In this document: positions 1 to 64,000 of the stretch, piece after piece
Layout: each line of letters begins with the position of its first letter
Numbering within the stretch: the stretch's first letter is position 1
Assembly: GCF_001499675.1 (NCBI RefSeq)
Contig: NZ_LN609302.1
Location: 1,215,896 to 1,279,895, forward strand
Origin: Acetobacter ghanensis
GTDB taxonomy: Bacteria > Pseudomonadota > Alphaproteobacteria > Acetobacterales > Acetobacteraceae
Length of the DNA stretch: 64,000 nucleotides
Direction of reading: 5' to 3'
Made by a program: the position numbers and the translations under genes
The notes under the pieces: model-generated
Told to the model about the DNA's origin: nothing
Databases searched by the model: none
Seen by the model: the letters and a program-made list of their open reading frames with translations, nothing else

Positions 1-444
1 TTGCAGGGGCGAGAAAACCCCGTATCACTCCTGCGTGCCGCAGCGCGTGTTTTAAAAGATGATGGACGCCTGCTTATGGTCGTGCCCAGCCGTCTGGGTG
101 GCCGGGCACGGTTACGCCGAACACCTTTTGCGCGGGATATGGCTTTTACCCGGCCCAAGTTACGGCAAGTTCTGGCTGCTGCCATGCTGCGGGCCGAGCA
201 GTGGGATGAGGCCGTGTTTTTGCCCGTCAGTCAGGCCTGCCGCACGATACGGAGGGGAAGGCAGATGGATATAGCGGGCAAGGTGCTATGCCCCGGAGGC
301 GGAAGTCTGATTCTGGTGGAGGCGGTGCCAGATATGTATTCCGCCCTGCCTTTGTCCGTGCAGCGTAAAAAGGGGTGGCTGTCCCGTATGGGCATGTCCA
401 CGGCAGGTACAGCAGCGACCTCCCGCTCGGGAAAAGCGCTTTAG
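1..444 (+). CDS. Class I SAM-dependent methyltransferase, C-terminal part (cut by window start)
   Basis: Only the last 147 residues are present, with no true start in the window. The visible part begins in the motif RVLKDDGRLLMVVPSR, the strand that follows the SAM-binding core in type 11 methyltransferases. It continues with a TPFA segment and ends in ILVEAVPDMYS, a tail I recognise from the alphaproteobacterial methyltransferase often found next to gloB. The SAM-binding glycine loop lies upstream of the window, so the substrate cannot be judged. It ends 45 bases before the hydrogenase-4-like cluster and need not share its function. Confidence 0.75.
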   Translation: MQGRENPVSLLRAAARVLKDDGRLLMVVPSRLGGRARLRRTPFARDMAFTRPKLRQVLAAAMLRAEQWDEAVFLPVSQACRTIRRGRQMDIAGKVLCPGGGSLILVEAVPDMYSALPLSVQRKKGWLSRMGMSTAGTAATSRSGKAL

Positions 445-488
445 CCAGCACCCAGCAGAGCTGAACAGATTGTATTCAGCCCGCGCTC

Positions 489-2225
489 ATGGTGTTATCC
501 GCCGGTTTTGTGTTCACTGTCTTGGGGCCGGGTTCCATTCTTCTCTCTTCTGTTCTTTGTGGTCTGTTGCTGGTGCTGGTTGCGCTGGGTGTTTTTGCCG
601 TGGTGCCGGATCGTATCCTGCGCGGTGTGGCATTCTGGCGGGCCGAAGTGCTGGTCAGTTTGTGGGCCATGGCAGGAGTGCTGGCCCTGACCGGGGCATC
701 CTTCCGGGTGGAAGGGGAGTTGGGGTGGTTCCCCGTGTTTGGGGCGGATGGTCCATCTTTGCCCATGCTAGCTATTCTGGCCTGCGTAGGTGCACTGGTT
801 GGCCGGGGCCGCGCAGGTGTTGCCTGTGTGCTGGCCTGCTTGGGGGTGTTGGCTCTCTCGCCTCTGGTTTTTGGCCTGTTTACCGGTACGGCCCTTGTTC
901 TGCTGGCAGGGCGGGGTAAGCGCGGGCTGTGCCTGCCATTTGCGGTGCTGCCCGCCTGTATCCCAGCAGATAGCACTTTGTCCGTTCCGTTGCTGGGGGT
1001 CATGGTTCTGCTTATTGGCTGGGCGGTGTCCGTTCAGCGTGGACCGCTTGCGGTTTTGCCCGCCTGCATTGGCCTGTTTCTGCTTGGGCGTCTGCTGGCG
1101 GAAGTGGGAGAACTGCCCCTGTTCCCGCAGGCCGTGCTGTTGCTGTGCGGTGGCGTGGTGGCGTGTGCGGGGCTGGTGCAGGCCATGCGTAGCCCGCAGG
1201 GTACGTCTCTGGTCGCCGGGTTGGCGGCCGGATGGTACGGTATGCTGGTCTTTGCACTGGTGCTTGCTCTTTCTTCCCCTCTGGGCGGGGCAGATACGTT
1301 CCGTACAACGGTCATTCTGGGTATGGGGGCACCGGTGGTGGCGCTGCTGGGTGCGCTCTGGCTGGCCCGACGGTGGGAGCAGGAAGAGGGCGCTGGGCTG
1401 CACGCCCTTTCTGCCAGATGGTTAGCGGGCGTTGTGCTGGCGCAGTGTTCTGCTTTGCCGCCCTGTGGTGGCTTTTCGGTTTTATGGGCCGCGCTGGCAG
1501 GCGGGAATTATTCGGTCGAGGCCACGCAGCCTGTCATGGCTCTGCTTGCAGTTGTGCTGGTGGTGTTCTTTGTCGGTCTGGGTGTGGTGTTCAGTGCTGG
1601 GCTGTTACGTGCGGCCGTGCTGTTTCTGCCTGCTTCTGGTGGGGGAGGTGAAGCAACGCCGGCTATGGTTCTGCCTCTGTGGGTCTGCGCCGTGCTTGCG
1701 AGCGTGCTGGCTTTTTTGCCCGGTATCTGGCTGTTTGTCGCGGATCATCTGGTGGTGGGGCCGCCGTTACCGCCGACGACATGGCATGATGTAACAACCG
1801 TGCATTTTGTTGGGCACGTTGCCCGGTTGACGCCGCTTCTGGTTCTGCTGGGTGTTGCGCTGGCGCTGCTGGGGGTTGGCCTTTTGGTCCGGCTGTTTGG
1901 ATTTGCGCCGTTTGCACCTCCTACCCGTACGGTTGCTGTGTGGCGGCAGGGTGCGCCTGTATGGAGCGGGGCCGAGACCAGCACCGAGGATGACGGTCTG
2001 CCGTTATGGTCTGCATGGAGCAATCTGTTTTCCACACCCGTGGTAGCTACGGTTTTGCGCAGGCCAGAGCGCGGCGGGGCTTTGCTGCGCAGGGGAACTG
2101 TTTTGTGGCGATATGCGCGCAGGTGTCTGTTTGTAAGCGTTGGCTGGTGCGAAGCGCAGGGCATGGTGCTTATTCTGGTTCTTATGGGGGTCGGTCTGCT
2201 TGCGGGACTGTTTGTGGGTAAATGA
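489..2225 (+). CDS. HyfB-like / NuoL-like membrane subunit, first gene of an Ehr-type cluster
   Basis: Protein of 578 residues, almost wholly hydrophobic, with many predicted membrane helices. E. coli HyfB is about 670 residues. The C-terminus (a GTVLWRYARR segment followed by a final helix) has the layout of the HyfB/HycC end. Family members normally carry a buried glutamate and several lysines in the proton path. Here lysine occurs only at residue 144, in a loop, and at the very last position, and I do not see the usual antiporter signature with its conserved lysine. Its stop overlaps the next start (ATGA). It is identified mainly by gene order and overall shape; proton pumping is doubtful. 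Confidence 0.7.
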   Translation: MVLSAGFVFTVLGPGSILLSSVLCGLLLVLVALGVFAVVPDRILRGVAFWRAEVLVSLWAMAGVLALTGASFRVEGELGWFPVFGADGPSLPMLAILACVGALVGRGRAGVACVLACLGVLALSPLVFGLFTGTALVLLAGRGKRGLCLPFAVLPACIPADSTLSVPLLGVMVLLIGWAVSVQRGPLAVLPACIGLFLLGRLLAEVGELPLFPQAVLLLCGGVVACAGLVQAMRSPQGTSLVAGLAAGWYGMLVFALVLALSSPLGGADTFRTTVILGMGAPVVALLGALWLARRWEQEEGAGLHALSARWLAGVVLAQCSALPPCGGFSVLWAALAGGNYSVEATQPVMALLAVVLVVFFVGLGVVFSAGLLRAAVLFLPASGGGGEATPAMVLPLWVCAVLASVLAFLPGIWLFVADHLVVGPPLPPTTWHDVTTVHFVGHVARLTPLLVLLGVALALLGVGLLVRLFGFAPFAPPTRTVAVWRQGAPVWSGAETSTEDDGLPLWSAWSNLFSTPVVATVLRRPERGGALLRRGTVLWRYARRCLFVSVGWCEAQGMVLILVLMGVGLLAGLFVGK

Positions 2226-3234
2226 CGCATTTTCTCACATGGAGTTGGATCCTTGCTTATCTGCCACTCATTGCGCTGCAAACGCTGGCTATGGTGTTTG
2301 CAGCGCCGTGGTTAAGCGGCTTGGTTGGGCGGGTGGCAGGGCGCCTGTCTGGCGTTTCGTCCTTTCCAGTTATGGGACGCTGGCAGGATATATGGCACCA
2401 GTTCCGTCGCCCGCGCCTGCGGTCGGAAGGGGGGCATTAGGGGGCGTTGCGTGTGCAGGCGCACTTGTGCTGGCTGTGCTAGGGTGTGCGCTGGTTCCCG
2501 CCTTTACGCTGGCTGTTCCGGGTTTTCCCGCACCGGGGTTGCTGCTGATCTGCTGTGTGCTGGTCATGGCGTTGGTGTTCCTGCACGTTCCTCTTTTGCT
2601 GAACGGAGGGCTGGGGGCGGAGCAGGGAGCACGTGGCGTGCTGGGTATTCTGCTGTTGCTGCCTGCGCTGGTGCCGGTGTTTTTGCTCGCCGGTGCGCGT
2701 GATTTTTCAGATTTTCTGGCTGTAGTGCATGGGCTTTCTCCCGTAACGGATGGAGCCCCTTTTGTGCTGGCTGGTGTGGCCCTGTTTTTGGTGCCTGCAC
2801 TGGCATGGCCTGCACAGGACAGCAAGGTGGCAGCTTTGGCTGGGCCGAAACGCGCCATGTGGCTGTGGGCTGCAGATTGTGTGCAGATTGCATGGGTTAT
2901 ACTGGCGCTGGATATGGCATGGCCCGGTAGCCTTGCTCTGCCAGATGAAGGCGGCATTGAGCCGTGGTTGACCCAGTGCATGGCCGGGTTTGTCTTTTGG
3001 GGCGGTAAACTGCTGTTGGCCGCTGTTCTGCTGGCGTTGGTCAGGCTAGTGGTGTTGCCCCCCTTGCGGCTGCTGCGTGTTCAGTTGGTCAGCATTTTTT
3101 TGCTCGGAGTGCTTGCCTTGCAGGTTACATGGTCCGTCCACCCCCTTCAGGCGGGGTTGGATGATGGCAGCGTGTCGGCGGCAATGCCCTTGGGGTCACA
3201 GGTTTCCACTACGGGAATGGAGGAGGTGCAATGA
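2222..3234 (+). pseudogene. HyfC-like / NuoH-like membrane subunit, broken by an apparent -1 frameshift in a G run
   Basis: Starts at ATG 2222, overlapping the previous stop. The first 71 residues end in WQDIWHQFRR, which matches the WQDYRDIHKLFKR region of E. coli HyfC, then run into TAG at 2438. The rest of the protein continues in the next frame to 3234. A seventh G in the GGGGGG run at 2429-2434 would give one open frame of 337 residues, close to HyfC. Downstream, the segment GARGVLGILLLLP aligns with HyfC SRELTLGILVEP but has lost both glutamates. The later acidic AEAEQE motif is also absent. The break may be a sequencing error, a real mutation or slippage. Confidence 0.65.
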
Positions 3235-3815
3235 CCCTTGTTGCCATTCTGGTACCGTTGGTGGCGCTTTGCGTTGTTGCGCGTGGGGTGGGGTTTTTGC
3301 TGTTGACTGGCATTGTTACGGCACTTGCCATGCTGGTGGATGGTCTGACCCCTCTACAGGAGGCCGGGGCCGGTCTGGCATTGCTGTTTGCCGTGGTGCC
3401 GCCCGTGTTTTTAATGCGCTACCAGCATGATGGGGCGCATGAGCGGAGTGGTGTTGCCGTCCCATTTTTTGCGCTTGGGTTAATGGTTCTGCTCCTGCTG
3501 GCATGTGAGCGTGCGGGGAGTACGGTTTTTCCGGCCGGGTTGTGTGCCATGGTGGCAGGGCTGGTGGCTGTTGTGTGCCGCCAGAGCATGGTGTGGCAAT
3601 GGGCTGGACTACTGACCTGTATAGAGGGCGTTCTGCTATCTGCCGTATTGGGGCGGCAGCCGGTGGTGCTGGGTGTTACAGCGTTGGCCGGGGTTGTGGT
3701 TCTGCTGCTTGGCGGAATGTGTATTCACCGGATTATGCCGCGGGTCGTAGCCGTACGGGCAGCAGGGCAGCGTGGCAGACGGGCAGGCCCGATTGATGGG
3801 GGAACAGACGCATGA
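3231..3815 (+). CDS. HyfE-like membrane subunit (NuoK-related position)
   Basis: A 194-residue hydrophobic protein with about six predicted membrane helices and an Arg/Gly-rich soluble tail of about 20 residues. HyfE of E. coli is 216 residues. Sequence motifs are weak; the call rests on size, topology and its place between the HyfC-like and HyfF-like genes. Start ATG 3231 overlaps the HyfC-like stop (ATGA), and its own stop overlaps the next start in the same way, suggesting translational coupling and fixed stoichiometry. Confidence 0.6.
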   Translation: MTLVAILVPLVALCVVARGVGFLLLTGIVTALAMLVDGLTPLQEAGAGLALLFAVVPPVFLMRYQHDGAHERSGVAVPFFALGLMVLLLLACERAGSTVFPAGLCAMVAGLVAVVCRQSMVWQWAGLLTCIEGVLLSAVLGRQPVVLGVTALAGVVVLLLGGMCIHRIMPRVVAVRAAGQRGRRAGPIDGGTDA

Positions 3816-4945
3816 GTGCGGGCACGGAAGTGGCCGTCTTTTTGGCCGCTCTTGCGTTTGTATGGCCTTTTGTGGGGGCTGTTGTGGTTGCGGTCCTGCC
3901 TGCTCTACGGAGCCGGGACGTTGCAATATGGATGGCAGGCATTGGTTGCCTGCTCTCGGTCGTGGTGTTCATGTTTCCCACATTAGGGGGAAATGCCAGT
4001 GGTTGGGATGATGACCCGGTGCAAAGGGCTGGCAGGGTCATGCTGGCATTTGGCCTGCTGTTGCTGGTATTGGAAAACGGTATTCTGCCAGACCGCCTGC
4101 TGCGTAGTCTGCCCCATGTGTGTACGGCACTGGCGGGCCTTGCCTGCGTTGCGCCCGAACCGGCTGTGGGGTTGGGTATTCTGGAACTGGCGCTGGCTTG
4201 GGGCGTGTTTGTATTTACGCGCCCTGCCGGACAGGCCAAGACTGGCTGGGGATTAATCCGCACGGGCTCGGTGGGCACAGTGCTTGTGCTCTCTGGCCTG
4301 CTGTTGCCTCAGGGAAGCGTTGTTTCTGGCCTGATGATGGCCTGCGGCCTTGTCATTCTGACCGGGCTGGCCCCGTTTGGTCAGTTCTGGCGGGATGAAC
4401 AGGACAGTTTTCTGTTTCTGCCTTTTGCCGGGGCCTCCATTCTGCTGGCCATGCGTTTACGCGGGCATGGCGGTATGGCGTTTGAGATGGCTCTGGTGGC
4501 TGCCGGGCTTGTCTCGGTCTGGTTAACGGCCTGCGCGGGCCGCTCGCGCGATAGGCAGAGACTTTTCCGTACGTTTCCATCCGCTCTGGCGCTTATGGCG
4601 GTTGGGGTGGAAGCGGATGTTGCAGCTCTTCTCTTTTTGTGTGGTTGGTGCCTTGCCGGAGGGAACCGGAGCGGCCGGGGCTGGGCGGTTAATGTTCTGG
4701 CCTGTTTTCCGCCCGGTGCACCATTTGTGGGCTGCCTGCTCCTGCTGTCGGTTATGACCGACTGGTCATGGCTGGTTGCGGTGCTGACTGTGTGTGGAAT
4801 TCTGGCTGCGGTGCTGCGTGCCGTGCCAGACCGGGAGGCCGCACGCCTGTTCTGGCCGGAGGACATGGCGGGCAGAGTGGCGTGTTCCGTCTTGACGGTC
4901 ATGGGCTTTCTGGTGCCGCTGGCCATGATGCTGGGAGCGTTCTGA
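3812..4945 (+). CDS. HyfF-like / NuoN-like membrane subunit, short form
   Basis: A 377-residue membrane protein, well short of the roughly 525 residues of E. coli HyfF. The segment LTGLAPFGQFWRDEQ (about residues 183-197) resembles the antiporter-family region where a proline-containing loop precedes the second helix bundle. The conserved channel lysines are not evident; the single lysine (AKTGWG, near residue 145) lies in a loop. The start overlaps the upstream stop and its stop TGA overlaps the ATG of the next gene (TGATG). Family membership is inferred mostly from context. Confidence 0.55.
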   Translation: MSAGTEVAVFLAALAFVWPFVGAVVVAVLPALRSRDVAIWMAGIGCLLSVVVFMFPTLGGNASGWDDDPVQRAGRVMLAFGLLLLVLENGILPDRLLRSLPHVCTALAGLACVAPEPAVGLGILELALAWGVFVFTRPAGQAKTGWGLIRTGSVGTVLVLSGLLLPQGSVVSGLMMACGLVILTGLAPFGQFWRDEQDSFLFLPFAGASILLAMRLRGHGGMAFEMALVAAGLVSVWLTACAGRSRDRQRLFRTFPSALALMAVGVEADVAALLFLCGWCLAGGNRSGRGWAVNVLACFPPGAPFVGCLLLLSVMTDWSWLVAVLTVCGILAAVLRAVPDREAARLFWPEDMAGRVACSVLTVMGFLVPLAMMLGAF

Positions 4946-6441
4946 TGGATGTTGTGTCCCTTATCTGCGCGGGCGAACAGACATCTACCCAATGGCGCTT
5001 TCGGCTGGATGAACTGGCATGGCGCGATATGGTGGATATGCTCCGCCAAGATGACCTGCCTTTTGTCGGCCTGTGGTGCGATGGGGCGGATGTCCATGCC
5101 CTGTTTCTGCCCGATGGGCAGCCTCTGGCCGCAACGTTAGGGCTTGAGGGGGGGCGTTATCCCGCTCTTTCTCCCGCGCGGGCTGTATCCAGCCTGTATG
5201 AGCGGGCGATTTATGACCTGTATGGCGCAGAGGCCATGTGGGCGGTTGATGTGCGGTCCCTGCTTGACCACGATGTCTGGTCGGCTTCTGCGCCCCTTTC
5301 GGCAGCGCCGGGGGCGGCAGGGCAGCACAAAGGTCTCATCACCTTTCAACCATCCGACGCCATGCAGGCGGCACAGGGACGGGTGGAAAGTATAGGCCCG
5401 GCAACAGGGAGCAGGGTTCCGCCTTTTTATACGCGGCTTGTTCTGTCCAACGGTCTTGTGGCCTGTGCGGAAACACAAACAGGCTATGCCCACCGGGGCA
5501 TTGCCGCACGTGCACGCAACGCAAGGGTCGAAGATGTTTGCCGCCTGACAAGCCGTGTTGCCGCAGGCAGTTCTGTAGCGCATCAGGTCGCCTTCTGTCA
5601 GGCAGTCGAGAATGCGTGCGGTGAAAATGTGGGGACTGAGGTCTCGCTGCTCCGGGTAGCCCTGCTGGAGATGGAGCGGTTGTTCCACCATTTGTACAGG
5701 CTGGCAGATCTGGCGCGGCTGGCCGGGGCGCATCTGGTCGCATCGCACTGTATGGCGCTGCGTGAAAAACTGGTGGTGGAAGCGGCTCCAGTCACCGGCT
5801 CGCGGTTGCTTATGGATGTTTGCGTACCCGGTGGCGTATCCGTGCGGGAGGCAACCCAGATGGGTGACCTGTGCGCTCGGCTGTACGAGCTTGGTCAGCA
5901 GGCTTATCCACAACTGGTCTTGCTATGGCGGGAATACCCGGGGCTGGCCGCGTTATTGGGCGGCATAGGGCGTGTGCAGGCTGATGAACTGGAACGCGTA
6001 GGGCTGGATGGCCCGGCAGCCCGTGCTGCGGGGTGGGATTGTGATGGCCGACGCATTATTCCGGCTTATGAAGGGCTATGGCGTTACACGTCGGGCAGAA
6101 CAGGTGGCACGGCGGAAGACCGTGCTTTGCTCCTGCTGGACGAAGTGGAAGAAAGCCTGCGGATGCTTGATCTGGCCTCTGCCCGTATTGGGCTAACTGC
6201 TGGTGGAACGGTGCCCTTGTCCATGCAGGATGGAGAAGGGGTGGGTTTGGTGGAAGGGCCGTGGGGTGGCGTGCTGTACTGGGTCCGCCTTGCGCATGGG
6301 CGTGTGGCCGAAGCCTTCTGCCGTAGGCCCGAAATCTCCGCCCTGCTGATGTTTGAGCAGACTCTGAACAACCATGCGGCGGAAGATGCGGCTCTGCTGG
6401 CCTGTTCTCTCGGCATGAATGCCGCAGCGTTGGACGGCTAA
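4945..6441 (+). CDS. HyfG-like large subunit (NuoC-NuoD fusion fold) lacking NiFe ligands
   Basis: 498 residues from ATG 4945. Residues about 1-115 form a NuoC-like domain with the signature LYERAIYDLYG (84-94). Residues about 150 to the end are NuoD/hydrogenase-large-subunit-like, with GYAHRGI (180-186) matching the GYNHRGIE motif of HyfG. In true hydrogenases the next motif holds CxxC; here it reads SRVAAGSS (203-210). The C-terminal DPCxxC motif is also absent, the protein ending LGMNAAALDG. The HxxxH pair used by NuoD at the quinone site is missing too (GPATGSRV at 151-158). So no NiFe chemistry is expected; the role is unknown, probably structural or electron-coupling in an Ehr-type complex. 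Confidence 0.8.
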   Translation: MDVVSLICAGEQTSTQWRFRLDELAWRDMVDMLRQDDLPFVGLWCDGADVHALFLPDGQPLAATLGLEGGRYPALSPARAVSSLYERAIYDLYGAEAMWAVDVRSLLDHDVWSASAPLSAAPGAAGQHKGLITFQPSDAMQAAQGRVESIGPATGSRVPPFYTRLVLSNGLVACAETQTGYAHRGIAARARNARVEDVCRLTSRVAAGSSVAHQVAFCQAVENACGENVGTEVSLLRVALLEMERLFHHLYRLADLARLAGAHLVASHCMALREKLVVEAAPVTGSRLLMDVCVPGGVSVREATQMGDLCARLYELGQQAYPQLVLLWREYPGLAALLGGIGRVQADELERVGLDGPAARAAGWDCDGRRIIPAYEGLWRYTSGRTGGTAEDRALLLLDEVEESLRMLDLASARIGLTAGGTVPLSMQDGEGVGLVEGPWGGVLYWVRLAHGRVAEAFCRRPEISALLMFEQTLNNHAAEDAALLACSLGMNAAALDG

Positions 6442-6479
6442 GGGGCTGGGATGAACAGGTATAAGGCAGGACGGCTGAT

Positions 6480-6977
6480 ATGGGGTTGATCCGCGCGGTC
6501 ATGAATACGGTGTTCTGGAAAGAACGGCAGAAACGCAAACCACTTGGTCCGCGCTGGCCTTTGCTGCTTTTTCATGTGGACACAGGCGGCTGCGGTGGTT
6601 GCGGTATGGAACTACAGGCCATGACCAGCCTGCCTTACGATATGCAAGGGGCTGGCTTTGGGTTTGTCACCTCTCCCCGTGCAGCAGATGTGCTGCTGGT
6701 AACAGGCCCTCTTACACGCACCATGGCGCCGGTCTTGCAGGCGGCATGGGAGGCCATGCCAAACCCCAAAGGGATTATCAGCATAGGTGCCTGTGCGCTG
6801 GATGGTGGCGTGTTTAGCGAAAATTATGCCGTCATGGGGGGGCTGGAGCGCCGGGTATCTGTCGATCTGGCCATTACAGGTTGCCCCCCTAGCCCGCAGG
6901 AAATCCTGAACGGCCTGTGTTCCTTATTAGGAAGTGCAGCGCACGGCGGACAAAAGGAAACGCCCTCAAGGGGATGA
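6480..6977 (+). CDS. HyfI-like / NuoB-like small subunit with an intact 4Fe-4S site
   Basis: 165 residues. The four cysteines expected for the proximal (N2-type) 4Fe-4S cluster are present: C38 and C41 (GGCGGCGMEL), C105 (GACAL) and C135 (ITGCPPSP). This is the spacing seen in HyfI and HycG, where CxxC replaces the CC of NuoB. It lies 38 bases after the HyfG-like gene. This is the only redox centre I can find in the cluster; no polyferredoxin gene (hyfA or hyfH type) is adjacent. Its end overlaps pssA on the other strand by 12 bases. Confidence 0.85.
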   Translation: MGLIRAVMNTVFWKERQKRKPLGPRWPLLLFHVDTGGCGGCGMELQAMTSLPYDMQGAGFGFVTSPRAADVLLVTGPLTRTMAPVLQAAWEAMPNPKGIISIGACALDGGVFSENYAVMGGLERRVSVDLAITGCPPSPQEILNGLCSLLGSAAHGGQKETPSRG

Positions 6978-6986
6978 GGGCGTTTC
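6957..6986. terminator. Bidirectional hairpin containing both convergent stop codons
   Basis: Perfect 12-base stem: GAAACGCCCTCA at 6957-6968, loop of six, TGAGGGCGTTTC at 6975-6986. The stop of the HyfI-like gene (TGA 6975-6977) lies in the right arm, and the stop of pssA (complement of TCA 6966-6968) lies in the left arm. The T tracts are only moderate on both sides. Confidence 0.75.
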
Positions 6987-7856
6987 GATGTCTTCTTTCT
7001 GGAGGTCTTCAGCGGCTCTTTTCAGCTTGAGAAAGCTGCGCCGGCTAAGTGGCAGCAGAACCATGTAAATAATCCCGGCCGCTGCCAGTGCCGCCCAAGG
7101 GTCAGCAACCAGAATAACGGCATAGATGCCGGTTCCCAGCATAAGGGGCAGAACAAACTGGGCTGGCACCTTGAAGTTCTTGAACGACCACACTGGCAGG
7201 GTGGAAACAAGAAGCAGAGCCGTGCTGGTGAGCGTAAAGTCCGGCAGCCACGGCAGGCGGGTCAGGCGGTATAACCAGTCTATACCCAGCTTTTGCGCTT
7301 CAAGTCCCAGGAAGAGAGGGAAAAGTGCCAGACCTGCTCCAGCAGGCGCAGGTACGCCGGTAAAAAAGTTGCTGGCATATTTGGGTTTAAGCTCCTCCCC
7401 ATCCAGATTGGCGTTAAAGCGGGCCAACCGGAGCGCCATGCAAACTGTAAACAGCAGGCAGGGCAGAAAAGCGTAGCGATTGCTGTCCTTAATGGCCCAG
7501 AAATACAGAAGGAATGACGGGGCAACGCCAAAGCACAAAAAGTCGGACAGGCTGTCAAATTCCGCGCCAAAACGCGTAGCGCCGCGCAACATGCGGGCAA
7601 TACGCCCATCCAGCCCATCAATAAAAGCGGAAATAAGCAGCGCAGCCGCAGCAGCCTGAAAGCGCCCTTCAATGGCAAAGCGCATACCGGTCAGGCCTGC
7701 GCACAGCCCCAACATTGTCAGAATATTGGGGATTAGCCGGTTAAAGGAAGGACCACGGCTTTTGTTGCGCACCCGCCGCTTGCGGCGGCGACGGTGCTGG
7801 GGGTCCTTGGGTTCGGTCAGAACTGTCGGGGGGGATGTTGGTGCGGGAAGTGTCAC
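6966..7856 (-). CDS. pssA: CDP-diacylglycerol--serine O-phosphatidyltransferase
   Basis: Makes phosphatidylserine from CDP-diacylglycerol and serine at the inner membrane. 296 residues with a basic N-terminus (RHRRRRKRR type) and several membrane helices. The CDP-alcohol phosphotransferase signature is clear: DGLDGRIAR, then G and two spaced aspartates (FGAEFDSLSD). The start is GTG 7856, eight bases after the psd stop, so the two genes form a psd-pssA operon that makes phosphatidylethanolamine in two steps. The 3' end overlaps the HyfI-like gene. Confidence 0.95.
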   Translation of the reverse strand: MTLPAPTSPPTVLTEPKDPQHRRRRKRRVRNKSRGPSFNRLIPNILTMLGLCAGLTGMRFAIEGRFQAAAAALLISAFIDGLDGRIARMLRGATRFGAEFDSLSDFLCFGVAPSFLLYFWAIKDSNRYAFLPCLLFTVCMALRLARFNANLDGEELKPKYASNFFTGVPAPAGAGLALFPLFLGLEAQKLGIDWLYRLTRLPWLPDFTLTSTALLLVSTLPVWSFKNFKVPAQFVLPLMLGTGIYAVILVADPWAALAAAGIIYMVLLPLSRRSFLKLKRAAEDLQKEDIETPSSP

Positions 7857-7864
7857 GGTCTTGA

Positions 7865-8554
7865 TCAGAGACGCGCCATGACGGTTTCACCGCCCACCAT
7901 GGTCTGGCCAACAGCCACCAGCGGTTCAACGCCCGGTGGCAGGTACAGGTCGGTTCTGGAGCCAAAGCGGATCAGGCCAAAACGTTCACCGGCTTCCACT
8001 TTGGTTCCTTCATCAACAGAGCAGACGATCCGGCGCGCAACCAGCCCGGCAATCTGCACCACCGCCAGCATCCGGCCATCTGGCAGGGTCAGGCTGAGAG
8101 CGTTGCGTTCATTCTGTTCAGACGCCTTGTCCAGGCTGGCATTCAGGAACAGACCGGGGTGGTAGGCAATACGGGTGACCGTGCCTGCGGCGGGCATACG
8201 GTTAACGTGCACGTCCAGCACGGACAGGAACGTTGCAATCCGCCACACCGGAGTTTCATCCATTCCCAGTTCCTTGGGAGGTGCAATTTTTTCTATGGAG
8301 ACAATGTGTCCGTCAGCCGGGGCAACCGCCACATCGTTGCGGGCAGGAGTGACGCGTTCCGGGTCGCGGAAAAAATAAAGACAGAAGCCAAAAAAAGCCA
8401 AGCTTGCATGGCCAAGCAGGCGCAGTTTTGGGCAGCGCAGCTTGCGGCCAAGCAGGTAGCTGACGGCGGAAGCCGCGCCAGATGCCAGCAGAAAGGGCCG
8501 GGCCTCCGGATGGGGGCGTGCTACGACAAGTTTAAGAGATGCAAGTAAAGACAT
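7865..8554 (-). CDS. psd: Phosphatidylserine decarboxylase (short type)
   Basis: Converts phosphatidylserine to phosphatidylethanolamine. 229 residues from ATG 8554, chosen over an upstream in-frame start because AAGGA sits just before it. The short form is typical of alphaproteobacteria. DVHVNR (114-119) is the conserved active-site segment. The self-cleavage site is RFGSR, with Gly198-Ser199; cleavage makes the pyruvoyl group. An N-terminal hydrophobic stretch (about 20-62) would place it on the membrane. First gene of the psd-pssA pair. Confidence 0.95.
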
Positions 8555-8646
8555 AACGCAATCCTTACGCCAAAGGCCGACCAAGGGGAAGCGGCAGAAC
8601 GGGAACACGCGCTCCTATTCTGCCCTTCGTTATCAGAGCGTCTGTG

Positions 8647-11292
8647 TCAGACTATCTCTTTAAGCACATCACGCACGGCGGCAAATGCAGCATCGGCTGC
8701 CTGCCCATCGGGGCCGCCAGCCTGAGCCATGTCGCGGCGGCCACCGCCACCTTTGCCACCCATGGCCACACTGGCCGCCTTGACCAATGCTACGGCATCC
8801 ACCTTTTCGGTCAGGGTTGGGGCAACTGCTGCCACAACGCTCCCTTTGCCATCCACGCAGGAGATCAGCACGACCACATCGGCCTCACCCTGTTTAAGAA
8901 TGGTTTCCGCCAGTCCTTTTAATTCACGCGCGGGGGTTTCACCCACATTGCGTGTGGCCAGACGGGCTGCGCCTACTTTTTCCACCCCTGCTGCGGCAAC
9001 ACTGCCTGTGGCCATCTGGCGTTGCAGGTTGGCAATCTGGCGTTCCATGGCGCGCCGTTCTTCCAGCAACGTTGCCAGACGTTCGGGCGCTTCGGCCACG
9101 CTAACCTTCATCATGCTGGCAATCTGGGCCAGCCTCTGCTCGTTTGTTGCCGTCAGGGCTTCAGCGGCCTTGCCTGCCACGGCCTCAATACGGCGCACCC
9201 CGGCGGAAACACCGTTTTCGGCCACAATGCGGAACTGGCCAATATCCCCCGTGCGGTTCACGTGTGTGCCCCCGCAGAGTTCCATGGACCATGCGCCTTT
9301 GCCATCCTCGGCAGGCCCCATGGCAACAACGCGGACTTCATCGCCATATTTTTCGCCGAACAGGGCTGTTGCCCCTTCAGCAATCGCTTCCTCCGGTGTC
9401 ATCGACCGGGTGGTTACGGCGGCATTCTGGCGGATGCGGTGGTTTACCTCGGCTTCAATATCGGCCAGTTCTTCCGCCGTAATGGGGCGCGGCTGGCTGA
9501 CGTCAAACCGCAGGCGGTCGGGTGTGTTCAGGCTGCCCTTCTGTGCGACATGCGCACCCAGTCGGCGGCGCATGGCCTCATGCAGCAGGTGCGTGGCGGA
9601 ATGGTGCGCCCGTATGGCCGAGCGGCGGTCATGGTCCACTGTGGCTGTAACAGCCATGCCGGGTTTGACCGTGCCTTCGGTCACTGTGCCGTAATGCACA
9701 ATCAGGTCCCCAGCTTTTTTCTGGGTATCACTAATCGCGATTTTCAGCCCTTTGGCGGTCAGAAAACCCGTATCTCCGGCCTGTCCACCGCTTTCGCCAT
9801 AGAAGGGGGTCTGGTTCAGCAGAATGGCAACTTCCTGCCCGACGGTCGCTTCTGGCAGAAAAGCATTGCCTGCAATAACAGCCTGCACCTCACCATCGGC
9901 CTGCTCGGTTGAATAACCAAGGAACTCGGAGGCACCGAACTTGTCCCGGGCTTCAAACCAAACGGTTTCTACCGCGGTATCGCCCGAGCCGGTCCATGCT
10001 GCGCGGGCACGCTGGCGTTGGATGGTCATGGCTTCTTCAAAGCCAGTGACATCCACATCGTGGCCACTGCCGCGCAGGGCGTCCTGCGTTAGATCCAGCG
10101 GGAAGCCAAACGTGTCGTACAGACGGAAGGCCACATCGCCGGGAAGTGGCGCGCCAGAAGCCAGTTTGCTTTTTTCGTCCTCCAGCAGGTGGAGGCCACG
10201 GTCGAGCATGGCTTTGAAGCGTTCTTCTTCACCACGCATGGTTTCACGGATCAGCGCTTCGCCGTGAACCAGTTCTGGGTAAGCTGTGCCCATCTGCTGG
10301 ATAAGGGCGGGAAGCAGTTTGTAAAAAACGGGGTCTTTGGTGCCCATCATGTGCAGGTGGCGCATGGCGCGGCGCATAATCCGGCGCAGGACGTAACCAC
10401 GACCATCTTTGGCGGGCAGAACGCCATCGGCAATCAGGAAGGCGGTGGAGCGCAGGTGGTCAGCCACAACGCGGTGGCTGGCCTTGAACGGTCCATCCAC
10501 GGCCTGATGGGTAAGCTCCGACGATGCATTGATGAGCGATACAAACGTGTCTGTATCGTAGTTGTCACGCTTGCCCTGCATAATGGCGGCAAAACGTTCC
10601 AGACCCATACCCGTATCAATGGACGGGCGCGGCAGGGGAGAGCGGGTGCCCGGCGGGTCTTCGAAATACTGCATGAACACGAGGTTCCAGATTTCGACAA
10701 ACCGATCCCCGTCTTCATCTGGGGAGCCGGGAGGGCCACCGGGGACATCCGGTCCGTGGTCATAAAAAATTTCGGAGCATGGACCGCAGGGGCCGGTATC
10801 ACCCATCCGCCAGAAGTTGTCGGAGGTGGGAATACGGATAATGCGGCTGTCATCCAGCCCGGCTATGGAGCGCCACAGGCTGGCGGCGTCCTCATCCTCG
10901 GCATAAACGGTAACAAGCAGCTTGTCTTTGGGCAGGCCAAAGCCTTTGGTAATCAGGTTCCACGCCAGTTCAATGGCCTGCGGCTTGAAATAATCCCCAA
11001 AGGAGAAATTCCCCATCATTTCAAAGAATGTATGGTGCCGGGCTGTATAGCCTACGTTGTCCAGATCGTTATGCTTGCCCCCAGCGCGTACAACTTTCTG
11101 TGCCGTTGTGGCGCGTGAGTAAGGGCGTGTTTCCTGCCCTGTAAACACGTTTTTGAACTGGACCATCCCTGCGTTTGTAAACAGCAGGGTTGGGTCGTTG
11201 CTTGGCACAAGCGACGACGAGGGAACGATCTGATGGCCCTTGCTGGCAAAATAGTCCAGAAAAGCGGTACGGATTTCATTTGTTGTCAGCAT
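8647..11292 (-). CDS. alaS: Alanyl-tRNA synthetase
   Basis: Charges tRNA-Ala in the cytoplasm. 881 residues from ATG 11292 ([15 protein letters not shown]), the usual family start; a longer in-frame start at 11346 is not needed. The class II catalytic core carries TNAGMVQFK and [11 protein letters not shown]. The editing domain has [11 protein letters not shown] (zinc-binding HxxxH) and [10 protein letters not shown]. The C-terminal DHHA1-like part ends in [16 protein letters not shown]. Full length, no damage seen. Confidence 0.98.
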
Positions 11293-11444
11293 GGCGTGAG
11301 GCAGCAAAGTCCTGAAACTGGTTGGGCGCGCAACACCACCCCGCAAAGCGGAAAACGATGCCCACGGCCGGGTGAAACGCGCAGTATTCTCTTAACCTGA
11401 AGCCAAATGTAGCGCACCCCGCGTTTCTCTGAAAGAGGGCAGGA

Positions 11445-11942
11445 TTAAGGCTCCGTATTGCGTGTGTGGTCTGTGGAGGGGATTTCCACAGTCATCTCCG
11501 CCAGTTCCAGTGCAGAGGTGGGTGGTTTTTCGCGAAAAACCATTTTTTGGCTGAGGTTGAAATTGGCTAGCGCCCCAGCCACGCAGCCCGCAGCGAGGGC
11601 CAGAACCGGGTAGTGGACACAGAGCGGAAAAGCGTAAAACAGGGTGTAAACCACACCACGGTTCAGAAAGAACCCCAGACTGTTGGCGGAGAGGAATCGT
11701 AACCATTGCAGGATTGGATGGTCATGGTGCCCCACGCCCCTGAATGTCCATAAACGGTTTAGAATCCATGTGAAGGTAGCGGCAACAAAGTAGGAAACCA
11801 GCGTAGCAGCACTTAGCCCGAGCACAGAGCGTAGGCCGTAAACCGTTCCCGTATCACATAAAAAACCAAAACCGCCGACAATGCCAAATTTTAAAAAGCG
11901 GCGTAGATGCTGGAGGAGTGTTGGTGGGGGTGTGGAGCACAT
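11445..11942 (-). CDS. GtrA-like small membrane protein
   Basis: About 165 residues with four predicted membrane helices. The motif NRLWTFRG after helix 2 and the ending NFNLSQKMVFRE are characteristic of GtrA/DPMS-type proteins, which help move lipid-linked sugars across the membrane. The start could be ATG 11942 or GTG 11951; neither has a strong ribosome site. There is no adjacent glycosyltransferase, so its sugar partner is unknown. Confidence 0.85.
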   Translation of the reverse strand: MCSTPPPTLLQHLRRFLKFGIVGGFGFLCDTGTVYGLRSVLGLSAATLVSYFVAATFTWILNRLWTFRGVGHHDHPILQWLRFLSANSLGFFLNRGVVYTLFYAFPLCVHYPVLALAAGCVAGALANFNLSQKMVFREKPPTSALELAEMTVEIPSTDHTRNTEP

Positions 11943-11981
11943 ATGCTGCACAATTCAGAAAAAAAGCGGCAGGGCAAGGGC

Positions 11982-12013
11982 GAAAAAGAGAGGTGCCCGA
12001 AGACACCTCCTTT
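11982..12013 (-). terminator. Intrinsic terminator after the first ompA gene
   Basis: Stem GAGGTGCC (11990-11997) with GACACCTC (12002-12009), one wobble pair; read on the minus strand the loop is TTCG and a run of five T follows. Nearly identical to the terminator of the neighbouring ompA copy. Confidence 0.85.
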
Positions 12014-12038
12014 TCTGCACCGTTGCTGTTCCGCGCAC

Positions 12039-13176
12039 TTAGTGGAGAATGATTTCCACACGGCGGTTCTGCGGTTCGCGAGTGTTGGGGCCGGTTGGCA
12101 CAAGCGGGTGGGCCTCGCCATATCCATGAATATCGATGGCAGAGGCCGGAACACCATCATGGACCAGTTCAGCCTTCACACTTTCAGCACGGCGTAGAGA
12201 CAGCCCCAGATTGTATTTTTCGCCACGTGGGCCGGGGTGTGCAGCGGAGTTGTCGGTATAACCGTTAACCTCGATACGGGTGGTCTGCACATGGGTGGAG
12301 GCCTGAGCCGCCTGAGCCACAATCTGGCGTGCGCGTGCGCTTAGGACCGATTTGTCCCAGTCAAAAAAACACGAGGTAGGAACGCGCGGGCAGCGGAGCC
12401 GGCGCAGCCACAACAGGTGCGGGCGGTGGCGGAGGAGGGGCTGTGTCAAACGCATAGCGCAAACCCAGAATGAACTGATGGTTGAAGCGGTGGTCAAAAC
12501 CCACATGCCCAGCATATTGCTGGCCCCCACCATTGGCTGTGTAATGGTAAGCACCATCCATAAAGGAACCCGGCTGGCCGATCATGCGGTATTCTGTGGT
12601 GACCTGAAAACCGGGAATGCCCGTGTCATAAGCAGCACCGACAATGCCTTGGTAGGCAAAGCCTCCGTTTGTGCCTGTAATGCGGCGCGATCCTTCATTG
12701 TTGGCATATACGGTCGTAACCGGGTTGTAATGCTGCCACAGGTAGCCAGCACCTACACCGACAAAGGGTGTAATTGGCGCGTCAATTCCAAACTGCTTCA
12801 GGTCAATGTCATACAGAACATTGATAAACCCACCATAAGACTGGTCTGAGCCATGCGTGCGACCGGGCGCGCTGCTCCCCGGATTATGGTCAATGTTGGA
12901 ATAGTTATAAACGCCTTCTATTTCAGTGCGCAGGCCATTGCCAAAACCCCAGCCAAATGCACCAAAGCCAGTAAAACCGGTGTTGTGACGGAGCTGGGAC
13001 GAGGTGCCGCCCGGTGGTGTTGCTCCCGGTGCAGCGGCAAAGTGCGCATGTTGGTTTTGAACCAGATTGTAGCCACCAGCTATGTTGACATACGGGCCTG
13101 TAATTGTGGTTGCAAATGCGGCCGCTGGAGCCGCCACGGTCAATGTCGTTGCAAGTAACGCCGAGCGGAAACGCAT
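12039..13176 (-). pseudogene. OmpA-family outer-membrane protein, copy 1, broken by one extra T in a T run
   Basis: An N-terminal signal peptide (MRFRSALLATTLTVAAPAAA), an eight-strand-type barrel domain (to about residue 245), a proline-rich hinge (APPPPPP) and an OmpA C-terminal peptidoglycan-binding domain. The barrel frame stops right after YLVFF, where the intact neighbour reads YLVFFDWDKS. The coding strand has seven T (complement of 12363-12369) where six would keep the frame. With six T the product is 378 residues. The C-terminal domain differs from copy 2 at only about 4 of 109 residues, while synonymous sites have diverged, so the domain has been under selection. A very recent mutation or a sequencing error is likely. 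Confidence 0.85.
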
Positions 13177-13634
13177 TGTAAGGTCCTCAACATTTCATCT
13201 GTTAGACTTGCCCGCCAACCGTTTGGCCTGCGCAGGGTTAGTCAGATGGCTAATACGAGGATGCATGGCTGGGGGTTTCAGAACGCGGGCCGTTGGCTAT
13301 GCGTAAGGGAAGTATAGTGATGTATTTGCAACAATACGATGGAGGCGCTTGGTAAGGCCTGAAGGCCGAATGTGATGGAATGAGTTTTTATTTGGTTAAG
13401 TCAGGAAATACTTAACTTAGGGTGAGGCATCGCGGGATGTTTCTGAAAAAATCTTGAGAAAACAACCGCATCTAATTTTGGGTGTGGGGTTTTGCACGCC
13501 ATATCCCGCAGGGAATTAAGTGACGTGAATGCCCTTTTCTTGGAAGCATTGTAATAAAGCGAAGGAAATAGTGGGGTAAAGTTCCCTCGGGAAATAACAA
13601 AATATGCGCAGCGGGAAATTAAGCTGCAAGGCAT
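13177..13634. other. Intergenic region upstream of ompA copy 1
   Basis: About 460 bases, richer in A and T than its flanks. It must hold the promoter of ompA copy 1 on the minus strand. The GATGAAAT-TTGAGG leader just before the start is shared with copy 2. A 7-base inverted repeat, GTTAAGT/ACTTAAC, lies at 13395-13416. No convincing gene seen. Confidence 0.5.
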
Positions 13635-13670
13635 AAAAAAAGAGGTGCCCGAAGGCACCTCCCTTTTTTT
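13635..13670 (-). terminator. Intrinsic terminator after ompA copy 2
   Basis: Perfect 8-base stem GAGGTGCC/GGCACCTC (13642-13649, 13654-13661) with a TTCG loop on the minus strand, flanked by seven A on one side and seven T on the other, so it could act in both directions. Confidence 0.93.
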
Positions 13671-13697
13671 GTTCCGAAGTAACCCGGAGCAGACCGA

Positions 13698-14801
13698 TTA
13701 GTGGAGGATGATTTCCACGCGGCGGTTCTGCGGTTCGCGGGTGTTCGGGCCGGTCGGGACCAGCGGGTGAGCTTCACCGTAACCATGGATGTCGATGGCA
13801 GCAGCCGGAACACCGTCATGGATCAGTTCAGCCTTCACGCTTTCAGCACGATGCAGGGACAGGCCCAGATTGTACTTTTCGCCGCGCGGGCCGGGGTGTG
13901 CTGCGGAGTTATCGGTGTAACCGTTAACTTCGATGCGGGTCGTCTGAACGTGGGTGGAAGCCTGAGCAGCTTCAGCCACGATCTGGCGTGCACGTGCGCT
14001 CAGGACAGATTTGTCCCAATCGAAGAACACGAGGTAGGAACGTGCTGGCAGCGGAGCCGGAGCAGCAACGATCGGAGCAGCCGGCGGCGGGGGCGGCGGA
14101 GCCGTGTCGAACGCATAACGCAGGCCAACCATGAACAGGTGGTTGAAGCGATGGTCAACACTAGTTTCGTTGGTCGGTACGCTGGCGTCCGTGAACTGAC
14201 CGTTACGGAAGGAGCCCGGCTGACCGATCATGCGGTACTGAGCGGTAACCTGGAAGCCAGGAATGCCCGTATCGAATGCTGCACCGACGATGGCCTGGTA
14301 AGCAAAGCCACCTTTTGTGCCACGGTAACCAGCAGCGGTTTCACCACCACCAGTGAAGCTGTGATGTTCCTGCGTCCACAGGTAACCAGCACCGGCACCA
14401 ATGAACGGCGTAACCGGAACATTGTTGATGCCGAACTTCGTCAGGTCGAAGTCATACAGCACGTTGACGAAACCGCCGTAGGAAGAATCCTTACCACGGT
14501 TGCGGACGCCATCACCAAAGGAGCCGCTCAGGTTGGAACGCAGGTAGGTGCCTTCCACTTCAGCGCGCAGGCCGTTGCCGAAGCCCCAACCGAAGGAGCC
14601 GTAACCGGTCCAGCCGCTTTTGTGACCAACTTTGCCGGAATAAACATTGTCCGGAGCAGCTTTGGTTTTGAACGTCTGGGTCTGGGTCAGGTCGTAGCCG
14701 CCGCCAAGGTCGACATACGGGCCGGTAATGGTGGTGGCGGATGCGGCCGCCGGAGCCGCTGCCATCAGTGTTGTTGCGAGTAACGCCGTGCGGAGACGCA
14801 T
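13698..14801 (-). CDS. OmpA-family outer-membrane protein, copy 2 (intact)
   Basis: 367 residues: signal peptide ending about ASATTITG, beta-barrel domain with GYGSFGWGFGNGLRAEVEG and TPFIGAGAGYLW, hinge APPPPPPAAP, then an OmpA-like domain (YLVFFDWDKS to the C-terminal RRVEIILH) with the GYTDNSA and NLGLSLHRA motifs that bind peptidoglycan. It links outer membrane and cell wall. Codon use is strongly biased (many GGT, AAC, GTC), as for an abundant protein. Ribosome site TTGAGG precedes the ATG. It is the tandem paralogue of the 12039-13176 gene. Confidence 0.93.
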   Translation of the reverse strand: MRLRTALLATTLMAAAPAAASATTITGPYVDLGGGYDLTQTQTFKTKAAPDNVYSGKVGHKSGWTGYGSFGWGFGNGLRAEVEGTYLRSNLSGSFGDGVRNRGKDSSYGGFVNVLYDFDLTKFGINNVPVTPFIGAGAGYLWTQEHHSFTGGGETAAGYRGTKGGFAYQAIVGAAFDTGIPGFQVTAQYRMIGQPGSFRNGQFTDASVPTNETSVDHRFNHLFMVGLRYAFDTAPPPPPPAAPIVAAPAPLPARSYLVFFDWDKSVLSARARQIVAEAAQASTHVQTTRIEVNGYTDNSAAHPGPRGEKYNLGLSLHRAESVKAELIHDGVPAAAIDIHGYGEAHPLVPTGPNTREPQNRRVEIILH

Positions 14802-15149
14802 TTTTTGCCCTCAATATTTCATCTAGGTGATTCTGTTCTACCAACTACTGGCGAACAAAGCCACCCGATGCACCAAAATTCGTATCGAGCGATTGCTGTC
14901 CCCGAACTGGGTAAGCGAACCGCTCATACTCTTGTCGACTAAAAGACACAGCAGTGCTTTCGTTGCAACAGATCATTTCGCAGCATGAATATGAATTTGT
15001 TGCATGTGCCATGCTGCGGTTTTCGCCCATTGTGTCCAATAGCTCTGCAATAGCAGATGTGAGCCCTGCTCTCGCGCCAGAATAAGGCGGAATTGAGGCT
15101 AAGTTGCAAAAATGCAACTTGCCCGCAATAAAATTACAAACCCCAGATT
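14802..15149. other. Intergenic region between aroKB and ompA copy 2
   Basis: 348 bases without a convincing gene. It holds the promoter side of ompA copy 2 (minus strand) and, at 15101-15120, a perfect inverted repeat AAGTTGCA-AAAA-TGCAACTT lying 30 bases after the aroKB stop. The repeat has no clear T tract, so it may be a weak terminator or a protein site. Confidence 0.5.
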
Positions 15150-16784
15150 TCAGGCCTGTGCACCGTCCTCAATGAGAATTTCCCTTACAGTATCGGCCGG
15201 TACATCCTGCGTTGTGAATGCTCGGCCGATTCCGTGGACAAGAACAAAAGATAGCCGCCCGTCCTGCATTTTTTTGTCACGCTGCATGTGAGCCATCAGA
15301 TCGTCCACGCGGAAAGTCTGGGAAAGGTCGCGAATATGCGCAGGCATATTCAGATTCTCCAGATGCCGGGTTACGCGGAGTTGATCTTCTGCCGGGCAAA
15401 GACCAAGCCGGACGGAAAGAACAAAGGCCAAGTGTAACCCAATAGACACAGCTTCGCCGTGTAGCAGGCGGCCATCGTAACCCAGCTCTGCTTCCAGTGC
15501 GTGGCCAAAGGTGTGGCCGAGGTTGAGTAAGGCCCGGCCATTACTCTTCTGTTCCTCACGCTCATCCCCCGCCACAACGCGGGCCTTGAACGCGCAGGCC
15601 TGCCGGACGGCTTCGGCTAGTGCTTCAGGCTCCTGTTCCAGAACAGCGGCGCCGTGTTTTTCGCACCACTCAAACAGAGCGGGGTCGCCAATCAGGCCAG
15701 ATTTAACAATTTCCGCATATCCTGCGACCAGTTCGCGCCGGGGGAGCGTGCTGAGGGTGGTGACATCCGCCAGCACACACAGAGGTTGGTGGAAGGCCCC
15801 AAGTAGGTTTTTGCCCCAGCGCGTGTTGATGCCGGTTTTGCCGCCGACCGAAGAATCGACCTGCGAGAGCAAGGTGGTGGGAATTTGTACAAAGGGCAGG
15901 CCGCGCAGGGTGGTGGCCGCCACAAATCCGGCAAGGTCACCTACTACGCCACCGCCGAGGGCAATAATGGTTGTCCGCCGCTCCACGCCCTGTTCCAGAA
16001 TCGTGTCTGTTAGAGTCTGGTAAACTGTCAGGCATTTACTCTGTTCGCCGGGTTCTACGCGCAGGCTGCGGGTGCGTACGCCCGTTTCGTGCAGCGAATC
16101 CTCCAGCTTTTGCAGGTAAAGCGGCGCTACATTGTTATCAGTGATGATGATAACGTTTTTCTGCGGCAGAACAGGGGCCAGTAGCGCACCCGCCCGGCTG
16201 ATCAGATCCGTGCCGATCACCACATCGTAGGCGGCGCGGGCCAGAGAGACAGGTAAGCGCAGCGGACGGCGGGACAGGGCAAGGGCTTCCATAACGCGAG
16301 TTGTGGTGTGTTCCACGTTGTTCTCTCCACAATCGACAATAATCTCGGCTTCGGCGTAGATCGGGTGGCGAATGGTCATCAGCCTGTCCAGCACATCCCT
16401 TGGCGATGCGGTGTTGAGCAGGGGGCGGTGCGTACGCCCGGCAACACGGCGGAGAAGGACAGGGAGCGGGCAGCGCAACCAGACCGAAACAGCCTGCCTG
16501 CGCACCAGCGCCCGCGTCTGGGAATCCATGAACGCACCCCCACCGGTGGCCAGCACCATGGGGGGGCCTTCCAGCAGGCGGCGAATCACACGGCGTTCAC
16601 CGTCACGGAACGCGCTTTCGCCATAAAGTTGGAAAACATCGGCTATGGAGCAGCCAGCAGCCCGTTCAATCTCGACATCGGCATCAACAAAAGGCAGGCC
16701 GAGTCTGGCGGCAAGGTGGCGGCCAACGGTTGTTTTGCCAGCACCCATAAGGCCAACCAGCACAATGCTGCGCCCAGACGTCAT
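15150..16784 (-). CDS. aroKB: Fused shikimate kinase / 3-dehydroquinate synthase
   Basis: One 544-residue protein combining two steps of the shikimate pathway. Residues 1 to about 175 are shikimate kinase: P-loop GLMGAGKTTVG, shikimate-binding DADVEIE, GESAFRDGE, and ATGGGAF. Residues about 180-544 are 3-dehydroquinate synthase: LGGGVVGDLAGFVAA, QVDSSVGGKTGIN, the metal-site glutamate in AGYAEIVKSGL, and histidines in LNLGHTFGHALE and LLHGEAVSIG. The two steps are not consecutive (AroB is step 2, AroK step 5), so the fusion is about co-production rather than channelling. The gene is fused in other acetic acid bacteria too. Confidence 0.97.
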   Translation of the reverse strand: MTSGRSIVLVGLMGAGKTTVGRHLAARLGLPFVDADVEIERAAGCSIADVFQLYGESAFRDGERRVIRRLLEGPPMVLATGGGAFMDSQTRALVRRQAVSVWLRCPLPVLLRRVAGRTHRPLLNTASPRDVLDRLMTIRHPIYAEAEIIVDCGENNVEHTTTRVMEALALSRRPLRLPVSLARAAYDVVIGTDLISRAGALLAPVLPQKNVIIITDNNVAPLYLQKLEDSLHETGVRTRSLRVEPGEQSKCLTVYQTLTDTILEQGVERRTTIIALGGGVVGDLAGFVAATTLRGLPFVQIPTTLLSQVDSSVGGKTGINTRWGKNLLGAFHQPLCVLADVTTLSTLPRRELVAGYAEIVKSGLIGDPALFEWCEKHGAAVLEQEPEALAEAVRQACAFKARVVAGDEREEQKSNGRALLNLGHTFGHALEAELGYDGRLLHGEAVSIGLHLAFVLSVRLGLCPAEDQLRVTRHLENLNMPAHIRDLSQTFRVDDLMAHMQRDKKMQDGRLSFVLVHGIGRAFTTQDVPADTVREILIEDGAQA

Positions 16785-16947
16785 GCCGTTATGGGAGTGG
16801 TTGCGGACAATCCGCTCCAGATCAAGCGGGATGGGTGGCGGGTCCGCGGTTTGGGGGAGGGGGAGGAGATACGTGATGACATGAGGCCTAGCTTAACATA
16901 GAGCAGAAAGAACACACCTATATCTGTTGTTAGGGGAGCCAACCCGT

Positions 16948-17208
16948 ATGAGCCGTATGGTTCTGATCGTTTTTGCCGTTGTTGTTCTTGGTGCGCTGGG
17001 AGGTTTTGCCGCTCTGGGGCTGACCGGCCACCCTCCTGTGCAGCAGGCGGTGCACCATGACCTGCCATTTGCGGCAGATACGGCGGTTACGGCCCCTTCT
17101 GTTGCGGTGCCACCCCCACCTGCGGCCCCGGTGGTCACACCGGTTGTGCCTATGGCACCTGCGCAGCCCACTATTTCTCCCACGGCACCGGCTCCTGCAC
17201 ATCCGTAA
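16948..17208 (+). CDS. Small single-pass membrane protein with a Pro/Ala-rich tail, unknown function
   Basis: 86 residues from ATG 16948, preceded by AGGGGAG. One N-terminal helix (about residues 4-25, VLIVFAVVVLGALGGFAAL) followed by a periplasm-facing tail of Pro, Ala, Val and Thr. I do not recognise a family. It is divergent from aroKB and 17 bases before xerD, probably in the same transcript. Confidence 0.65.
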   Translation: MSRMVLIVFAVVVLGALGGFAALGLTGHPPVQQAVHHDLPFAADTAVTAPSVAVPPPPAAPVVTPVVPMAPAQPTISPTAPAPAHP

Positions 17209-17225
17209 GATAGTGGAACCGGGGC

Positions 17226-18137
17226 GTGGAACTTTTTCTGGAGATGCAGGCTGCTGAACGTGCAGCAGCCCCAAACACTCTAGCGGCCTATCAGGCAGAC
17301 CTCGACTCCTGTGCCCAGAGTTTGCAGCGTGTGGGGCAGACTTTGCACACCGCTACAACCGATGGTTTGCGCAACTGGCTGGCGGATCTGTCGGCTCAGG
17401 GGCAGTCGCGCCGGACGGTTGCGCGCCGTCTGTCGTGCATAAGGCAATATTACCTGTTTCTGTTGCGGGAAGGGATGCGGACGGACAATCCGGCAGAGCA
17501 TCTCGATTCTCCACGCGCTGAGCAGGCTTTGCCGCGTTTTTTGTCCGAATCGGAAGTTCTGGCGTTGTTGGATGCCTGCGCGGAGCCGGAGGGTGCCTCT
17601 GCTGCCAAAAAACATCGTGCACTTGTCGCACGGGCGGCATTGGAGCTGCTGTATGCGTCCGGTCTGCGCATTTCCGAACTGCTGGCTCTGCCCCGGCAGG
17701 CTCTGGCAGGAGACCAGCGGATGTTGAGCGTGCGCGGTAAAGGGGGGCGGGAGCGGCTTGTTCCCCTGTCCGACAGTGCGCGTCAGGCGGCGCAGGCGCT
17801 TGTGCAGGCCGATAGCGGTTTGAACAGCCCTTATCTTTTTCCCGGGCGAGACCCCTCTCGCGCCATGACTCGTCAGGCGTTTGACCGGATCCTGCATGAT
17901 GTGGGGCTTAAGGCGGGGCTGGACCCGGCTCGTTTGTCTCCCCACGTGCTCCGCCATTCCTTTGCGACCCACCTGCTGACGCATGGGGCGGACCTGCGGG
18001 CGCTACAAATGTTGCTGGGACATGCGGACATCGCCACTACCCAGATTTATACGCATGTGCAGACCGAGCGGCTGAAGCAGGTTGTGGCGCAACACCACCC
18101 TCTGGCAGCCAGTCAAGGGGACGGTTCGGGCGTCTGA
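17226..18137 (+). CDS. xerD: Tyrosine recombinase XerD/XerC type
   Basis: 303 residues. N-terminal SAM-like DNA-binding domain (1 to about 95) and catalytic domain with all expected residues: Arg in SGLRISEL, Lys in GKGGRERL, HVLRHSFA (HxxR), His in LLGHADI, and the nucleophile Tyr in TQIYTHV. Resolves chromosome dimers at dif with a partner Xer protein. The position next to accA and near aroK/aroB matches xerD in other alphaproteobacteria, hence XerD rather than XerC; sequence alone does not settle this. Confidence 0.9.
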   Translation: MELFLEMQAAERAAAPNTLAAYQADLDSCAQSLQRVGQTLHTATTDGLRNWLADLSAQGQSRRTVARRLSCIRQYYLFLLREGMRTDNPAEHLDSPRAEQALPRFLSESEVLALLDACAEPEGASAAKKHRALVARAALELLYASGLRISELLALPRQALAGDQRMLSVRGKGGRERLVPLSDSARQAAQALVQADSGLNSPYLFPGRDPSRAMTRQAFDRILHDVGLKAGLDPARLSPHVLRHSFATHLLTHGADLRALQMLLGHADIATTQIYTHVQTERLKQVVAQHHPLAASQGDGSGV

Positions 18138-18218
18138 GAGCTAAAAAGCACACTCCGAACACATTTGGATGCACGAAGTGACTTGGCTTTAAGCGCCATT
18201 GTGCTATCGGCTTTGCTC

Positions 18219-19175
18219 ATGCGTCAGTTCCTGGATTTTGAAAAGCCCGTCGCCGAACTTGAGAACAAGATCGACGAACTGCGGCAGATGACCGACCCCG
18301 AAGGGGTCAACATTGAAGAAGAAACGGCCCGCCTTTCTGAAAAGGCGGAAAAGCACCTGCGCACGATCTACGCCAAGCTTACGCCATGGCAGAAAGTGCA
18401 GGTGGCCCGTCATGCCCAGCGTCCGCATACGCAGGACTATATTGGTCGGCTCATAACGGATTTTACGCCGTTGGCAGGTGACCGGCTGTTTGGTGATGAC
18501 AAGGCCATTATTGGTGGTATTGGCCGTTTTGACGGTATGCCCGTTGTTGTGATCGGGACCGAGCGTGGCTCGGACCTTGAAACACGGCTGCAGCATAACT
18601 TTGGCATGGCCCGGCCAGAAGGCTACCGCAAAGCCCAGCGGCTGATGAAGATGGCTGGCCAGTTCAAGCTGCCGATTCTCACCTTTATCGACACCGCAGG
18701 CGCATGGCCGGGGATTGATGCCGAGCAGCGTGGGCAGGCCGAGGCCATTGCCCGCTCTATTGCCACCTGTTTTGACGCACCCGTTCCGCTGGTTGCCACC
18801 GTTATTGGCGAAGGTGGGTCAGGTGGGGCTGTGGCTCTGGGCGCGGGTGACCGGGTGCTCATGCTCGAGCACGCTATTTATTCCGTTATTTCGCCCGAAG
18901 CCTGTGCGTCCATTCTGTGGCGTGACCCCAAACAGGCCAGCACAGCGGCGGAAACTCTCCGTCTGACGGCGCAGGATCTTAAGCGTCTGGGGCTGATCGA
19001 CCAGATTATTCCCGAGCCTGTGGGTGGCGCACAGCGTGACCCGGCTGCTGCAATGGACGCTGTGGGTGGCGCACTGGCGGCAACCCTCAAGGAACTGCTG
19101 CCTCTGACGCCAGAACAGTTGAAGGAACTGCGGCGCGAGAAGTTTCTGGCAATGGGGCGCGAAGCCCTGCACTGA
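18219..19175 (+). CDS. accA: Acetyl-CoA carboxylase carboxyltransferase, alpha subunit
   Basis: 318 residues from ATG 18219 (MRQFLDFEKPVAELE), the common start in alphaproteobacteria; an in-frame ATG at 18165 is less likely. Transfers the carboxyl group from biotin to acetyl-CoA together with AccD, the first step of fatty-acid synthesis. Key segments: GDRLFGDDKAIIGG, FIDTAGAWPGIDAEQRGQ, and the oxyanion region GEGGSGGAVALG. Lies 81 bases after xerD. A terminator for it sits inside the end of the opposite cinA-like gene. Confidence 0.97.
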   Translation: MRQFLDFEKPVAELENKIDELRQMTDPEGVNIEEETARLSEKAEKHLRTIYAKLTPWQKVQVARHAQRPHTQDYIGRLITDFTPLAGDRLFGDDKAIIGGIGRFDGMPVVVIGTERGSDLETRLQHNFGMARPEGYRKAQRLMKMAGQFKLPILTFIDTAGAWPGIDAEQRGQAEAIARSIATCFDAPVPLVATVIGEGGSGGAVALGAGDRVLMLEHAIYSVISPEACASILWRDPKQASTAAETLRLTAQDLKRLGLIDQIIPEPVGGAQRDPAAAMDAVGGALAATLKELLPLTPEQLKELRREKFLAMGREALH

Positions 19176-19234
19176 CCGCCCATAACAGGGACACGGCCAG
19201 TGTTTGGCGGGCAGTGATGACAGACTGACCGGAA

Positions 19235-19990
19235 TCAGACGGGCGGTTCACCTTCCACGGGTGAGCCGCCTTTTTCTTTTAACAGGTCATGAATAGCCTG
19301 AGCCGCCTCGTTAACGTGCTGAACATCCTGCCCCTTGGCAACAAGCGCTACGCCGTGGCGACCGTCCTCGCGGTGGAAGGGGTAGGAGCCAAGGTCGAGG
19401 TCTGGAAAGCGGTCCTGAATGGCCTCCAGCCCATCGGCCAGTGCCCCCTCATAGAGCGATGTGGTGTGCCATGTGCGCGAAAAAACGGGCGCCCCTTTTT
19501 GTAATGTTGGGGCCAGTTCCTCAAACATGGCGCGCATAATGCGTGGCACCCCTGCCAGCACATGCACGTTGCCTATGGTAAAGCCCGGCGCAATGGATAC
19601 GGGGTTGGCAATGGGGGTTGCCCCTTTTGGCAGTTTGGCCATGCGCTGGCGGGCCGGGTTAAAGTTTTCCCGCCCAAAGCGGTCTTCCAGCAGGGTAAAT
19701 GTGGGCGGATGAATTTCCCACGGTACGCCAAAGGCTTCGGCCACGCAGGGGGATGTGATGTCATCATGCGTGGGGCCAATACCGCCGGTCGTAAACACTT
19801 CATCAAAGCGGGCCCGCAGTTCTGTGACCGTGTTGACGATGGTCTCTCGGATATCGGGAATAACGCGGATTTCAACCAGCGGAATCCCCAGTTCTCCCAG
19901 TCGGAGTGCTAAAAACTGGATGTTGTCGTCCCGTGTGCGGCCAGAAAGGATTTCGTTACCAATAAGGATGAGTGCGGAGGTGCGGCGCAT
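19235..19990 (-). CDS. CinA-like molybdopterin-binding domain protein
   Basis: 251 residues, only the N-terminal MoCF-like domain of CinA; the C-terminal nicotinamide-nucleotide amidohydrolase domain is absent. Motifs: LILIGNEILSG at the N-terminus, FTTGGIGPTHDD (the MPT-binding-type loop), and MAKLPKGA. This single-domain form is common in alphaproteobacteria. In two-domain CinA this part has ADP-ribose pyrophosphatase activity; I infer nothing more for this protein. Convergent with accA and divergent from lysS. Confidence 0.85.
   Translation of the reverse strand: MRRTSALILIGNEILSGRTRDDNIQFLALRLGELGIPLVEIRVIPDIRETIVNTVTELRARFDEVFTTGGIGPTHDDITSPCVAEAFGVPWEIHPPTFTLLEDRFGRENFNPARQRMAKLPKGATPIANPVSIAPGFTIGNVHVLAGVPRIMRAMFEELAPTLQKGAPVFSRTWHTTSLYEGALADGLEAIQDRFPDLDLGSYPFHREDGRHGVALVAKGQDVQHVNEAAQAIHDLLKEKGGSPVEGEPPV
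19242..19280 (+). terminator. accA terminator located inside the cinA-like coding end
   Basis: Stem GGCGGTTCACC (19242-19252) with GGTGAGCCGCC (19260-19270), one wobble pair, followed by TTTTTCTTTT. It lies 67 bases after the accA stop and within the last codons of the opposite gene. Confidence 0.8.
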
Positions 19991-20145
19991 GACTCGGGTT
20001 TGACCTTTTGTTATGGGCGTCTTGAATGGGAAGGAGGATGGAGCGGAGTGTTTGCGGGGTCAATGGTGGTAAAAATTACACTCCAAAGGGTGCCCTGCGC
20101 GTTTTTGCATTGACCGGGTGCCACGCAATTCATAGCTTCCCGCGC

Positions 20146-21765
20146 ATGTCAGATAGCCAAACAGCACCCGCTTCCGATCTTCCGCGCGCGTGGCCTTTTG
20201 AAGAGGCACGCAAACTGGCCGATCATGTTGCAACTCGTAGCAGCAACGGCGCCGATGAGCGTCCGGCTCTGCTGGAAACCGGGTATGGTCCCTCGGGCCT
20301 GCCCCATATTGGCACCTTTGGTGAGGTGGCCCGTACATCATGGGTGCGTCAGGCCTACACGGCGCTGACTGGCCGCCCCTCGCGCCTGCTGGCTTTTTCG
20401 GATGATATGGACGCGCTGCGCAAGGTGCCGGACAATGTGCCCCAGCGCGACATGCTGCAAAAGTATATTGGGCAGCCCCTCTCCCGCGTGCCGGACCCAT
20501 TTGGTACCCACGAGTCGTTTGCTGCGCATAACAACGCCAGACTGTGCGCTTTTCTCGACAGTTTTGGGTTTGAATACGAATTTGCCTCGTCCACCCAGTA
20601 TTATACCTCCGGGCGGTTTGATGCCGCACTTAGGCGCGTGCTGGAAGTGCATGACGAGATTCTGGCGGTTATTCTGCCAACTCTGGGGCCAGACCGCCGG
20701 GCAACGTATTCCCCGGTCCTACCGCTGCACCCGCATACGGGTGAAGTCATGCAGGTTAAAATGGACGCCATTGATGCCGCAGCCGGTACCGTACGCTGGA
20801 CCGACCCTGCAACGGGTGAGGTGTTTGAAACACCGGTAACCGGTGGCCATGCCAAAATGCAGTGGAAGGCCGACTGGGCCATGCGTTGGTATGCGCTGGG
20901 CGTTGATTACGAAATGTCGGGCAAGGACCTGATCGACAGTGTGCGTTTGTCTGGCCGGATTTGCAAAATTCTGGGCGGCACCCCGCCAGCAGGTCTGACA
21001 TACGAGCTGTTTTTGGATGAGCAGGGGCAGAAAATCTCCAAGTCCAAGGGCAATGGTCTTTCGGTTGAGGAGTGGCTGCGTTACGCCCCGCCCGAAAGTC
21101 TGGGCCAGTTCATGTTCAACCAGCCCCAACGCGCCAAGCGGCTCTATTTTGATGTGATCCCCAAAACGGCGGATGACTATCTGACCCACGCGGACAAGGC
21201 GCGTGCGTTGCAGGCAGAAAACCCGACGGGGAATGACCTGCGGGCAAACCCCGCGTGGTTTATTCACAAAGGGACCGTGCCCGCTAACGCAGGTAGCCCC
21301 GTGCCGTTTGGGATGCTGCTCAATCTGGCCAGTGTGGCCAATGCGGACACGCCAGAAGTGCTGTGGGGCTTTATCCGCCGGTACGATGCTGCCGTCTCGC
21401 CCGAAACGCACCCCATGCTGGCCAATCTGGTCAAACATGCCATTGCCTATTACGCGGACTTCGTCCGTCCGGCCAAAACCTTCCGTGCCCCGACGGACAA
21501 AGAGCGCGCGGCACTGGTGGATCTGGCGGAAACCCTGCGGGGTTTTGAAGGCGAGCCTGCCGATGCTTCAGCTTTGCAGAATCTTGTCTTTGAAATTGGC
21601 AAGAGACATGCGTTTGAACCGCTGAGAAGCTGGTTTGGCTGCCTGTACGAGGTCCTGCTTGGGCAAAAAGAGGGGCCACGTTTTGGTGGGTTTGTCGCGC
21701 TGTACGGTGTGCCCGAAACCATTGCCCTTATTGATGCCGCCCTCCTGCGGGAAGCGCAGGCTTAA
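20146..21765 (+). CDS. lysS: Lysyl-tRNA synthetase, class I
   Basis: 539 residues from ATG 20146 (MSDSQTAP). The class I signatures are present: [13 protein letters not shown] (HIGH-type) and KISKSKGNG (KMSKS-type). Bacteria mostly use class II LysRS; the class I (archaeal-type, LysK) enzyme is standard in alphaproteobacteria. Followed after 20 bases by an MprF-like gene, whose relatives use Lys-tRNA(Lys) as substrate, so the pairing may be functional. Confidence 0.96.
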
Positions 21766-21785
21766 GCAGGGGCTGGTAGCAGCAG

Positions 21786-23852
21786 ATGACGCAGAAGGTT
21801 CAGTCCTCCAGCCCGCAGCCTGACCTCCATGCAGGAGAAACCGGGTGGAAAAAACGGCTGAAGCACCTGCCTCATCTGGTCGGACTGCTGCTCATGGTCG
21901 CCGCCATTGTTGTGGTGCTGCACGAAGTGCGACATCTGAAAATGGCGGATATCCGGCAGGCCATGGAGGCTATTCCTGCTATTCAGTTATGGGCTGCCGT
22001 GGGTTGTACCCTGCTGTCCTACTTCATTCTCTCTTTTTACGACCGGCTGGCCGTCATACAGGTCGGTTATGACCAGTTGCCATTCCGCCGGGCTGCTTTT
22101 GCGGCCTTCTGCTCGTATGTGTTGTCGCATAATCTGGGGTTTTCCGCCGTTTCTGGTGCCGCGGTCAGGTATAGGCTGTACCGGAACTGGGGCGTAAACG
22201 CCTTTGCCATTACCCAGATCATAGCCTTCTGCTCCGCGACCTATTTGCTGGGTGCAGCGGTGCTGATTGGCGCCGTGCTTATTCTGGAACCTGCTGTTCT
22301 GCCGGGTATTGGCAACCGCGTGCCGCAAGCGGTGCTGGCCTTTGTGGGGGGACTGTTGTGGCTGGCGGTGGCCGGGTATATCGGGCTGGCATTCCGGGTG
22401 CGGGAGTTCCGCTTTCGGAAATGGGTGATCGAACTGCCCACTCCCCGTATGGCCATCATGCAAACCTTGGTGGCAGCGGCAGAGGTGGCCGCAACCGCCA
22501 GCATAGCCTTTGTGCTGCTGCCCAAAGGATGCGGGGTGGATTTCGGCTCTTTTCTGGCCATCTATATTGCGTCGTACACGGCAGGGCTGGTTGCCAGCGT
22601 ACCCGGTGGGCTTGGTGTGTTTGATGGTGCCATGCTGTTAGCCCTTGGTCCCTATATGCCCGCCCCACAGATTTTGGGCATGGTGCTGATCTTCCGGCTT
22701 TTTTATTACATCATCCCGCTCTTTCTGGCGGGGATCATGTTTGCCGGGCATGAGCTTTTCCTGCGTGGGGATGCGGCTCTCGCTAAAAAGAAAAACCGTA
22801 ACAAGACTGTGGATGCGCAGGTTGTACGTCGCAGGCCCAGCCAGGTTGTGCGCGAGAGCGAAGCGGCTTTTTCCGTTGCCGTGGCAACAGGAACGGTCTC
22901 GCTTTGTGGGGTGCTGCTGCTCTGCCTTGTGCTGATGGAGCCTGTGCCCAAATTCTCCATGCTGCCCGATACGTTCGCCGGGTTAGTGCATATGGGTGGG
23001 AATTACCTGCTCTCCCTTATGGGGGTTGCGCTGATCAGTCTGGCTATTGGCCTTTCGCAACGGGTCACGTTGGCATGGCGGGGGGCTTTGGGGCTTCTGC
23101 TGCTTGCAACGGTTATGACCTTCCTGCGCGGCAACACTATTTTTGTGCCGTTTATGCTGGGCCTGTCCGCCCTGTTCATCGCCCCGTTCCGGAACTGCTA
23201 TTACCGGCGGGCCAAGCTGTTGAGCGAACCGCTCTCTTTTTCCAATCTGTTGTGTCTGTTGCTGCTCTTTGGGTGCGTTATAGCGCTGGCGACACGCCAT
23301 GCTGGCATGGGGAGCTGGTGGCAGCTTATGCTCTCGTCCCCCGCGCATGGGGCGGTGCGTTGGACGGTCGCATTGGCCGTGCTGTTGGCGCTGGTGGTGC
23401 TGGCGCGCCTTATGTGGCCAGCACGTATTCCCATCCAGATATGGACGGAAGATGAGGCCAAGCATTACGGAACCCTCGAACATGCCCTGCCGGACATAGC
23501 CAGCATGAAGCCTGAAGGCTTTGTGGAAGGTGAGGCGGGAGAGGCGGTTATCCCCTTTATCTGCCGGGATAATGTGCTGATCGGGTTGGGTGACCCCGCC
23601 GGTGAGGAAGATGACAGTATTTCTGCCATCTGGCGTTTGCGTGACCTGGCGTTGCAGCAGGGGCTTCGGCTGGCCTTCTGGCATGTGGGGGACAGCTTTG
23701 TCCGAATTTACAATGATATCGGGCTGAACGTGTGGCCATTGGAAGATGGCAGCAATGCTAACCTGTGCTATCCGCCGGGAGATATTGCTCTGGTTTCGCG
23801 TTTTGTAAAAACCTATAAGGACAGCCGGGACGTCACAAACGTTCCTCTTTGA
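21786..23852 (+). CDS. mprF: MprF-like lipid flippase with a truncated aminoacyl-transferase domain
   Basis: 688 residues; full MprF proteins are about 840-870. Residues about 35-335 form the flippase domain (SHNLGFSAVSGAAVRYR, GLVASVPGGLGVFDG) and about 375-550 further helices. A soluble domain starts near 550 and contains DNVLIGLGDPAGEEDD and the following GNAT-type fold, but ends after GLNVWPLEDG plus 34 unrelated residues. The second GNAT half, which transfers the amino acid, is missing. Only 52 bases separate it from marC, so a simple frameshift does not explain the loss. It may still flip lipids; lysyl-PG synthesis is unlikely. Confidence 0.85.
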   Translation: MTQKVQSSSPQPDLHAGETGWKKRLKHLPHLVGLLLMVAAIVVVLHEVRHLKMADIRQAMEAIPAIQLWAAVGCTLLSYFILSFYDRLAVIQVGYDQLPFRRAAFAAFCSYVLSHNLGFSAVSGAAVRYRLYRNWGVNAFAITQIIAFCSATYLLGAAVLIGAVLILEPAVLPGIGNRVPQAVLAFVGGLLWLAVAGYIGLAFRVREFRFRKWVIELPTPRMAIMQTLVAAAEVAATASIAFVLLPKGCGVDFGSFLAIYIASYTAGLVASVPGGLGVFDGAMLLALGPYMPAPQILGMVLIFRLFYYIIPLFLAGIMFAGHELFLRGDAALAKKKNRNKTVDAQVVRRRPSQVVRESEAAFSVAVATGTVSLCGVLLLCLVLMEPVPKFSMLPDTFAGLVHMGGNYLLSLMGVALISLAIGLSQRVTLAWRGALGLLLLATVMTFLRGNTIFVPFMLGLSALFIAPFRNCYYRRAKLLSEPLSFSNLLCLLLLFGCVIALATRHAGMGSWWQLMLSSPAHGAVRWTVALAVLLALVVLARLMWPARIPIQIWTEDEAKHYGTLEHALPDIASMKPEGFVEGEAGEAVIPFICRDNVLIGLGDPAGEEDDSISAIWRLRDLALQQGLRLAFWHVGDSFVRIYNDIGLNVWPLEDGSNANLCYPPGDIALVSRFVKTYKDSRDVTNVPL

Positions 23853-23904
23853 CCCGTTTTATAGTCGGGCGCTGTTTTTCCCCATTGGAGTTCTGGGCAG
23901 GGTT

Positions 23905-24639
23905 ATGTCGGTTCATCTCCCCGAAATTCTGCTAAGCGGTAATGTTATCAGAACTGCGGCTTCTTCCTTTCTGCTCGCGTTTCCTGCTCTTTTTTCCATC
24001 GTAAACCCGTTTGGCGCAGCGCTTATTTTTGCGCAGGCTTCTGCTGGTCGTTCCCAGCAGGAGATTATGGCGCTGGCGCGACTGGTTTCGTTTTACTCTT
24101 TTATGCTGGTCATTGTTTCGCTCTGGCTGGGGAGCATTGTACTGGCGTTTTTTGGCATAACCGTGAATGCCCTGCGTGTGGCGGGTGGTCTGGTTGTGGC
24201 CGTACGGGCTTGGGCTTTGCTGCAAAGCCCCGAAATTGTGGAAGCGCAGAAGGAAAAGCAGGCGCTACAGGGCGGGCGCACGGTTATGGCGCCCAACTGG
24301 GCGGATTCTGCATTTTTTCCGCTGGCCATGCCGTTTACTGTGGGACCGGGCACCATTGCGGTCGCCATTGCCCTCGGCTCTGGCTGTCCGTCGGGCCAGT
24401 CTTTTTGGGCCTATACGGTTGGCACAACAATTGCAGCCATTTGCGTGGTGCTTATTGTTTGGGCCGCTTATTCCAGTTCCGAAAAACTAGTGTCCATGCT
24501 GGGGGTTACCGGTACGCGCATTGTCAGCCGGTTGGCGGCTCTGGTTCTGCTGTGCATCGGGGTGCAGATTCTGGCAGCGGGCGTGCAAGGGTTTGCAACG
24601 GATATGTGGCACAACCTGCTTAAAGGTGAGCACCACTAA
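23905..24639 (+). CDS. MarC-family integral membrane protein
   Basis: 244 residues with six predicted helices. Family features: LFSIVNPFGAALIF near the start, FPLAMPFTVGPGTIAVAIALGS in the middle and a final helix with LVLLCIGVQI. The function of MarC (UPF0056) proteins is unknown; the early link to multiple antibiotic resistance was not upheld. Starts 52 bases after the MprF-like gene. Confidence 0.9.
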   Translation: MSVHLPEILLSGNVIRTAASSFLLAFPALFSIVNPFGAALIFAQASAGRSQQEIMALARLVSFYSFMLVIVSLWLGSIVLAFFGITVNALRVAGGLVVAVRAWALLQSPEIVEAQKEKQALQGGRTVMAPNWADSAFFPLAMPFTVGPGTIAVAIALGSGCPSGQSFWAYTVGTTIAAICVVLIVWAAYSSSEKLVSMLGVTGTRIVSRLAALVLLCIGVQILAAGVQGFATDMWHNLLKGEHH

Positions 24640-24662
24640 TTTTGGCGAGCGCGCTGTTGGAT

Positions 24663-24683
24663 GCCCCGCCGGTTGGGCGGGGC
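24663..24683. terminator. GC-rich hairpin between convergent marC and rlmJ
   Basis: Perfect 8-base stem GCCCCGCC/GGCGGGGC with a five-base loop, 23 bases after the marC stop and just before the rlmJ stop. No T tract on either side, so termination is a guess. Confidence 0.5.
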
Positions 24684-24690
24684 GTGGACG

Positions 24691-25512
24691 TTATTCCGCT
24701 ACGAGTTCGCTCACAATGGCTTCAAACGCACCAAGCGCCGTTTTCAAGCGGTCCAGTTGCAGTTGTGCCTGCTCGGCAAACCCATAAGGTGGTTTGATCA
24801 CCAGAAGCCCCGCGCCATTCAGCATGTCGGGGTTATGGGGCGGGCGCATCAGGAGCTCAGCAACCAGTACGTTACGGTGCCCGGCCAGTTCCACGTTGGT
24901 ATGGAACTGGCGCACCGGCGTTCTGTGTTTGATGGGGTACCATACGGCAACCATCCCCGTAGCAAAGCGGGAGCGAATGGTCTGGAGTGCCTCTGCCAGC
25001 CGGTCAAACTCGCCGGGTTCTTCAAACGGTGGATCAATCAGCACAAGGCCGCGTCTGGCGTTTTTGGGGGGTAGGAGCGCACGCAGGCCTTCATACGCAT
25101 CACGTTCGTGCACGGACACGTTGGTCTGGCCTGCAAACAGGCGGTAGAGGGTACGTTTATCCTGCGGGTGTTTTTCGCAGCAGATCAACTGGTCCTGTGG
25201 GCGCAGCATCAGCGATGCCAGCAACGGCGAACCGGGATAATAGCGTGGGCCTCCCGCTTTGCGGACCAGTTCCAGCCATGGGCTCAGTGGGCTGTCTGGC
25301 GCTTCGGACCAGAGTTTTCCAATGCCCTCGCGGTATTCGCCGGTTTTTTCAGCTTCGGGGCTTTCAAGGTCGTATCGGCCAAGACCCGCATGGGTGTCCA
25401 TGACCAGAAAAGGCGAGTCCTTGCGCAAAAAATGCTGAAGGAGAGTGACGAGCAGGGTGTGCTTCATGCAGTCGGCAAAATTGCCAGCGTGGTAGATGTG
25501 TCTGTAGTTCAT
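24691..25512 (-). CDS. rlmJ: 23S rRNA (adenine-2030 N6)-methyltransferase
   Basis: 273 residues. The start MNYRHIYHAGNFADCMKH is diagnostic. SAM-binding region VMDTHAGLGRYDL and catalytic motif LIDPPFEE (DPPF, N6-adenine type). Methylates A2030 of 23S rRNA. Its ATG overlaps the tsaD stop by four bases, so tsaD-rlmJ is an operon. Confidence 0.95.
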   Translation of the reverse strand: MNYRHIYHAGNFADCMKHTLLVTLLQHFLRKDSPFLVMDTHAGLGRYDLESPEAEKTGEYREGIGKLWSEAPDSPLSPWLELVRKAGGPRYYPGSPLLASLMLRPQDQLICCEKHPQDKRTLYRLFAGQTNVSVHERDAYEGLRALLPPKNARRGLVLIDPPFEEPGEFDRLAEALQTIRSRFATGMVAVWYPIKHRTPVRQFHTNVELAGHRNVLVAELLMRPPHNPDMLNGAGLLVIKPPYGFAEQAQLQLDRLKTALGAFEAIVSELVAE

Positions 25513-26614
25513 GCAGGGGTCTGACCGGGTTCAAAGCGTTGGGCCATTTCTTCCAATGGCCAGCGTGGGCGTGGGCGCAACGTGGTGTTGTTGAGAGGCG
25601 GCAGGCCGCGCTCGGCATTTTCGCGCCATGTTTCAAGGGCAGCCCAGCCAACCATGACGGCGTTGTCCGTGCAGAGTTTGAGCGGTGGTGCGGCAAAGCG
25701 TAGGCCTCGCTGCTGGGCTACGGCCTCTAGGCGGGCGCGCAGCGTGGTGTTGGCGGCAACACCACCCGCGGCGACCAAGAGGTGTGCTTGCGGCATCATA
25801 TCCAGAGCATGGTTGATGCGGTCGGCCACAACATCGGCCACCGCCTGCTGAAAGGACGCGGCAAGGTCGGCGGCAAACTGGTGGGGTAGCGCGCTGGAGC
25901 CAAAAGGTGCCAGTTTTTGTGCAATGGCGGTTTTTAGCCCGGAAAAGGAAAAGTCACATCCCGGTCGGTGCAGGAGTGGGCGGGGGAGGGCTATGGCATC
26001 CGGGTTGCCTTGGCGGGCCAGTTTTTCCACCGCCGGTCCGCCGGGCCAGCCAAGGCCAATCATCTTGGCTACCTTGTCAAAGGCCTCACCCGCCGCATCA
26101 TCTATGGTGCCGCCCAGCTTGCGGTAACGACCGACCCCTTCCACCGCAATGCACTGGCAGTGCCCGCCTGAGACCAGCAGGAGCAGGTAGGGAAGGGCGC
26201 GCCACCGGGCACAATTCCGGGTAGGCGGGCTGTCAGGGCGTGGGCTTCTACATGGTTGACGGCTACAAAGGGGATGTTCAGGGCCAGAGCCAACCCCTTG
26301 GCAAAACTGGTGCCAACAATCAGTCCGCCAATCAGGCCCGGCCCGGTGCTGGCGGCTATAAAGGCAAGGTCCGTGGCGTCCATGCCAGCATCCTGCAATG
26401 TTGCCTGCACCAGACCGGGCAGCAGCGCCAAATGGGCGCGCGCGGCTATTTCTGGCACCACGCCGCCAAAATCCGCATGTCCATCCTGCGAGACAACGCG
26501 CTGGGCAAGGCAGGTGCCATCGGGAGACAGAATCGCACAGGCTGTTTCGTCGCAGGAAGATTCAATGGCCAGAACTGGCCCGGCAGGCTGAGTCGTGGCG
26601 GAAGAGACACTCAT
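25509..26614 (-). pseudogene. tsaD: tRNA N6-threonylcarbamoyltransferase TsaD, apparent single-base frameshift
   Basis: Transfers threonylcarbamoyl to A37 of ANN-decoding tRNAs. The N-terminal part (from ATG 26614) has AIESSCDETA and VNHVEAHALTAR (metal histidines). It leaves frame after GGAPFP. The second part resumes with VEGVGRYRKLGGTIDDAAGEAF and DFSFSGLKTA. One more base in the GGG run at 26190-26192 (plus strand) restores the expected YLLLLVSGGHCQ and a single 368-residue protein. TsaD is essential in almost all bacteria, so a sequencing error is the likeliest reading; annotate as functional unless resequencing says otherwise. Confidence 0.93.
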
Positions 26615-26760
26615 GGACGCACCATAAAAAAAGCGGTATTCTTGCACGGATGCAACGGATGGGGAGGGGCGGAATGTTTTTCCGGTCGCGCAAGTTTTTC
26701 AGACCAGCCGGGCTTCATCGTATCTTGTCCTTTCTCCATTCCCGGTAATAGACACATCTT

Positions 26761-27837
26761 ATGGATTCAGCCTACCCTTCCTCAACCGTCCTTTCTCCCG
26801 CTTTGCAGGAGGTTGCGGCGGAAGCTGCTGCACGCCAGAAAAAGGCAGGCAGCCATTCGGGACGTCACTCCCTGCCTTTACGGGTAGGTACGCGTGGGTC
26901 ACCGCTTGCGCTTGTTCAGACACGCGCATTCCTGACAACGCTGACACGCTTCTGCCCCATATTGCGGGATATGAACGCGTTTCAGGAACACCAGATCAAC
27001 ACCACAGGTGATCAGGTGCAGAACCGGCGTCTGGCGGAAATTGGCGGTAAGGGGCTGTTTGCCAAGGAAATTCATGAGGCACTGGCTGACCGGCGGATTG
27101 ATTTTGCCGTGCATAGCCTCAAGGATCTGGAAACAACATTGCCGCCGGGGCTGGTGCTTGCCTGCACGCTCAAGCGGGAAGATGCGCGCGATGCCCTGAT
27201 TCTCGGCCCCCGGTTGGAGCAGTCCAACCCGGACGACCCCTATTCGGCCCTTCCGCAGAATGCACTGGTCGGGTGCGCCTCTGTGCGTCGTCAGGCACAG
27301 ATGCTCCATGTCCGACCGGACCTTCGGTTTGGCCTCCTGCGTGGCAACGTGCAGACCCGACTCGACAAACTGGCCGCCCGCCAGTGTGATGCCACACTGC
27401 TTGCGCTGGCTGGCCTGCGTCGGCTGGGTATGGCTGAGCGCGCCAGCATTGTTCTGTCTCCTACCGTTATGGTGCCAGCCGCAGGGCAGGGTATTGTCGG
27501 GGTGACAGTACGTGAGGACGATATTGAACTGCGCGAACTGCTGGCCGCGATAGAAGATTACGAAGCACGGGCTGTTGCTACTGCCGAACGCGCTCTGCTG
27601 GCAGAGCTGGATGGGTCATGCCGTACTCCCATAGGAGGGTATGCGCAGATGATTCCCGTTGTGGCGGGGGATGCCCCCAAACTGCACCTGACTGGCCTTG
27701 TAGCGCGGGAGGACGGCTCCTTCCTGCTCAAACGGAGCATCAGCGGTGCACCAGAGGATGCCGCACGGCTTGGGCACGAACTTGGGTGCAGTCTGCGTAA
27801 AGACAGCCCGGCCGATATATTTGAGGAAAACGCGTAA
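26761..27837 (+). CDS. hemC: Porphobilinogen deaminase (hydroxymethylbilane synthase)
   Basis: 358 residues. Builds the linear tetrapyrrole in haem synthesis. Core starts at LRVGTRGSPLALVQT; FAVHSLKDLE and RGNVQTRLDKL are substrate-binding segments. The dipyrromethane cofactor cysteine is in ELDGSCRTPIGGY (about C287). About 40 residues precede the core, longer than in E. coli, so the start may lie downstream. Divergent from tsaD and 14 bases before hemD. Confidence 0.96.
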   Translation: MDSAYPSSTVLSPALQEVAAEAAARQKKAGSHSGRHSLPLRVGTRGSPLALVQTRAFLTTLTRFCPILRDMNAFQEHQINTTGDQVQNRRLAEIGGKGLFAKEIHEALADRRIDFAVHSLKDLETTLPPGLVLACTLKREDARDALILGPRLEQSNPDDPYSALPQNALVGCASVRRQAQMLHVRPDLRFGLLRGNVQTRLDKLAARQCDATLLALAGLRRLGMAERASIVLSPTVMVPAAGQGIVGVTVREDDIELRELLAAIEDYEARAVATAERALLAELDGSCRTPIGGYAQMIPVVAGDAPKLHLTGLVAREDGSFLLKRSISGAPEDAARLGHELGCSLRKDSPADIFEENA

Positions 27838-27851
27838 CAGGCCAGAGGCCC

Positions 27852-28571
27852 ATGCCGCTGCGTGGTGTTATTATCACCCGGCCCGAACCGGGATTGAGCG
27901 AGACGGCGTCTGCCGTTGCCCAGTCTGGGTGGGTGCCGGTTCGGGCCCCAGCTCTACGCATAGAGCGCTGTGCTGTAGGGCATTTGCCTAGGCACCCTGC
28001 CGCCTTGTTGTTGACCAGCGGGCAGGCTGTTGGCGCAGCGGCAGAGGCCGTCAGTTTGTCGGTGCCAGTTTTTGCCGTAGGGAACCGTACAGCCCAAAAA
28101 GCACAGGCCGCTGGTTTTACAACTGTATGGAGCGCTCGTGGTGATGCGCAGGCGTTAGCCCTGCTGGTGGCTGGGCGCTGTAAGTCGGGGCAGGGGCCGC
28201 TTCTGCTTTTTTCTGGTGCCGGTCAGGGAATGGATCTGGCGAATACCCTGCGGGCGCATGGTTTTAAAGTCGTGCGTAGGGTGGCATATCGGGCTGAGGC
28301 CGTGGCCGATTTTCCCGCAACGCTCAGGCAGGCACTACACGCCCGTCAGATTGCGGCCATTCTGTTTTTTTCTGCCCAGAGCGCGCAAAACTGGCTGGCT
28401 GGTGTGCCACGTGGAACACTGCGCGCGCAGGTACGGTCCTTGCGGGCTGTGGTTATATCCGATGCCGTAGCGCAGGCCGTCCGTGAGGCTGGCTGGCTGG
28501 GTCCTGTTGACGTTGCTACAACGCCAGATGCCCCGGCCATGCTGGAAGCTTTGGGGGCTTTTACCTCATAA
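27852..28571 (+). CDS. hemD: Uroporphyrinogen-III synthase
   Basis: 239 residues. Closes hydroxymethylbilane into uroporphyrinogen III. The family is poorly conserved; the recognisable parts are the N-terminal GVIITRPEPGLSETA, VFAVGNRTAQKAQAAGF, and FFSAQSAQNWL near residue 175. Immediately follows hemC in what looks like a two-gene operon closed by a strong terminator. Confidence 0.92.
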   Translation: MPLRGVIITRPEPGLSETASAVAQSGWVPVRAPALRIERCAVGHLPRHPAALLLTSGQAVGAAAEAVSLSVPVFAVGNRTAQKAQAAGFTTVWSARGDAQALALLVAGRCKSGQGPLLLFSGAGQGMDLANTLRAHGFKVVRRVAYRAEAVADFPATLRQALHARQIAAILFFSAQSAQNWLAGVPRGTLRAQVRSLRAVVISDAVAQAVREAGWLGPVDVATTPDAPAMLEALGAFTS

Positions 28572-28572
28572 C

Positions 28573-28608
28573 AAAAAACCCGGCGCCACAGGGGAGCCGG
28601 GTTTTTTG
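28573..28608. terminator. Bidirectional terminator between hemD and secB
   Basis: Stem AAAAAACCCGGC (28573-28584) with GCCGGGTTTTTT (28596-28607). A run of six A on the left and six T on the right serves both convergent genes. Confidence 0.93.
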
Positions 28609-28635
28609 CAAGCGGTGCCGTAGTGGCCAGTGTGC

Positions 28636-29133
28636 TTATGCGTGGCCTGCTGCTTCGGGGAATTCAGCGCGGCGGGCCTGCCACAGAGCCACAAAGTCGA
28701 TCGGCTGCAACACGATGGGGGGGAAGCCGCCGTCCCGCGTAACATCGCTGATGATGTTGCGTGCGAAGGGGAAGATCAGACGGGGGACTTCAACCAGCAG
28801 GATCGGCTCCACCAGTTCGGCGGGCGGGTTGGTCAGGGTTACAACCGCAGCATAGACCAGCTCCGTCAGGAAGACGGTGCGTCCAGCGGGGCCGTTTTCC
28901 GTTTCCGGGGCTTCCTTGGCTTCAGCCTTGATGCTCAGGGTGACCTCGTAAATCATCTGGTCATCCTGCAGGCGGTTGGCCTGCACATCAATGTTCACAC
29001 CGATCTGGGGCTGGGCACGCAGGGTGGCAAAAATTTCTGCCCCAACGGGCACTTCAAAGGAAAGATCGCGCGTGTACTGGAGGTTAATGGCCAGTGGCAG
29101 GGCGGGCGGAACGGACTGGGCAGTATCGGACAT
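28636..29133 (-). CDS. secB: Protein-export chaperone SecB
   Basis: 165 residues. Keeps secretory proteins unfolded and hands them to SecA. Typical segments: YTRDLSFEVP near the N-terminus, YEVTLSIKAEA, ELVYAAVVTL and the C-terminal FPFARNIISDVTRDGGFPP, which is the strongest family signature. Close to the divergent Tim44-like gene, a neighbourhood seen in many alphaproteobacteria. Confidence 0.97.
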   Translation of the reverse strand: MSDTAQSVPPALPLAINLQYTRDLSFEVPVGAEIFATLRAQPQIGVNIDVQANRLQDDQMIYEVTLSIKAEAKEAPETENGPAGRTVFLTELVYAAVVTLTNPPAELVEPILLVEVPRLIFPFARNIISDVTRDGGFPPIVLQPIDFVALWQARRAEFPEAAGHA

Positions 29134-29270
29134 TGATGACAGCTTCCTGCTCTCAAACGTATTGGGTTCTCTTAGGCGGTAGCATGACCCGCCGGGTTAG
29201 CCAACACTCCAATCGGGCGGAACCGGGCAGGAATGTGCGTAGGGCAGACGCTCCAGCGTAGCTTGGGTTT

Positions 29271-29789
29271 TTACGGAGAAAGGGGAAGCCAGTCCCCGTT
29301 TTCCAGACTTTGGCCACTGAGTTCGAGCAGGAACCACCAGTGCGAGACCACCAGAGTCTGACCATCCTGTGCTTCCCGCCGCATTTGCTGGCGAAAGTGC
29401 TCTGCACGTTGGCTTAGGGCATGGTCTGGCTCCGGCAGGGGAGACCACCACTGTTCAGGCAGATGCGAAAAATCGAGGTGCGGCCAGTCCTGCGCCAGAA
29501 CCGATGCAGGAGAACCTACATCGCACGAGTACATGCCCCGTTCACGCACAAGGGGTGTAATTTGCGGTGTCAGCCCCAGAGCGCGGGCTATGGGAGCCGC
29601 CGTTTGTAAGGCCCGCGTAAAAGGGGAGACCAGAATACGGCTGATTCCCTTATGGCTCAGCTCCTCTACCAAAGCATAAGCATGGTCCTGCCCGTGGGCG
29701 GAGAGCGATGGGTCCGTAACAGCAGGGTCCCGCCCGCTCAGGTTATACAGGCGGTTGAACTCACTTTCGCAATGACGCAGTATGATCAT
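29271..29789 (-). CDS. Histidine phosphatase (phosphoglycerate-mutase-like) family protein
   Basis: 172 residues from ATG 29789; a longer reading to 30236 runs through the neighbouring promoter and gene and is rejected. N-terminal LRHCESEFN holds the catalytic histidine, with Cys in place of the usual Gly of RHG. VSPFTRALQTA contains the second conserved arginine, and LVVSHWWF has the second histidine. Substrate not predictable. It lies 137 bases upstream of secB on the same strand. Confidence 0.85.
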   Translation of the reverse strand: MIILRHCESEFNRLYNLSGRDPAVTDPSLSAHGQDHAYALVEELSHKGISRILVSPFTRALQTAAPIARALGLTPQITPLVRERGMYSCDVGSPASVLAQDWPHLDFSHLPEQWWSPLPEPDHALSQRAEHFRQQMRREAQDGQTLVVSHWWFLLELSGQSLENGDWLPLSP

Positions 29790-29971
29790 GGTTGCCTGAC
29801 TGGTTTTAAAAAACAGGAATGGTCTTTTACAAGGGCGGGCGGGCTGGTATTCATTGTATCCGCAGTCCGTCGTGACTATGTGATAAAGAGAGCCCAAGGG
29901 AAAGCGGGTTTCCCTTACAATATACAAACCTGCAAAAGCTTTGTGCAGGCAGCTTGGTGGACGTTCAACAG

Positions 29972-30652
29972 ATGGATTTTTCTCTCGACCACTTTCCGGT
30001 CGATCTGGTTCTTCTGGCTTTGGTAGCCGCTTTTCTGGCTCTGCGGTTGCGGAGTGTTCTGGGTAAGCGCGTTGGTATTCAGCCCCCCACCATGCCGATG
30101 CCCCCCCGTGCGGAAGTTGCCCCGCGTGCGGTGGAAAGCAAGGTTGAACCCACAGGTCCCGCAGTTGAGTACGATGTGCCCGCTCCCGGCACCCGTGTTG
30201 GCCAGTTGCTGGCTGACATCCATCAGCAGGATGCAACCTTTAACCCGCAGCAGTTCCTGATGAGTGTGCAGACCGTGTTTACCCAGATTGTTGGTGCGTA
30301 TGCACAGGGGAACCGGGATGTGCTCAAAACCTACCTGACCCCCGCAGTTTATGCCTCGTTCGATGCCGCCATAACGGCGCGGGAAGCCGCAGGACATAAG
30401 CAGCGGACCGATATTCAGGCTCTGCGCTCACTGGCTATTGAGGATGTGCGCCTGACCCAGCTGGATGTTGGTGTGGGTGCTGCCGTGGATGTGCGTATTG
30501 TGTCCGACCAGATCAGCCTTGTGGAAGATCAGGATGGGCAGCCAGTGACTGGAACAGATGCCGTAACCGAGTTTTCCGATTTGTGGACGCTGGAACGCCT
30601 GCTGGGTGTAAGTGGCAGTGGCTGGCGCCTTGCGGCGGCACGTAGTGCGTGA
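29972..30652 (+). CDS. Tim44/TimA-like domain protein
   Basis: About 226 residues. One N-terminal membrane helix (LVLLALVAAFLALRLRSVLG), a Pro-rich linker and a C-terminal Tim44-like domain (FLMSVQTVFTQIVGAYAQGNRDVLKTYLTP, split here by family motif, and the ending WTLERLLG). In mitochondria Tim44 tethers the import motor; the bacterial version probably works at the inner membrane but its partner is unknown. ATG 29972 is preferred; GTG 29957 and TTG 29954 are in frame upstream. Its stop overlaps the next start (GTGA). Confidence 0.85.
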   Translation: MDFSLDHFPVDLVLLALVAAFLALRLRSVLGKRVGIQPPTMPMPPRAEVAPRAVESKVEPTGPAVEYDVPAPGTRVGQLLADIHQQDATFNPQQFLMSVQTVFTQIVGAYAQGNRDVLKTYLTPAVYASFDAAITAREAAGHKQRTDIQALRSLAIEDVRLTQLDVGVGAAVDVRIVSDQISLVEDQDGQPVTGTDAVTEFSDLWTLERLLGVSGSGWRLAAARSA

Positions 30653-31503
30653 GTGCGGACACACTGGCTGCGGGTTCCGCAACGCCTCCCGTAAGGGCAA
30701 AACGCTATAAGGTTGGTCGTCAGGATATAGTTCTGGGCGACTGCCTGCGGGCTCTGCGGCGTATGCAGGCCGAGACCGTGGATGTTATTGTGACATCCCC
30801 CCCCTACAATATTGGCCTGTCCTACCGAAGTTACCCAGACCGGCGGGAAGAAAACGACTATCTGGATTGGATGGTACAGGTCGCGACCGAGTTGCAACGG
30901 GTGCTCAAGCCCGATGGGTCGTTCTTTTTGAACATTTCCGGCTCATCCGCACAGCCGTGGCTACCGTTTGAACTGGTCGTGCGGCTGCGGGACCTGTTTG
31001 TGCTGCAAAACCATATTTCATGGGTCAAGTCGATCTCTGTCGGGGAAGACAGTTTTGGCCACTTCAAACCCATGAACAGCCAGCGGTTTTTGCACAGAGG
31101 TCATGAACATCTTTTTCATTTTACGCTCAATGGAGATGTTCTGCTGGACCGGCTGAGTGCTGGTGTGCCGTACAAGGATAAAACCAACATTGCCCGTCGT
31201 GGCCACCGGCAGGACCGCCGTTGCCGGGGGGATGCGTGGTTTATTCCCTACGAGACGGTACGTGGACGGTCGGAAAAATTTGACCATCCGGGTACGTTCC
31301 CCATAGCCCTGCCCGAACAGTGCATTCTCCTCCACGGCAGGCAGAAGGCCAAAGTGCTTGACCCGTTTATGGGAACGGGGACCACCCTGCTGGCGGCCCA
31401 GCGCCTTGGGTGCAGTGGGGTAGGGATGGAAATAGATGCCGAATATGTGGCCATAGCCCGTACACGGCTGATGCAGGATTTGGTGAATAGTCCGCTCGCC
31501 TGA
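30649..31503 (+). CDS. Orphan site-specific DNA methyltransferase (beta class)
   Basis: 284 residues, GTG start overlapping the previous stop. The catalytic motif TSPPYNIG (residues 49-56) precedes the SAM-binding motif DPFMGTGTT (238-246), the order of beta-class amino-methyltransferases. SPPY is common in N4-cytosine enzymes but also occurs in N6-adenine ones, so the base is uncertain. No restriction gene lies nearby. Translational overlap with the Tim44-like gene suggests a core, possibly regulatory, role rather than defence. Recognition sequence unknown. Confidence 0.88.
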   Translation: MSADTLAAGSATPPVRAKRYKVGRQDIVLGDCLRALRRMQAETVDVIVTSPPYNIGLSYRSYPDRREENDYLDWMVQVATELQRVLKPDGSFFLNISGSSAQPWLPFELVVRLRDLFVLQNHISWVKSISVGEDSFGHFKPMNSQRFLHRGHEHLFHFTLNGDVLLDRLSAGVPYKDKTNIARRGHRQDRRCRGDAWFIPYETVRGRSEKFDHPGTFPIALPEQCILLHGRQKAKVLDPFMGTGTTLLAAQRLGCSGVGMEIDAEYVAIARTRLMQDLVNSPLA

Positions 31504-31547
31504 TCGGTTTTCTCTATTATTACGATAAAAATAATCGCTTTGACATT

Positions 31548-31561
31548 TTGATGTGCATCAA
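31548..31561 (+). promoter_or_regulatory. FNR/Anr-type box upstream of the cytochrome c peroxidase
   Basis: TTGATGTGCATCAA is an exact match to the consensus TTGAT-N4-ATCAA. It is centred about 71 bases before the TTG start, and a TATAAG element at 31591-31596 could be the -10 box. This predicts activation under low oxygen. Confidence 0.85.
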
Positions 31562-31625
31562 ACACAACAAGCTCAAGAATGAATAAAACGTATAAGAGAA
31601 AGAAATAGAACCGGGGGATCGGAGT

Positions 31626-33044
31626 TTGAAACGTATATTAGTATCTTTGGCCGGGCTGGGTATACTGGCTTACGGCGGTACTGTTGCTTTTTTGCAGCAT
31701 TATGATCATGTAACGGAAACCGTACTGGTCGCAAATTCACCAACGCATAAAGACCCCGTTGCTCTGGCTGCATTTAACGCCATTAACGAAGCACGGTGTG
31801 ATTACTGCCACGCAACTGGCCGCGATCTGCCATTTTACTTCCGTCTTCCGGTAGCAAATACCATTATGACCAAGGACCGGAACCAGGGTCTGCGTCACTT
31901 CCGTATTGAGCCAGTGCTGCACGCTTTTGAGCATGGCACTCCGCCAACAGAGGAAGAACTGTCGCGCATTGAGGAAGTCATTGTGCAGAACCGGATGCCG
32001 CCTGCGCAGTACCTGCTGCTGCACTGGCATGCGCATCTGTCCAATGCCGAGCGGCAGGCTATTCTGACATGGGTGCAGGAAACCCGGCGGAAGTATTATG
32101 CCAATACGGGCGCAGCCGAGGCCTTTGCGGCAGAACCCGTGCGCCCGGTGCCTGAAAGCGTGCCAGTTGACCCAATAAAAGTTGCGTTGGGCCGCAAGCT
32201 GTTCTTCGACAAAAAACTGTCGGGTGATAACACGCTGAACTGCGCAAGCTGCCATGGGCTGGACAAAGGGGGCGTGGATAATCTGGTTACGGCAACCGGT
32301 ATTGGTGGCCAAAAAGGCCCGATTAACGTGCCAACCGTGTACGACGCCTACTTTAAGGTCGCTCAATTCTGGAATGCCCGTGCGCCTGATCTGGTCGCGC
32401 AGGCTGCTGGTCCGGTTATGAACCCGGTGGAAATGGGGTCGCACGACTGGGCTGAAGTGGCCGGAAAACTGGAGACCGATCCAGATTATGCAGGCATGTT
32501 CAAGGCCGCTTTCGGGCCGGATGTGCAGGTTGGCCAGCAGACCATTACGGAAGCCATTGCCGAGTTTGAAAAAACTCTGATTACGCCAGACAGCCCGTTT
32601 GATGAGTATCTGAAGGGCAAGCAGGACGCGATCAGCGCGCAGGCCAAACGTGGATACGAGCGGTTCAAGGCCATTGGTTGCTCGGGTTGCCATAGCGGTA
32701 TTGGTGTTGGTGGCGGCGGTTATGAAGTCATGGGGCTGGAGTCCGATTACTTCAAGGACCGTGGTGGCAAGGAAACGGATGCGGATGAAGGCATTTACGC
32801 GATTAGCCACAATGCAGCAGACCGTAACCGCTTTGTGGTGCCCACCCTGCGCAACATTGCCCTGTCGGCACCATACTTCCATGATGGCAGCGTAAAAACG
32901 CTGGATGAAGCCGTCCGCAAAATGGCGCACTACCAGACGCCGGACAGCAACCCGTCTGATCAGGATGTGGCGGACATTGTTGCTTTCCTTCAGACTTTGA
33001 CCGGCAAGTATGACGGCCATTATCTGACGGACATCAAACAGTAA
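31626..33044 (+). CDS. ccp: Triheme cytochrome c peroxidase, YhjA-like
   Basis: 472 residues with an N-terminal membrane anchor or signal (residues about 3-24). Three haem c motifs: CDYCH (58-62), CASCH (206-210) and CSGCH (352-356). The last two belong to the classical MauG/CcpA di-haem module; the first is in an extra N-terminal domain, as in E. coli YhjA, which takes electrons from quinol. It reduces hydrogen peroxide in the periplasm. PTVYDAYFKVAQFWNARA and VPTLRNIALSAPYFHDGS are family segments. TTG start with a GGGGGA stretch upstream. An FNR-type box fits peroxide respiration at low oxygen. Confidence 0.93.
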   Translation: MKRILVSLAGLGILAYGGTVAFLQHYDHVTETVLVANSPTHKDPVALAAFNAINEARCDYCHATGRDLPFYFRLPVANTIMTKDRNQGLRHFRIEPVLHAFEHGTPPTEEELSRIEEVIVQNRMPPAQYLLLHWHAHLSNAERQAILTWVQETRRKYYANTGAAEAFAAEPVRPVPESVPVDPIKVALGRKLFFDKKLSGDNTLNCASCHGLDKGGVDNLVTATGIGGQKGPINVPTVYDAYFKVAQFWNARAPDLVAQAAGPVMNPVEMGSHDWAEVAGKLETDPDYAGMFKAAFGPDVQVGQQTITEAIAEFEKTLITPDSPFDEYLKGKQDAISAQAKRGYERFKAIGCSGCHSGIGVGGGGYEVMGLESDYFKDRGGKETDADEGIYAISHNAADRNRFVVPTLRNIALSAPYFHDGSVKTLDEAVRKMAHYQTPDSNPSDQDVADIVAFLQTLTGKYDGHYLTDIKQ

Positions 33045-33061
33045 AAATAAGGTCATGCGGG

Positions 33062-33092
33062 GCGGGCATCTGCGCAGGTGCCCGCTTTCCTG
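33062..33092 (+). terminator. Hairpin after the peroxidase gene
   Basis: Stem GCGGGCATC/GGTGCCCGC (33062-33070, 33077-33085), one wobble pair, six-base loop, then TTTCCT. Located 18 bases after the stop. Confidence 0.65.
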
Positions 33093-33204
33093 CTTGAATA
33101 ACGGCTCGCTCACAGGTGATAAAGCCTGCTAGGCGGGCCGTTTGTATTTGCGGCTGACCTTGCTTGGGCCAGATTGGCAGGAATAAAGAAACGGTAGGTA
33201 CAGG

Positions 33205-33832
33205 GTGGTCAAAAGGCGGCGTCAGTTACAGGAGGCGGAAAAGCAGCTCTGGGCGCTGGTCGTGCGCGATGTTGCGCCGCTGACAAGCGCCAGTCTTGTC
33301 CCCCCTACCGCAGATACGTCTTTTACCGTGGATGTGCCTGCACAGCGCGAGAACATTGCGCCGGTCGCACCCCAAAATTACAAAAAAAAGCAAATCTGTT
33401 GGGGTGCGGAACAGCAGCCTGCTTTGGGCAGAGCGCCCGCAAACGCCTGTTCCTGCTCCTGTTACCTTACGGCGCGGTCCTCCCATTGCGGAAAAAATTG
33501 GCCAGCGCCAACCTGGTGTGGATGACTATAGCTGGCGGCGTTTTCATCAGGGGGACATGCGCGTGGAAAAGCGTCTGGACCTGCATGGCATGGTGGCGCA
33601 GGAAGCCTTTGTTCGTCTTATGGAGTTTATGGACGTTGCCGCCCACCGCGGTTTGCGCTGTGTGGAAATTATTACAGGGCTGGGTACAGGGCAGGAAGGC
33701 GGCATTTTACGGCGCGAATTGCCGCATTGGCTGGAAAGGCCGGAAATGCGCTCCCGTATTCTGGGGCTTGCTTACCCGCATGTGGGTAACAAGGGGTCTG
33801 TTCGGGTTTTACTGCGCAGGCGTAAGCGGTAA
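33205..33832 (+). pseudogene. Smr-domain (MutS2-type) protein, apparent frameshift in an A run
   Basis: The N-terminal frame from GTG 33205 reads MVKRRRQLQEAEKQLWALVV, the usual beginning of alphaproteobacterial Smr proteins, and leaves frame at the run of eight A (33382-33389). The second frame carries the Smr domain: LDLHGMVAQEAF, VEIITGLGTGQEGGILRRELP and YPHVGNKGSVRVLLRRRK. With seven A the protein would be 208 residues. Smr domains are nicking or RNA-cleaving nucleases with an LDxH and a TGxG motif; both are present. Likely a sequencing error. The 3' end overlaps the opposite gene by 24 bases. Confidence 0.88.
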
Positions 33833-34966
33833 AGGCGGCGCACTTTTCCAGCGTGGCAGGTTAAGCGCAAGCCAACGGCGTAATGCCAAGTTTACATTCA
33901 CGTCGGGCATAGTCATGCCGTAATAGGCAATACATTTGGCGCCGGACACAAGGGTCTGCCCATTGGCGAGCGCAATCTGTTGTAAATCTAGTTTGCTGGC
34001 GCAGGTATCCGCCGCATGACGCCAGCGTGCGACTTTGGCAGGCGGGGTGAGTAAAGGCAGGACCAGAGCGGCTTTCAGGCTGGCGGCAGAGGCAATGGCC
34101 TGCCATGCAAGTGGCAGAAACGCAGGGGTAGATGTTCTGCGTTCACGCAGCAATATGGTGGGGAACGTTGGTGGTAGCGTTATCTCTGGCTGCGTAACGG
34201 GCTGGGTTGTGGCGCTATTGAGGAAGAGCGGGGTAAACCCTTTGCTGTCCAGCAGGGTTAGCCGCTCCTTGAGTGCTGCATCAACCGGGAGTTGGATTGC
34301 ATCCACCAGTCCGCCGGTTAGGGCTGCTATGGCGGAATCGGGCGTGGCATAACCGCTTATGGGCCACGGCCGCAGGGCAAGCAGGTCAAAGGCCAGAAGG
34401 GTAGGGAGCTCTGGCCCGGTGGGGGTGGAGACCGCCACGCGGGTCGTTTTGTTACCCAGAATGGTGCCAAGTGAGCGGTGGAGGCTGACATGCCCAACAA
34501 CAACACTGGGTTGGCAGATTGTCAGCACAGGCAACCAGCGTTGGTACGCATAGTGCACTCGGCTGTCCCCCGTCATGGACGCCATAAGTGCTGTGCCGGG
34601 CACCAGCAATGTGCTGGAGGCGCTGCTTAGTTGCTCCTGCGCATCAAACAGATTGGCGCCGGTAACGCCGTCCCACCCAGTGGTGAAGGACAGATCAAAC
34701 GGAGTTTGTCCCAGCTCTTCCGCCATATCGGGCGCTAGACGGCTGGCCCATATGCCGCAGGGCGTTTCCGCGCTGCCAGCCACGATCAGCTTGGTTGTCT
34801 GGTCGGAAGTCGGGGTTGCCAGCGGGCCGACCAGTATATCCTCAGCCGCGTGGGCCGTGGCTGCTGCGGTCAGACAACCAGCCGCACCGCCCAGAAAAAG
34901 GCGGCGGGACAGGGCGAGGCCTTGGTGTTTACGTGTCACAGCGGGTGTGTGGATGAAAGTAGACAA
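33809..34966 (-). CDS. Tat-exported periplasmic protein, possibly binding-protein-like
   Basis: 385 residues from TTG 34966; GTG 34936 is an alternative start. It has a twin-arginine signal (SRRLFLGGAAGCLTAAATAHA). The body reads like a two-lobe periplasmic binding protein of the TctC/Bug sort: KLIVAGSAETPCGIWASRLA near the mature N-terminus and a segment TRVAVSTPTGPELPTLLAFD. I cannot name a ligand and no transporter is nearby. It could instead be a family specific to acetic acid bacteria. Ends convergently with the Smr gene. Confidence 0.6.
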   Translation of the reverse strand: MSTFIHTPAVTRKHQGLALSRRLFLGGAAGCLTAAATAHAAEDILVGPLATPTSDQTTKLIVAGSAETPCGIWASRLAPDMAEELGQTPFDLSFTTGWDGVTGANLFDAQEQLSSASSTLLVPGTALMASMTGDSRVHYAYQRWLPVLTICQPSVVVGHVSLHRSLGTILGNKTTRVAVSTPTGPELPTLLAFDLLALRPWPISGYATPDSAIAALTGGLVDAIQLPVDAALKERLTLLDSKGFTPLFLNSATTQPVTQPEITLPPTFPTILLRERRTSTPAFLPLAWQAIASAASLKAALVLPLLTPPAKVARWRHAADTCASKLDLQQIALANGQTLVSGAKCIAYYGMTMPDVNVNLALRRWLALNLPRWKSAPPLPLTPAQ

Positions 34967-35040
34967 ACACCAAGAGCCTTCATTCTGATTATGACCGTTA
35001 TATACTATGCGAAATTAACGGCGGAAACACGGCTGTTTTA

Positions 35041-35955
35041 TTACGGCCATTTCACTTCGGGGGGCATACTCATCAGAATGGCTTCCGTATTGCCACCTGT
35101 CTTGAGCCCAAAAAGCGTGCCCCGGTCATGCAGGAGGTTGAACTCCACGTAACGGCCCCGGCGTACAAGCTGGGCATCCCGTTGTTCGGGCGTCCATTTT
35201 TCCATCATGCGGCCACGGATGATGCGTGGATAGGCATCCAGAAAAGCCAGCCCCACATCCTTGGTAAAGGCAAAGTCCTCATCCACGTTGCCACTGTCCA
35301 GCCGGTCATAAAAAATACCGCCAAGCCCGCGTGGTTCGTTCCGGTGCGGGAGGTAGAAGTATTTGTCACACCATGCCTTGAAGCGGGGATAATACTCCGG
35401 GTCATGCGCGTTGCAGGCCTGTGCGAACGCGGCGTGGAAGCTGGCGGCATCATCCTGCGCTTCGGCACTCTCTGGGAACATGGGCGTAATATCGCCGCCG
35501 CCGCCAAACCAGCCTTGCGTTGTAATGATCATACGGGTGTTAAAGTGGGCCGCAGGAACCAGCGGGTTGCACATGTGCGCAACAAGACTGATGCCGGTTG
35601 CAAAAAAGTGCGGATTTTCCGATGCACCGGGGATAGACGCAGCAAAGTCCGGTGAAAAAGTGCCTTCCACGGTGGAGACATTCACGCCCACTTTTTCAAA
35701 AACCCGGCCGCGCATCAGGCTCATAATACCGCCGCCGCCGGGGGTTCCGTCCTCGTTTTGGCGGGTCCAGCTTTTACGTTCAAAGTGGCCGGGCTCTTCA
35801 TGGCCCGCCAGAACCGGGCTGTTTTGCGCGGCGGCATCGGTCTCAATGGCTTCAAATGCAGCGCAGATCTGGTCGCGCAGATTTTCAAACCATGCGCGGG
35901 CCGCTTCCTTGAGTTTGTCGTGCGAGGGGACAGAGGCGGGCTTGGTCGGCGTCAT
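35041..35955 (-). CDS. hemF: Oxygen-dependent coproporphyrinogen-III oxidase
   Basis: 304 residues from ATG 35955 with GGAAAGAG upstream; in-frame ATGs at 35973 and 36015 would add up to 20 residues. Converts coproporphyrinogen III to protoporphyrinogen IX using oxygen. Conserved: [55 protein letters not shown], and the C-terminal [16 protein letters not shown]. Full length (E. coli 299). Divergent from the cytochrome b gene. Confidence 0.97.
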
Positions 35956-36120
35956 GTATAAAGCTCTTTCCATACAGGTCTGCTGCCCGGCAAGCAGAGA
36001 ATCGGCTTTGGGCATTTTTTCAAGGGGTGCGCCTTAGGGGCGGTCATTGCAAGATCACCCGGTTCATCGTTAAACGGGAGCATTGTTCGTCTGCGTTGGC
36101 GGGGATGGGGGAGGAGCACT

Positions 36121-37299
36121 ATGGCTGGCAAGCCAGTCTGCCAAAATGGGCAGAGCACGGGGCAAACGCTGCAAGGCCACCTTGGTGCACGCGCCAGAGC
36201 CTATGGCCGCCTGCCATTACCTGCGGATTTAAACTGGTGGTGGACTGTTGGGGCCATTCTATGCGCCATACTGGCCCTTATGCTGCTGACCGGTTTGACG
36301 CTGACATTGGCTTACACTCCAGATGCAGGGTTGGCCTTTGGGTCGGTTGAGGGCATAGAGCGCCGCCTGCCAGCAGGGTGGCTGCTCCGCGCCATGCACA
36401 TGACGGGCGCTTCCTTTTTTATGCTCGCTCTGTATGTCCACGTGCTGCGGGGGCTGTACTACCGGTCTTACCAGTCTCCCCGTATTGGGGTTTGGATGAG
36501 CGGCTGCGTGCTGCTGGCCATGGCCATGATAACGGCCTTTGCAGGTTATGTTCTGCCCTGGGGGCAAATGTCCTATTGGGGGGCGGATGTGGCAGGCAAG
36601 GCTGTTGGCGCTCTCCCTCTGATTGGTGGCTGGCTGGAAGGTGTGTTTTTGGGCGGAGATGCACCGGGTACGCCCACCCTGCATAGAATGTTTGCCCTGC
36701 ACTTTGGGCTCGCCTTCCTGATTATAGGTATGGTGATGGGGCATATTGCCGTGGTGCACGCACGGGGAAGTTCCAGCCCATCGGCCCGTCCGGCTAGCGT
36801 GACGGGTGTATTGCCGTTCCATCCTTATTTTACGGTGCGGGATATGCTGGCCATTGTGCTGGTGGCGGTCGCTTTTGTTGCCGTGCTGTGCTTCTGGCCA
36901 GAACTGATAGCCGAACCCGCCAACTACCGACCGGCCAATCCGCTGCACACTCCGGCCGATATTGAACCTGAGTGGTATTTTCTCCCATTTTACGGAATGA
37001 TGCAGGCAGTACCTTTCAAACTGGGAGGGCTGCTGCTGTCTGGTGGTGCTGTGGCGGTGCTGTTTGCCGTGCCGTGGCTTGACCGCAAGGTGGGAGACGG
37101 TCAGGGCGTGCCCACACTGGCCCGTGTTGCGGCGATGCTGCTGCTTGTCTGTTCTGCCGTGGCAACGGCTTTTGCCGGGGCACATCATATGCAGGGGAAC
37201 TGGCTGCTGGTGGCCCGCTTGGGCATGGTGGGATATTACGCCTATTTTCTGGCCTACTTGCCCCTGTGTCGCGTTTTGCAGCAGGGGGGCAAGGTATGA
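36121..37299 (+). CDS. petB: Cytochrome b of a bc1-type complex
   Basis: 392 residues, eight or so membrane helices. The two haem b are held by histidine pairs 14 apart: MHMTGASFFMLALYVH and HFGLAFLIIGMVMGH. GYVLPWGQMSYWGA and the Qo-site PEWY (in DIEPEWYFLPFYG) are intact. Ribosome site GGGGGAGGAG before ATG 36121. Normally a Rieske iron-sulfur gene (petA) lies directly upstream in the operon; here the upstream gene is hemF on the other strand, and no Rieske gene is in the window. Stop overlaps petC (ATGA). Confidence 0.95.
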   Translation: MAGKPVCQNGQSTGQTLQGHLGARARAYGRLPLPADLNWWWTVGAILCAILALMLLTGLTLTLAYTPDAGLAFGSVEGIERRLPAGWLLRAMHMTGASFFMLALYVHVLRGLYYRSYQSPRIGVWMSGCVLLAMAMITAFAGYVLPWGQMSYWGADVAGKAVGALPLIGGWLEGVFLGGDAPGTPTLHRMFALHFGLAFLIIGMVMGHIAVVHARGSSSPSARPASVTGVLPFHPYFTVRDMLAIVLVAVAFVAVLCFWPELIAEPANYRPANPLHTPADIEPEWYFLPFYGMMQAVPFKLGGLLLSGGAVAVLFAVPWLDRKVGDGQGVPTLARVAAMLLLVCSAVATAFAGAHHMQGNWLLVARLGMVGYYAYFLAYLPLCRVLQQGGKV

Positions 37300-38054
37300 T
37301 GGTCCGGCGGATAATGGCTGTGGGTGCTGGTCTTTTGTGGGCCTGTTCCGCGTTAGCGCAGCCGGGCGCGCCTGCCCGGCCAAAGCCGCAGCAGTGGTCT
37401 TTTGCGGGAGCGCTGGGCCATTTTGATCTGGCGGCAGTCCAGCGCGGTTATGCTGTTTTTGCGGGTTCCTGCGCATCCTGCCACAGTTTGTCCCAGCTTC
37501 ATTTTTCAGATTTTGCAGGGATGGGGCTGCAACCTTCGGAGGTGGCGGCTTTGGCGGCCACATGGCAGGTCCCCGATGGTCTGGATGCGGAGGGGCGGTT
37601 GAAGCACCGGGCGGCTCGGCCGGATGACCCCCTACCATCGCCCTATTCCGGCCCAGAGGCGGCTCTAGCGGCTAATCAGGGTGTTGTGCCGCCCGATCTT
37701 TCACGCATTCTCAAGGTGTATCCCGGTGGAGCAGACAGGTTGTATGCCCTGCTGACCGGCTATGCCCCGCAGGTTGTAAGGCAAAAAGGGCGTGGTTTTT
37801 TTAATCCCTATGCCATTGGCCACTTTACGGCCATGTCCCCGCCGTTGCATGGCAACGAGGTGAAGTATGCAGACGGCACCGTGCCGGATGTGCAAGCAGA
37901 GGCGCGGGACGTGACAACGTTTCTGGCCTGGGTTTCTGCCCCGCATCAGGACCAGCGCCGCCGGTTGGGTGTGGGAGCGGGGCTGTATCTGTGCTTTCTT
38001 GCTGTGCTGTTTGCGATTTTAAACCGGAGAATCTGGTCTGATGTCAGAAAATGA
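37296..38054 (+). CDS. petC: Cytochrome c1
   Basis: 252 residues from ATG 37296, overlapping the petB stop. Signal peptide (to about ALAQPGAP), haem c motif CASCH, axial methionine in FTAMSPPL, then KYADGTVPDVQAEARDVTTFL and a C-terminal membrane anchor ending NRRIWSDVRK, all typical of cytochrome c1. Passes electrons from the Rieske centre to a soluble cytochrome c. Its last 14 bases overlap the start of mtnP in another frame. Confidence 0.95.
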   Translation: MMVRRIMAVGAGLLWACSALAQPGAPARPKPQQWSFAGALGHFDLAAVQRGYAVFAGSCASCHSLSQLHFSDFAGMGLQPSEVAALAATWQVPDGLDAEGRLKHRAARPDDPLPSPYSGPEAALAANQGVVPPDLSRILKVYPGGADRLYALLTGYAPQVVRQKGRGFFNPYAIGHFTAMSPPLHGNEVKYADGTVPDVQAEARDVTTFLAWVSAPHQDQRRRLGVGAGLYLCFLAVLFAILNRRIWSDVRK

Positions 38055-38928
38055 AGTTGTGGAACCCGTTATCGGTCTTATTGGCGGGTCCGGCCTGTAC
38101 GATATTGATGGTCTGGAAGACAAGGAATGGCGCACGGTGGAAACCCCGTGGGGCAAACCATCCGACCAGCTCCTGTTCGGCCGACTGGATGGCGTAAAAT
38201 GCGTCTTTCTGCCCCGTCATGGTCGTGGCCACCCCATTCCGCCCTCACGTCTGAATTACAAGGCCAACATTGCGGCGCTTAAAATCTCCGGCGTAACGGA
38301 TATCGTCTCCCTGTCCGCCGTTGGGTCTCTTAAGGAAGAGCTGCCGCCGGGCCGTTTTGTGATTATTGACCAGTTTATTGACCGCACCATTGCGCGCGAC
38401 AAAAGCTTTTTTGATACAGGGTGCGTTGCCCATATTTCCATGGCCGATCCGCTTTGCAACCGCGTGGGCGATGTGCTCAAGGCCGAAGCCGACAAACTGG
38501 GGATCGAGGCCACGCGCAAGGGGACCTACCTTGTTATGGAAGGCCCGCAGTTTTCCACACGGGCCGAGAGCGAACTTTACCGCACATGGGGCTGCTCGGT
38601 TATTGGCATGACAAATATGCCAGAAGCCAGCTTGGCCCGTGAGGCGGAAATCTGTTACGCCACGGTCGCCATGGTGACCGATTATGACTGCTGGCACACC
38701 GAGCATGATAACGTGACGGTGGAAAGCGTTGTTAAAACCATGCAGGCGAACTCTGCAAATGCCAAGGCGCTGGTTAAAGCCGTTATTCCGGCACTGGGGA
38801 GCAAAAAGCGCGGCCTGTGCAGCGAAGGCTGTGACCGCGCATTGGAATATGCCCTGATTACGGCACCAGATGCACGTGACCCTGAATTGATGGACAAGCT
38901 CAAAACCATTGCAGGCCGTGTGATCTAA
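38041..38928 (+). CDS. mtnP: S-methyl-5'-thioadenosine phosphorylase
   Basis: 295 residues. Cleaves methylthioadenosine to methylthioribose-1-phosphate and adenine. GLIGGSGLYD (phosphate loop), LPRHGRGHPIPPSRLNYKAN, EGPQFSTRAES and GMTNMPEASLARE (base and methylthio pocket) match the family. It begins inside petC, an odd pairing with no metabolic link I know of. A good terminator follows. Confidence 0.96.
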   Translation: MSENEVVEPVIGLIGGSGLYDIDGLEDKEWRTVETPWGKPSDQLLFGRLDGVKCVFLPRHGRGHPIPPSRLNYKANIAALKISGVTDIVSLSAVGSLKEELPPGRFVIIDQFIDRTIARDKSFFDTGCVAHISMADPLCNRVGDVLKAEADKLGIEATRKGTYLVMEGPQFSTRAESELYRTWGCSVIGMTNMPEASLAREAEICYATVAMVTDYDCWHTEHDNVTVESVVKTMQANSANAKALVKAVIPALGSKKRGLCSEGCDRALEYALITAPDARDPELMDKLKTIAGRVI

Positions 38929-38976
38929 CGCACAGGTCGAACAGATGGAGTAGCCTTGCAGGGATTATGCGGGCTG

Positions 38977-39014
38977 TAAAAACAGGCAGGCCTCGGGTCT
39001 GCCTGTTTTGTTTG
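38977..39014 (+). terminator. Terminator after mtnP
   Basis: AAAACAGGCAG and CTGCCTGTTTT form a stem (core 38982-38989 with 38999-39006), nine-base loop, then TTTTGTTTGTT. Confidence 0.9.
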
Positions 39015-39282
39015 TTGCTTATGCTTGCGTAGGATTTCCGTGCAGTATGGGGTCGTCCCCTCATTTACTCGAAATGGAAGCGGGACCGAACGCTGCATCC
39101 TAAAAGGAAAGTACTCGGGGTATTCAGGGAATTTTTGATTTTTAGGTCTATATTTGGGGGTGCCCAAAGGGCTGAAGCAAGCATAACCAGTGCAGTATTG
39201 GCACGCTGTAGAACCACACATTTTGTGATCTGTGGTTGAGAAAATACTGCTAATACACAGTAAATTTTAATTTTTAGGAAAA
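39015..39282. other. A/T-richer intergenic region between mtnP and tRNA-Tyr
   Basis: No convincing gene. A short stem TACTG/CAGTA (39245-39249, 39258-39262), followed on the minus strand by TTTT, may be the tRNA terminator. A 7-base inverted repeat AACCACA/TGTGGTT lies at about 39211-39237. A 98-codon minus-strand frame here has no recognisable features. Confidence 0.5.
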
Positions 39283-39368
39283 TGGTGGAGGGGGTTGGAT
39301 TCGAACCAACGTAGGCGTACGCCAGCGGATTTACAGTCCGCCCCCTTTAGCCACTCGGGCACCCCTCC
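39283..39368 (-). tRNA. tRNA-Tyr (anticodon GTA)
   Basis: 86 bases with encoded CCA. Acceptor stem GGAGGGG/CCCCTCC, anticodon loop CTGTAAA between CGGA and TCCG, long variable arm (GGCGTACGCC region) as expected for bacterial tRNA-Tyr, and T loop GGTTCGAATCC. Confidence 0.97.
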
Positions 39369-39383
39369 GACTTGTTGAGCAAT

Positions 39384-39412
39384 GACCTAAAGCCTGAACC
39401 GAGGGTTGTCAA
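39384..39412 (-). promoter_or_regulatory. Probable promoter of tRNA-Tyr
   Basis: On the minus strand a perfect -35 box TTGACA (39412-39407) is followed after 17 bases by TAGGTC (39389-39384) as a weak -10 box, about 15 bases before the mature tRNA end. Confidence 0.6.
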
Positions 39413-39581
39413 TGGCTTTGATGAATATTCTTTACCCGTGGTGTGTTAGGGTGCTTTTTCGCCCGTTCCAGTGGTTACGGAACCGTACAAAATTTACAGG
39501 TGTTGGGGTGGACAGATGCGCCAGATAGGGGAAAACCTGCATCCGGTTTTGACCATCCGACAGCTACGGGGAGTTTAGGTT

Positions 39582-40400
39582 TTGAGCAAACACCATACAG
39601 TCCGGCGGCACACGCCCCGTTCGTTGGCTGCGCTGGACACGCCAATAGTCTCCCTGACCGCCTACACAACACCCATGGCCCGCCTGCTGGACCCGCACTG
39701 TGACCTGCTGCTGGTGGGGGATTCGCTGGGTATGGTTGTGTACGGCATGGACTCCACGCTTGGCGTCAGTGTGGATATGATGGTGGCCCATGGGCAGGCT
39801 GTTGTGCGTGGTAGCCAAAAGGCCTGTGTGGCTGTGGACCTGCCTTTTGGTAGTTATCAGGAAAGCCCGCAGCAGGCTTTTCGTATGGCTGCGGATATCA
39901 TGGCCAGAACCGGAGCCGGCTGCGTTAAGCTGGAAGGTGGGCAGGAAATGGCGGAAACCATTACCTTCCTTGTTCAGCGCGGCATTCCGGTGGTAGGGCA
40001 CATTGGGCTTAAGCCGCAGGCTGTGCACGCTCATGGGGGTTTTCGCACTGTTGGGCGAGGGAGTGAGGCCGAGCAGGTTATGGCTGATGCGCTGGCGGTA
40101 GAAAAAGCCGGGGCTTTTGCCGTGGTGATTGAAAGCACAATGGAGCCGCTCTCGCGCGCAATTACTGAGGCACTGAGCATTAAAACCATTGGTATTGGGG
40201 CGTCGCCCATGTGCGATGGGCAGATTCTGGTCGCCGAGGATATGCTGGGTCTGTTCCCTGATTTTACACCAAGGTTTGTGCGTAAATTTGCCAATCTGGG
40301 GCAGGATGTGGACCGCGCGGTGGCCGATTACGCTCATGCGGTGCGCACACGCTCGTTTCCCGGTCCGGCGGAATGTGTGGGTATGGCCAAAGCCGATTGA
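39582..40400 (+). CDS. panB: 3-methyl-2-oxobutanoate hydroxymethyltransferase
   Basis: 272 residues from TTG 39582 with GGGGAG upstream. First committed step of pantothenate synthesis, adding a hydroxymethyl group from methylene-THF to 2-oxoisovalerate. Motifs: [26 protein letters not shown] (Mg-binding Asp), [21 protein letters not shown], and [20 protein letters not shown]. No panC nearby. A hairpin follows. Confidence 0.95.
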
Positions 40401-40429
40401 TCTGACGCTAATCGTCGTGTTGGGAACGC

Positions 40430-40455
40430 CCTGCACAGGTTTTCACCTGTGCAGG
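40430..40455. terminator. Hairpin between convergent panB and the old-yellow-enzyme gene
   Basis: Perfect 11-base stem CCTGCACAGGT/ACCTGTGCAGG with a TTTC loop, 29 bases after panB and 19 before the opposite stop. No T tract, so factor-independent termination is uncertain. Confidence 0.6.
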
Positions 40456-40474
40456 GGTCATAAAAGTGGTCGTG

Positions 40475-41566
40475 TTACTGGTAGCGTGCCAGCCACCAGG
40501 CATAGGACGGCGGCAGAACGGCATTGGCATTTTTGGCGTGCAAAATACGGGCTGCTTCGTGCGGCCAGTGCGGGTTGGCCAAAAGAGGCCGCCCAATGGT
40601 GGCAAGGTCGAGGATCTCGTTGCGGATGAGCGTATCAGCCTGACGCCCTTCGCTAATATACCACGATGTGGTCACGGGTAGCCCCGCCTCCTGTCGCACC
40701 TTGTGGGCAATAGGGGTCATAAATCCGGCACCCCACGGAATAGTGGCTTCAGGGGTGGAAAACCCGATGCTGACATCCAGAAAATCCAGCCCATGGTCTT
40801 TCATTTTGCGAACAAGGGTTATGGATTCCTCAAGTGTCTGGCTGTCGTTGCCGTCAAACTCGATGACGCCAAAACGGGCGGTTAGCGGGCGGTCTTCCGG
40901 CCATACGGCACGAACGGCATCCAGTGTTTCCAGCAAAAAGCGGCCCCTGTTTTCGGCTGATCCACCATAACGGTCCGTGCGTTTGTTGGAATGCGTGGAC
41001 CAGAAGCTCTGCGCCAGATAACCGTGGGCAAAGTGCAGCATCAGCCACTCAAATCCGGCGTCACGCGCGCGTTTTGCCGCTTCTACAAAGTCATGTTTAA
41101 CGCGTTCAATGTCCTCAAGGGTCATTTCATGCGGGACGCGGGGCAGGTTAGGACCAAAGGCCACGGGGGAAGGGGCAATGGGTTGCCAACCGCGTGGGTC
41201 GGATGCGGGAATATGGTCATCTCCCTCCCACGGCACATTGGCGCTGGCCTTGCGGCCCGCATGGGCGATCTGAATACCCGGTGTTGCCCCTGTTTTACGA
41301 ATACTGGCTATAATAGGGGCAAAGGCCTGAGCCTGCTCATCGTTCCACAAACCAAGGCAGTTGGGGGTAATGCGCCCTTCGGGGGAGACGGCGGTGGCTT
41401 CCAGTGTGACTAGCCCAGCACCCCCACGGGCCAAAGAGGCATAATGGACACTGTGCCAGTCATTGGGCATTCCGTCCTGCGCCTGATACTGGCACATGGG
41501 GCCAACAGCAATGCGGTTGCGCAGCGTGCTGCCTTTTAGGGTATAAGGGTCAAAAAGCGTTGGCAT
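40475..41566 (-). CDS. Old yellow enzyme family NADPH:flavin oxidoreductase, YqjM-like
   Basis: 363 residues from ATG 41566 with AGGAG nine bases upstream. Class III (YqjM-type) ene-reductase: LKNRIAVGPM-type start with Cys25 (GPMCQYQAQDG, the redox-tuning cysteine of YqjM), QIAHAGRKAS, the substrate-binding region around ARDAGFEWLMLHFAHGYL (His-x-x-His replaced in part by HFAH), DRYGGSAENR and the C-terminal IGRPLLANPHWP. Reduces activated C=C bonds of enals, quinones or nitro compounds with FMN. Divergent from an ArsR-type regulator across a large palindrome. Confidence 0.93.
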   Translation of the reverse strand: MPTLFDPYTLKGSTLRNRIAVGPMCQYQAQDGMPNDWHSVHYASLARGGAGLVTLEATAVSPEGRITPNCLGLWNDEQAQAFAPIIASIRKTGATPGIQIAHAGRKASANVPWEGDDHIPASDPRGWQPIAPSPVAFGPNLPRVPHEMTLEDIERVKHDFVEAAKRARDAGFEWLMLHFAHGYLAQSFWSTHSNKRTDRYGGSAENRGRFLLETLDAVRAVWPEDRPLTARFGVIEFDGNDSQTLEESITLVRKMKDHGLDFLDVSIGFSTPEATIPWGAGFMTPIAHKVRQEAGLPVTTSWYISEGRQADTLIRNEILDLATIGRPLLANPHWPHEAARILHAKNANAVLPPSYAWWLARYQ

Positions 41567-41595
41567 AGTCCATGCTCCTGTTGAGTAGGGCATAA

Positions 41596-41631
41596 CGCCC
41601 GTTAGTTCGAGTATATTCGAACTAACGGGCG
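41596..41631. promoter_or_regulatory. Operator-like palindrome between the old-yellow-enzyme and arsR genes
   Basis: A 15-base perfect inverted repeat, left arm CGCCCGTTAGTTCGA (41596-41610), six-base spacer GTATAT, right arm TCGAACTAACGGGCG (41617-41631). It sits 30 bases from both divergent starts, the classic place for an autoregulating repressor. Confidence 0.8.
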
Positions 41632-41662
41632 ACGCAAGGAAAGAGGTAGGTCAGATATTTTT

Positions 41663-41983
41663 ATGAAGCAGTATCACCACCCTTCGGCGGAAGACCTGCA
41701 ACTGTCTTACCTGCTTTACGCGCTCTCAGACCCGTTCAGGCTGGAGGTGGTGCGTAAACTGGCCGTATGCCAGCCTCAGCCCTGTGGCCCGTTACAGGAT
41801 GGTCGGCCCAAATCCTCCGTGTCCCACCACTTTTCCGTCTTGCGCAAGGCCGGGGTCATTCGCACGGAGGTGGTGGGGGTAACGCATATGAATTCCCTGC
41901 GGGAACAGGAGCTGGAAAGCCGTTTTCCCGGTGTTCTGGCTGCTATTCTGGCGGCTGTTAAAACAGAACAAGCCGCAGCTTAG
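41663..41983 (+). CDS. ArsR-family transcriptional regulator
   Basis: 106 residues with the winged-helix layout of ArsR proteins: SDPFRLEVVRKL, recognition helix around KSSVSHHFSVLRKAGVIR, wing TEVVGVTHM. Two cysteines, C36 and C41 (AVCQPQPCG), flank the helix-turn-helix and could sense oxidants or electrophiles by disulfide or adduct formation; the usual metal motif CxC is not present. Likely represses the divergent oxidoreductase and itself. Its stop overlaps the stop of the opposite adh gene. Confidence 0.9.
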   Translation: MKQYHHPSAEDLQLSYLLYALSDPFRLEVVRKLAVCQPQPCGPLQDGRPKSSVSHHFSVLRKAGVIRTEVVGVTHMNSLREQELESRFPGVLAAILAAVKTEQAAA

Positions 41984-42962
41984 GGGACCAGTACAGCCGC
42001 TCCGTCAAACCGGCCATGCCGCAGGTCGTCCAGCGCCTTGTTGGCATCGCGGAGTGCGTAGGTTGTTGTGGTGGTGTGAATGCCGATTTTGGGGGCAAGA
42101 GAAAGGAAATCCAGCCCATCCTCGCGCGTCAGATTGGCAACGGAAACAATATCGCGCTCTTCCCACAGGGTATCGTAAGAAAAAGCGGGTATCTCGCTCA
42201 TATGAATACCGGCGCAAACGACACGCCCACCTTTACGCAGGGTTTTGAGTGCGGCAGGCACCAGAGCACCATCCGGCGCAAAAATAATGGCGGCGTCTAG
42301 TTGTTCGGGGGGGAGTTCATCCGAACCTCCCGCCCATTTGGCTCCTAAAGAGCGGGCAAATTCCTGCGTTTTGGTGTCGTTCGGGCGGGTAAAGGCGTAC
42401 ACCTCCCGTTTTTGCCAGACCAGAACCTGCGCAATAATATGTGCCGCCGCGCCAAAGCCATACAGGCCAACCTTTTGCGCGTCTCCCGTTTTGCCGAGCG
42501 AACGCCAGCCGATTAACCCCGCGCACAGCAGGGGAGCGAGGGACACATCAGACCCTTCTTCCCCCATGGGGAACGCAAAATGCGCGTCCGCCACGGCCAT
42601 TGTGGCGTAGCCGCCATCGCGCGTGTAGCCGGTAAAAATGGGATGGTCACACAGGTTTTCGTGGTGGCTGGCACAATAGGGGCAATGGCCGCAGGTATGA
42701 CCAAGCCAGGGAATACCCACACGCTGCCCAACGTGCAGGGATGTTACGCCGCTGCCCAGCATATCAATCCGGCCAATAATCTCATGCCCCGGTGTAATGG
42801 GCAGTTTGGGGTGGGTTAGGTCGCCATCCACCACATGCAGGTCGGTGCGGCATACGCCACAGGCCAAAACCTTGACCCGTATTTCGCCCGGACCGGGGTG
42901 GGGTCTGGCAGTTCTTCCCATTGGAGCGGGGTGCGGGGGCTGTGCAGACGCATGGCGAACAT
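41980..42962 (-). pseudogene. Zinc-dependent alcohol dehydrogenase, apparent frameshift near the start
   Basis: The main frame has GPGEIRVKVLACGVCRTDLH (catalytic zinc Cys), GHEIIG, structural zinc cysteines in CGHCPYCASHHENLC, and coenzyme loop LYGFGAAAH, the type near AdhP and the NADP-dependent YahK/AdhC group. Its proper N-terminus is in another frame: ATG 42962 with GGGAG upstream gives MFAMRLHSPRTPLQWEELPDP. One more base in the G run 42895-42898 joins the two into 327 residues. Probably a sequencing error. It is convergent with arsR and may belong to the same stress module. Confidence 0.88.
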
Positions 42963-43154
42963 GAGGGGTCTCCCTTGGTGGGTTCAGCCGGGCCTGCGGG
43001 TCTGGCACCCTGTGCCCTGCCATATGGACCGCGTTCTGGCGGCTCTGTCCTTTATGTGCCGTAGGGGCGTTGTGCGGGAAGACAGCCCCTGTGCATTGCG
43101 GGGTCACTGTAGCGGCATATCCCCGCCGTTGCGGGCAAAAAACTCCTGAGATTG

Positions 43155-45944
43155 TCAGAAGGGTTTAAGCAGGCGGTCCAGATAGTCCAGTTCCTGCTGC
43201 GGGCGGGTGCGGTCCGAATCGCGGCGTCTTAGTTCCTGCTCAATTTCACGCGCGCGCTGGCGGGCTACGGTATCGGGAATATGGGTGCTGTCATCGTTGT
43301 TCTGGTCCGTTCCTTCGCCTTCCTTGCGGCCGAGTGGGTCCTTGCCAGTCTTGTTTTCGTCATCCCCATTCTCGCCAGCTTGGTCAGACGGCTGGCCAGT
43401 ACCATCTTCCCCAGAACCAGCACGACCTGAGCCGGACGATCCCTCGCCGTTATTGCCAAAGGAGGGCAAAAAGCTGGGCGTGCTGTTCTGGCCATTGCCT
43501 TTCATGCTGTCCTGCATCTGTTTACGGCTCTGGCGCAGGGCTTCGAGGACTTTTTCTTCAGCGGAGGCTGCTGCTGCGTCATCTCCATCGGCCAGCGCCT
43601 TGCGGGCGGCGGCCATGTTTTTGCGTGCGTCTTCAAAGGCCGCAGGAGTCTTGCCAGTCAGATCCTTGAATTCGTCTTTCAGTTCATTCAATGCCTGTTC
43701 CAGCGCGTGCTGGGTCGCGCGCTCCGTACGGCGGGCGGCTGCCTGCGCCTCGGCCTTGGCCGGGTCCGGCATGGCGGAGGGAGGCTGCGCGCCGCCAGAG
43801 CCGGATTGCGCTCCAGCGTCGGGCGGGACAGGCAGGCCCAGTCTGCGTAGGAGTTCAGATGTGGGCAGGTTGGCGTATTCGGCGGCCTCGCCATCACCAT
43901 CATCAGCAAGATCATTCTGCTGTTGGGAAAGGCTGCGCAGGTGCTCGTCAATGCGGGACTGGGCATGGTCCAGCAGGCTGGTTTCCTTGTTGGTCAGGTC
44001 GTGGAGTGCCGCAGCCTGTTCGCGTGCTTTTTGCTGCGCCTGCATTTGCTGCGCCAGAGCGGCCAAGTCCTGCGGGGTGGCGTTGCGCATACGCTCCGTG
44101 GCGTTTTCCATTTCCTGTAGGCGCTGCATGGCGTCCCCCGCGCGGCCATTAGCCGCGTCGGACTGCAACTGCTTCATCAACCGGTCAAACGCTTTGTTTC
44201 CAGCAGCGGAAAAACCGGGCAGGTCTGGTATGGCCGTATGGTTGCGCAAAGCCGCATTTGCCAGAGCCTGCATCTTGCGGGCAATGGCGTCCTGCAGTTC
44301 CTTCAGGCTTTGTTCCAGCTCTTCCTGCGCCTGTTGGCTATGGGTGCCATCGCGCTTCATTTCCGCCAGTTTGCGGGAGACTTCCGCCTGTGCGGCCCGC
44401 ACATCAATCGAGGCCTGAGCGCTGGCGTTATCGCCCGTGCGCCGGTCTTCTATGTCCAACGCCAGATCCCACAGCAGGTTTGTGGCGCTGGTGCGGGCGG
44501 TCTCCGTGTCTATGTCCGCATTATCCAGTAGTGCGACAATACTGGTCAGGTTGAGGAACATGCCCGTATGTTCGCGCACTGGCCCCGGTGCTTCGCCCAG
44601 TGCTTCCAAGTCCTGCGCGGTGTCTTCCCGCTTTTCCTGCTCCAACGCAAAACGCCTGCGCACATCCAGAATGGCGCGGGCGATGGGGGAATGGAAAACT
44701 CTGGCCCCCAGTGTGAATGTGGCGTCAGGACTCTGCCCTTTGTGGCCGCTGGTGGCAGTGGCAATAACTTGCCCTGTTACCTCCTGTCCGGCCCACGGGT
44801 CTTCCGACAGGTCAGGGGCCACAACATTTTTAACGGATTTTGGGTGCCCGCTTAGGGGGAGAGGGATGGTCAGCTCCCGCTTGGGGTTGGCGCCACGGGC
44901 AGGATGCGTTGCATGGAGCACGATCTGCAAGCCGGACAGGCCATAAGCATGGCTGGCCTCGTAGGGCAGGCGAGTGTGCCAGTCTCCTTTTTGGCCAGTG
45001 GCTCCGGGGTGGTCTCCCCATGCAACCTGCGGAGCCAGATCAGGCAGAACATGAATGGGCCAGTTAGCGAGCGTACGTCCCCGACCTGTTAGCTGGAGCA
45101 GGCCACCATGGGTGAGTGTAACGTCCAACTTCCAGCTGTGCGGGTCCAGTTTCTGGCGTTTTGCATCCTGTGCCACCATGCCCTGCAGGCCGCGTAATGT
45201 GGGGTGGGAGGCTATGCCGTTGACAATAACAGTCAGCCGCGCCCCTTCCTGCACCTGAGGGATGGTGTGGTTGGGGCTTAAAAAAACAGGGGCGTCCGGC
45301 GCATAGGCGGGTGGGGTAATCCACGCATCTATGTGGGGGAGAGGAACATCGGGGTCATCCCGCCCCGGTATGAAGGCGGCCAGAACCCGCCCCGGTGCGG
45401 AGGAGCCTGCGACTGCGGCGGAAATGGCAAGGCCCGCAACCAGCAGGCCAGCGCTAACCTGCCGGGCGCGCCCTTGGGGCATAAGGTTGGGCCAGCCTGC
45501 CCGCAATGCTCCCAACGAGGCCAGAAGCCGTTGCCGGTGGGCCTGCCATAATACGGCGCTACTGGTATGGGGGAGCGGGGCGGGTGTATCTGCCAGACTT
45601 GCAAGGGGGCGGTTATGCAGGCCAGAGGCTTGTTCTATCTGGCGGTCAATCTGTTCGGGCGTGGTGGCGCGTAAACGGCCCAGATCGGTATGGAGCCGCC
45701 AGCCGCACAGGCTTAACCAGCCAGCAACGCCTGCAAGGCGTAGTCCATCAGGTAGGTGTTGCGGCAGACGCAGCAGGCCTGCCAGCGTGTAAACCCCAAG
45801 CATGGCCAGCGTGGGTTGGAGGGCTGGCCAAAGCTGTTCGATATGCAAAACAAGGTTTGCCTGGCGGCGCACATGGGCCAGACGGGCCGCCAGTGCGCCG
45901 TCCTGCGCGGTTGACGCGGTCAGATCAGGTTTCAGACCGCCCAT
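43155..45944 (-). CDS. DUF4175 / TIGR02302-type membrane protein
   Basis: 929 residues. Two or three N-terminal helices (about 45-85 and 165-185), then a large periplasmic part with coiled-coil regions rich in Glu, Gln, Ala (about 480-690) and a low-complexity tail with Ser, Gly, Asn, Asp before the ending RPQQELDYLDRLLKPF. This architecture and its place after lysA match the alphaproteobacterial TIGR02302 family, whose function is unknown. Starts three bases after... on the minus strand its ATG follows the lysA stop by three bases, so it is in the argH-lysA operon. Confidence 0.85.
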   Translation of the reverse strand: MGGLKPDLTASTAQDGALAARLAHVRRQANLVLHIEQLWPALQPTLAMLGVYTLAGLLRLPQHLPDGLRLAGVAGWLSLCGWRLHTDLGRLRATTPEQIDRQIEQASGLHNRPLASLADTPAPLPHTSSAVLWQAHRQRLLASLGALRAGWPNLMPQGRARQVSAGLLVAGLAISAAVAGSSAPGRVLAAFIPGRDDPDVPLPHIDAWITPPAYAPDAPVFLSPNHTIPQVQEGARLTVIVNGIASHPTLRGLQGMVAQDAKRQKLDPHSWKLDVTLTHGGLLQLTGRGRTLANWPIHVLPDLAPQVAWGDHPGATGQKGDWHTRLPYEASHAYGLSGLQIVLHATHPARGANPKRELTIPLPLSGHPKSVKNVVAPDLSEDPWAGQEVTGQVIATATSGHKGQSPDATFTLGARVFHSPIARAILDVRRRFALEQEKREDTAQDLEALGEAPGPVREHTGMFLNLTSIVALLDNADIDTETARTSATNLLWDLALDIEDRRTGDNASAQASIDVRAAQAEVSRKLAEMKRDGTHSQQAQEELEQSLKELQDAIARKMQALANAALRNHTAIPDLPGFSAAGNKAFDRLMKQLQSDAANGRAGDAMQRLQEMENATERMRNATPQDLAALAQQMQAQQKAREQAAALHDLTNKETSLLDHAQSRIDEHLRSLSQQQNDLADDGDGEAAEYANLPTSELLRRLGLPVPPDAGAQSGSGGAQPPSAMPDPAKAEAQAAARRTERATQHALEQALNELKDEFKDLTGKTPAAFEDARKNMAAARKALADGDDAAAASAEEKVLEALRQSRKQMQDSMKGNGQNSTPSFLPSFGNNGEGSSGSGRAGSGEDGTGQPSDQAGENGDDENKTGKDPLGRKEGEGTDQNNDDSTHIPDTVARQRAREIEQELRRRDSDRTRPQQELDYLDRLLKPF

Positions 45945-45947
45945 GCG

Positions 45948-47291
45948 TCATACTTTTCCGGTCGGGTGGGCTGGCATGGCTTCATCCTGCCACAGTTCTT
46001 CCAGTGTCTGCCGGTGGCGTATCACCGTCCATTGACCGTCTTCTATCAGAACCTGCGCTGCCAGAGGACGGCTATTGTAGGTGGAACTCATAACTGCACC
46101 ATAAGCGCCCGTGTCCAGAATGGCTATACGGGATGCACGGCCAAGCGGGGGGAGCTGCCGGTCCCGTGCAAAAGTGTCTCCACTCTCACACACTGGGCCA
46201 ACAACATGCGTGGGGGTTGCTGGCTGGCCGAAGGCCTGCGGAGCAAGGGGAAGAATACCGTGCCACGCATCATACATGCTGGGGCGGACCATGTCGTTCA
46301 TGGCGGCATCCAGCACAAGGAATGGCCCCGGCAGCCCTTCTTCCTTGCGCAGGATAACACTGCTTAGCAGCACGCCAGCGGGGCCTATGGGCCAGCGGCC
46401 TGGCTCAATGCTTAACCGGACGCCAAGGTCGCCCAGTTCAGCCCGCATGGCGGCGGCCAGTGCTTCTGGCCGGCCTTCCACTTCATTGCGGTAGCAGATG
46501 CCCAGACCACCGCCGCAGTCCACAACCTCCACCTTTAACCCACTGGCACGGACCGAGCGCACCAGTTCGGCCACGCGGGCATAGGCTGCGTGATAAGGGG
46601 CGGTAGAGAGAATCTGGCTACCAATATGGGTTGCAAACCCCACTGGCTTAAGGCCCGGCAGAGTAAAGGCGCGGGCATACAGAGCGGCTGCGTTGTCAAA
46701 CGGGATGCCAAACTTGTTGGCGGCAAGCCCGGTTGTAATTTTGGCGTGCGTTTTGGCATCCACATCGGGGTTGATGCGCAGTGTTATGCTGGCCTGCTTG
46801 CCAAGGCGCGTTGCAATGGCGGAAATAATGTCCAGCTCTTCCGCGCTTTCCACGTTGATCTGGCCAACGCCAAGACCAATGGCATATTCCAGCTCGGCGT
46901 CGCTTTTGCCCACACCGGAAAAAACCACCCGCTCGGCTGGAATGCCAGCTTTTTGCGTACGGGCCAGTTCACCACCGCTTACAATATCCACGCCATATCC
47001 TTCCCGCCCGATAAGGGACAGGACGGAAAGATGGTCATTCGCTTTAACTGCGTAATGGATACCCACATCCAGCCCGGCATCGGTCATGGCGGTCTGCATC
47101 CGCCGGAGGCGTTGCCGGAGCGTGCCAGCACCCAGCACCCAGCATGGTGTGCCAACAGCATCGGCTATGGCGTTAAGGGGAACGCCCTCAAACATCAGGC
47201 CGCATAGCGGGTCTGTTGTCAGATGTGGGTGCGTGGCCAGAAGTTCCGCCAGCGAGGGATCAGCATCGGTATGGACAGGTAAGTCAGCCAT
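45948..47291 (-). CDS. lysA: Diaminopimelate decarboxylase
   Basis: 447 residues. Last step of lysine synthesis. The PLP lysine is in HYAVKANDH. Other motifs: GVDIVSGGEL, GFATHIGSQI, VDCGGGLGI, SIEPGRWPIG (substrate Arg), GPVCESGDTFARDR and GAYGAVMSSTYNSRP. Fold type III decarboxylase, full length. In operon order argH, lipoprotein, lysA, DUF4175. Confidence 0.97.
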   Translation of the reverse strand: MADLPVHTDADPSLAELLATHPHLTTDPLCGLMFEGVPLNAIADAVGTPCWVLGAGTLRQRLRRMQTAMTDAGLDVGIHYAVKANDHLSVLSLIGREGYGVDIVSGGELARTQKAGIPAERVVFSGVGKSDAELEYAIGLGVGQINVESAEELDIISAIATRLGKQASITLRINPDVDAKTHAKITTGLAANKFGIPFDNAAALYARAFTLPGLKPVGFATHIGSQILSTAPYHAAYARVAELVRSVRASGLKVEVVDCGGGLGICYRNEVEGRPEALAAAMRAELGDLGVRLSIEPGRWPIGPAGVLLSSVILRKEEGLPGPFLVLDAAMNDMVRPSMYDAWHGILPLAPQAFGQPATPTHVVGPVCESGDTFARDRQLPPLGRASRIAILDTGAYGAVMSSTYNSRPLAAQVLIEDGQWTVIRHRQTLEELWQDEAMPAHPTGKV

Positions 47292-47386
47292 GAGGCGAAC
47301 AGAGCCTTGGAAAAAGAGGTGTGGACGAGGCAGGCGGGAGGTTGGGTATTCAGGCCAGTACGGGCCTGCGTTACCCGGTGCTCCGC

Positions 47387-47527
47387 TCAGTCAGAGGGGT
47401 ACATGCGGGGGTAGGTGATCTGGCTCTTTGGGCCGGGAGCCTGATTAGGGCCTTTTTTGCCACAGGCCGCCAGAGGCAGGCACAGAAGAGTTGCCAGAAA
47501 CAGGCCCATAAACAGACGGGGGGTCAT
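47387..47527 (-). CDS. lptM: LptM-like small lipoprotein
   Basis: A 46-residue protein. It begins MTPRLFMGLFLATLLCLPL and has the lipobox LAAC at Cys22 followed by GKKGP, the signature of the LptM/YifL family. It starts five bases after the argH stop and ends 95 bases before lysA. In E. coli LptM helps LptD mature; the gene often sits by lysA. Its function here is inferred from the family only. Confidence 0.85.
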   Translation of the reverse strand: MTPRLFMGLFLATLLCLPLAACGKKGPNQAPGPKSQITYPRMYPSD

Positions 47528-47532
47528 GGCGC

Positions 47533-48978
47533 TTACCCTTCAGATTTATGGGAGGTTGAAGAGGACAGGGCATCAAGCCAACGCTTTGCCTGAGCGGCAA
47601 CGTTGGTGCCGGCTGTTCCGCCTTCGCTCGTGCGGGATGCAATGGAGGCATCCACGCTCAGCACGGAGTAGATGTCCTGCGTAATGCCGGGTTCTTCTGC
47701 CTGCATTTCTTCCAGTGTCAGGTCCGCAAGACCAATATTCTTGCTTTCGGCACGGGCTACAAGGCGGCCTGTAACGTGGTGCGCGGTGCGGAACGGCACC
47801 TTGAGCACACGCACCAGCCAGTCCGCGATGTCGGTCGCGGTGGAATAGCCAGAACCAGCCAGAGCGCGCATCTGCGCGGTGTTGGCGGTCATGTCGCGCA
47901 CCATGCCGTCACACGCGGCAAGGCTCAGGGCAGCGGCATCGGTTGCGGCAAAAACGGGTTCCTTGTCTTCCTGCATGTCCTTGGCATAGGCCAGCGGCAG
48001 ACCTTTCATGACCGTCAGAAGCCCGATCAGGCTGCCGTTAATGCGGCCTGTTTTGGCACGGACCAGTTCGGCCGCATCCGGGTTACGCTTTTGCGGCATA
48101 ATGGAGGAGCCGGTGGTAAATGCGTCCGACAGCCGGATGAAGGAGAACGGGGACGAACACCAGATGACAATCTCTTCCGCCATGCGGGAGAGGTGCATGG
48201 CCAGAATGGAGAGGGCGGACAGGTATTCCAGCGCAAAATCCCGGTCCGAAACCGCATCGAGCGAATTGGCGGTTGGGCGGTCAAAGTGCAGAAGTTCCGC
48301 CGTCATCTTCCGATCAATGGGGAAGGAGGTGCCTGCAAGGGCGGCAGAACCTAGCGGGCATTCGTTCAGGCGGCGGCGCGTGTCGGCCAGACGTCCCCGG
48401 TCGCGGGCCAGCATTTCCACGTAGGCCATAAGGTGGTGGCCAAAGGTTACCGGCTGGGCGGTTTGCAGGTGTGTAAAGCCGGGCATGGGGTCTGCCGCAT
48501 GTTCCAGCGCACGCTGCGCCAGTGCCCGCATGAGCGAGGCCACCTGCTGGTCCAGCCCGTCTATGGCGTCTCGCACCCAAAGGCGGAAGTCAGTTGCAAC
48601 CTGGTCATTGCGTGAGCGGGCGGTGTGCAGGCGCTTGCCTGCTTCTCCAATCCGGTCAGATAGGCGGGCTTCGATATTCATGTGAATATCTTCCAGCGCT
48701 TCGGAAAAAGGAAAATCGCCCGCGGCAATTTCCGCGCCAATCTCGGTCAGCCCTTTGCGGATGGCCGCTTCATCATCCTTCGAGATAATACCCACATGCG
48801 CAAGCATGGCGGCATGGGCCAGCGAACCCGCAATGTCCTGCTTCCACAGCGCCTTATCAAAGCTGATGGACGCGTTGATGGCCTGCATAATGTCCGAAGG
48901 GCCGCCCGCAAATCGTCCGCCCCACTGCACATTGGCGTTGGGGGCTGATTGGGCCGGGGGCTGGTTCTTCAGAGACAT
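47533..48978 (-). CDS. argH: Argininosuccinate lyase
   Basis: 481 residues from ATG 48978 ([10 protein letters not shown]); the N-terminal [13 protein letters not shown] is the family start. Last step of arginine synthesis, releasing fumarate. The signature loop [12 protein letters not shown] is intact, as are [12 protein letters not shown] and [11 protein letters not shown] (catalytic His). First gene of the argH-lptM-lysA-DUF4175 transcript. Confidence 0.97.
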
Positions 48979-49224
48979 GGTTGGCTGACCTGTTCGTTTG
49001 CTTGGTATTGTTCTGCCGCAGCCATAATACCGGTGCGGGCTGAATGCAAAGCCCATCCTACTGGCGCATCCGCTGGCGCGCAAACTGGCATGGGGGCGTC
49101 TTATCATGCCAGCGCTGCGGTACGGGCGGGCATTTTATGGCGCATTCCCTGTTTGCGGGGGTGGCTGCCTGCGCATTTCTCTGCTTATAAAGTGTGTAAA
49201 TTACAGGGAGTTCAGGAAAAGACC

Positions 49225-49533
49225 ATGTCTCACGAACTTGCAACTTTTGGTGTTGTCGATCCGGGGGCCAACGTGCTGCTGGAAGTGATCAAGGCAGAAA
49301 ACCCGATTGCCGCTGTGCGTCGGCTGGAAGAAAAGATGCGTGGCCCGGAATACGTGACCGCGCGCAGCTATGCTGAAGGCGGCGAAGAATCGCTTGATGG
49401 CACGGACCCCGCTTATCTGGTCTATGCGCTGGATGGCAGCGGGCTGGATGCGGAAGGCCTGAGTGGTGAAGACGCAGGCCGTGTGCGCGCAGAGGCTGAT
49501 CTGGCTGCCATTATCGTCTCGTCGGTTAAATAA
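49225..49533 (+). CDS. Small acidic protein of unknown function
   Basis: 102 residues from ATG 49225 with AGGAAAAG upstream. No signal or membrane segment. Acidic, with an N-terminal part ANVLLEVIKAENPIAAVRRLEE that looks helical and a C-terminal part ending ADLAAIIVSSVK. I do not recognise a family. Divergent from argH (246 bases apart) and followed by a hairpin, so it is probably its own transcript. Confidence 0.7.
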   Translation: MSHELATFGVVDPGANVLLEVIKAENPIAAVRRLEEKMRGPEYVTARSYAEGGEESLDGTDPAYLVYALDGSGLDAEGLSGEDAGRVRAEADLAAIIVSSVK

Positions 49534-49553
49534 GACGCTCTTATGTCGTCTCT

Positions 49554-49594
49554 GGGCAGGAGGGGGCTTGTGCTGGCCTCCTTCTGCCCGTTTC
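49554..49594 (+). terminator. Hairpin after the small unknown gene
   Basis: GGGCAGGAGG (49554-49563) pairs with CCTCCTTCTGCCC (49577-49589), with wobble pairs, then GTTTC. Located 20 bases after the stop. Confidence 0.6.
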
Positions 49595-49620
49595 AAAAAC
49601 AGGCAAACGCGTAACGGCGG

Positions 49621-50391
49621 ATGACAAACGTTTTGGCAGAAAGTTTTAAGGTTTACGGGCAGGATAACGGCGGCCCTTTTGTTCTGGTCAGCGACCACGC
49701 CGGGCAGGCCATTCCTCCCGAACTTGATGGTCTGGGGTTGAGCGCGCAGGAGCGGGCACGCCACATCGGGTGGGATATAGGGATAGATGGCGTTGGTCGC
49801 AGACTGGCCAATACCTTGCCCGCAGTGCTGATTGAGCAGGTTTATTCCCGTCTGGTCATTGATTGTAACCGTGCTCCCGGCCACCCTACATCTATTGTAA
49901 CGCAAAGCGATGGGACGCCAGTACCCCGCAACCAGAACCTGAGTGCGGAGGATGTGGCATGGCGTGAGCAGACCATCCTGCACCCCTACCACCAGCGTAT
50001 TCGGCAGGAACTGGATGCCCGTGTTACACAGGGGCGGCAGGTGGTCGTAGTGGCGCTGCACAGTTTTACGCCTGTCATGCGTGGGGTTAAGCGGCCGTGG
50101 CATGTGGGGCTGCTGCACAACCACGACCCGCGGCTGGCCCATATCATGATCGACCTGCTTCGGGCGGAAGGGCTGGTTGTGGGGGATAATGAGCCGTATG
50201 CCTTGACCGATACATCGGACTACACAATTCCCATACATGGCGAGCAGCGCGCTCTGCCGCATATTGAAATTGAAATCCGTCAGGACCTCATAGCCCACCC
50301 CGATGGGCAGGCAGAATGGGCCGAGCGGCTGGCCCGTCTGCTTCCCAGAGCATGGCAGATTTTTTGCACAAGGTACGAGCAGCGTTCATGA
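49621..50391 (+). CDS. N-formylglutamate amidohydrolase family protein
   Basis: 256 residues. Family motifs: VLVSDHAGQAIP, HIGWDIGIDGVGRRLA, SRLVIDCNR, VVALHSFTPVM and HIEIEIRQDLI, which carry the metal-binding Asp, His and Glu. Members release formate from N-formylglutamate in histidine breakdown, but no hut genes are near, so the substrate may be another N-acyl compound. Its stop overlaps aroE (ATGA). Confidence 0.9.
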   Translation: MTNVLAESFKVYGQDNGGPFVLVSDHAGQAIPPELDGLGLSAQERARHIGWDIGIDGVGRRLANTLPAVLIEQVYSRLVIDCNRAPGHPTSIVTQSDGTPVPRNQNLSAEDVAWREQTILHPYHQRIRQELDARVTQGRQVVVVALHSFTPVMRGVKRPWHVGLLHNHDPRLAHIMIDLLRAEGLVVGDNEPYALTDTSDYTIPIHGEQRALPHIEIEIRQDLIAHPDGQAEWAERLARLLPRAWQIFCTRYEQRS

Positions 50392-51257
50392 GCACATCTT
50401 CCAGCCTCCTTCCTCCGCAGATCATCACCGGCAAGGCCAGACTGGCCGGGGTGCTGGGGTGGCCGGTTGCCCATTCCCGCTCACCCGTGCTGCATAACTA
50501 CTGGCTGCGCCAGTATGGGGTGGACGGGGCTTATGTGCCGCTGCCAGCCGACCCCGAATCTTTTGTTGCGGCTGTGCTGGGGTTGCAGGCGGCTGGTTTT
50601 CGTGGCGCCAACGTGACCATTCCTCACAAGGAGGCGGCCTACAAGCTGGCTGATGTGCTGGATGAAACGGCTAAACGAGCAGGAGCCGTTAACACACTGG
50701 TTTTTCGTGAAGATGGCAAAATTCTGGGACTTTCCACCGATGGGGGCGGCTTTGTCGCCAGTCTGGAGGCGGCCAGCCTTCCTCCGCAACCTCGCACCCG
50801 TGCCCTTTTGCTGGGTGCAGGTGGAGCGGCCCGCTCGGTAGCCGCAGCGTTGCAGGATAAGGGAATGCAGGTTTCCATAACCAATCGGACACAGGAGCGG
50901 GCCGAGGCACTGGCCGAGGCGCTGCCCGGGGCGGATGTGGTGCCGTGGTCTGTATGGGAACAGCAGTTGGGAGACTTTACCCTGCTGGTCAATACAACCT
51001 CATTGGGGATGGAAGGCGGGCCGGACCCGTTGTTCTGCCCCTCTCTGGCGCAGGCTACCCCACAACTGGTCGTGGCGGATATTGTATATGTTCCCCGTGT
51101 AACGCCTTTGCTGGCCAGCGCACAAAAGCATGGCCTGCGCACGGTAGGGGGGCTGGGTATGTTGCTGCATCAGGCCCGGTTGGGCTTCAGGGAGTGGTTT
51201 GGCGTTGACCCGCAGGTGGATGACGCAACACAAGAGTATGTGCTGAACAGTTTCTGA
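50388..51257 (+). CDS. aroE: Shikimate dehydrogenase
   Basis: 289 residues from ATG 50388. Reduces 3-dehydroshikimate with NADPH. Substrate-binding GWPVAHSRSPVLHN, catalytic lysine in NVTIPHKE, Asp in STDGGGF, NADP loop LLGAGGAARSV followed by NRTQERA, and the C-terminal GLGMLLHQA. Starts the aroE-coaE-dnaQ run conserved in alphaproteobacteria. Confidence 0.97.
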   Translation: MSTSSSLLPPQIITGKARLAGVLGWPVAHSRSPVLHNYWLRQYGVDGAYVPLPADPESFVAAVLGLQAAGFRGANVTIPHKEAAYKLADVLDETAKRAGAVNTLVFREDGKILGLSTDGGGFVASLEAASLPPQPRTRALLLGAGGAARSVAAALQDKGMQVSITNRTQERAEALAEALPGADVVPWSVWEQQLGDFTLLVNTTSLGMEGGPDPLFCPSLAQATPQLVVADIVYVPRVTPLLASAQKHGLRTVGGLGMLLHQARLGFREWFGVDPQVDDATQEYVLNSF

Positions 51258-51295
51258 CATAACGCCATTCCCATGGATCAGGACAAGGTTTTGTC

Positions 51296-51883
51296 ATGAA
51301 GATACTGGGCCTGACCGGCGGTATGGGCATGGGCAAAAGCACGGTCGCAAATATGCTGCGCCATGCTGGCTTGCCCGTGTTTGATGCGGATGCAGTGGTC
51401 CATCGGCTACAGGCACCCGGAGGGGAGGCGCTGCCTGCCATAGCCCATCTTGTGCCAGAAGCCGTTAAAGGTGGGCGGCTGGAGCGTGGCGTGCTGCGGC
51501 AGGCCGTATTGGGCCATCCAGCAATGTTGAAAAAACTGGAAGCTATTATGCATCCCTTGGTGCGTAAGGCGCGAGGGCAGTTTTTGCAGCAGCATTGCCA
51601 GCTTGGTACGCCTTGGGTTGTGCTGGATATTCCCCTGTTGTTTGAAACAGGGGCCGAGCGTCTGTGTAACAGAGTTGTGGTGGTATCAGCCCCGGCCTGG
51701 GTGCAGCGTAGACGTGTGGCGCAAAGGCGGCATATGCCGCCCGCACAGGCGCGACGACTGATTGCCTGTCAGATGTCCAATGCCCGCAGGGTGCAGGGTG
51801 CAGACGTTGTTATCCATACCGGCTTGTCCATGAAGGAAACAGAGCGGCAGGTCCGCCGCTTTATCAGGAGTTTGAGGGCGTGA
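51296..51883 (+). CDS. coaE: Dephospho-CoA kinase
   Basis: 195 residues. P-loop LTGGMGMGKSTV, DADAVVH (catalytic Asp), LDIPLLFETG and the arginine-rich lid VQRRRVAQRRH. Phosphorylates dephospho-CoA in the last step of coenzyme A synthesis. TGA stop overlaps the GTG start of dnaQ. Confidence 0.96.
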   Translation: MKILGLTGGMGMGKSTVANMLRHAGLPVFDADAVVHRLQAPGGEALPAIAHLVPEAVKGGRLERGVLRQAVLGHPAMLKKLEAIMHPLVRKARGQFLQQHCQLGTPWVVLDIPLLFETGAERLCNRVVVVSAPAWVQRRRVAQRRHMPPAQARRLIACQMSNARRVQGADVVIHTGLSMKETERQVRRFIRSLRA

Positions 51884-52554
51884 AACGAACCATCCTGTTT
51901 GATACGGAAACAACAGGGCTAGACCCTGCCACCGGGGACCGGGTGATTGAAATTGCGGCTCTGGAACTTGTGGGGGACCTGCCAACGGGTAAGGCTTACC
52001 ATGTTCTGCTCGACCCTGAGCGGGATGTGCCGGAAGAGGCAACACGCGTACATGGCTTTACGCGGGCCGACCTTGAGGGGAAGCCAAAATTTGCGGAAGT
52101 AGCGGACGACTTTCTGGCCTTTGTCGGGGATGATGCGCTGATTGCACATAATGCCCGGTTTGACTTTGGTTTTTTGAATGCCGAACTCAAACGTGCTGGC
52201 CGCAAGCCGTTGGATCTGGGGCGTATGGTGGATACGCTGGATATGGCGCGTGAGCGTTTTCCCGGTATGCCCAATAGCTTGGATGCGTTGTGCCGCCGCT
52301 TTGGCGTGGACCTATCCGCCCGTACGACCCACAATGCACTGCTCGACTGCAAACTGCTGGCCGAAGTGTATGTGGAACTTATGGGGGGCCGGCAGCATGG
52401 CCTTGGGCTTGTGGCGGACGGAGAGCAGGCGCCCGTTGTGGTGTATGATGGGCCAACAGAACGCAAAGTTGTGCGGGTCTGCCCCACCGAGGCCGAACTG
52501 ACCGCCCACGCCGGTTTTGTGGAAAAGCTGAAAGACCCGATCTGGAATACCTGA
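51880..52554 (+). CDS. dnaQ: DNA polymerase III epsilon subunit (proofreading exonuclease)
   Basis: 224 residues from GTG 51880. DEDDh exonuclease motifs: FDTETTGLDP (ExoI, Asp and Glu), HNARFDFGFLN (ExoII) and THNALLDCKLLAEVY (ExoIII, His and Asp). The C-terminus after about residue 180 would carry the alpha-subunit contact. Translationally coupled to coaE. Confidence 0.96.
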   Translation: MKRTILFDTETTGLDPATGDRVIEIAALELVGDLPTGKAYHVLLDPERDVPEEATRVHGFTRADLEGKPKFAEVADDFLAFVGDDALIAHNARFDFGFLNAELKRAGRKPLDLGRMVDTLDMARERFPGMPNSLDALCRRFGVDLSARTTHNALLDCKLLAEVYVELMGGRQHGLGLVADGEQAPVVVYDGPTERKVVRVCPTEAELTAHAGFVEKLKDPIWNT

Positions 52555-52648
52555 TTTGTTCGGCCATGCCTGAACGCACCCGAAAAGGCTATGCAGCGGC
52601 AAAAGCCTATGCCATGTTTTGGTTATCCCGAATACAAGGAGCATTTTG

Positions 52649-53137
52649 ATGCGTTCAGCATCCCGTCGTTTTCTTGCTGCTCTGGCCCTGTCCGGTACAT
52701 GGGCCTTGCCCGCAGGAGCAGAGACCGTGCTGGGTCCTGCCATGGCGGAGGTTACGTTCAAAACCCGTTCTGCTGATCTGGGGCTGGGCTATACGTGGGG
52801 CAAGGGTGTGCTGACCTATGGCGGGCATACGTATCCCTTTGAAATTAATGGTGCTTCGGCGGCAGCCATTGGTTTTTCTTCCGGTAATAGCGTGGGCAAG
52901 GTTTATAACCTCCAGCGGCTGGAAGATTTTGCTGGCACGTACTGGTCTCTTTCGGGCGAGACAACGGTTGGCAAGGGCGTTGCTGGCCACCTGATGGAAA
53001 ATGACTCGGGCGTACGCATTCGGCTGGATGAAACGCGCACGGGTGGTCGCCTTGCCGCATCACCATCTCGTCTGACCATCCGCTTTTCGCCAGAAACGCA
53101 AAAAGCTCTAACGGACGTCCCAGCCAAAAAAGACTGA
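52649..53137 (+). CDS. Exported protein, possibly EipA/DUF1134-like
   Basis: 162 residues from ATG 52649 with AAGGAG eight bases upstream. Signal peptide RRFLAALALSGTWALPAGA. The mature part has a repeated Gly-rich pattern (LGYTWGKGVLTYGGHTYPF, VGKVYNLQRLEDFAGTYW) that resembles DUF1134 (EipA) periplasmic proteins involved in envelope integrity. The match is by eye and weak. Ends 13 bases from the opposite glycosyltransferase. Confidence 0.65.
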   Translation: MRSASRRFLAALALSGTWALPAGAETVLGPAMAEVTFKTRSADLGLGYTWGKGVLTYGGHTYPFEINGASAAAIGFSSGNSVGKVYNLQRLEDFAGTYWSLSGETTVGKGVAGHLMENDSGVRIRLDETRTGGRLAASPSRLTIRFSPETQKALTDVPAKKD

Positions 53138-53150
53138 GCCGGATACGGTA

Positions 53151-54281
53151 TTAGTCAGTTGGCTGGGTTTGAGACGCGGTCAACAGACGGACTGTTCTGG
53201 CCAGAACGTCGCGTTCTTCAAACAGTGACAAGGCGCGTGCCCGTCCGGCCTGTCCCATCCTGCGGCGTAGGGTGGGCTGGCTGACCAGTTGCCGCAAGGC
53301 GCGCGCGAGTGGCTTCCTCTGTGCCACAGGGACCAGAAGGCCAGTCTGCCCATCCACAATCTGCTCACGCGGACCACGAATATTCGTGGCAACTACGGGC
53401 AGGCCGCTCAACATGGCTTCAATAATAGACATGGGGAGCCCTTCAAAGTGGCTGGGCAGTGTAAAAATATCCGCAGCAGCCAGGAGAGCAGGAATATCTG
53501 CCCGGTAGCCCAAACACTTCAAGCGTGGTCCTAGTATCTGCTGCGCCTGTGTTAGCGCGTTGTCCAGCCGGGCGCCGTGGTCGCTTGCAAGCCGCTCCCC
53601 TACAACCCAGAGTTCGGCATCTGGCACGTTCTGCATGGCGGCCAGCAGTTCGGGGTAGCCTTTGTGGCGCACAAGGCGGGAGACAACAATAATTACCACG
53701 GTTTGGGATGCTGTGCCCAGTTCCGTACGAACACGGTGCCGTGCGGCCGCATCGGGGTGGAAAACAGAACTGTCACGCCCATTCCCTATGGCAATGGGGT
53801 GTGGGTGAATATGCAGGCGTGCCGCATCATCCGCTTCTTCTTTTGAAACTGTCAGATAGATGTCTGTAATGTGGCCACATCCCCTTTCCAACAGTTTGGC
53901 CAGTTGGCGTTTTGCGGCTGAACCGGGTTGGTTGAACAAGAAGCCGTGGCATGTGTAGGCAATGCAGGGCACGCCGCAGAACTTGGCCGCCACGCGGGCC
54001 AGAATGCCGCTAATGGGCATATGTGCGTGCACCATATCGGGTTTTTCACGCCGGATCAGGCGTATGAGCGCCCATAAGGCACGTACCTGTGCAATGGGAG
54101 AAAAGGAACGGGCTAGGGGCGGTGTCTCAATACGAAACCCCTCTTCCCGTGGTGTTTTTAAGAGTGGCCCGTCCGCACAGACGCCAACAACTTCGTGCCC
54201 GTTGGCGCGCAGAACCCGCATGAGAGGAAGCAGGAAATGGGTGAGTGAAAAATCGACGTTTGTAACTTCGAGTATCTTCAC
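53151..54281 (-). CDS. Glycosyltransferase, GT4 family
   Basis: 376 residues from GTG 54281 (KILEVTNVDFSLTHFLLPLM); a TTG at 54317 inside the previous gene is less likely. N-terminal Rossmann half with ANGHEVVGVC and MVHAHMPISG; C-terminal donor half with VVSRLVRHKGYPELL and the GT4 EX7E-type region HFEGLPMSIIEAMLSGLPVVATNI. Likely adds a sugar to a surface polysaccharide or lipid from a nucleotide-sugar. Follows the heparinase-like gene by eight bases. Confidence 0.9.
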   Translation of the reverse strand: MKILEVTNVDFSLTHFLLPLMRVLRANGHEVVGVCADGPLLKTPREEGFRIETPPLARSFSPIAQVRALWALIRLIRREKPDMVHAHMPISGILARVAAKFCGVPCIAYTCHGFLFNQPGSAAKRQLAKLLERGCGHITDIYLTVSKEEADDAARLHIHPHPIAIGNGRDSSVFHPDAAARHRVRTELGTASQTVVIIVVSRLVRHKGYPELLAAMQNVPDAELWVVGERLASDHGARLDNALTQAQQILGPRLKCLGYRADIPALLAAADIFTLPSHFEGLPMSIIEAMLSGLPVVATNIRGPREQIVDGQTGLLVPVAQRKPLARALRQLVSQPTLRRRMGQAGRARALSLFEERDVLARTVRLLTASQTQPTD

Positions 54282-54289
54282 AACACGGT

Positions 54290-56167
54290 TTATTCGCTGA
54301 TCAGGGTCATGGCCCAATGGATTGGCTTGGGTGGAGGCTGCGCCATGGCGTGGCTTAACGCGGCATGGGGGAGCGTAGGTGCATGGGCCTGCTCATGCGG
54401 TATTCCGTCCGGCATGGGCGCGGCTGCCTCTTCCACAAGGTCGGGAGCGGTCAGCACAATGCTCTCATCGGGGAGGAGGTCTGGTGTCTGTTCAGCGGCT
54501 TCCGTTAGGGCGGGGAGGGGAGTGGCTGCTTCTTCCTGCGGTGTTGTAGTTTGCAGCAAGGGGGCCCCGCCATCTTCTTCCACATCGTCTTCAGGAGGGA
54601 GTGGGGTGGGAGATGTGTCTTGTGGTGGTGCGGCGGCGGGGGTCAACACAAGCTGGAGTGTAGCCATGCGGCGGCTCCCGCCAAGGTAAACACTTTCCTC
54701 CACACTGATCTGCCCATCGGACTGGAACAGCCAGCTTTCCTCCTCGCTGTGCAAAAGATAGCCGTTTTCGGTCGGTTCCACCATGATGTCCGGGTGGAGG
54801 TGAAAGCGTACACACGGGGAGCGGGCGAGTGTTGCCCCCTCCAGTCTTTCTTCCCCACGCAGTGTCCGGCCATCTTTGCCCAGATAAAGCTGGCGATGAT
54901 AAACGCCCCCTCCCTGACTTTCGTACCCGTTATGGGTCATGTCCAGCCAGTGTGCGCCATCCTGTGTTGCATGGGTGCGCGTTACCTGCGGCGGTCTGCT
55001 GGTAGTGCCGTTGGCTTCGAACGTTATGGGGGACATGCCGCCAAGTTCCAGCACGGAATGGGCCGCAGGGTAACGCAGTGCTTCGGCCCAGCCTTTTTGT
55101 TTGCTGGCGCCACAATTTACGATCAACCGCTGTTTGCCGGATGAAAATTCAAACGACAGCATTCCAGCGTGCGCCGTGTGGTCAAACCCATTGGGGGCCG
55201 GGGCGGCGGCATCGGCAATAAGCAGGGCACGGCCGCTGCTTAGCCGTGCAAAACCGCTTTCTGGCAAGCCTGCCGCGACAACCCGTGAACGGGACGCACG
55301 GTTTAGAACAAGTTCCACCAGTTGCGGGTCACGCTCACGGCTACCGTTGAACAAGGCCAGCCCACCATCCGCATGGCGCATGGCCCGCAGGGCAGGGACA
55401 GTACGGTTGGCGGCATCCACCAGTGTTGTGGGCAGAGGCAGGCGCGCGACCTGAAGAATGTAAAGCATTTCGGCCAGTTCCTTCACAGTCAGGAACAGGT
55501 CTTCAGGGCTGCGGGTGATGTGGCCGCCATCGGGCAGAATCTGGCTTGTGATGACTTCGTCAATCAATCGCAGATACCGGGTCAGAAATTCCGGGTAGTC
55601 CGGGATGGAGACAGCAACGGCCAGAAGGCCCTTAAGCGCGCACAGGGCCTGCCAGCCGTAAACGGCTTCTGGCATAAGCGCCATAATGGACCGTGCTTCC
55701 ATCATAAGTGACGCCATCAGATGCTGGCGAAAAGTGTCATCCGCCGAGGCGGCAAAAAATTCGTAACAGCCTAGCCATGCACATAGCCGCGCCCCGGTTA
55801 TGGAGGGGTCAATAACGGCCCGCTCCGCCGCAGGCTGGCGGATCCAGTGGGAAACAAGGGTCCGGGCTTTGATCCGGGCGGATTCGGCTCCCAGTTCCCG
55901 CAGGTCCTGTAGCCAGCAAAAACTCTGTAACCACCGGCGGTAAGCCGCAGGCCATGTGGGGTCATCCCATACGTTCGACTGGAGCGAGCGGGATACGCCC
56001 TCAAATTCGGTCCGGTTGCGGACCAGTTTTTCGCCTACCGTGGCGTTACCCGGCCATAAATCGCGCAGCACAACGGCTGGAGCAGCAGGAACACGCGCAA
56101 ACCCACCAAGCGGGTTGCGCATGGCATAAGCAAGGCGGGGTCCACGGGTCCAGCGGCGAAGGGGCAT
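54290..56167 (-). CDS. Heparinase II/III-like protein with a long Pro/Glu-rich tail
   Basis: 625 residues. N-terminal alpha-barrel part (about 60-300; RWLQSFCWLQDLRELG, GGHITRSPEDLFLTVKEL) and C-terminal beta part (HTAHAGMLSFEFSSGKQRLIVNCGA, about 330-345), the heparinase II/III layout, present in many alphaproteobacteria next to rsmB. No heparin is expected here; an endogenous polysaccharide is more likely. Unusual: residues about 505-615 form a disordered tail rich in Pro, Glu, Ala and Thr. No signal peptide is clear. Confidence 0.85.
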   Translation of the reverse strand: MPLRRWTRGPRLAYAMRNPLGGFARVPAAPAVVLRDLWPGNATVGEKLVRNRTEFEGVSRSLQSNVWDDPTWPAAYRRWLQSFCWLQDLRELGAESARIKARTLVSHWIRQPAAERAVIDPSITGARLCAWLGCYEFFAASADDTFRQHLMASLMMEARSIMALMPEAVYGWQALCALKGLLAVAVSIPDYPEFLTRYLRLIDEVITSQILPDGGHITRSPEDLFLTVKELAEMLYILQVARLPLPTTLVDAANRTVPALRAMRHADGGLALFNGSRERDPQLVELVLNRASRSRVVAAGLPESGFARLSSGRALLIADAAAPAPNGFDHTAHAGMLSFEFSSGKQRLIVNCGASKQKGWAEALRYPAAHSVLELGGMSPITFEANGTTSRPPQVTRTHATQDGAHWLDMTHNGYESQGGGVYHRQLYLGKDGRTLRGEERLEGATLARSPCVRFHLHPDIMVEPTENGYLLHSEEESWLFQSDGQISVEESVYLGGSRRMATLQLVLTPAAAPPQDTSPTPLPPEDDVEEDGGAPLLQTTTPQEEAATPLPALTEAAEQTPDLLPDESIVLTAPDLVEEAAAPMPDGIPHEQAHAPTLPHAALSHAMAQPPPKPIHWAMTLISE

Positions 56168-56270
56168 CAGATTAAAGGTAACTCCATGCTGGGGCTTTAG
56201 GGCTGGTGATTTCTAATAGAACTTTATGACATCATTTGGATCAATTTGACTTCTCTCTCCGCGCGGTAGG

Positions 56271-56933
56271 TCATGCAGGGCGGAGGGAGGCAATGGCGGC
56301 AGCGTAATCCGCCTTGCCGTACACGGCACTCCCGGCAATCAGCACATCTGCTCCTGCCTGCGTTGCCAGTGGGGCTGTCTGCGCGTCTATGCCACCATCG
56401 ACCGCCAGCCGGATATCGCGGCCGCTCTGTGCGATCATGTCCCGGATACGGGTAATTTTGGGCAACTGGCTTGTCAGGAACTTCTGCCCACCAAAGCCGG
56501 GGTTCACCGTCATGACCAGTATGACGTCTACAAGGTCCATGACCTCGGCAATGGCCTCTGCCGGGGTGGCTGGGCACAGTACAATACCGGGTTTGGCCCC
56601 AAGCTGGCGAATAAGCTGAAGTGAGCGGTGCGTATGCGGGCCCGCTTCTATGTGAATGAGAATCTGGTCAGCCCCGGCTTTGGCAAAAGCCTCTAGATAA
56701 GGGTCAACAGGTGCAATCATCAGATGCACGTCAAAGGGCAGGGAGGTGCGCCCACGGAGTGCCTTGACCACGGCTGGGCCGAAGGAAATGTTCGGCACAA
56801 AATGGCCATCCATTACGTCCAGATGGATCCAATCTGCCCCGGCCTGGGCAACGGCTTCTACTTCTTCTCCCAGCCGCGCAAAATCCGCAGCCAGAATACT
56901 CGGGGCGATCAGGGGGAATGGTGCAGAACTCAT
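56271..56933 (-). CDS. rpe: Ribulose-phosphate 3-epimerase
   Basis: 220 residues. Interconverts ribulose-5-P and xylulose-5-P in the pentose phosphate pathway, the main sugar route of acetic acid bacteria. Motifs: [28 protein letters not shown] (metal His and Asp), [18 protein letters not shown] and VDGGID. Sits between rsmB and the heparinase-like gene. Confidence 0.97.
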
Positions 56934-57026
56934 TCTCCGTTTATCCGCAATAGCAGCCGCCTGCGCAACTGGAGAAAACGGTTTGTGCGCTTTTAAGTGG
57001 CAACTGCCTGCATATGGGGCAGTGGT

Positions 57027-58352
57027 TTATGCCGTGCGGGTAAAGCGTGCTGCAAAAAAACCATCCATGCCGCCTTGTTCCGGCCATAGTCCGGGGTGCG
57101 TGCGGAGCCAGCCTTCAGGGGTTAGTGCTTCGGGCAAAAAGGCAAGTTCTTCGGGGGTAAACGGCATGGGCACAAGCCCCATGGCCTGCGCTGCGCGTGC
57201 GCGGTCCGGCCCTTCTTCCTGCTGCAAAGAGCACACGGCGTAAACAAGCCTGCCGCCGGGTTTGAGCATGTCTTTGGCGGCGGCCAGTAGTTTGTCCTGC
57301 ATGGCGGTCAGGTTGGTCAGGTCCCGTGGGCGTTTGACCCACAGCACATCCGGGTGGCGTCGGGCTGTGCCGGTGGCGGAGCAGGGGGCATCCAGCAAAA
57401 TGGCGTCCAGCGGGGCATCCGGGCGCCATGTGGCCGCATCCGCCTGAAAAGCGCGCACGTTGTCCAGCCCAAGCCGGGCCATGTTTTCTTTTAACCGGAG
57501 CAGACGCGCGGGGTTGTTTTCAACCGCCGTTACTGTGGCGCCTGTTATGGCAAGCTGCGCTGTTTTGCCGCCGGGGGCTGCACACAGGTCAGCAACCTGC
57601 TCGTTGGCCTGTACGTTCAGAAGGCGTGCGGGCAGGGTTGCTGCGGCATCCTGAACCCAGAAAGCGCCTTCTTCATATCCGGGGAGTTCTGTTACCCGGG
57701 TGCCAGCAGGCAGGCGGATAGAACCGTTGGGGAGTAGTACGCCCCCTTCTGGAATCTGCGCACCCGGACGCAGGGTAATATCCAGCGGGGCTTCGTGGCT
57801 TATGCCCAATGCAATAGCGCGCGGGACGCCTTTGCCCAGCCCCGACCAGGAACTCCACAGCCATGCCGGAACATCCAGCCGCGGCTGGTCCAGTCCTTCC
57901 AGCAGTTCCGTGCCACTGGTGGCAACCCGGCGCAGTACAGCGTTGGCCAGCCCCGCAAAAGGTGCCAGCTTGCGCCTGCGTAGAAGGGAAACCGTGGTGC
58001 CAACGGCTGCATGGGGTGGTGTTTCCAGAAACAGCAGTTGTGCGCAGCCCATCATCAACGCGACCCGCACAGGTTCGGGCGGTTCTTTTTTCAAAAAAGG
58101 TTCCAGCACCGTGCGCAGTGTGCCCATGTGGCGTAGCGTTGCCGCCGCCAGCCGATGGGCTGCCGCCCGGTCCCGCGCTTCGGCCTGATGGGCCGCCGCC
58201 GAGCGGGAAAGGCTGTTCTCCAGCATACGACGGTGCTCCACAACGCCGCACAGGATATCAAACGCCACATCCCGTGTTGGATCGGGTTGGGGCGGAGCGG
58301 GGCGGAACTTGCCACGCTGTTTGGAGGAGGACGGGCGCGCTGGTGTGGTCAT
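57027..58352 (-). CDS. rsmB: 16S rRNA (cytosine-967 C5)-methyltransferase
   Basis: 441 residues. N-terminal NusB-like RNA-binding domain (about 25-155) and C-terminal SAM domain: VADLCAAPGGKTAQLA, catalytic cysteines in LDAPCSATGTARRHPD and AVCSLQQEEG. A Pro-rich linker precedes the N-terminal domain. Methylates C967 of 16S rRNA. Confidence 0.95.
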   Translation of the reverse strand: MTTPARPSSSKQRGKFRPAPPQPDPTRDVAFDILCGVVEHRRMLENSLSRSAAAHQAEARDRAAAHRLAAATLRHMGTLRTVLEPFLKKEPPEPVRVALMMGCAQLLFLETPPHAAVGTTVSLLRRRKLAPFAGLANAVLRRVATSGTELLEGLDQPRLDVPAWLWSSWSGLGKGVPRAIALGISHEAPLDITLRPGAQIPEGGVLLPNGSIRLPAGTRVTELPGYEEGAFWVQDAAATLPARLLNVQANEQVADLCAAPGGKTAQLAITGATVTAVENNPARLLRLKENMARLGLDNVRAFQADAATWRPDAPLDAILLDAPCSATGTARRHPDVLWVKRPRDLTNLTAMQDKLLAAAKDMLKPGGRLVYAVCSLQQEEGPDRARAAQAMGLVPMPFTPEELAFLPEALTPEGWLRTHPGLWPEQGGMDGFFAARFTRTA

Positions 58353-58393
58353 GGGGGCAGAAAAACCGTTCGGAAAGCAGGGTATAAGGTAGC

Positions 58394-59017
58394 TTATGCC
58401 ACCAGAAGCGCGGCGCCATTGGCCGCTGTTGCCGGGTTTTGCGTCAAAAAGTGCTGCAAGGCCAGAGGATAAAGCCGGTGCTCCTGCTGCAGAACGCGGG
58501 CGGCGAGTTCATCCGCCGTGTCATTGGGCAGAACAGGGACGGCAGCCTGCCCCAGAATAGGCCCCTCATCCATGCCTTCGGTCACCAGATGCACCGTGCA
58601 ACCGTGTAGCCGGACACCGGCTTCCAGCGCGCGTTCATGCGTATGCAGGCCGGGGAATGAGGGAAGGAGGCTGGGGTGAATGTTGAGCATCCGCCCCGCC
58701 CATGCGTTGGTCAGGTAGGGGGTTAGCAGGCGCATGTACCCGGCAAGGCAGACGGCCTGCGCTCCGGCTTCCACTAACGCTGCGTGGATGGCGCGTTCGT
58801 GGGCTTCGCGGTCCTTGCCGAATGTACGGTGGTCGATAGCCAGTGTTGGCAGGCCCGCTTTGCGGGCCATGTCCAGCCCCGGCGCATCCGGTTTGTTACT
58901 GAGAACAAGGCAGATACGGGCGGGAAAAGCAGAGTCCTGCGCCGCTTCAATCAGAGCCGTGGCATTGCTGCCACGACCACTGAGTAGGATGGCAACAGGT
59001 GTTTTTTCTGTGCTCAT
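58394..59017 (-). CDS. purN: Phosphoribosylglycinamide formyltransferase
   Basis: 207 residues. Third step of purine synthesis, using 10-formyl-[18 protein letters not shown] at the start, [12 protein letters not shown], and the catalytic region [12 protein letters not shown] with [18 protein letters not shown]. Its ATG overlaps the purM stop, so purM-purN is coupled. Confidence 0.97.
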
Positions 59018-60096
59018 GCTGCGCGAAAATCCGGAGTTGCCTGCATTTTAAGGTCAGGCTTGGCGTCAGAGCTTTCGGCCTTGGCAATGGAGCCGATGCG
59101 GAAGGCCTGTTCTCCCTGCTCGGCCAGCATGGCCAGAACTTTTTCCGGCTCGGGAGTAATCAGGATCATGCCAATACCGCAGTTGAACACGCGCAGCATT
59201 TCCGCACTATCCACATTGCCCGTGCGTGCCAGCCACTTGAACACAGGTGGCATGGGCCATGCCTGATCAATAACAGCATCCAGCCCATCGGGGAGCACGC
59301 GGGGCAGGTTGCCCGGCAGGCCGCCACCGGTAATGTGGGCTGCACCATGCAGCAGGCCAGCTTTATGCAGGGCCAGCACAGGGCGCACATACAGGCGCGT
59401 GGGTTCAAGGAACGCCTCGCCCAGTGTCTGGCCCGGCGCAAAGGCTGCGGGGTCGGTCCATGTCAGATGGGCATCGGCCACAATGCGGCGCACGAGCGAA
59501 AAGCCGTTGGAGTGCACACCGGAGGAAGGCAGGGCGATCAGTGTATCACCCGCGGCAATGCCAGAAGGCAGCAGGGCCGTGCGTTCTGCCGCACCAACGG
59601 AAAAACCAGCAAGGTCATAATGACCATCGGCATACATGCCGGGCATTTCCGCCGTTTCGCCGCCAACAAGGGCGCAACCGGACTGTTCGCACCCTTGGGC
59701 GATGCCCCGCACGACCTTGGCGGCCGAGGCAACGGACAGGCGGCCGGTGGCAAAGTAGTCGAGGAAGAACAGCGGCTCGGCGCCCTGAACAATCAGGTCG
59801 TTCACGCACATGGCCACAAGGTCGATCCCCACGGTTTCGTGCAGGTCGTTATCAATGGCTACGGTCAGCTTGGTGCCAACGCCATCGGTGCAGGAGACCA
59901 GCACGGGGTCGGTAAAGCCTGCGGCCTTCAGGTCGAACAGAGCGCCAAAGCCGCCAAGGCCTCCCATGGTGCCGGGCCGGTCCGTGGCTTTGGCAGCAGG
60001 GCGAATGGCGTCAACAAGGGCTTCGCCTGCTTCAATGTCCACGCCGGAATCACGGTAGGTGAGGCCGGAAGAAGGGGTATTAGAAGAAGACGTCAT
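59014..60096 (-). CDS. purM: Phosphoribosylformylglycinamidine cyclo-ligase
   Basis: 360 residues. Fifth step of purine synthesis, ATP-dependent ring closure to [53 protein letters not shown] and [16 protein letters not shown] match AIR synthase throughout. First gene of the minus-strand purM-purN-rsmB-rpe run, divergent from hdaA. Confidence 0.97.
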
Positions 60097-60202
60097 GGGT
60101 GCGCTCTTGGTCCGAATGAGAGTAAGGTCGATGCCGGGAACAGGGTGAGTTAGGATTCCCGCGAACAGTCTTTACGGCAGGAGACGCGGCGCGCAAAGCG
60201 GC

Positions 60203-60979
60203 ATGACACGGATTGATGAAACAAAAGCGTCTTCCCATGACCCAAATGTGGGCAGGAAGCGGCGCATAAACGAAGGTGACGGGGTGGCGCAGATAGCTTT
60301 GCCATTTGTGTACCGCCCCCGATTCGGGCGGTCAGATTTTGTTGCAGCGCCGTCTAATGCCGCCGCACGCGCCTGGGTGCTGGATGCGGAAGCCCCTTAC
60401 CGGTGGCCCGAAGGCCGTATGGCGTTGTGGGGGGAAGGTGGTACGGGAAAAACGCACCTGCTCTCCATATGGGCGGGCCGCTATGGCGCACCTGTTATAG
60501 CGGGGGAGAGGCTGAACGAGCGGGAAGTGGGCGCTCTGTTTGACGAGGGCGGGTTTAAGGCCGTGGCGCTGGACAATGCGGACCATGTGCCCAGCGAACA
60601 TGACCTTCTGCACCTTATCAACCTTGTGCGCGAGCGGCGCGTGCTGTTCCTTATGGCCGGGCGGCTGCCGCCTGCGCGCTGGCCGGCCGCGCTGCCAGAT
60701 CTGGCTAGCCGGTTGCGGGCGACGTCCTCCGTACCATTGGGGCATGCAGAGGAAGACCTGCTGCACCGCCTGCTGTTGCGTTTGCTGGCGGAACGGCAGA
60801 TTGTTGTGGCGCCGCAGGTTACGCGCTGGCTGTTGCGCCGCCTGCCACGCCGCGCCAGCGCTGTAAGGGACTGCGTGGCTGCGCTGGATCAGGCTGCCAT
60901 GGCCGCGGGGGGCAAGGTCACGCGGGTGCTGGCTGCCAGTGTGCTGGAAGGACTTGTGGCGCAGGATGGTGAGGCGTGA
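60203..60979 (+). CDS. hdaA: DnaA-related regulator HdaA
   Basis: 258 residues: a DnaA-like AAA+ domain without the DNA-binding domain IV. P-loop GEGGTGKTHLLSIW, Walker-B-like VALDNADHV and the sensor region SRLRATSSV. HdaA promotes hydrolysis of DnaA-ATP together with the sliding clamp, stopping re-initiation. An N-terminal clamp-binding motif may be present around QIALPF. The purM / hdaA / ppk order matches Caulobacter and other alphaproteobacteria. Confidence 0.9.
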   Translation: MTRIDETKASSHDPNVGRKRRINEGDGVAQIALPFVYRPRFGRSDFVAAPSNAAARAWVLDAEAPYRWPEGRMALWGEGGTGKTHLLSIWAGRYGAPVIAGERLNEREVGALFDEGGFKAVALDNADHVPSEHDLLHLINLVRERRVLFLMAGRLPPARWPAALPDLASRLRATSSVPLGHAEEDLLHRLLLRLLAERQIVVAPQVTRWLLRRLPRRASAVRDCVAALDQAAMAAGGKVTRVLAASVLEGLVAQDGEA

Positions 60980-61135
60980 AAAGTATATTTCAGTTTTATG
61001 ACATGATGGCGATTTGGGGCGTCTGAACATTCCGGGGCTATCGTGTTTGGGATATAACGGCGGCGTATCTGGCTTTTGGCGGTCTTTGGTGGCCCAATTG
61101 CCGGGTGAGTGATGCAGGAGAGGGAGCACAAGCAA

Positions 61136-63421
61136 GTGGCGGCACAGGATAAAAAGAACACAACCCCCGTCAGTCGCGCCCGTGCGCCAGCCAAACGCAC
61201 CCCCTCCCGTGCCAGAACCACAGCTAGCAGCCGCGCTAAAAAAGTGGTTGAACCAGAAGTTACGCTGCAAACGCCCTCCCGCTTCATTAATCGGGAACTG
61301 TCTTGGCTCGATTTTAACCAGCGTGTGGTGGAGGAAGCGGATAACGCCCGGAACCCGCTGCTGGAACGCCTGCGCTTTTTGTCCATCAGCGCCAGTAATC
61401 TGGATGAGTTCTATTCCGTCCGTGTGGCAGGGCTTGTTGGACAGATTCGTGAAGGGCTGACCACAATCTCGCCCGATGGACGGACCCCGGCCCAGCAGCT
61501 TGATGCCGTGCGTGAACGCTGCGCCCGCCTGCTCCGTGAGCAGCAGCGCATATGGGTGGAACTGCGTGGCCTTCTGGCCAAGTCGCATGTGACCCTGTGC
61601 GAAACGCAGGACCTGAATGACGCGGACCGCGAGTGGCTGCAAAAATGCTTCATGGACCGTATTTTCCCCGTGCTGACGCCACTGGCGGTTGATCCGGCGC
61701 ATCCGCTGCCTTTTATCCCCAACATGGGCCTCGCTCTGGGGCTGCGGCTTTTGTACGAGGGCACGGGGCTGTTCGCCATGAACGCCCTTATTCTGCTGCC
61801 TGCGCAGGTTGAGCGTTTTATTCGTCTGCCTGCTTCCGCGCCACAGGCGGCGGGGGAACCTGCCCGCGTACGCTTTATCCGGCTGGAAGACCTGATCTCC
61901 CTGTTTATTGATCGGCTGTTTTCCGGTCTGGTCGTGGGCGAGAGCGGGGTGCTGCGTGTGGTGCGCGACACAGACGTAGAGTTTGAGGACGAGGCGGAAG
62001 ACCTTGTTCGGTCTTACGAGAGCGCGCTCAAGCGCCGCCGCCGTGGTGTGGTTATCCATCTTGATATGGAAACGCGCGTGCCCGCCGAACTGGCAGAGGC
62101 CATTGCCTCCGACCTGGACCTGCCATCGGACGAAATTGCCGTGCATTCAGGCATGATCGGGGTGGCTGACCTCAAGCAGATGATTGTGGATGACCGGCCC
62201 GACCTGCTCTTCCCGCCCTACACGCCGCGCTTCCCCGAGCGGATACTGGACTTTAACGGGGACTGCTTTGCCGCCATCCGGGCGAAGGACCTGCTGGTTC
62301 ACCATCCGTTTGAAAGTTTTGATGTGGTGGTGCAGTTCCTGCGTCAGGCAGCGCTGGACCCCAATGTTATCGCCATCAAGCAGACCCTGTATCGCACATC
62401 GCGCGATTCCCCCATCGTCAAGGCGCTGATCGAGGCGGCGGAAGCTGGTAAGTCGGTTACGGCTATGGTGGAACTACGCGCACGGTTTGACGAGGAAGCC
62501 AATATCCGCCTTGCCCGTGCGCTCGAAGCCGCCGGGGTGCAGGTGGTGTTTGGCTTTGCGGACCTGAAAACTCACGCCAAACTCAGCCTTGTGGTGCGCC
62601 GCGAGGGGGCGCAGGTGCGCTCTTACGCTCATTTTGGCACGGGTAACTACCATCCCATTACCGCGCGAATTTATACCGACCTGTCCTTCTTTACCTGCAA
62701 CCCGGCACTGGCGCGGGATTCCGCGCGCCTATTCAACTATGTGACAGGCTACGCCATGCCGGCGCAGATGGAGGAAATAGCGTTTTCCCCCATGACCATC
62801 CGCAGCACCCTCAAGGAGCTGATTGAGGAGGAAATGGCGCACGTCAAAGCCGGGCGTCCGGGTACCATCTGGCTCAAGATGAATGCGCTGGTTGACCCGG
62901 ATCTGATTGACTGCCTCTACCGTGCGTCCTGCGCGGGGGTTAAGATTGTTGGTGTCATTCGCGGGATCTGCTGCCTGCGGCCGGGTGTTGCCGGGCTTTC
63001 GGAAAATATTCGCATTAAATCCATTGTTGGGCGCTTTTTGGAGCACTCCCGTATTTTTGCCTTTGGCAACGGGCACCGCGTGCCCTCGCGTCATGCCAAG
63101 GTCTTCATTTCCTCTGCTGACTGGATGACCCGCAACATGGACTGGCGGGTGGAAAGCATGGTGCCCATTACCAACCCCACGGTTCATGCTCAGGTTCTGG
63201 ACCAGATCATGGTCTCCAACATGCGGGACACCCTTCAGTCATGGATGCTGGAGCAAACGGGCGTGTGGCGCAGGCTGCCTGCCGGGGCCAAGCCGTTTTC
63301 CGCTCATGAGTGGTTTATGACCCATCCATCACTCTCCGGGCGGGGGTCTGCTGCGCATGAGACCCTGTCCAGAGCACCTGCATCCTTGTCCCAGACCAAA
63401 GACCTGATGCTGGATGACTGA
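61136..63421 (+). CDS. ppk: Polyphosphate kinase
   Basis: About 761 residues from GTG 61136, which has AGGAGAGGGAG nine bases upstream; GTG 61109 or ATG 61112 would add nine or eight residues. Makes polyphosphate from ATP. After a basic N-terminal leader (Arg, Ala, Lys) come [40 protein letters not shown], the phosphorylated histidine in [12 protein letters not shown] (about residue 480) and HFGTGNYHP, and the second active-site region with [26 protein letters not shown]. Followed by ppx, 102 bases on. Confidence 0.96.
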
Positions 63422-63523
63422 AAACGGGGTTTCTTTTTCCGGTATGTCGCGTATGTCTGTCTGCTTTCATGCTGCCGGGCAGTGTAATGGTCTGTTCGGG
63501 AACGGCTGGTAATGGAGACGGGC

Positions 63524-64000
63524 ATGCAGCGTCGTTCAGCGGTGGTTGATCTTGGGTCCAATTCGGTCCGTCTGGTTGTGTTCGAAGGGGTTTCGCGCAA
63601 TCCGCTACCCATTTTTAACGAAAAGGCCGTGCTACGGCTTGGTCGTGGGTTAACCGCTACAGGCCGCCTGAATGATGAGGGCGTGGGGATGGCCATGGAG
63701 GTGCTCAGTCGCTTCCATGCTATTGCGCGGGCCATGCAGGCAGACCCGTTCGAGGTGCTGGCCACGGCGGCTGTGCGGGATGCCTCCAATGGCCCAGCCT
63801 TTGTGGAAATGCTGCGCCAGAGCATGCCGGGCGTGCCCGTTCGCATTCTGTCTGGCAAGGAGGAGGCCGATCATTCCGCCATTGGCGTTATGTGTGGCAT
63901 CCCCGGTGCAGATGGGCTGGTGGCAGATGTGGGCGGCGGCTCGCTGGAGCTTATTCACCTGACAGAAAGTGGGCGGCATGACGCCACGACCCTGCCCTTG
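63524..64000 (+). CDS. ppx: Exopolyphosphatase / pppGpp phosphatase, N-terminal part (cut by window end)
   Basis: 159 residues visible from ATG 63524 (GGAG six bases upstream); an in-frame ATG at 63512 is also possible. Actin-like fold phosphate loops: VVDLGSNSVRLVVFEG, ATAAVRDASNG, SGKEEADHSAIG and DVGGGSLEL. Degrades the polymer made by the upstream ppk; the pair together sets polyphosphate levels. Confidence 0.93.
   Translation, partial: MQRRSAVVDLGSNSVRLVVFEGVSRNPLPIFNEKAVLRLGRGLTATGRLNDEGVGMAMEVLSRFHAIARAMQADPFEVLATAAVRDASNGPAFVEMLRQSMPGVPVRILSGKEEADHSAIGVMCGIPGADGLVADVGGGSLELIHLTESGRHDATTLPL

What the first reader, a model, noticed from the sequence alone, without database searches (positions are those of the whole stretch)
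489..6977. A hydrogenase-4-like membrane complex stripped of its catalytic and many pumping residues
Six overlapping genes keep the hyfB-C-E-F-G-I order, yet the large subunit lacks NiFe ligands. The two antiporter-like subunits have almost no lysine (two in 578 residues and one in 377), and the HyfC-like subunit has lost the SRE, VEP and AEAEQE acidic positions. No ferredoxin-like subunit is present. Ehr complexes (hydrogenase-related, no NiFe site) are known, but retention of an assembled set without obvious proton-path residues would be a distinct variant. Overlapping starts and open frames argue against simple decay.
Basis: partly seen in the sequence, partly recalled or inferred. Interest (0 to 1): 0.78.

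Follow-up and report, generated by a model that had tools for sequence, protein, structure and literature searches.

The report
Hydrogenase-like complex without antiporter lysines
Acetic acid bacteria keep a six-gene relative of hydrogenase-4 and complex I whose membrane arm has lost the lysines that help move protons in its relatives, yet selection still preserves it, so it may do a different, still unknown job.

The parts
489..2225 (+). hyfB-like: antiporter-like subunit, 578 aa, 2 Lys
   Evidence: AlphaFold model pLDDT 83.1, best match E. coli FHL HycC 7z0s_C; relatives give graded PF00361 scores
2222..2440 (+). hyfC-like, first part (frame ends at a stop codon in this assembly)
   Evidence: the homologous N-terminus is continuous with the rest in relatives
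2422..3234 (+). hyfC-like, remainder in another frame; carries D-x5-W-x5-D
3231..3815 (+). hyfE-like: small membrane subunit, 194 aa, 0 Lys
3812..4945 (+). hyfF-like: second antiporter-like subunit, 377 aa, 1 Lys; 123 of 377 positions invariant in 21 Acetobacter sequences
   Evidence: AlphaFold model pLDDT 80.7, NuoL/M/N fold
4945..6441 (+). hyfG-like: large subunit, 498 aa, no NiFe ligands
6480..6977 (+). hyfI-like: small subunit, 165 aa, four [4Fe-4S] cysteines kept

Best explanation
The operon encodes an Ehr complex of the Hyf type, probably derived from a duplicated canonical Ehr, that has given up the lysine/glutamate relay of its antiporter-like subunits. SHOWN by sequence or model: gene order, the HyfG/HyfI pair, four cluster cysteines, antiporter fold of HyfB and HyfF, loss of the antiporter Lys, of several HyfC acidic positions and of the first His of the beta1-beta2 loop, purifying selection. 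INFERRED: the six products assemble; the membrane arm serves as anchor and scaffold and does not pump; HyfI carries one [4Fe-4S] cluster next to a preserved cavity in HyfG (L1-motif Arg and His, 'HRG') that passes electrons to, or senses, an unknown small molecule or quinone. In this strain the complex may be defective if the hyfC interruption is real and not an assembly error.
Against: No expression, assembly or activity data. E. coli FHL tolerates several of the same substitutions (PMC9474812, passages), so missing residues do not prove missing transport. Conserved charges remain or are new in AAB rows: HyfB D87 (34 of 42), R201 and R374 (41 of 42 each); HyfF R150 (42 of 44), R95 (36 of 44); HyfC acid at L126 position 210 (45 of 45), D219 and D231 (43 of 45 each), Lys/Arg 263 (45 of 45); HyfE acid one residue beyond the canonical Glu (33 of 45). 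Three further HyfC acidic positions are still acidic in 12-16 of 45 rows, and HyfF TM5 Glu in 15 of 43. Some loci have up to 25 Lys in the arm. hyfC is interrupted in the window and HyfG is broken in 3 of 37 genus genomes (G005, G010, G029, all drafts). HyfB and HyfF alignments across AAB rest on 17-27% identity in part.
Confidence: 0.5

Rival explanations
1. The complex still moves protons, through a rebuilt path: the shifted HyfE acid, the HyfC acids (210, 219, 231) with its kept Lys/Arg 263, and HyfF R150 / HyfB D87, R201, R374 replace the old relay.
For: Conserved charges listed. D-x5-W-x5-D in HyfC of 43 of 46 parsed loci and 15 of 30 scanned others; 0 of 5 canonical and 0 of 6 intermediates. 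FHL itself uses a non-standard path (PMC9474812, passages).
Against: All antiporter lysines are gone. HyfB R201 and HyfC 263 are equally conserved in canonical copies, so they are not replacements. The HyfC motif is absent in its strict form from 14 of 76 loci with a HyfC to judge (3 parsed, 11 scanned; 4 more had no candidate frame).
Confidence: 0.25
2. The complex is a membrane scaffold or regulator without redox chemistry; the cluster is structural.
For: No NiFe site, no electron-input gene seen in the locus, loss of the beta1-beta2 His; two loci have Ser for the last Cys.
Against: Cluster cysteines and HyfG cavity residues are among the most conserved features.
Confidence: 0.17
3. A decaying relic of Ehr.
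For: Strong divergence and shrinkage of membrane subunits (Gluconobacter HyfB about 440-455 aa); hyfC interrupted here; frame breaks in HyfG of G005, G010, G029.
Against: dN/dS means 0.02-0.22 in all subunits (no control gene was run); HyfF 123 of 377 invariant; presence in 37 of 37 same-genus genomes; intact near-identical hyfC. The broken copies are in draft assemblies.
Confidence: 0.05

Closest known systems
[quoted passage not shown]
   Same: Group 4 hydrogenase-type large and small subunits without Ni and Fe ligands, with antiporter-fold subunits (definition read in passages of PMC6349859)
   Different: Antiporter-like subunits have lost the Lys/Glu relay and the NuoH-like subunit several acids; PF00361 no longer recognises them in the window
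Canonical Hyf-type Ehr copies L070, L108, L112, L115, L118
   Same: Same gene order; no ferredoxin gene seen in L070
   Different: Keep the checked antiporter Lys/Glu and both loop His (5 of 5)
E. coli hydrogenase-4 / formate hydrogenlyase
   Same: HyfG, HyfI and HyfB are closest by sequence or structure to HycE, HycG, HycC
   Different: No NiFe site; no FdhF-, HycB- or HycF-like gene seen in the locus
Archaeal membrane-bound sulfane reductase (MBS)
   Different: No input subunit seen in the locus; substrate untested
Respiratory complex I
   Same: 20-kDa- and 49-kDa-type subunits; NuoL/M/N-type folds
   Different: No NADH module in the locus; a HyfG match is present in 15 genomes without any PF00361 protein

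Membership tests
[quoted passage not shown]
   best PDB matches are FHL subunits 5 and 7
Ehr | No Ni/Fe-coordinating residues | tested here: met
   no Cys at the L1 positions in the window and a single Cys in its C-terminal motif; among 73 AAB rows a Cys stands at the first L1 position in 1 and at the second in 10
Ehr | Mrp antiporter-like membrane subunits | tested here: met
   By fold and graded relatives; by sequence family alone the window's HyfB and HyfF give no match
Ehr | Charge translocation coupled to redox chemistry (suspected for the family) | not testable with these tools
   Antiporter Lys missing, other charges conserved; no activity data
Hydrogenase-4 / formate hydrogenlyase | [NiFe] active-site cysteines | tested here: not met
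Hydrogenase-4 / formate hydrogenlyase | Ferredoxin-type subunits (HyfA/HyfH) in the operon | tested here: not met
   none among the window ORFs at 1-10000, by inspection
Antiporter-type proton pump (NuoL/M/N kind) | TM5 Glu and TM7/TM8/TM12 Lys | tested here: not met
   Lys 0 of 37 (HyfB) and 0 of 43 (HyfF; TM7, TM12); HyfB TM5 column is a gap in 37 of 37; HyfF TM5 Glu kept in 15 of 43, window included
Respiratory complex I | Quinone-site His on the beta1-beta2 loop of the 49-kDa-type subunit | tested here: inconclusive
   first loop His 0 of 73; second loop His 38 of 73, window has Tyr. Which of them corresponds to the complex I residue is inferred from the alignments
Respiratory complex I | N2-type [4Fe-4S] cysteine set in the small subunit | tested here: met
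   73 of 76 loci, in the CxxC arrangement of hydrogenases (that NuoB has adjacent Cys is recalled)
MBS | Sulfane sulfur reduction with ferredoxin input (recalled) | not tested
   No input subunit seen; substrate needs biochemistry

The most novel reading that the evidence does not exclude
A duplicated Ehr lost its antiporter lysine relay step by step and was then fixed in acetic acid bacteria as a non-pumping member of the complex I superfamily with a new function, marked in some genera by a wholly lysine-free membrane arm and in most loci by a new Asp-Trp-Asp helix in HyfC; it persists even where complex I is gone.
Probability: 0.42. Interest if true: 0.78.

Novelty: new variant of a known kind. 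Interest (0 to 1): 0.6.

Why it matters
[quoted passage not shown] A clade that keeps the architecture without the antiporter lysines, with intermediates still living in sister genomes beside the canonical copy, is a natural experiment on what those residues are for and on what Ehr complexes do, which still needs experimental testing (PMC6349859, passages). The hosts include vinegar and cellulose producers, some of which can be grown and studied genetically (general knowledge).

Tried and rejected
Decay: rejected for the family by dN/dS and conservation (no control gene was run for dN/dS); it stays possible for this strain's hyfC. Antiporter lysines at shifted positions: rejected for the 17 of 46 loci with 0-3 lysines in the whole arm; the window's HyfB has Lys only in a loop (143) and at the last residue (578). 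Lysine-poor proteome as the cause: not sufficient, since complex I and antiporter proteins of 10 genomes have 0.8-2.5% Lys. Complex I accessory: made unlikely by 15 of 24 genomes with no PF00361 protein (I chose those 24 as small genomes of the family, and looked at the membrane genes of only one of the 15, G308). Direct profile comparison of Acetobacter HyfB, HyfE and HyfF with five canonical sequences gave no significant match (hhalign), HyfC did (E 1e-9); intermediates and models were used instead. First choice of complex I control ORFs took wrong frames for many loci; repeated with a hydrophobicity rule (L199 there is probably still wrong).

Rows dropped or labelled: 'AAB-type' in the HyfB/HyfF table means every row that is neither canonical (5) nor L116, L113, L107, L111, L117, L109; L106 counts as AAB-type there but as an intermediate for HyfC/HyfE, and L180 and L195 count as AAB there. 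HyfB alignment has no L042, L046, L048, nor loci with no HyfB hit (among them L037, L055, L058, L060, L104, L105, L110, L113, L114). HyfF has no L037, L055, L110 nor loci with no HyfF hit. HyfC/HyfE tables leave out L193. HyfG table leaves out L180, L195 and rows under 400 aa (73 rows left, window included). The operon parser handled 46 of 76 named loci; the other 30 are cut by contig ends, broken, or mostly Gluconobacter and Saccharibacter with genes shorter than its limits. By my count 39 genomes in the table list two or more HyfG matches; 5 were examined with both copies. The tree does not separate duplication from transfer.

Literature: ten searches in an open-licence library; no listing showed a description of this complex in acetic acid bacteria. 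Listings only, except passages of PMC6349859 and PMC9474812. Marreiros et al. 2013, which I recall as naming Ehr, was seen only as a reference entry.
Full report
WHAT IS THERE. On the + strand the window carries hyfB-like 489-2225, hyfC-like 2222-3234 (interrupted), hyfE-like 3231-3815, hyfF-like 3812-4945, hyfG-like 4945-6441 and hyfI-like 6480-6977. pssA and psd follow on the other strand. HyfG matches the 49-kDa family of complex I (4e-14) and, among solved structures, best E. coli formate hydrogenlyase subunit 5; HyfI matches the 20-kDa family (3e-27) and FHL subunit 7. The four membrane proteins match nothing over a cut-off in Pfam or NCBIfam, and PF00361 finds only three other proteins in the genome.

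CORRECTIONS. hyfC is not open here: the frame from 2222 meets a stop at 2438-2440 and the rest of the protein lies in another frame. A 98% identical, intact 337-aa copy exists (P0060), and most fetched relatives have one frame of about 320-350 codons. So this is a strain-level or assembly-level event, not a property of the family. hyfI starts 38 bases after the end of hyfG. HyfF E125 aligns with the TM5 glutamate.

DISTRIBUTION. All 37 same-genus genomes searched, the window's own included, have a HyfG relative (the others 35-87% identical); in three drafts (G005, G010, G029) it is broken by frame shifts or a stop. In the family 252 of 299 genomes have one at E <= 1e-18 (218 of 250 good-quality genomes); these counts include canonical Ehr. 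Named records: 76 loci in Acetobacter, Komagataeibacter, Novacetimonas, Gluconacetobacter, Gluconobacter, Saccharibacter and a few others. pssA (opposite strand) and psd lie in the fetched stretch of 73 of 76 named loci; pssA directly adjoins the set in 72 and lies 5.5 kb away in L152; the three without are on short contigs or at contig ends. In Gluconobacter oxydans the set is smaller (HyfB about 450 aa) but keeps its order.

TWO KINDS IN ONE FAMILY. L070 (from another family of the class) and L108, L112, L115, L118 are canonical: HyfB about 670 aa, HyfF about 480 aa, with the antiporter motifs. Five genomes examined hold both a canonical and a diverged copy (G136, G143, G159, G206, G347). 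In a HyfG tree of 56 rows six canonical copies, L070 and L110 among them, form one clade (100/99), and the diverged partner of each genome lies outside it, 5 of 5. This fits an old duplication; transfer is not excluded. The Acetobacter genomes and the six Gluconacetobacter-type (g66), six Komagataeibacter-type (g84), four Novacetimonas-type (g97) and six Gluconobacter-type (g78) genomes list one match each at E <= 1e-18 (a few Acetobacter drafts list one gene in two pieces; genus names by contig matches to or by similarity).

STEPWISE LOSS. PF00361 scores for HyfB/HyfF: canonical 173-185 bits; G136 diverged 133/119; G206 88/42; G143 87/28; G347 57 for HyfB only; G201, G133, G338 29, 25 and 23 for HyfB only; no match in the sets of G182, G032 and the window. 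At the aligned positions L116 (G136) keeps HyfB TM7 and TM8 Lys but not TM12; L107 and L111 have lost all three; AAB-type rows keep 0 of 37 (HyfB; one has Arg at TM7) and 0 of 43 (HyfF). HyfC has no acid at the SRE and AEP positions in 45 of 45 rows and is gapped at two further acidic positions in 45 of 45; three more are still acidic in 12-16 of 45. HyfE has no Glu at the canonical place in 45 of 45, but an Asp or Glu one residue further in 33. HyfG has lost the first His of the beta1-beta2 loop in 73 of 73 rows against 5 of 5 kept; the second is kept in 38 of 73.

LYSINE-FREE ARMS. In 10 of 46 parsed loci (Komagataeibacter, Novacetimonas, Gluconacetobacter) the four membrane subunits, 1,441-1,539 residues together, hold no lysine; five more hold one or two; the other 31 hold 3-25. 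Complex I and antiporter proteins of 10 genomes, including three whose Ehr arm is lysine-free (G133, G182, G201), hold 5-14 each. Whether lysine is avoided actively or drifted to arginine after losing its role is open.

SELECTION. Mean dN/dS (Nei-Gojobori) in five groups of close relatives: HyfB 0.05-0.17, HyfC 0.03-0.17, HyfE 0.03-0.22, HyfF 0.02-0.09, HyfG 0.04-0.12, HyfI 0.03-0.07; dS is near or above 1 in some pairs, so values are approximate, and no control gene was run. HyfF is the most conserved membrane subunit: 123 of 377 positions invariant in 21 Acetobacter sequences.

WHAT IS KEPT OR GAINED. HyfI has the four cysteines in 73 of 76 named loci; one is cut by the contig end, two (L180, L195) have Ser for the last. 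HyfG keeps E86, R87, H183, R204, R245, R287, D291 and R393 in 73 of 73 rows; H213, at the place of the hydrogenase L1 His (motif recalled), is kept in 72 of 73 but not in the five canonical rows. HyfC shows D-x5-W-x5-D in 43 of 46 parsed loci and 15 of 30 scanned others (4 of those had no frame to judge), 0 of 5 canonical, 0 of 6 intermediates; the window has it. Further conserved charges: HyfC acid at L126 position 210 (45 of 45) and Lys/Arg 263 (45 of 45, also in canonical), HyfF R150 (42 of 44) and R95 (36 of 44), HyfB R201 and R374 (41 of 42), D87 (34 of 42).

HOW IT MAY WORK. The canonical copy already lacks a NiFe site, and L070 has no ferredoxin gene in its locus, so the only redox centre predicted is one [4Fe-4S] cluster in HyfI beside a conserved HyfG cavity. 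With the antiporter relay gone, I favour a complex that uses the membrane arm as anchor and exchanges electrons with, or senses, a small molecule, without pumping (0.5). A rebuilt proton path (0.25) and a non-redox scaffold (0.17) remain. Caution: E. coli FHL tolerates several of the same substitutions and has Leu for the Lys of one Glu/Lys pair (PMC9474812, passages). Fifteen of 24 small genomes have no PF00361 protein at all, so the complex cannot depend on complex I there.

PLACE AMONG KNOWN THINGS. It meets the Ehr definition given in PMC6349859 and fails the NiFe test of hydrogenase-4. It is a new variant of a known kind. I found no description of it in the searches named under Tried and rejected, which cover open-licence papers only.

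Noticed in passing
window 2222-3234: hyfC frame is interrupted near a run of G in this assembly; the protein collection holds both a 331-aa reading of the interrupted form (P0059, 3 members) and an intact 98% identical one (P0060, 13 members).
   Followed up: partly
L041, L043, L047, L048, L051 (and L130, L132, L135, L136, L138, L143): HyfE reads as about 390-435 aa in A. malorum, A. cerevisiae, A. orleanensis, A. farinalis, A. garciniae and relatives: an extra C-terminal part of about 200 residues of unknown origin.
   Followed up: no
L186 4174-9919 and other Gluconobacter loci: Shrunken version of the set in Gluconobacter (HyfB about 440-455 aa), still followed by pssA and psd.
   Followed up: partly
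G114, G190, G239, G308, G336, G092, G177, G229, G269, G121, G195, G161, G217, G260, G130: Fifteen small Acetobacteraceae genomes (99-100% complete) without any PF00361 protein, hence without complex I or Mrp-type antiporters by this test.
   Followed up: partly
L180 and L195: HyfI has Ser in place of the last cluster cysteine.
   Followed up: no
L049 / L141, L055 / L145, L058: Frame breaks in several genes of the set in draft genomes (A. okinawensis JCM 25146, A. papayae JCM 25143, G010); real loss or poor assembly not settled.
   Followed up: no
L070 9692-10435: A gene whose product looks like a spermidine-synthase-type methyltransferase fold (by eye, no search) follows the canonical Ehr set directly.
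   Followed up: no
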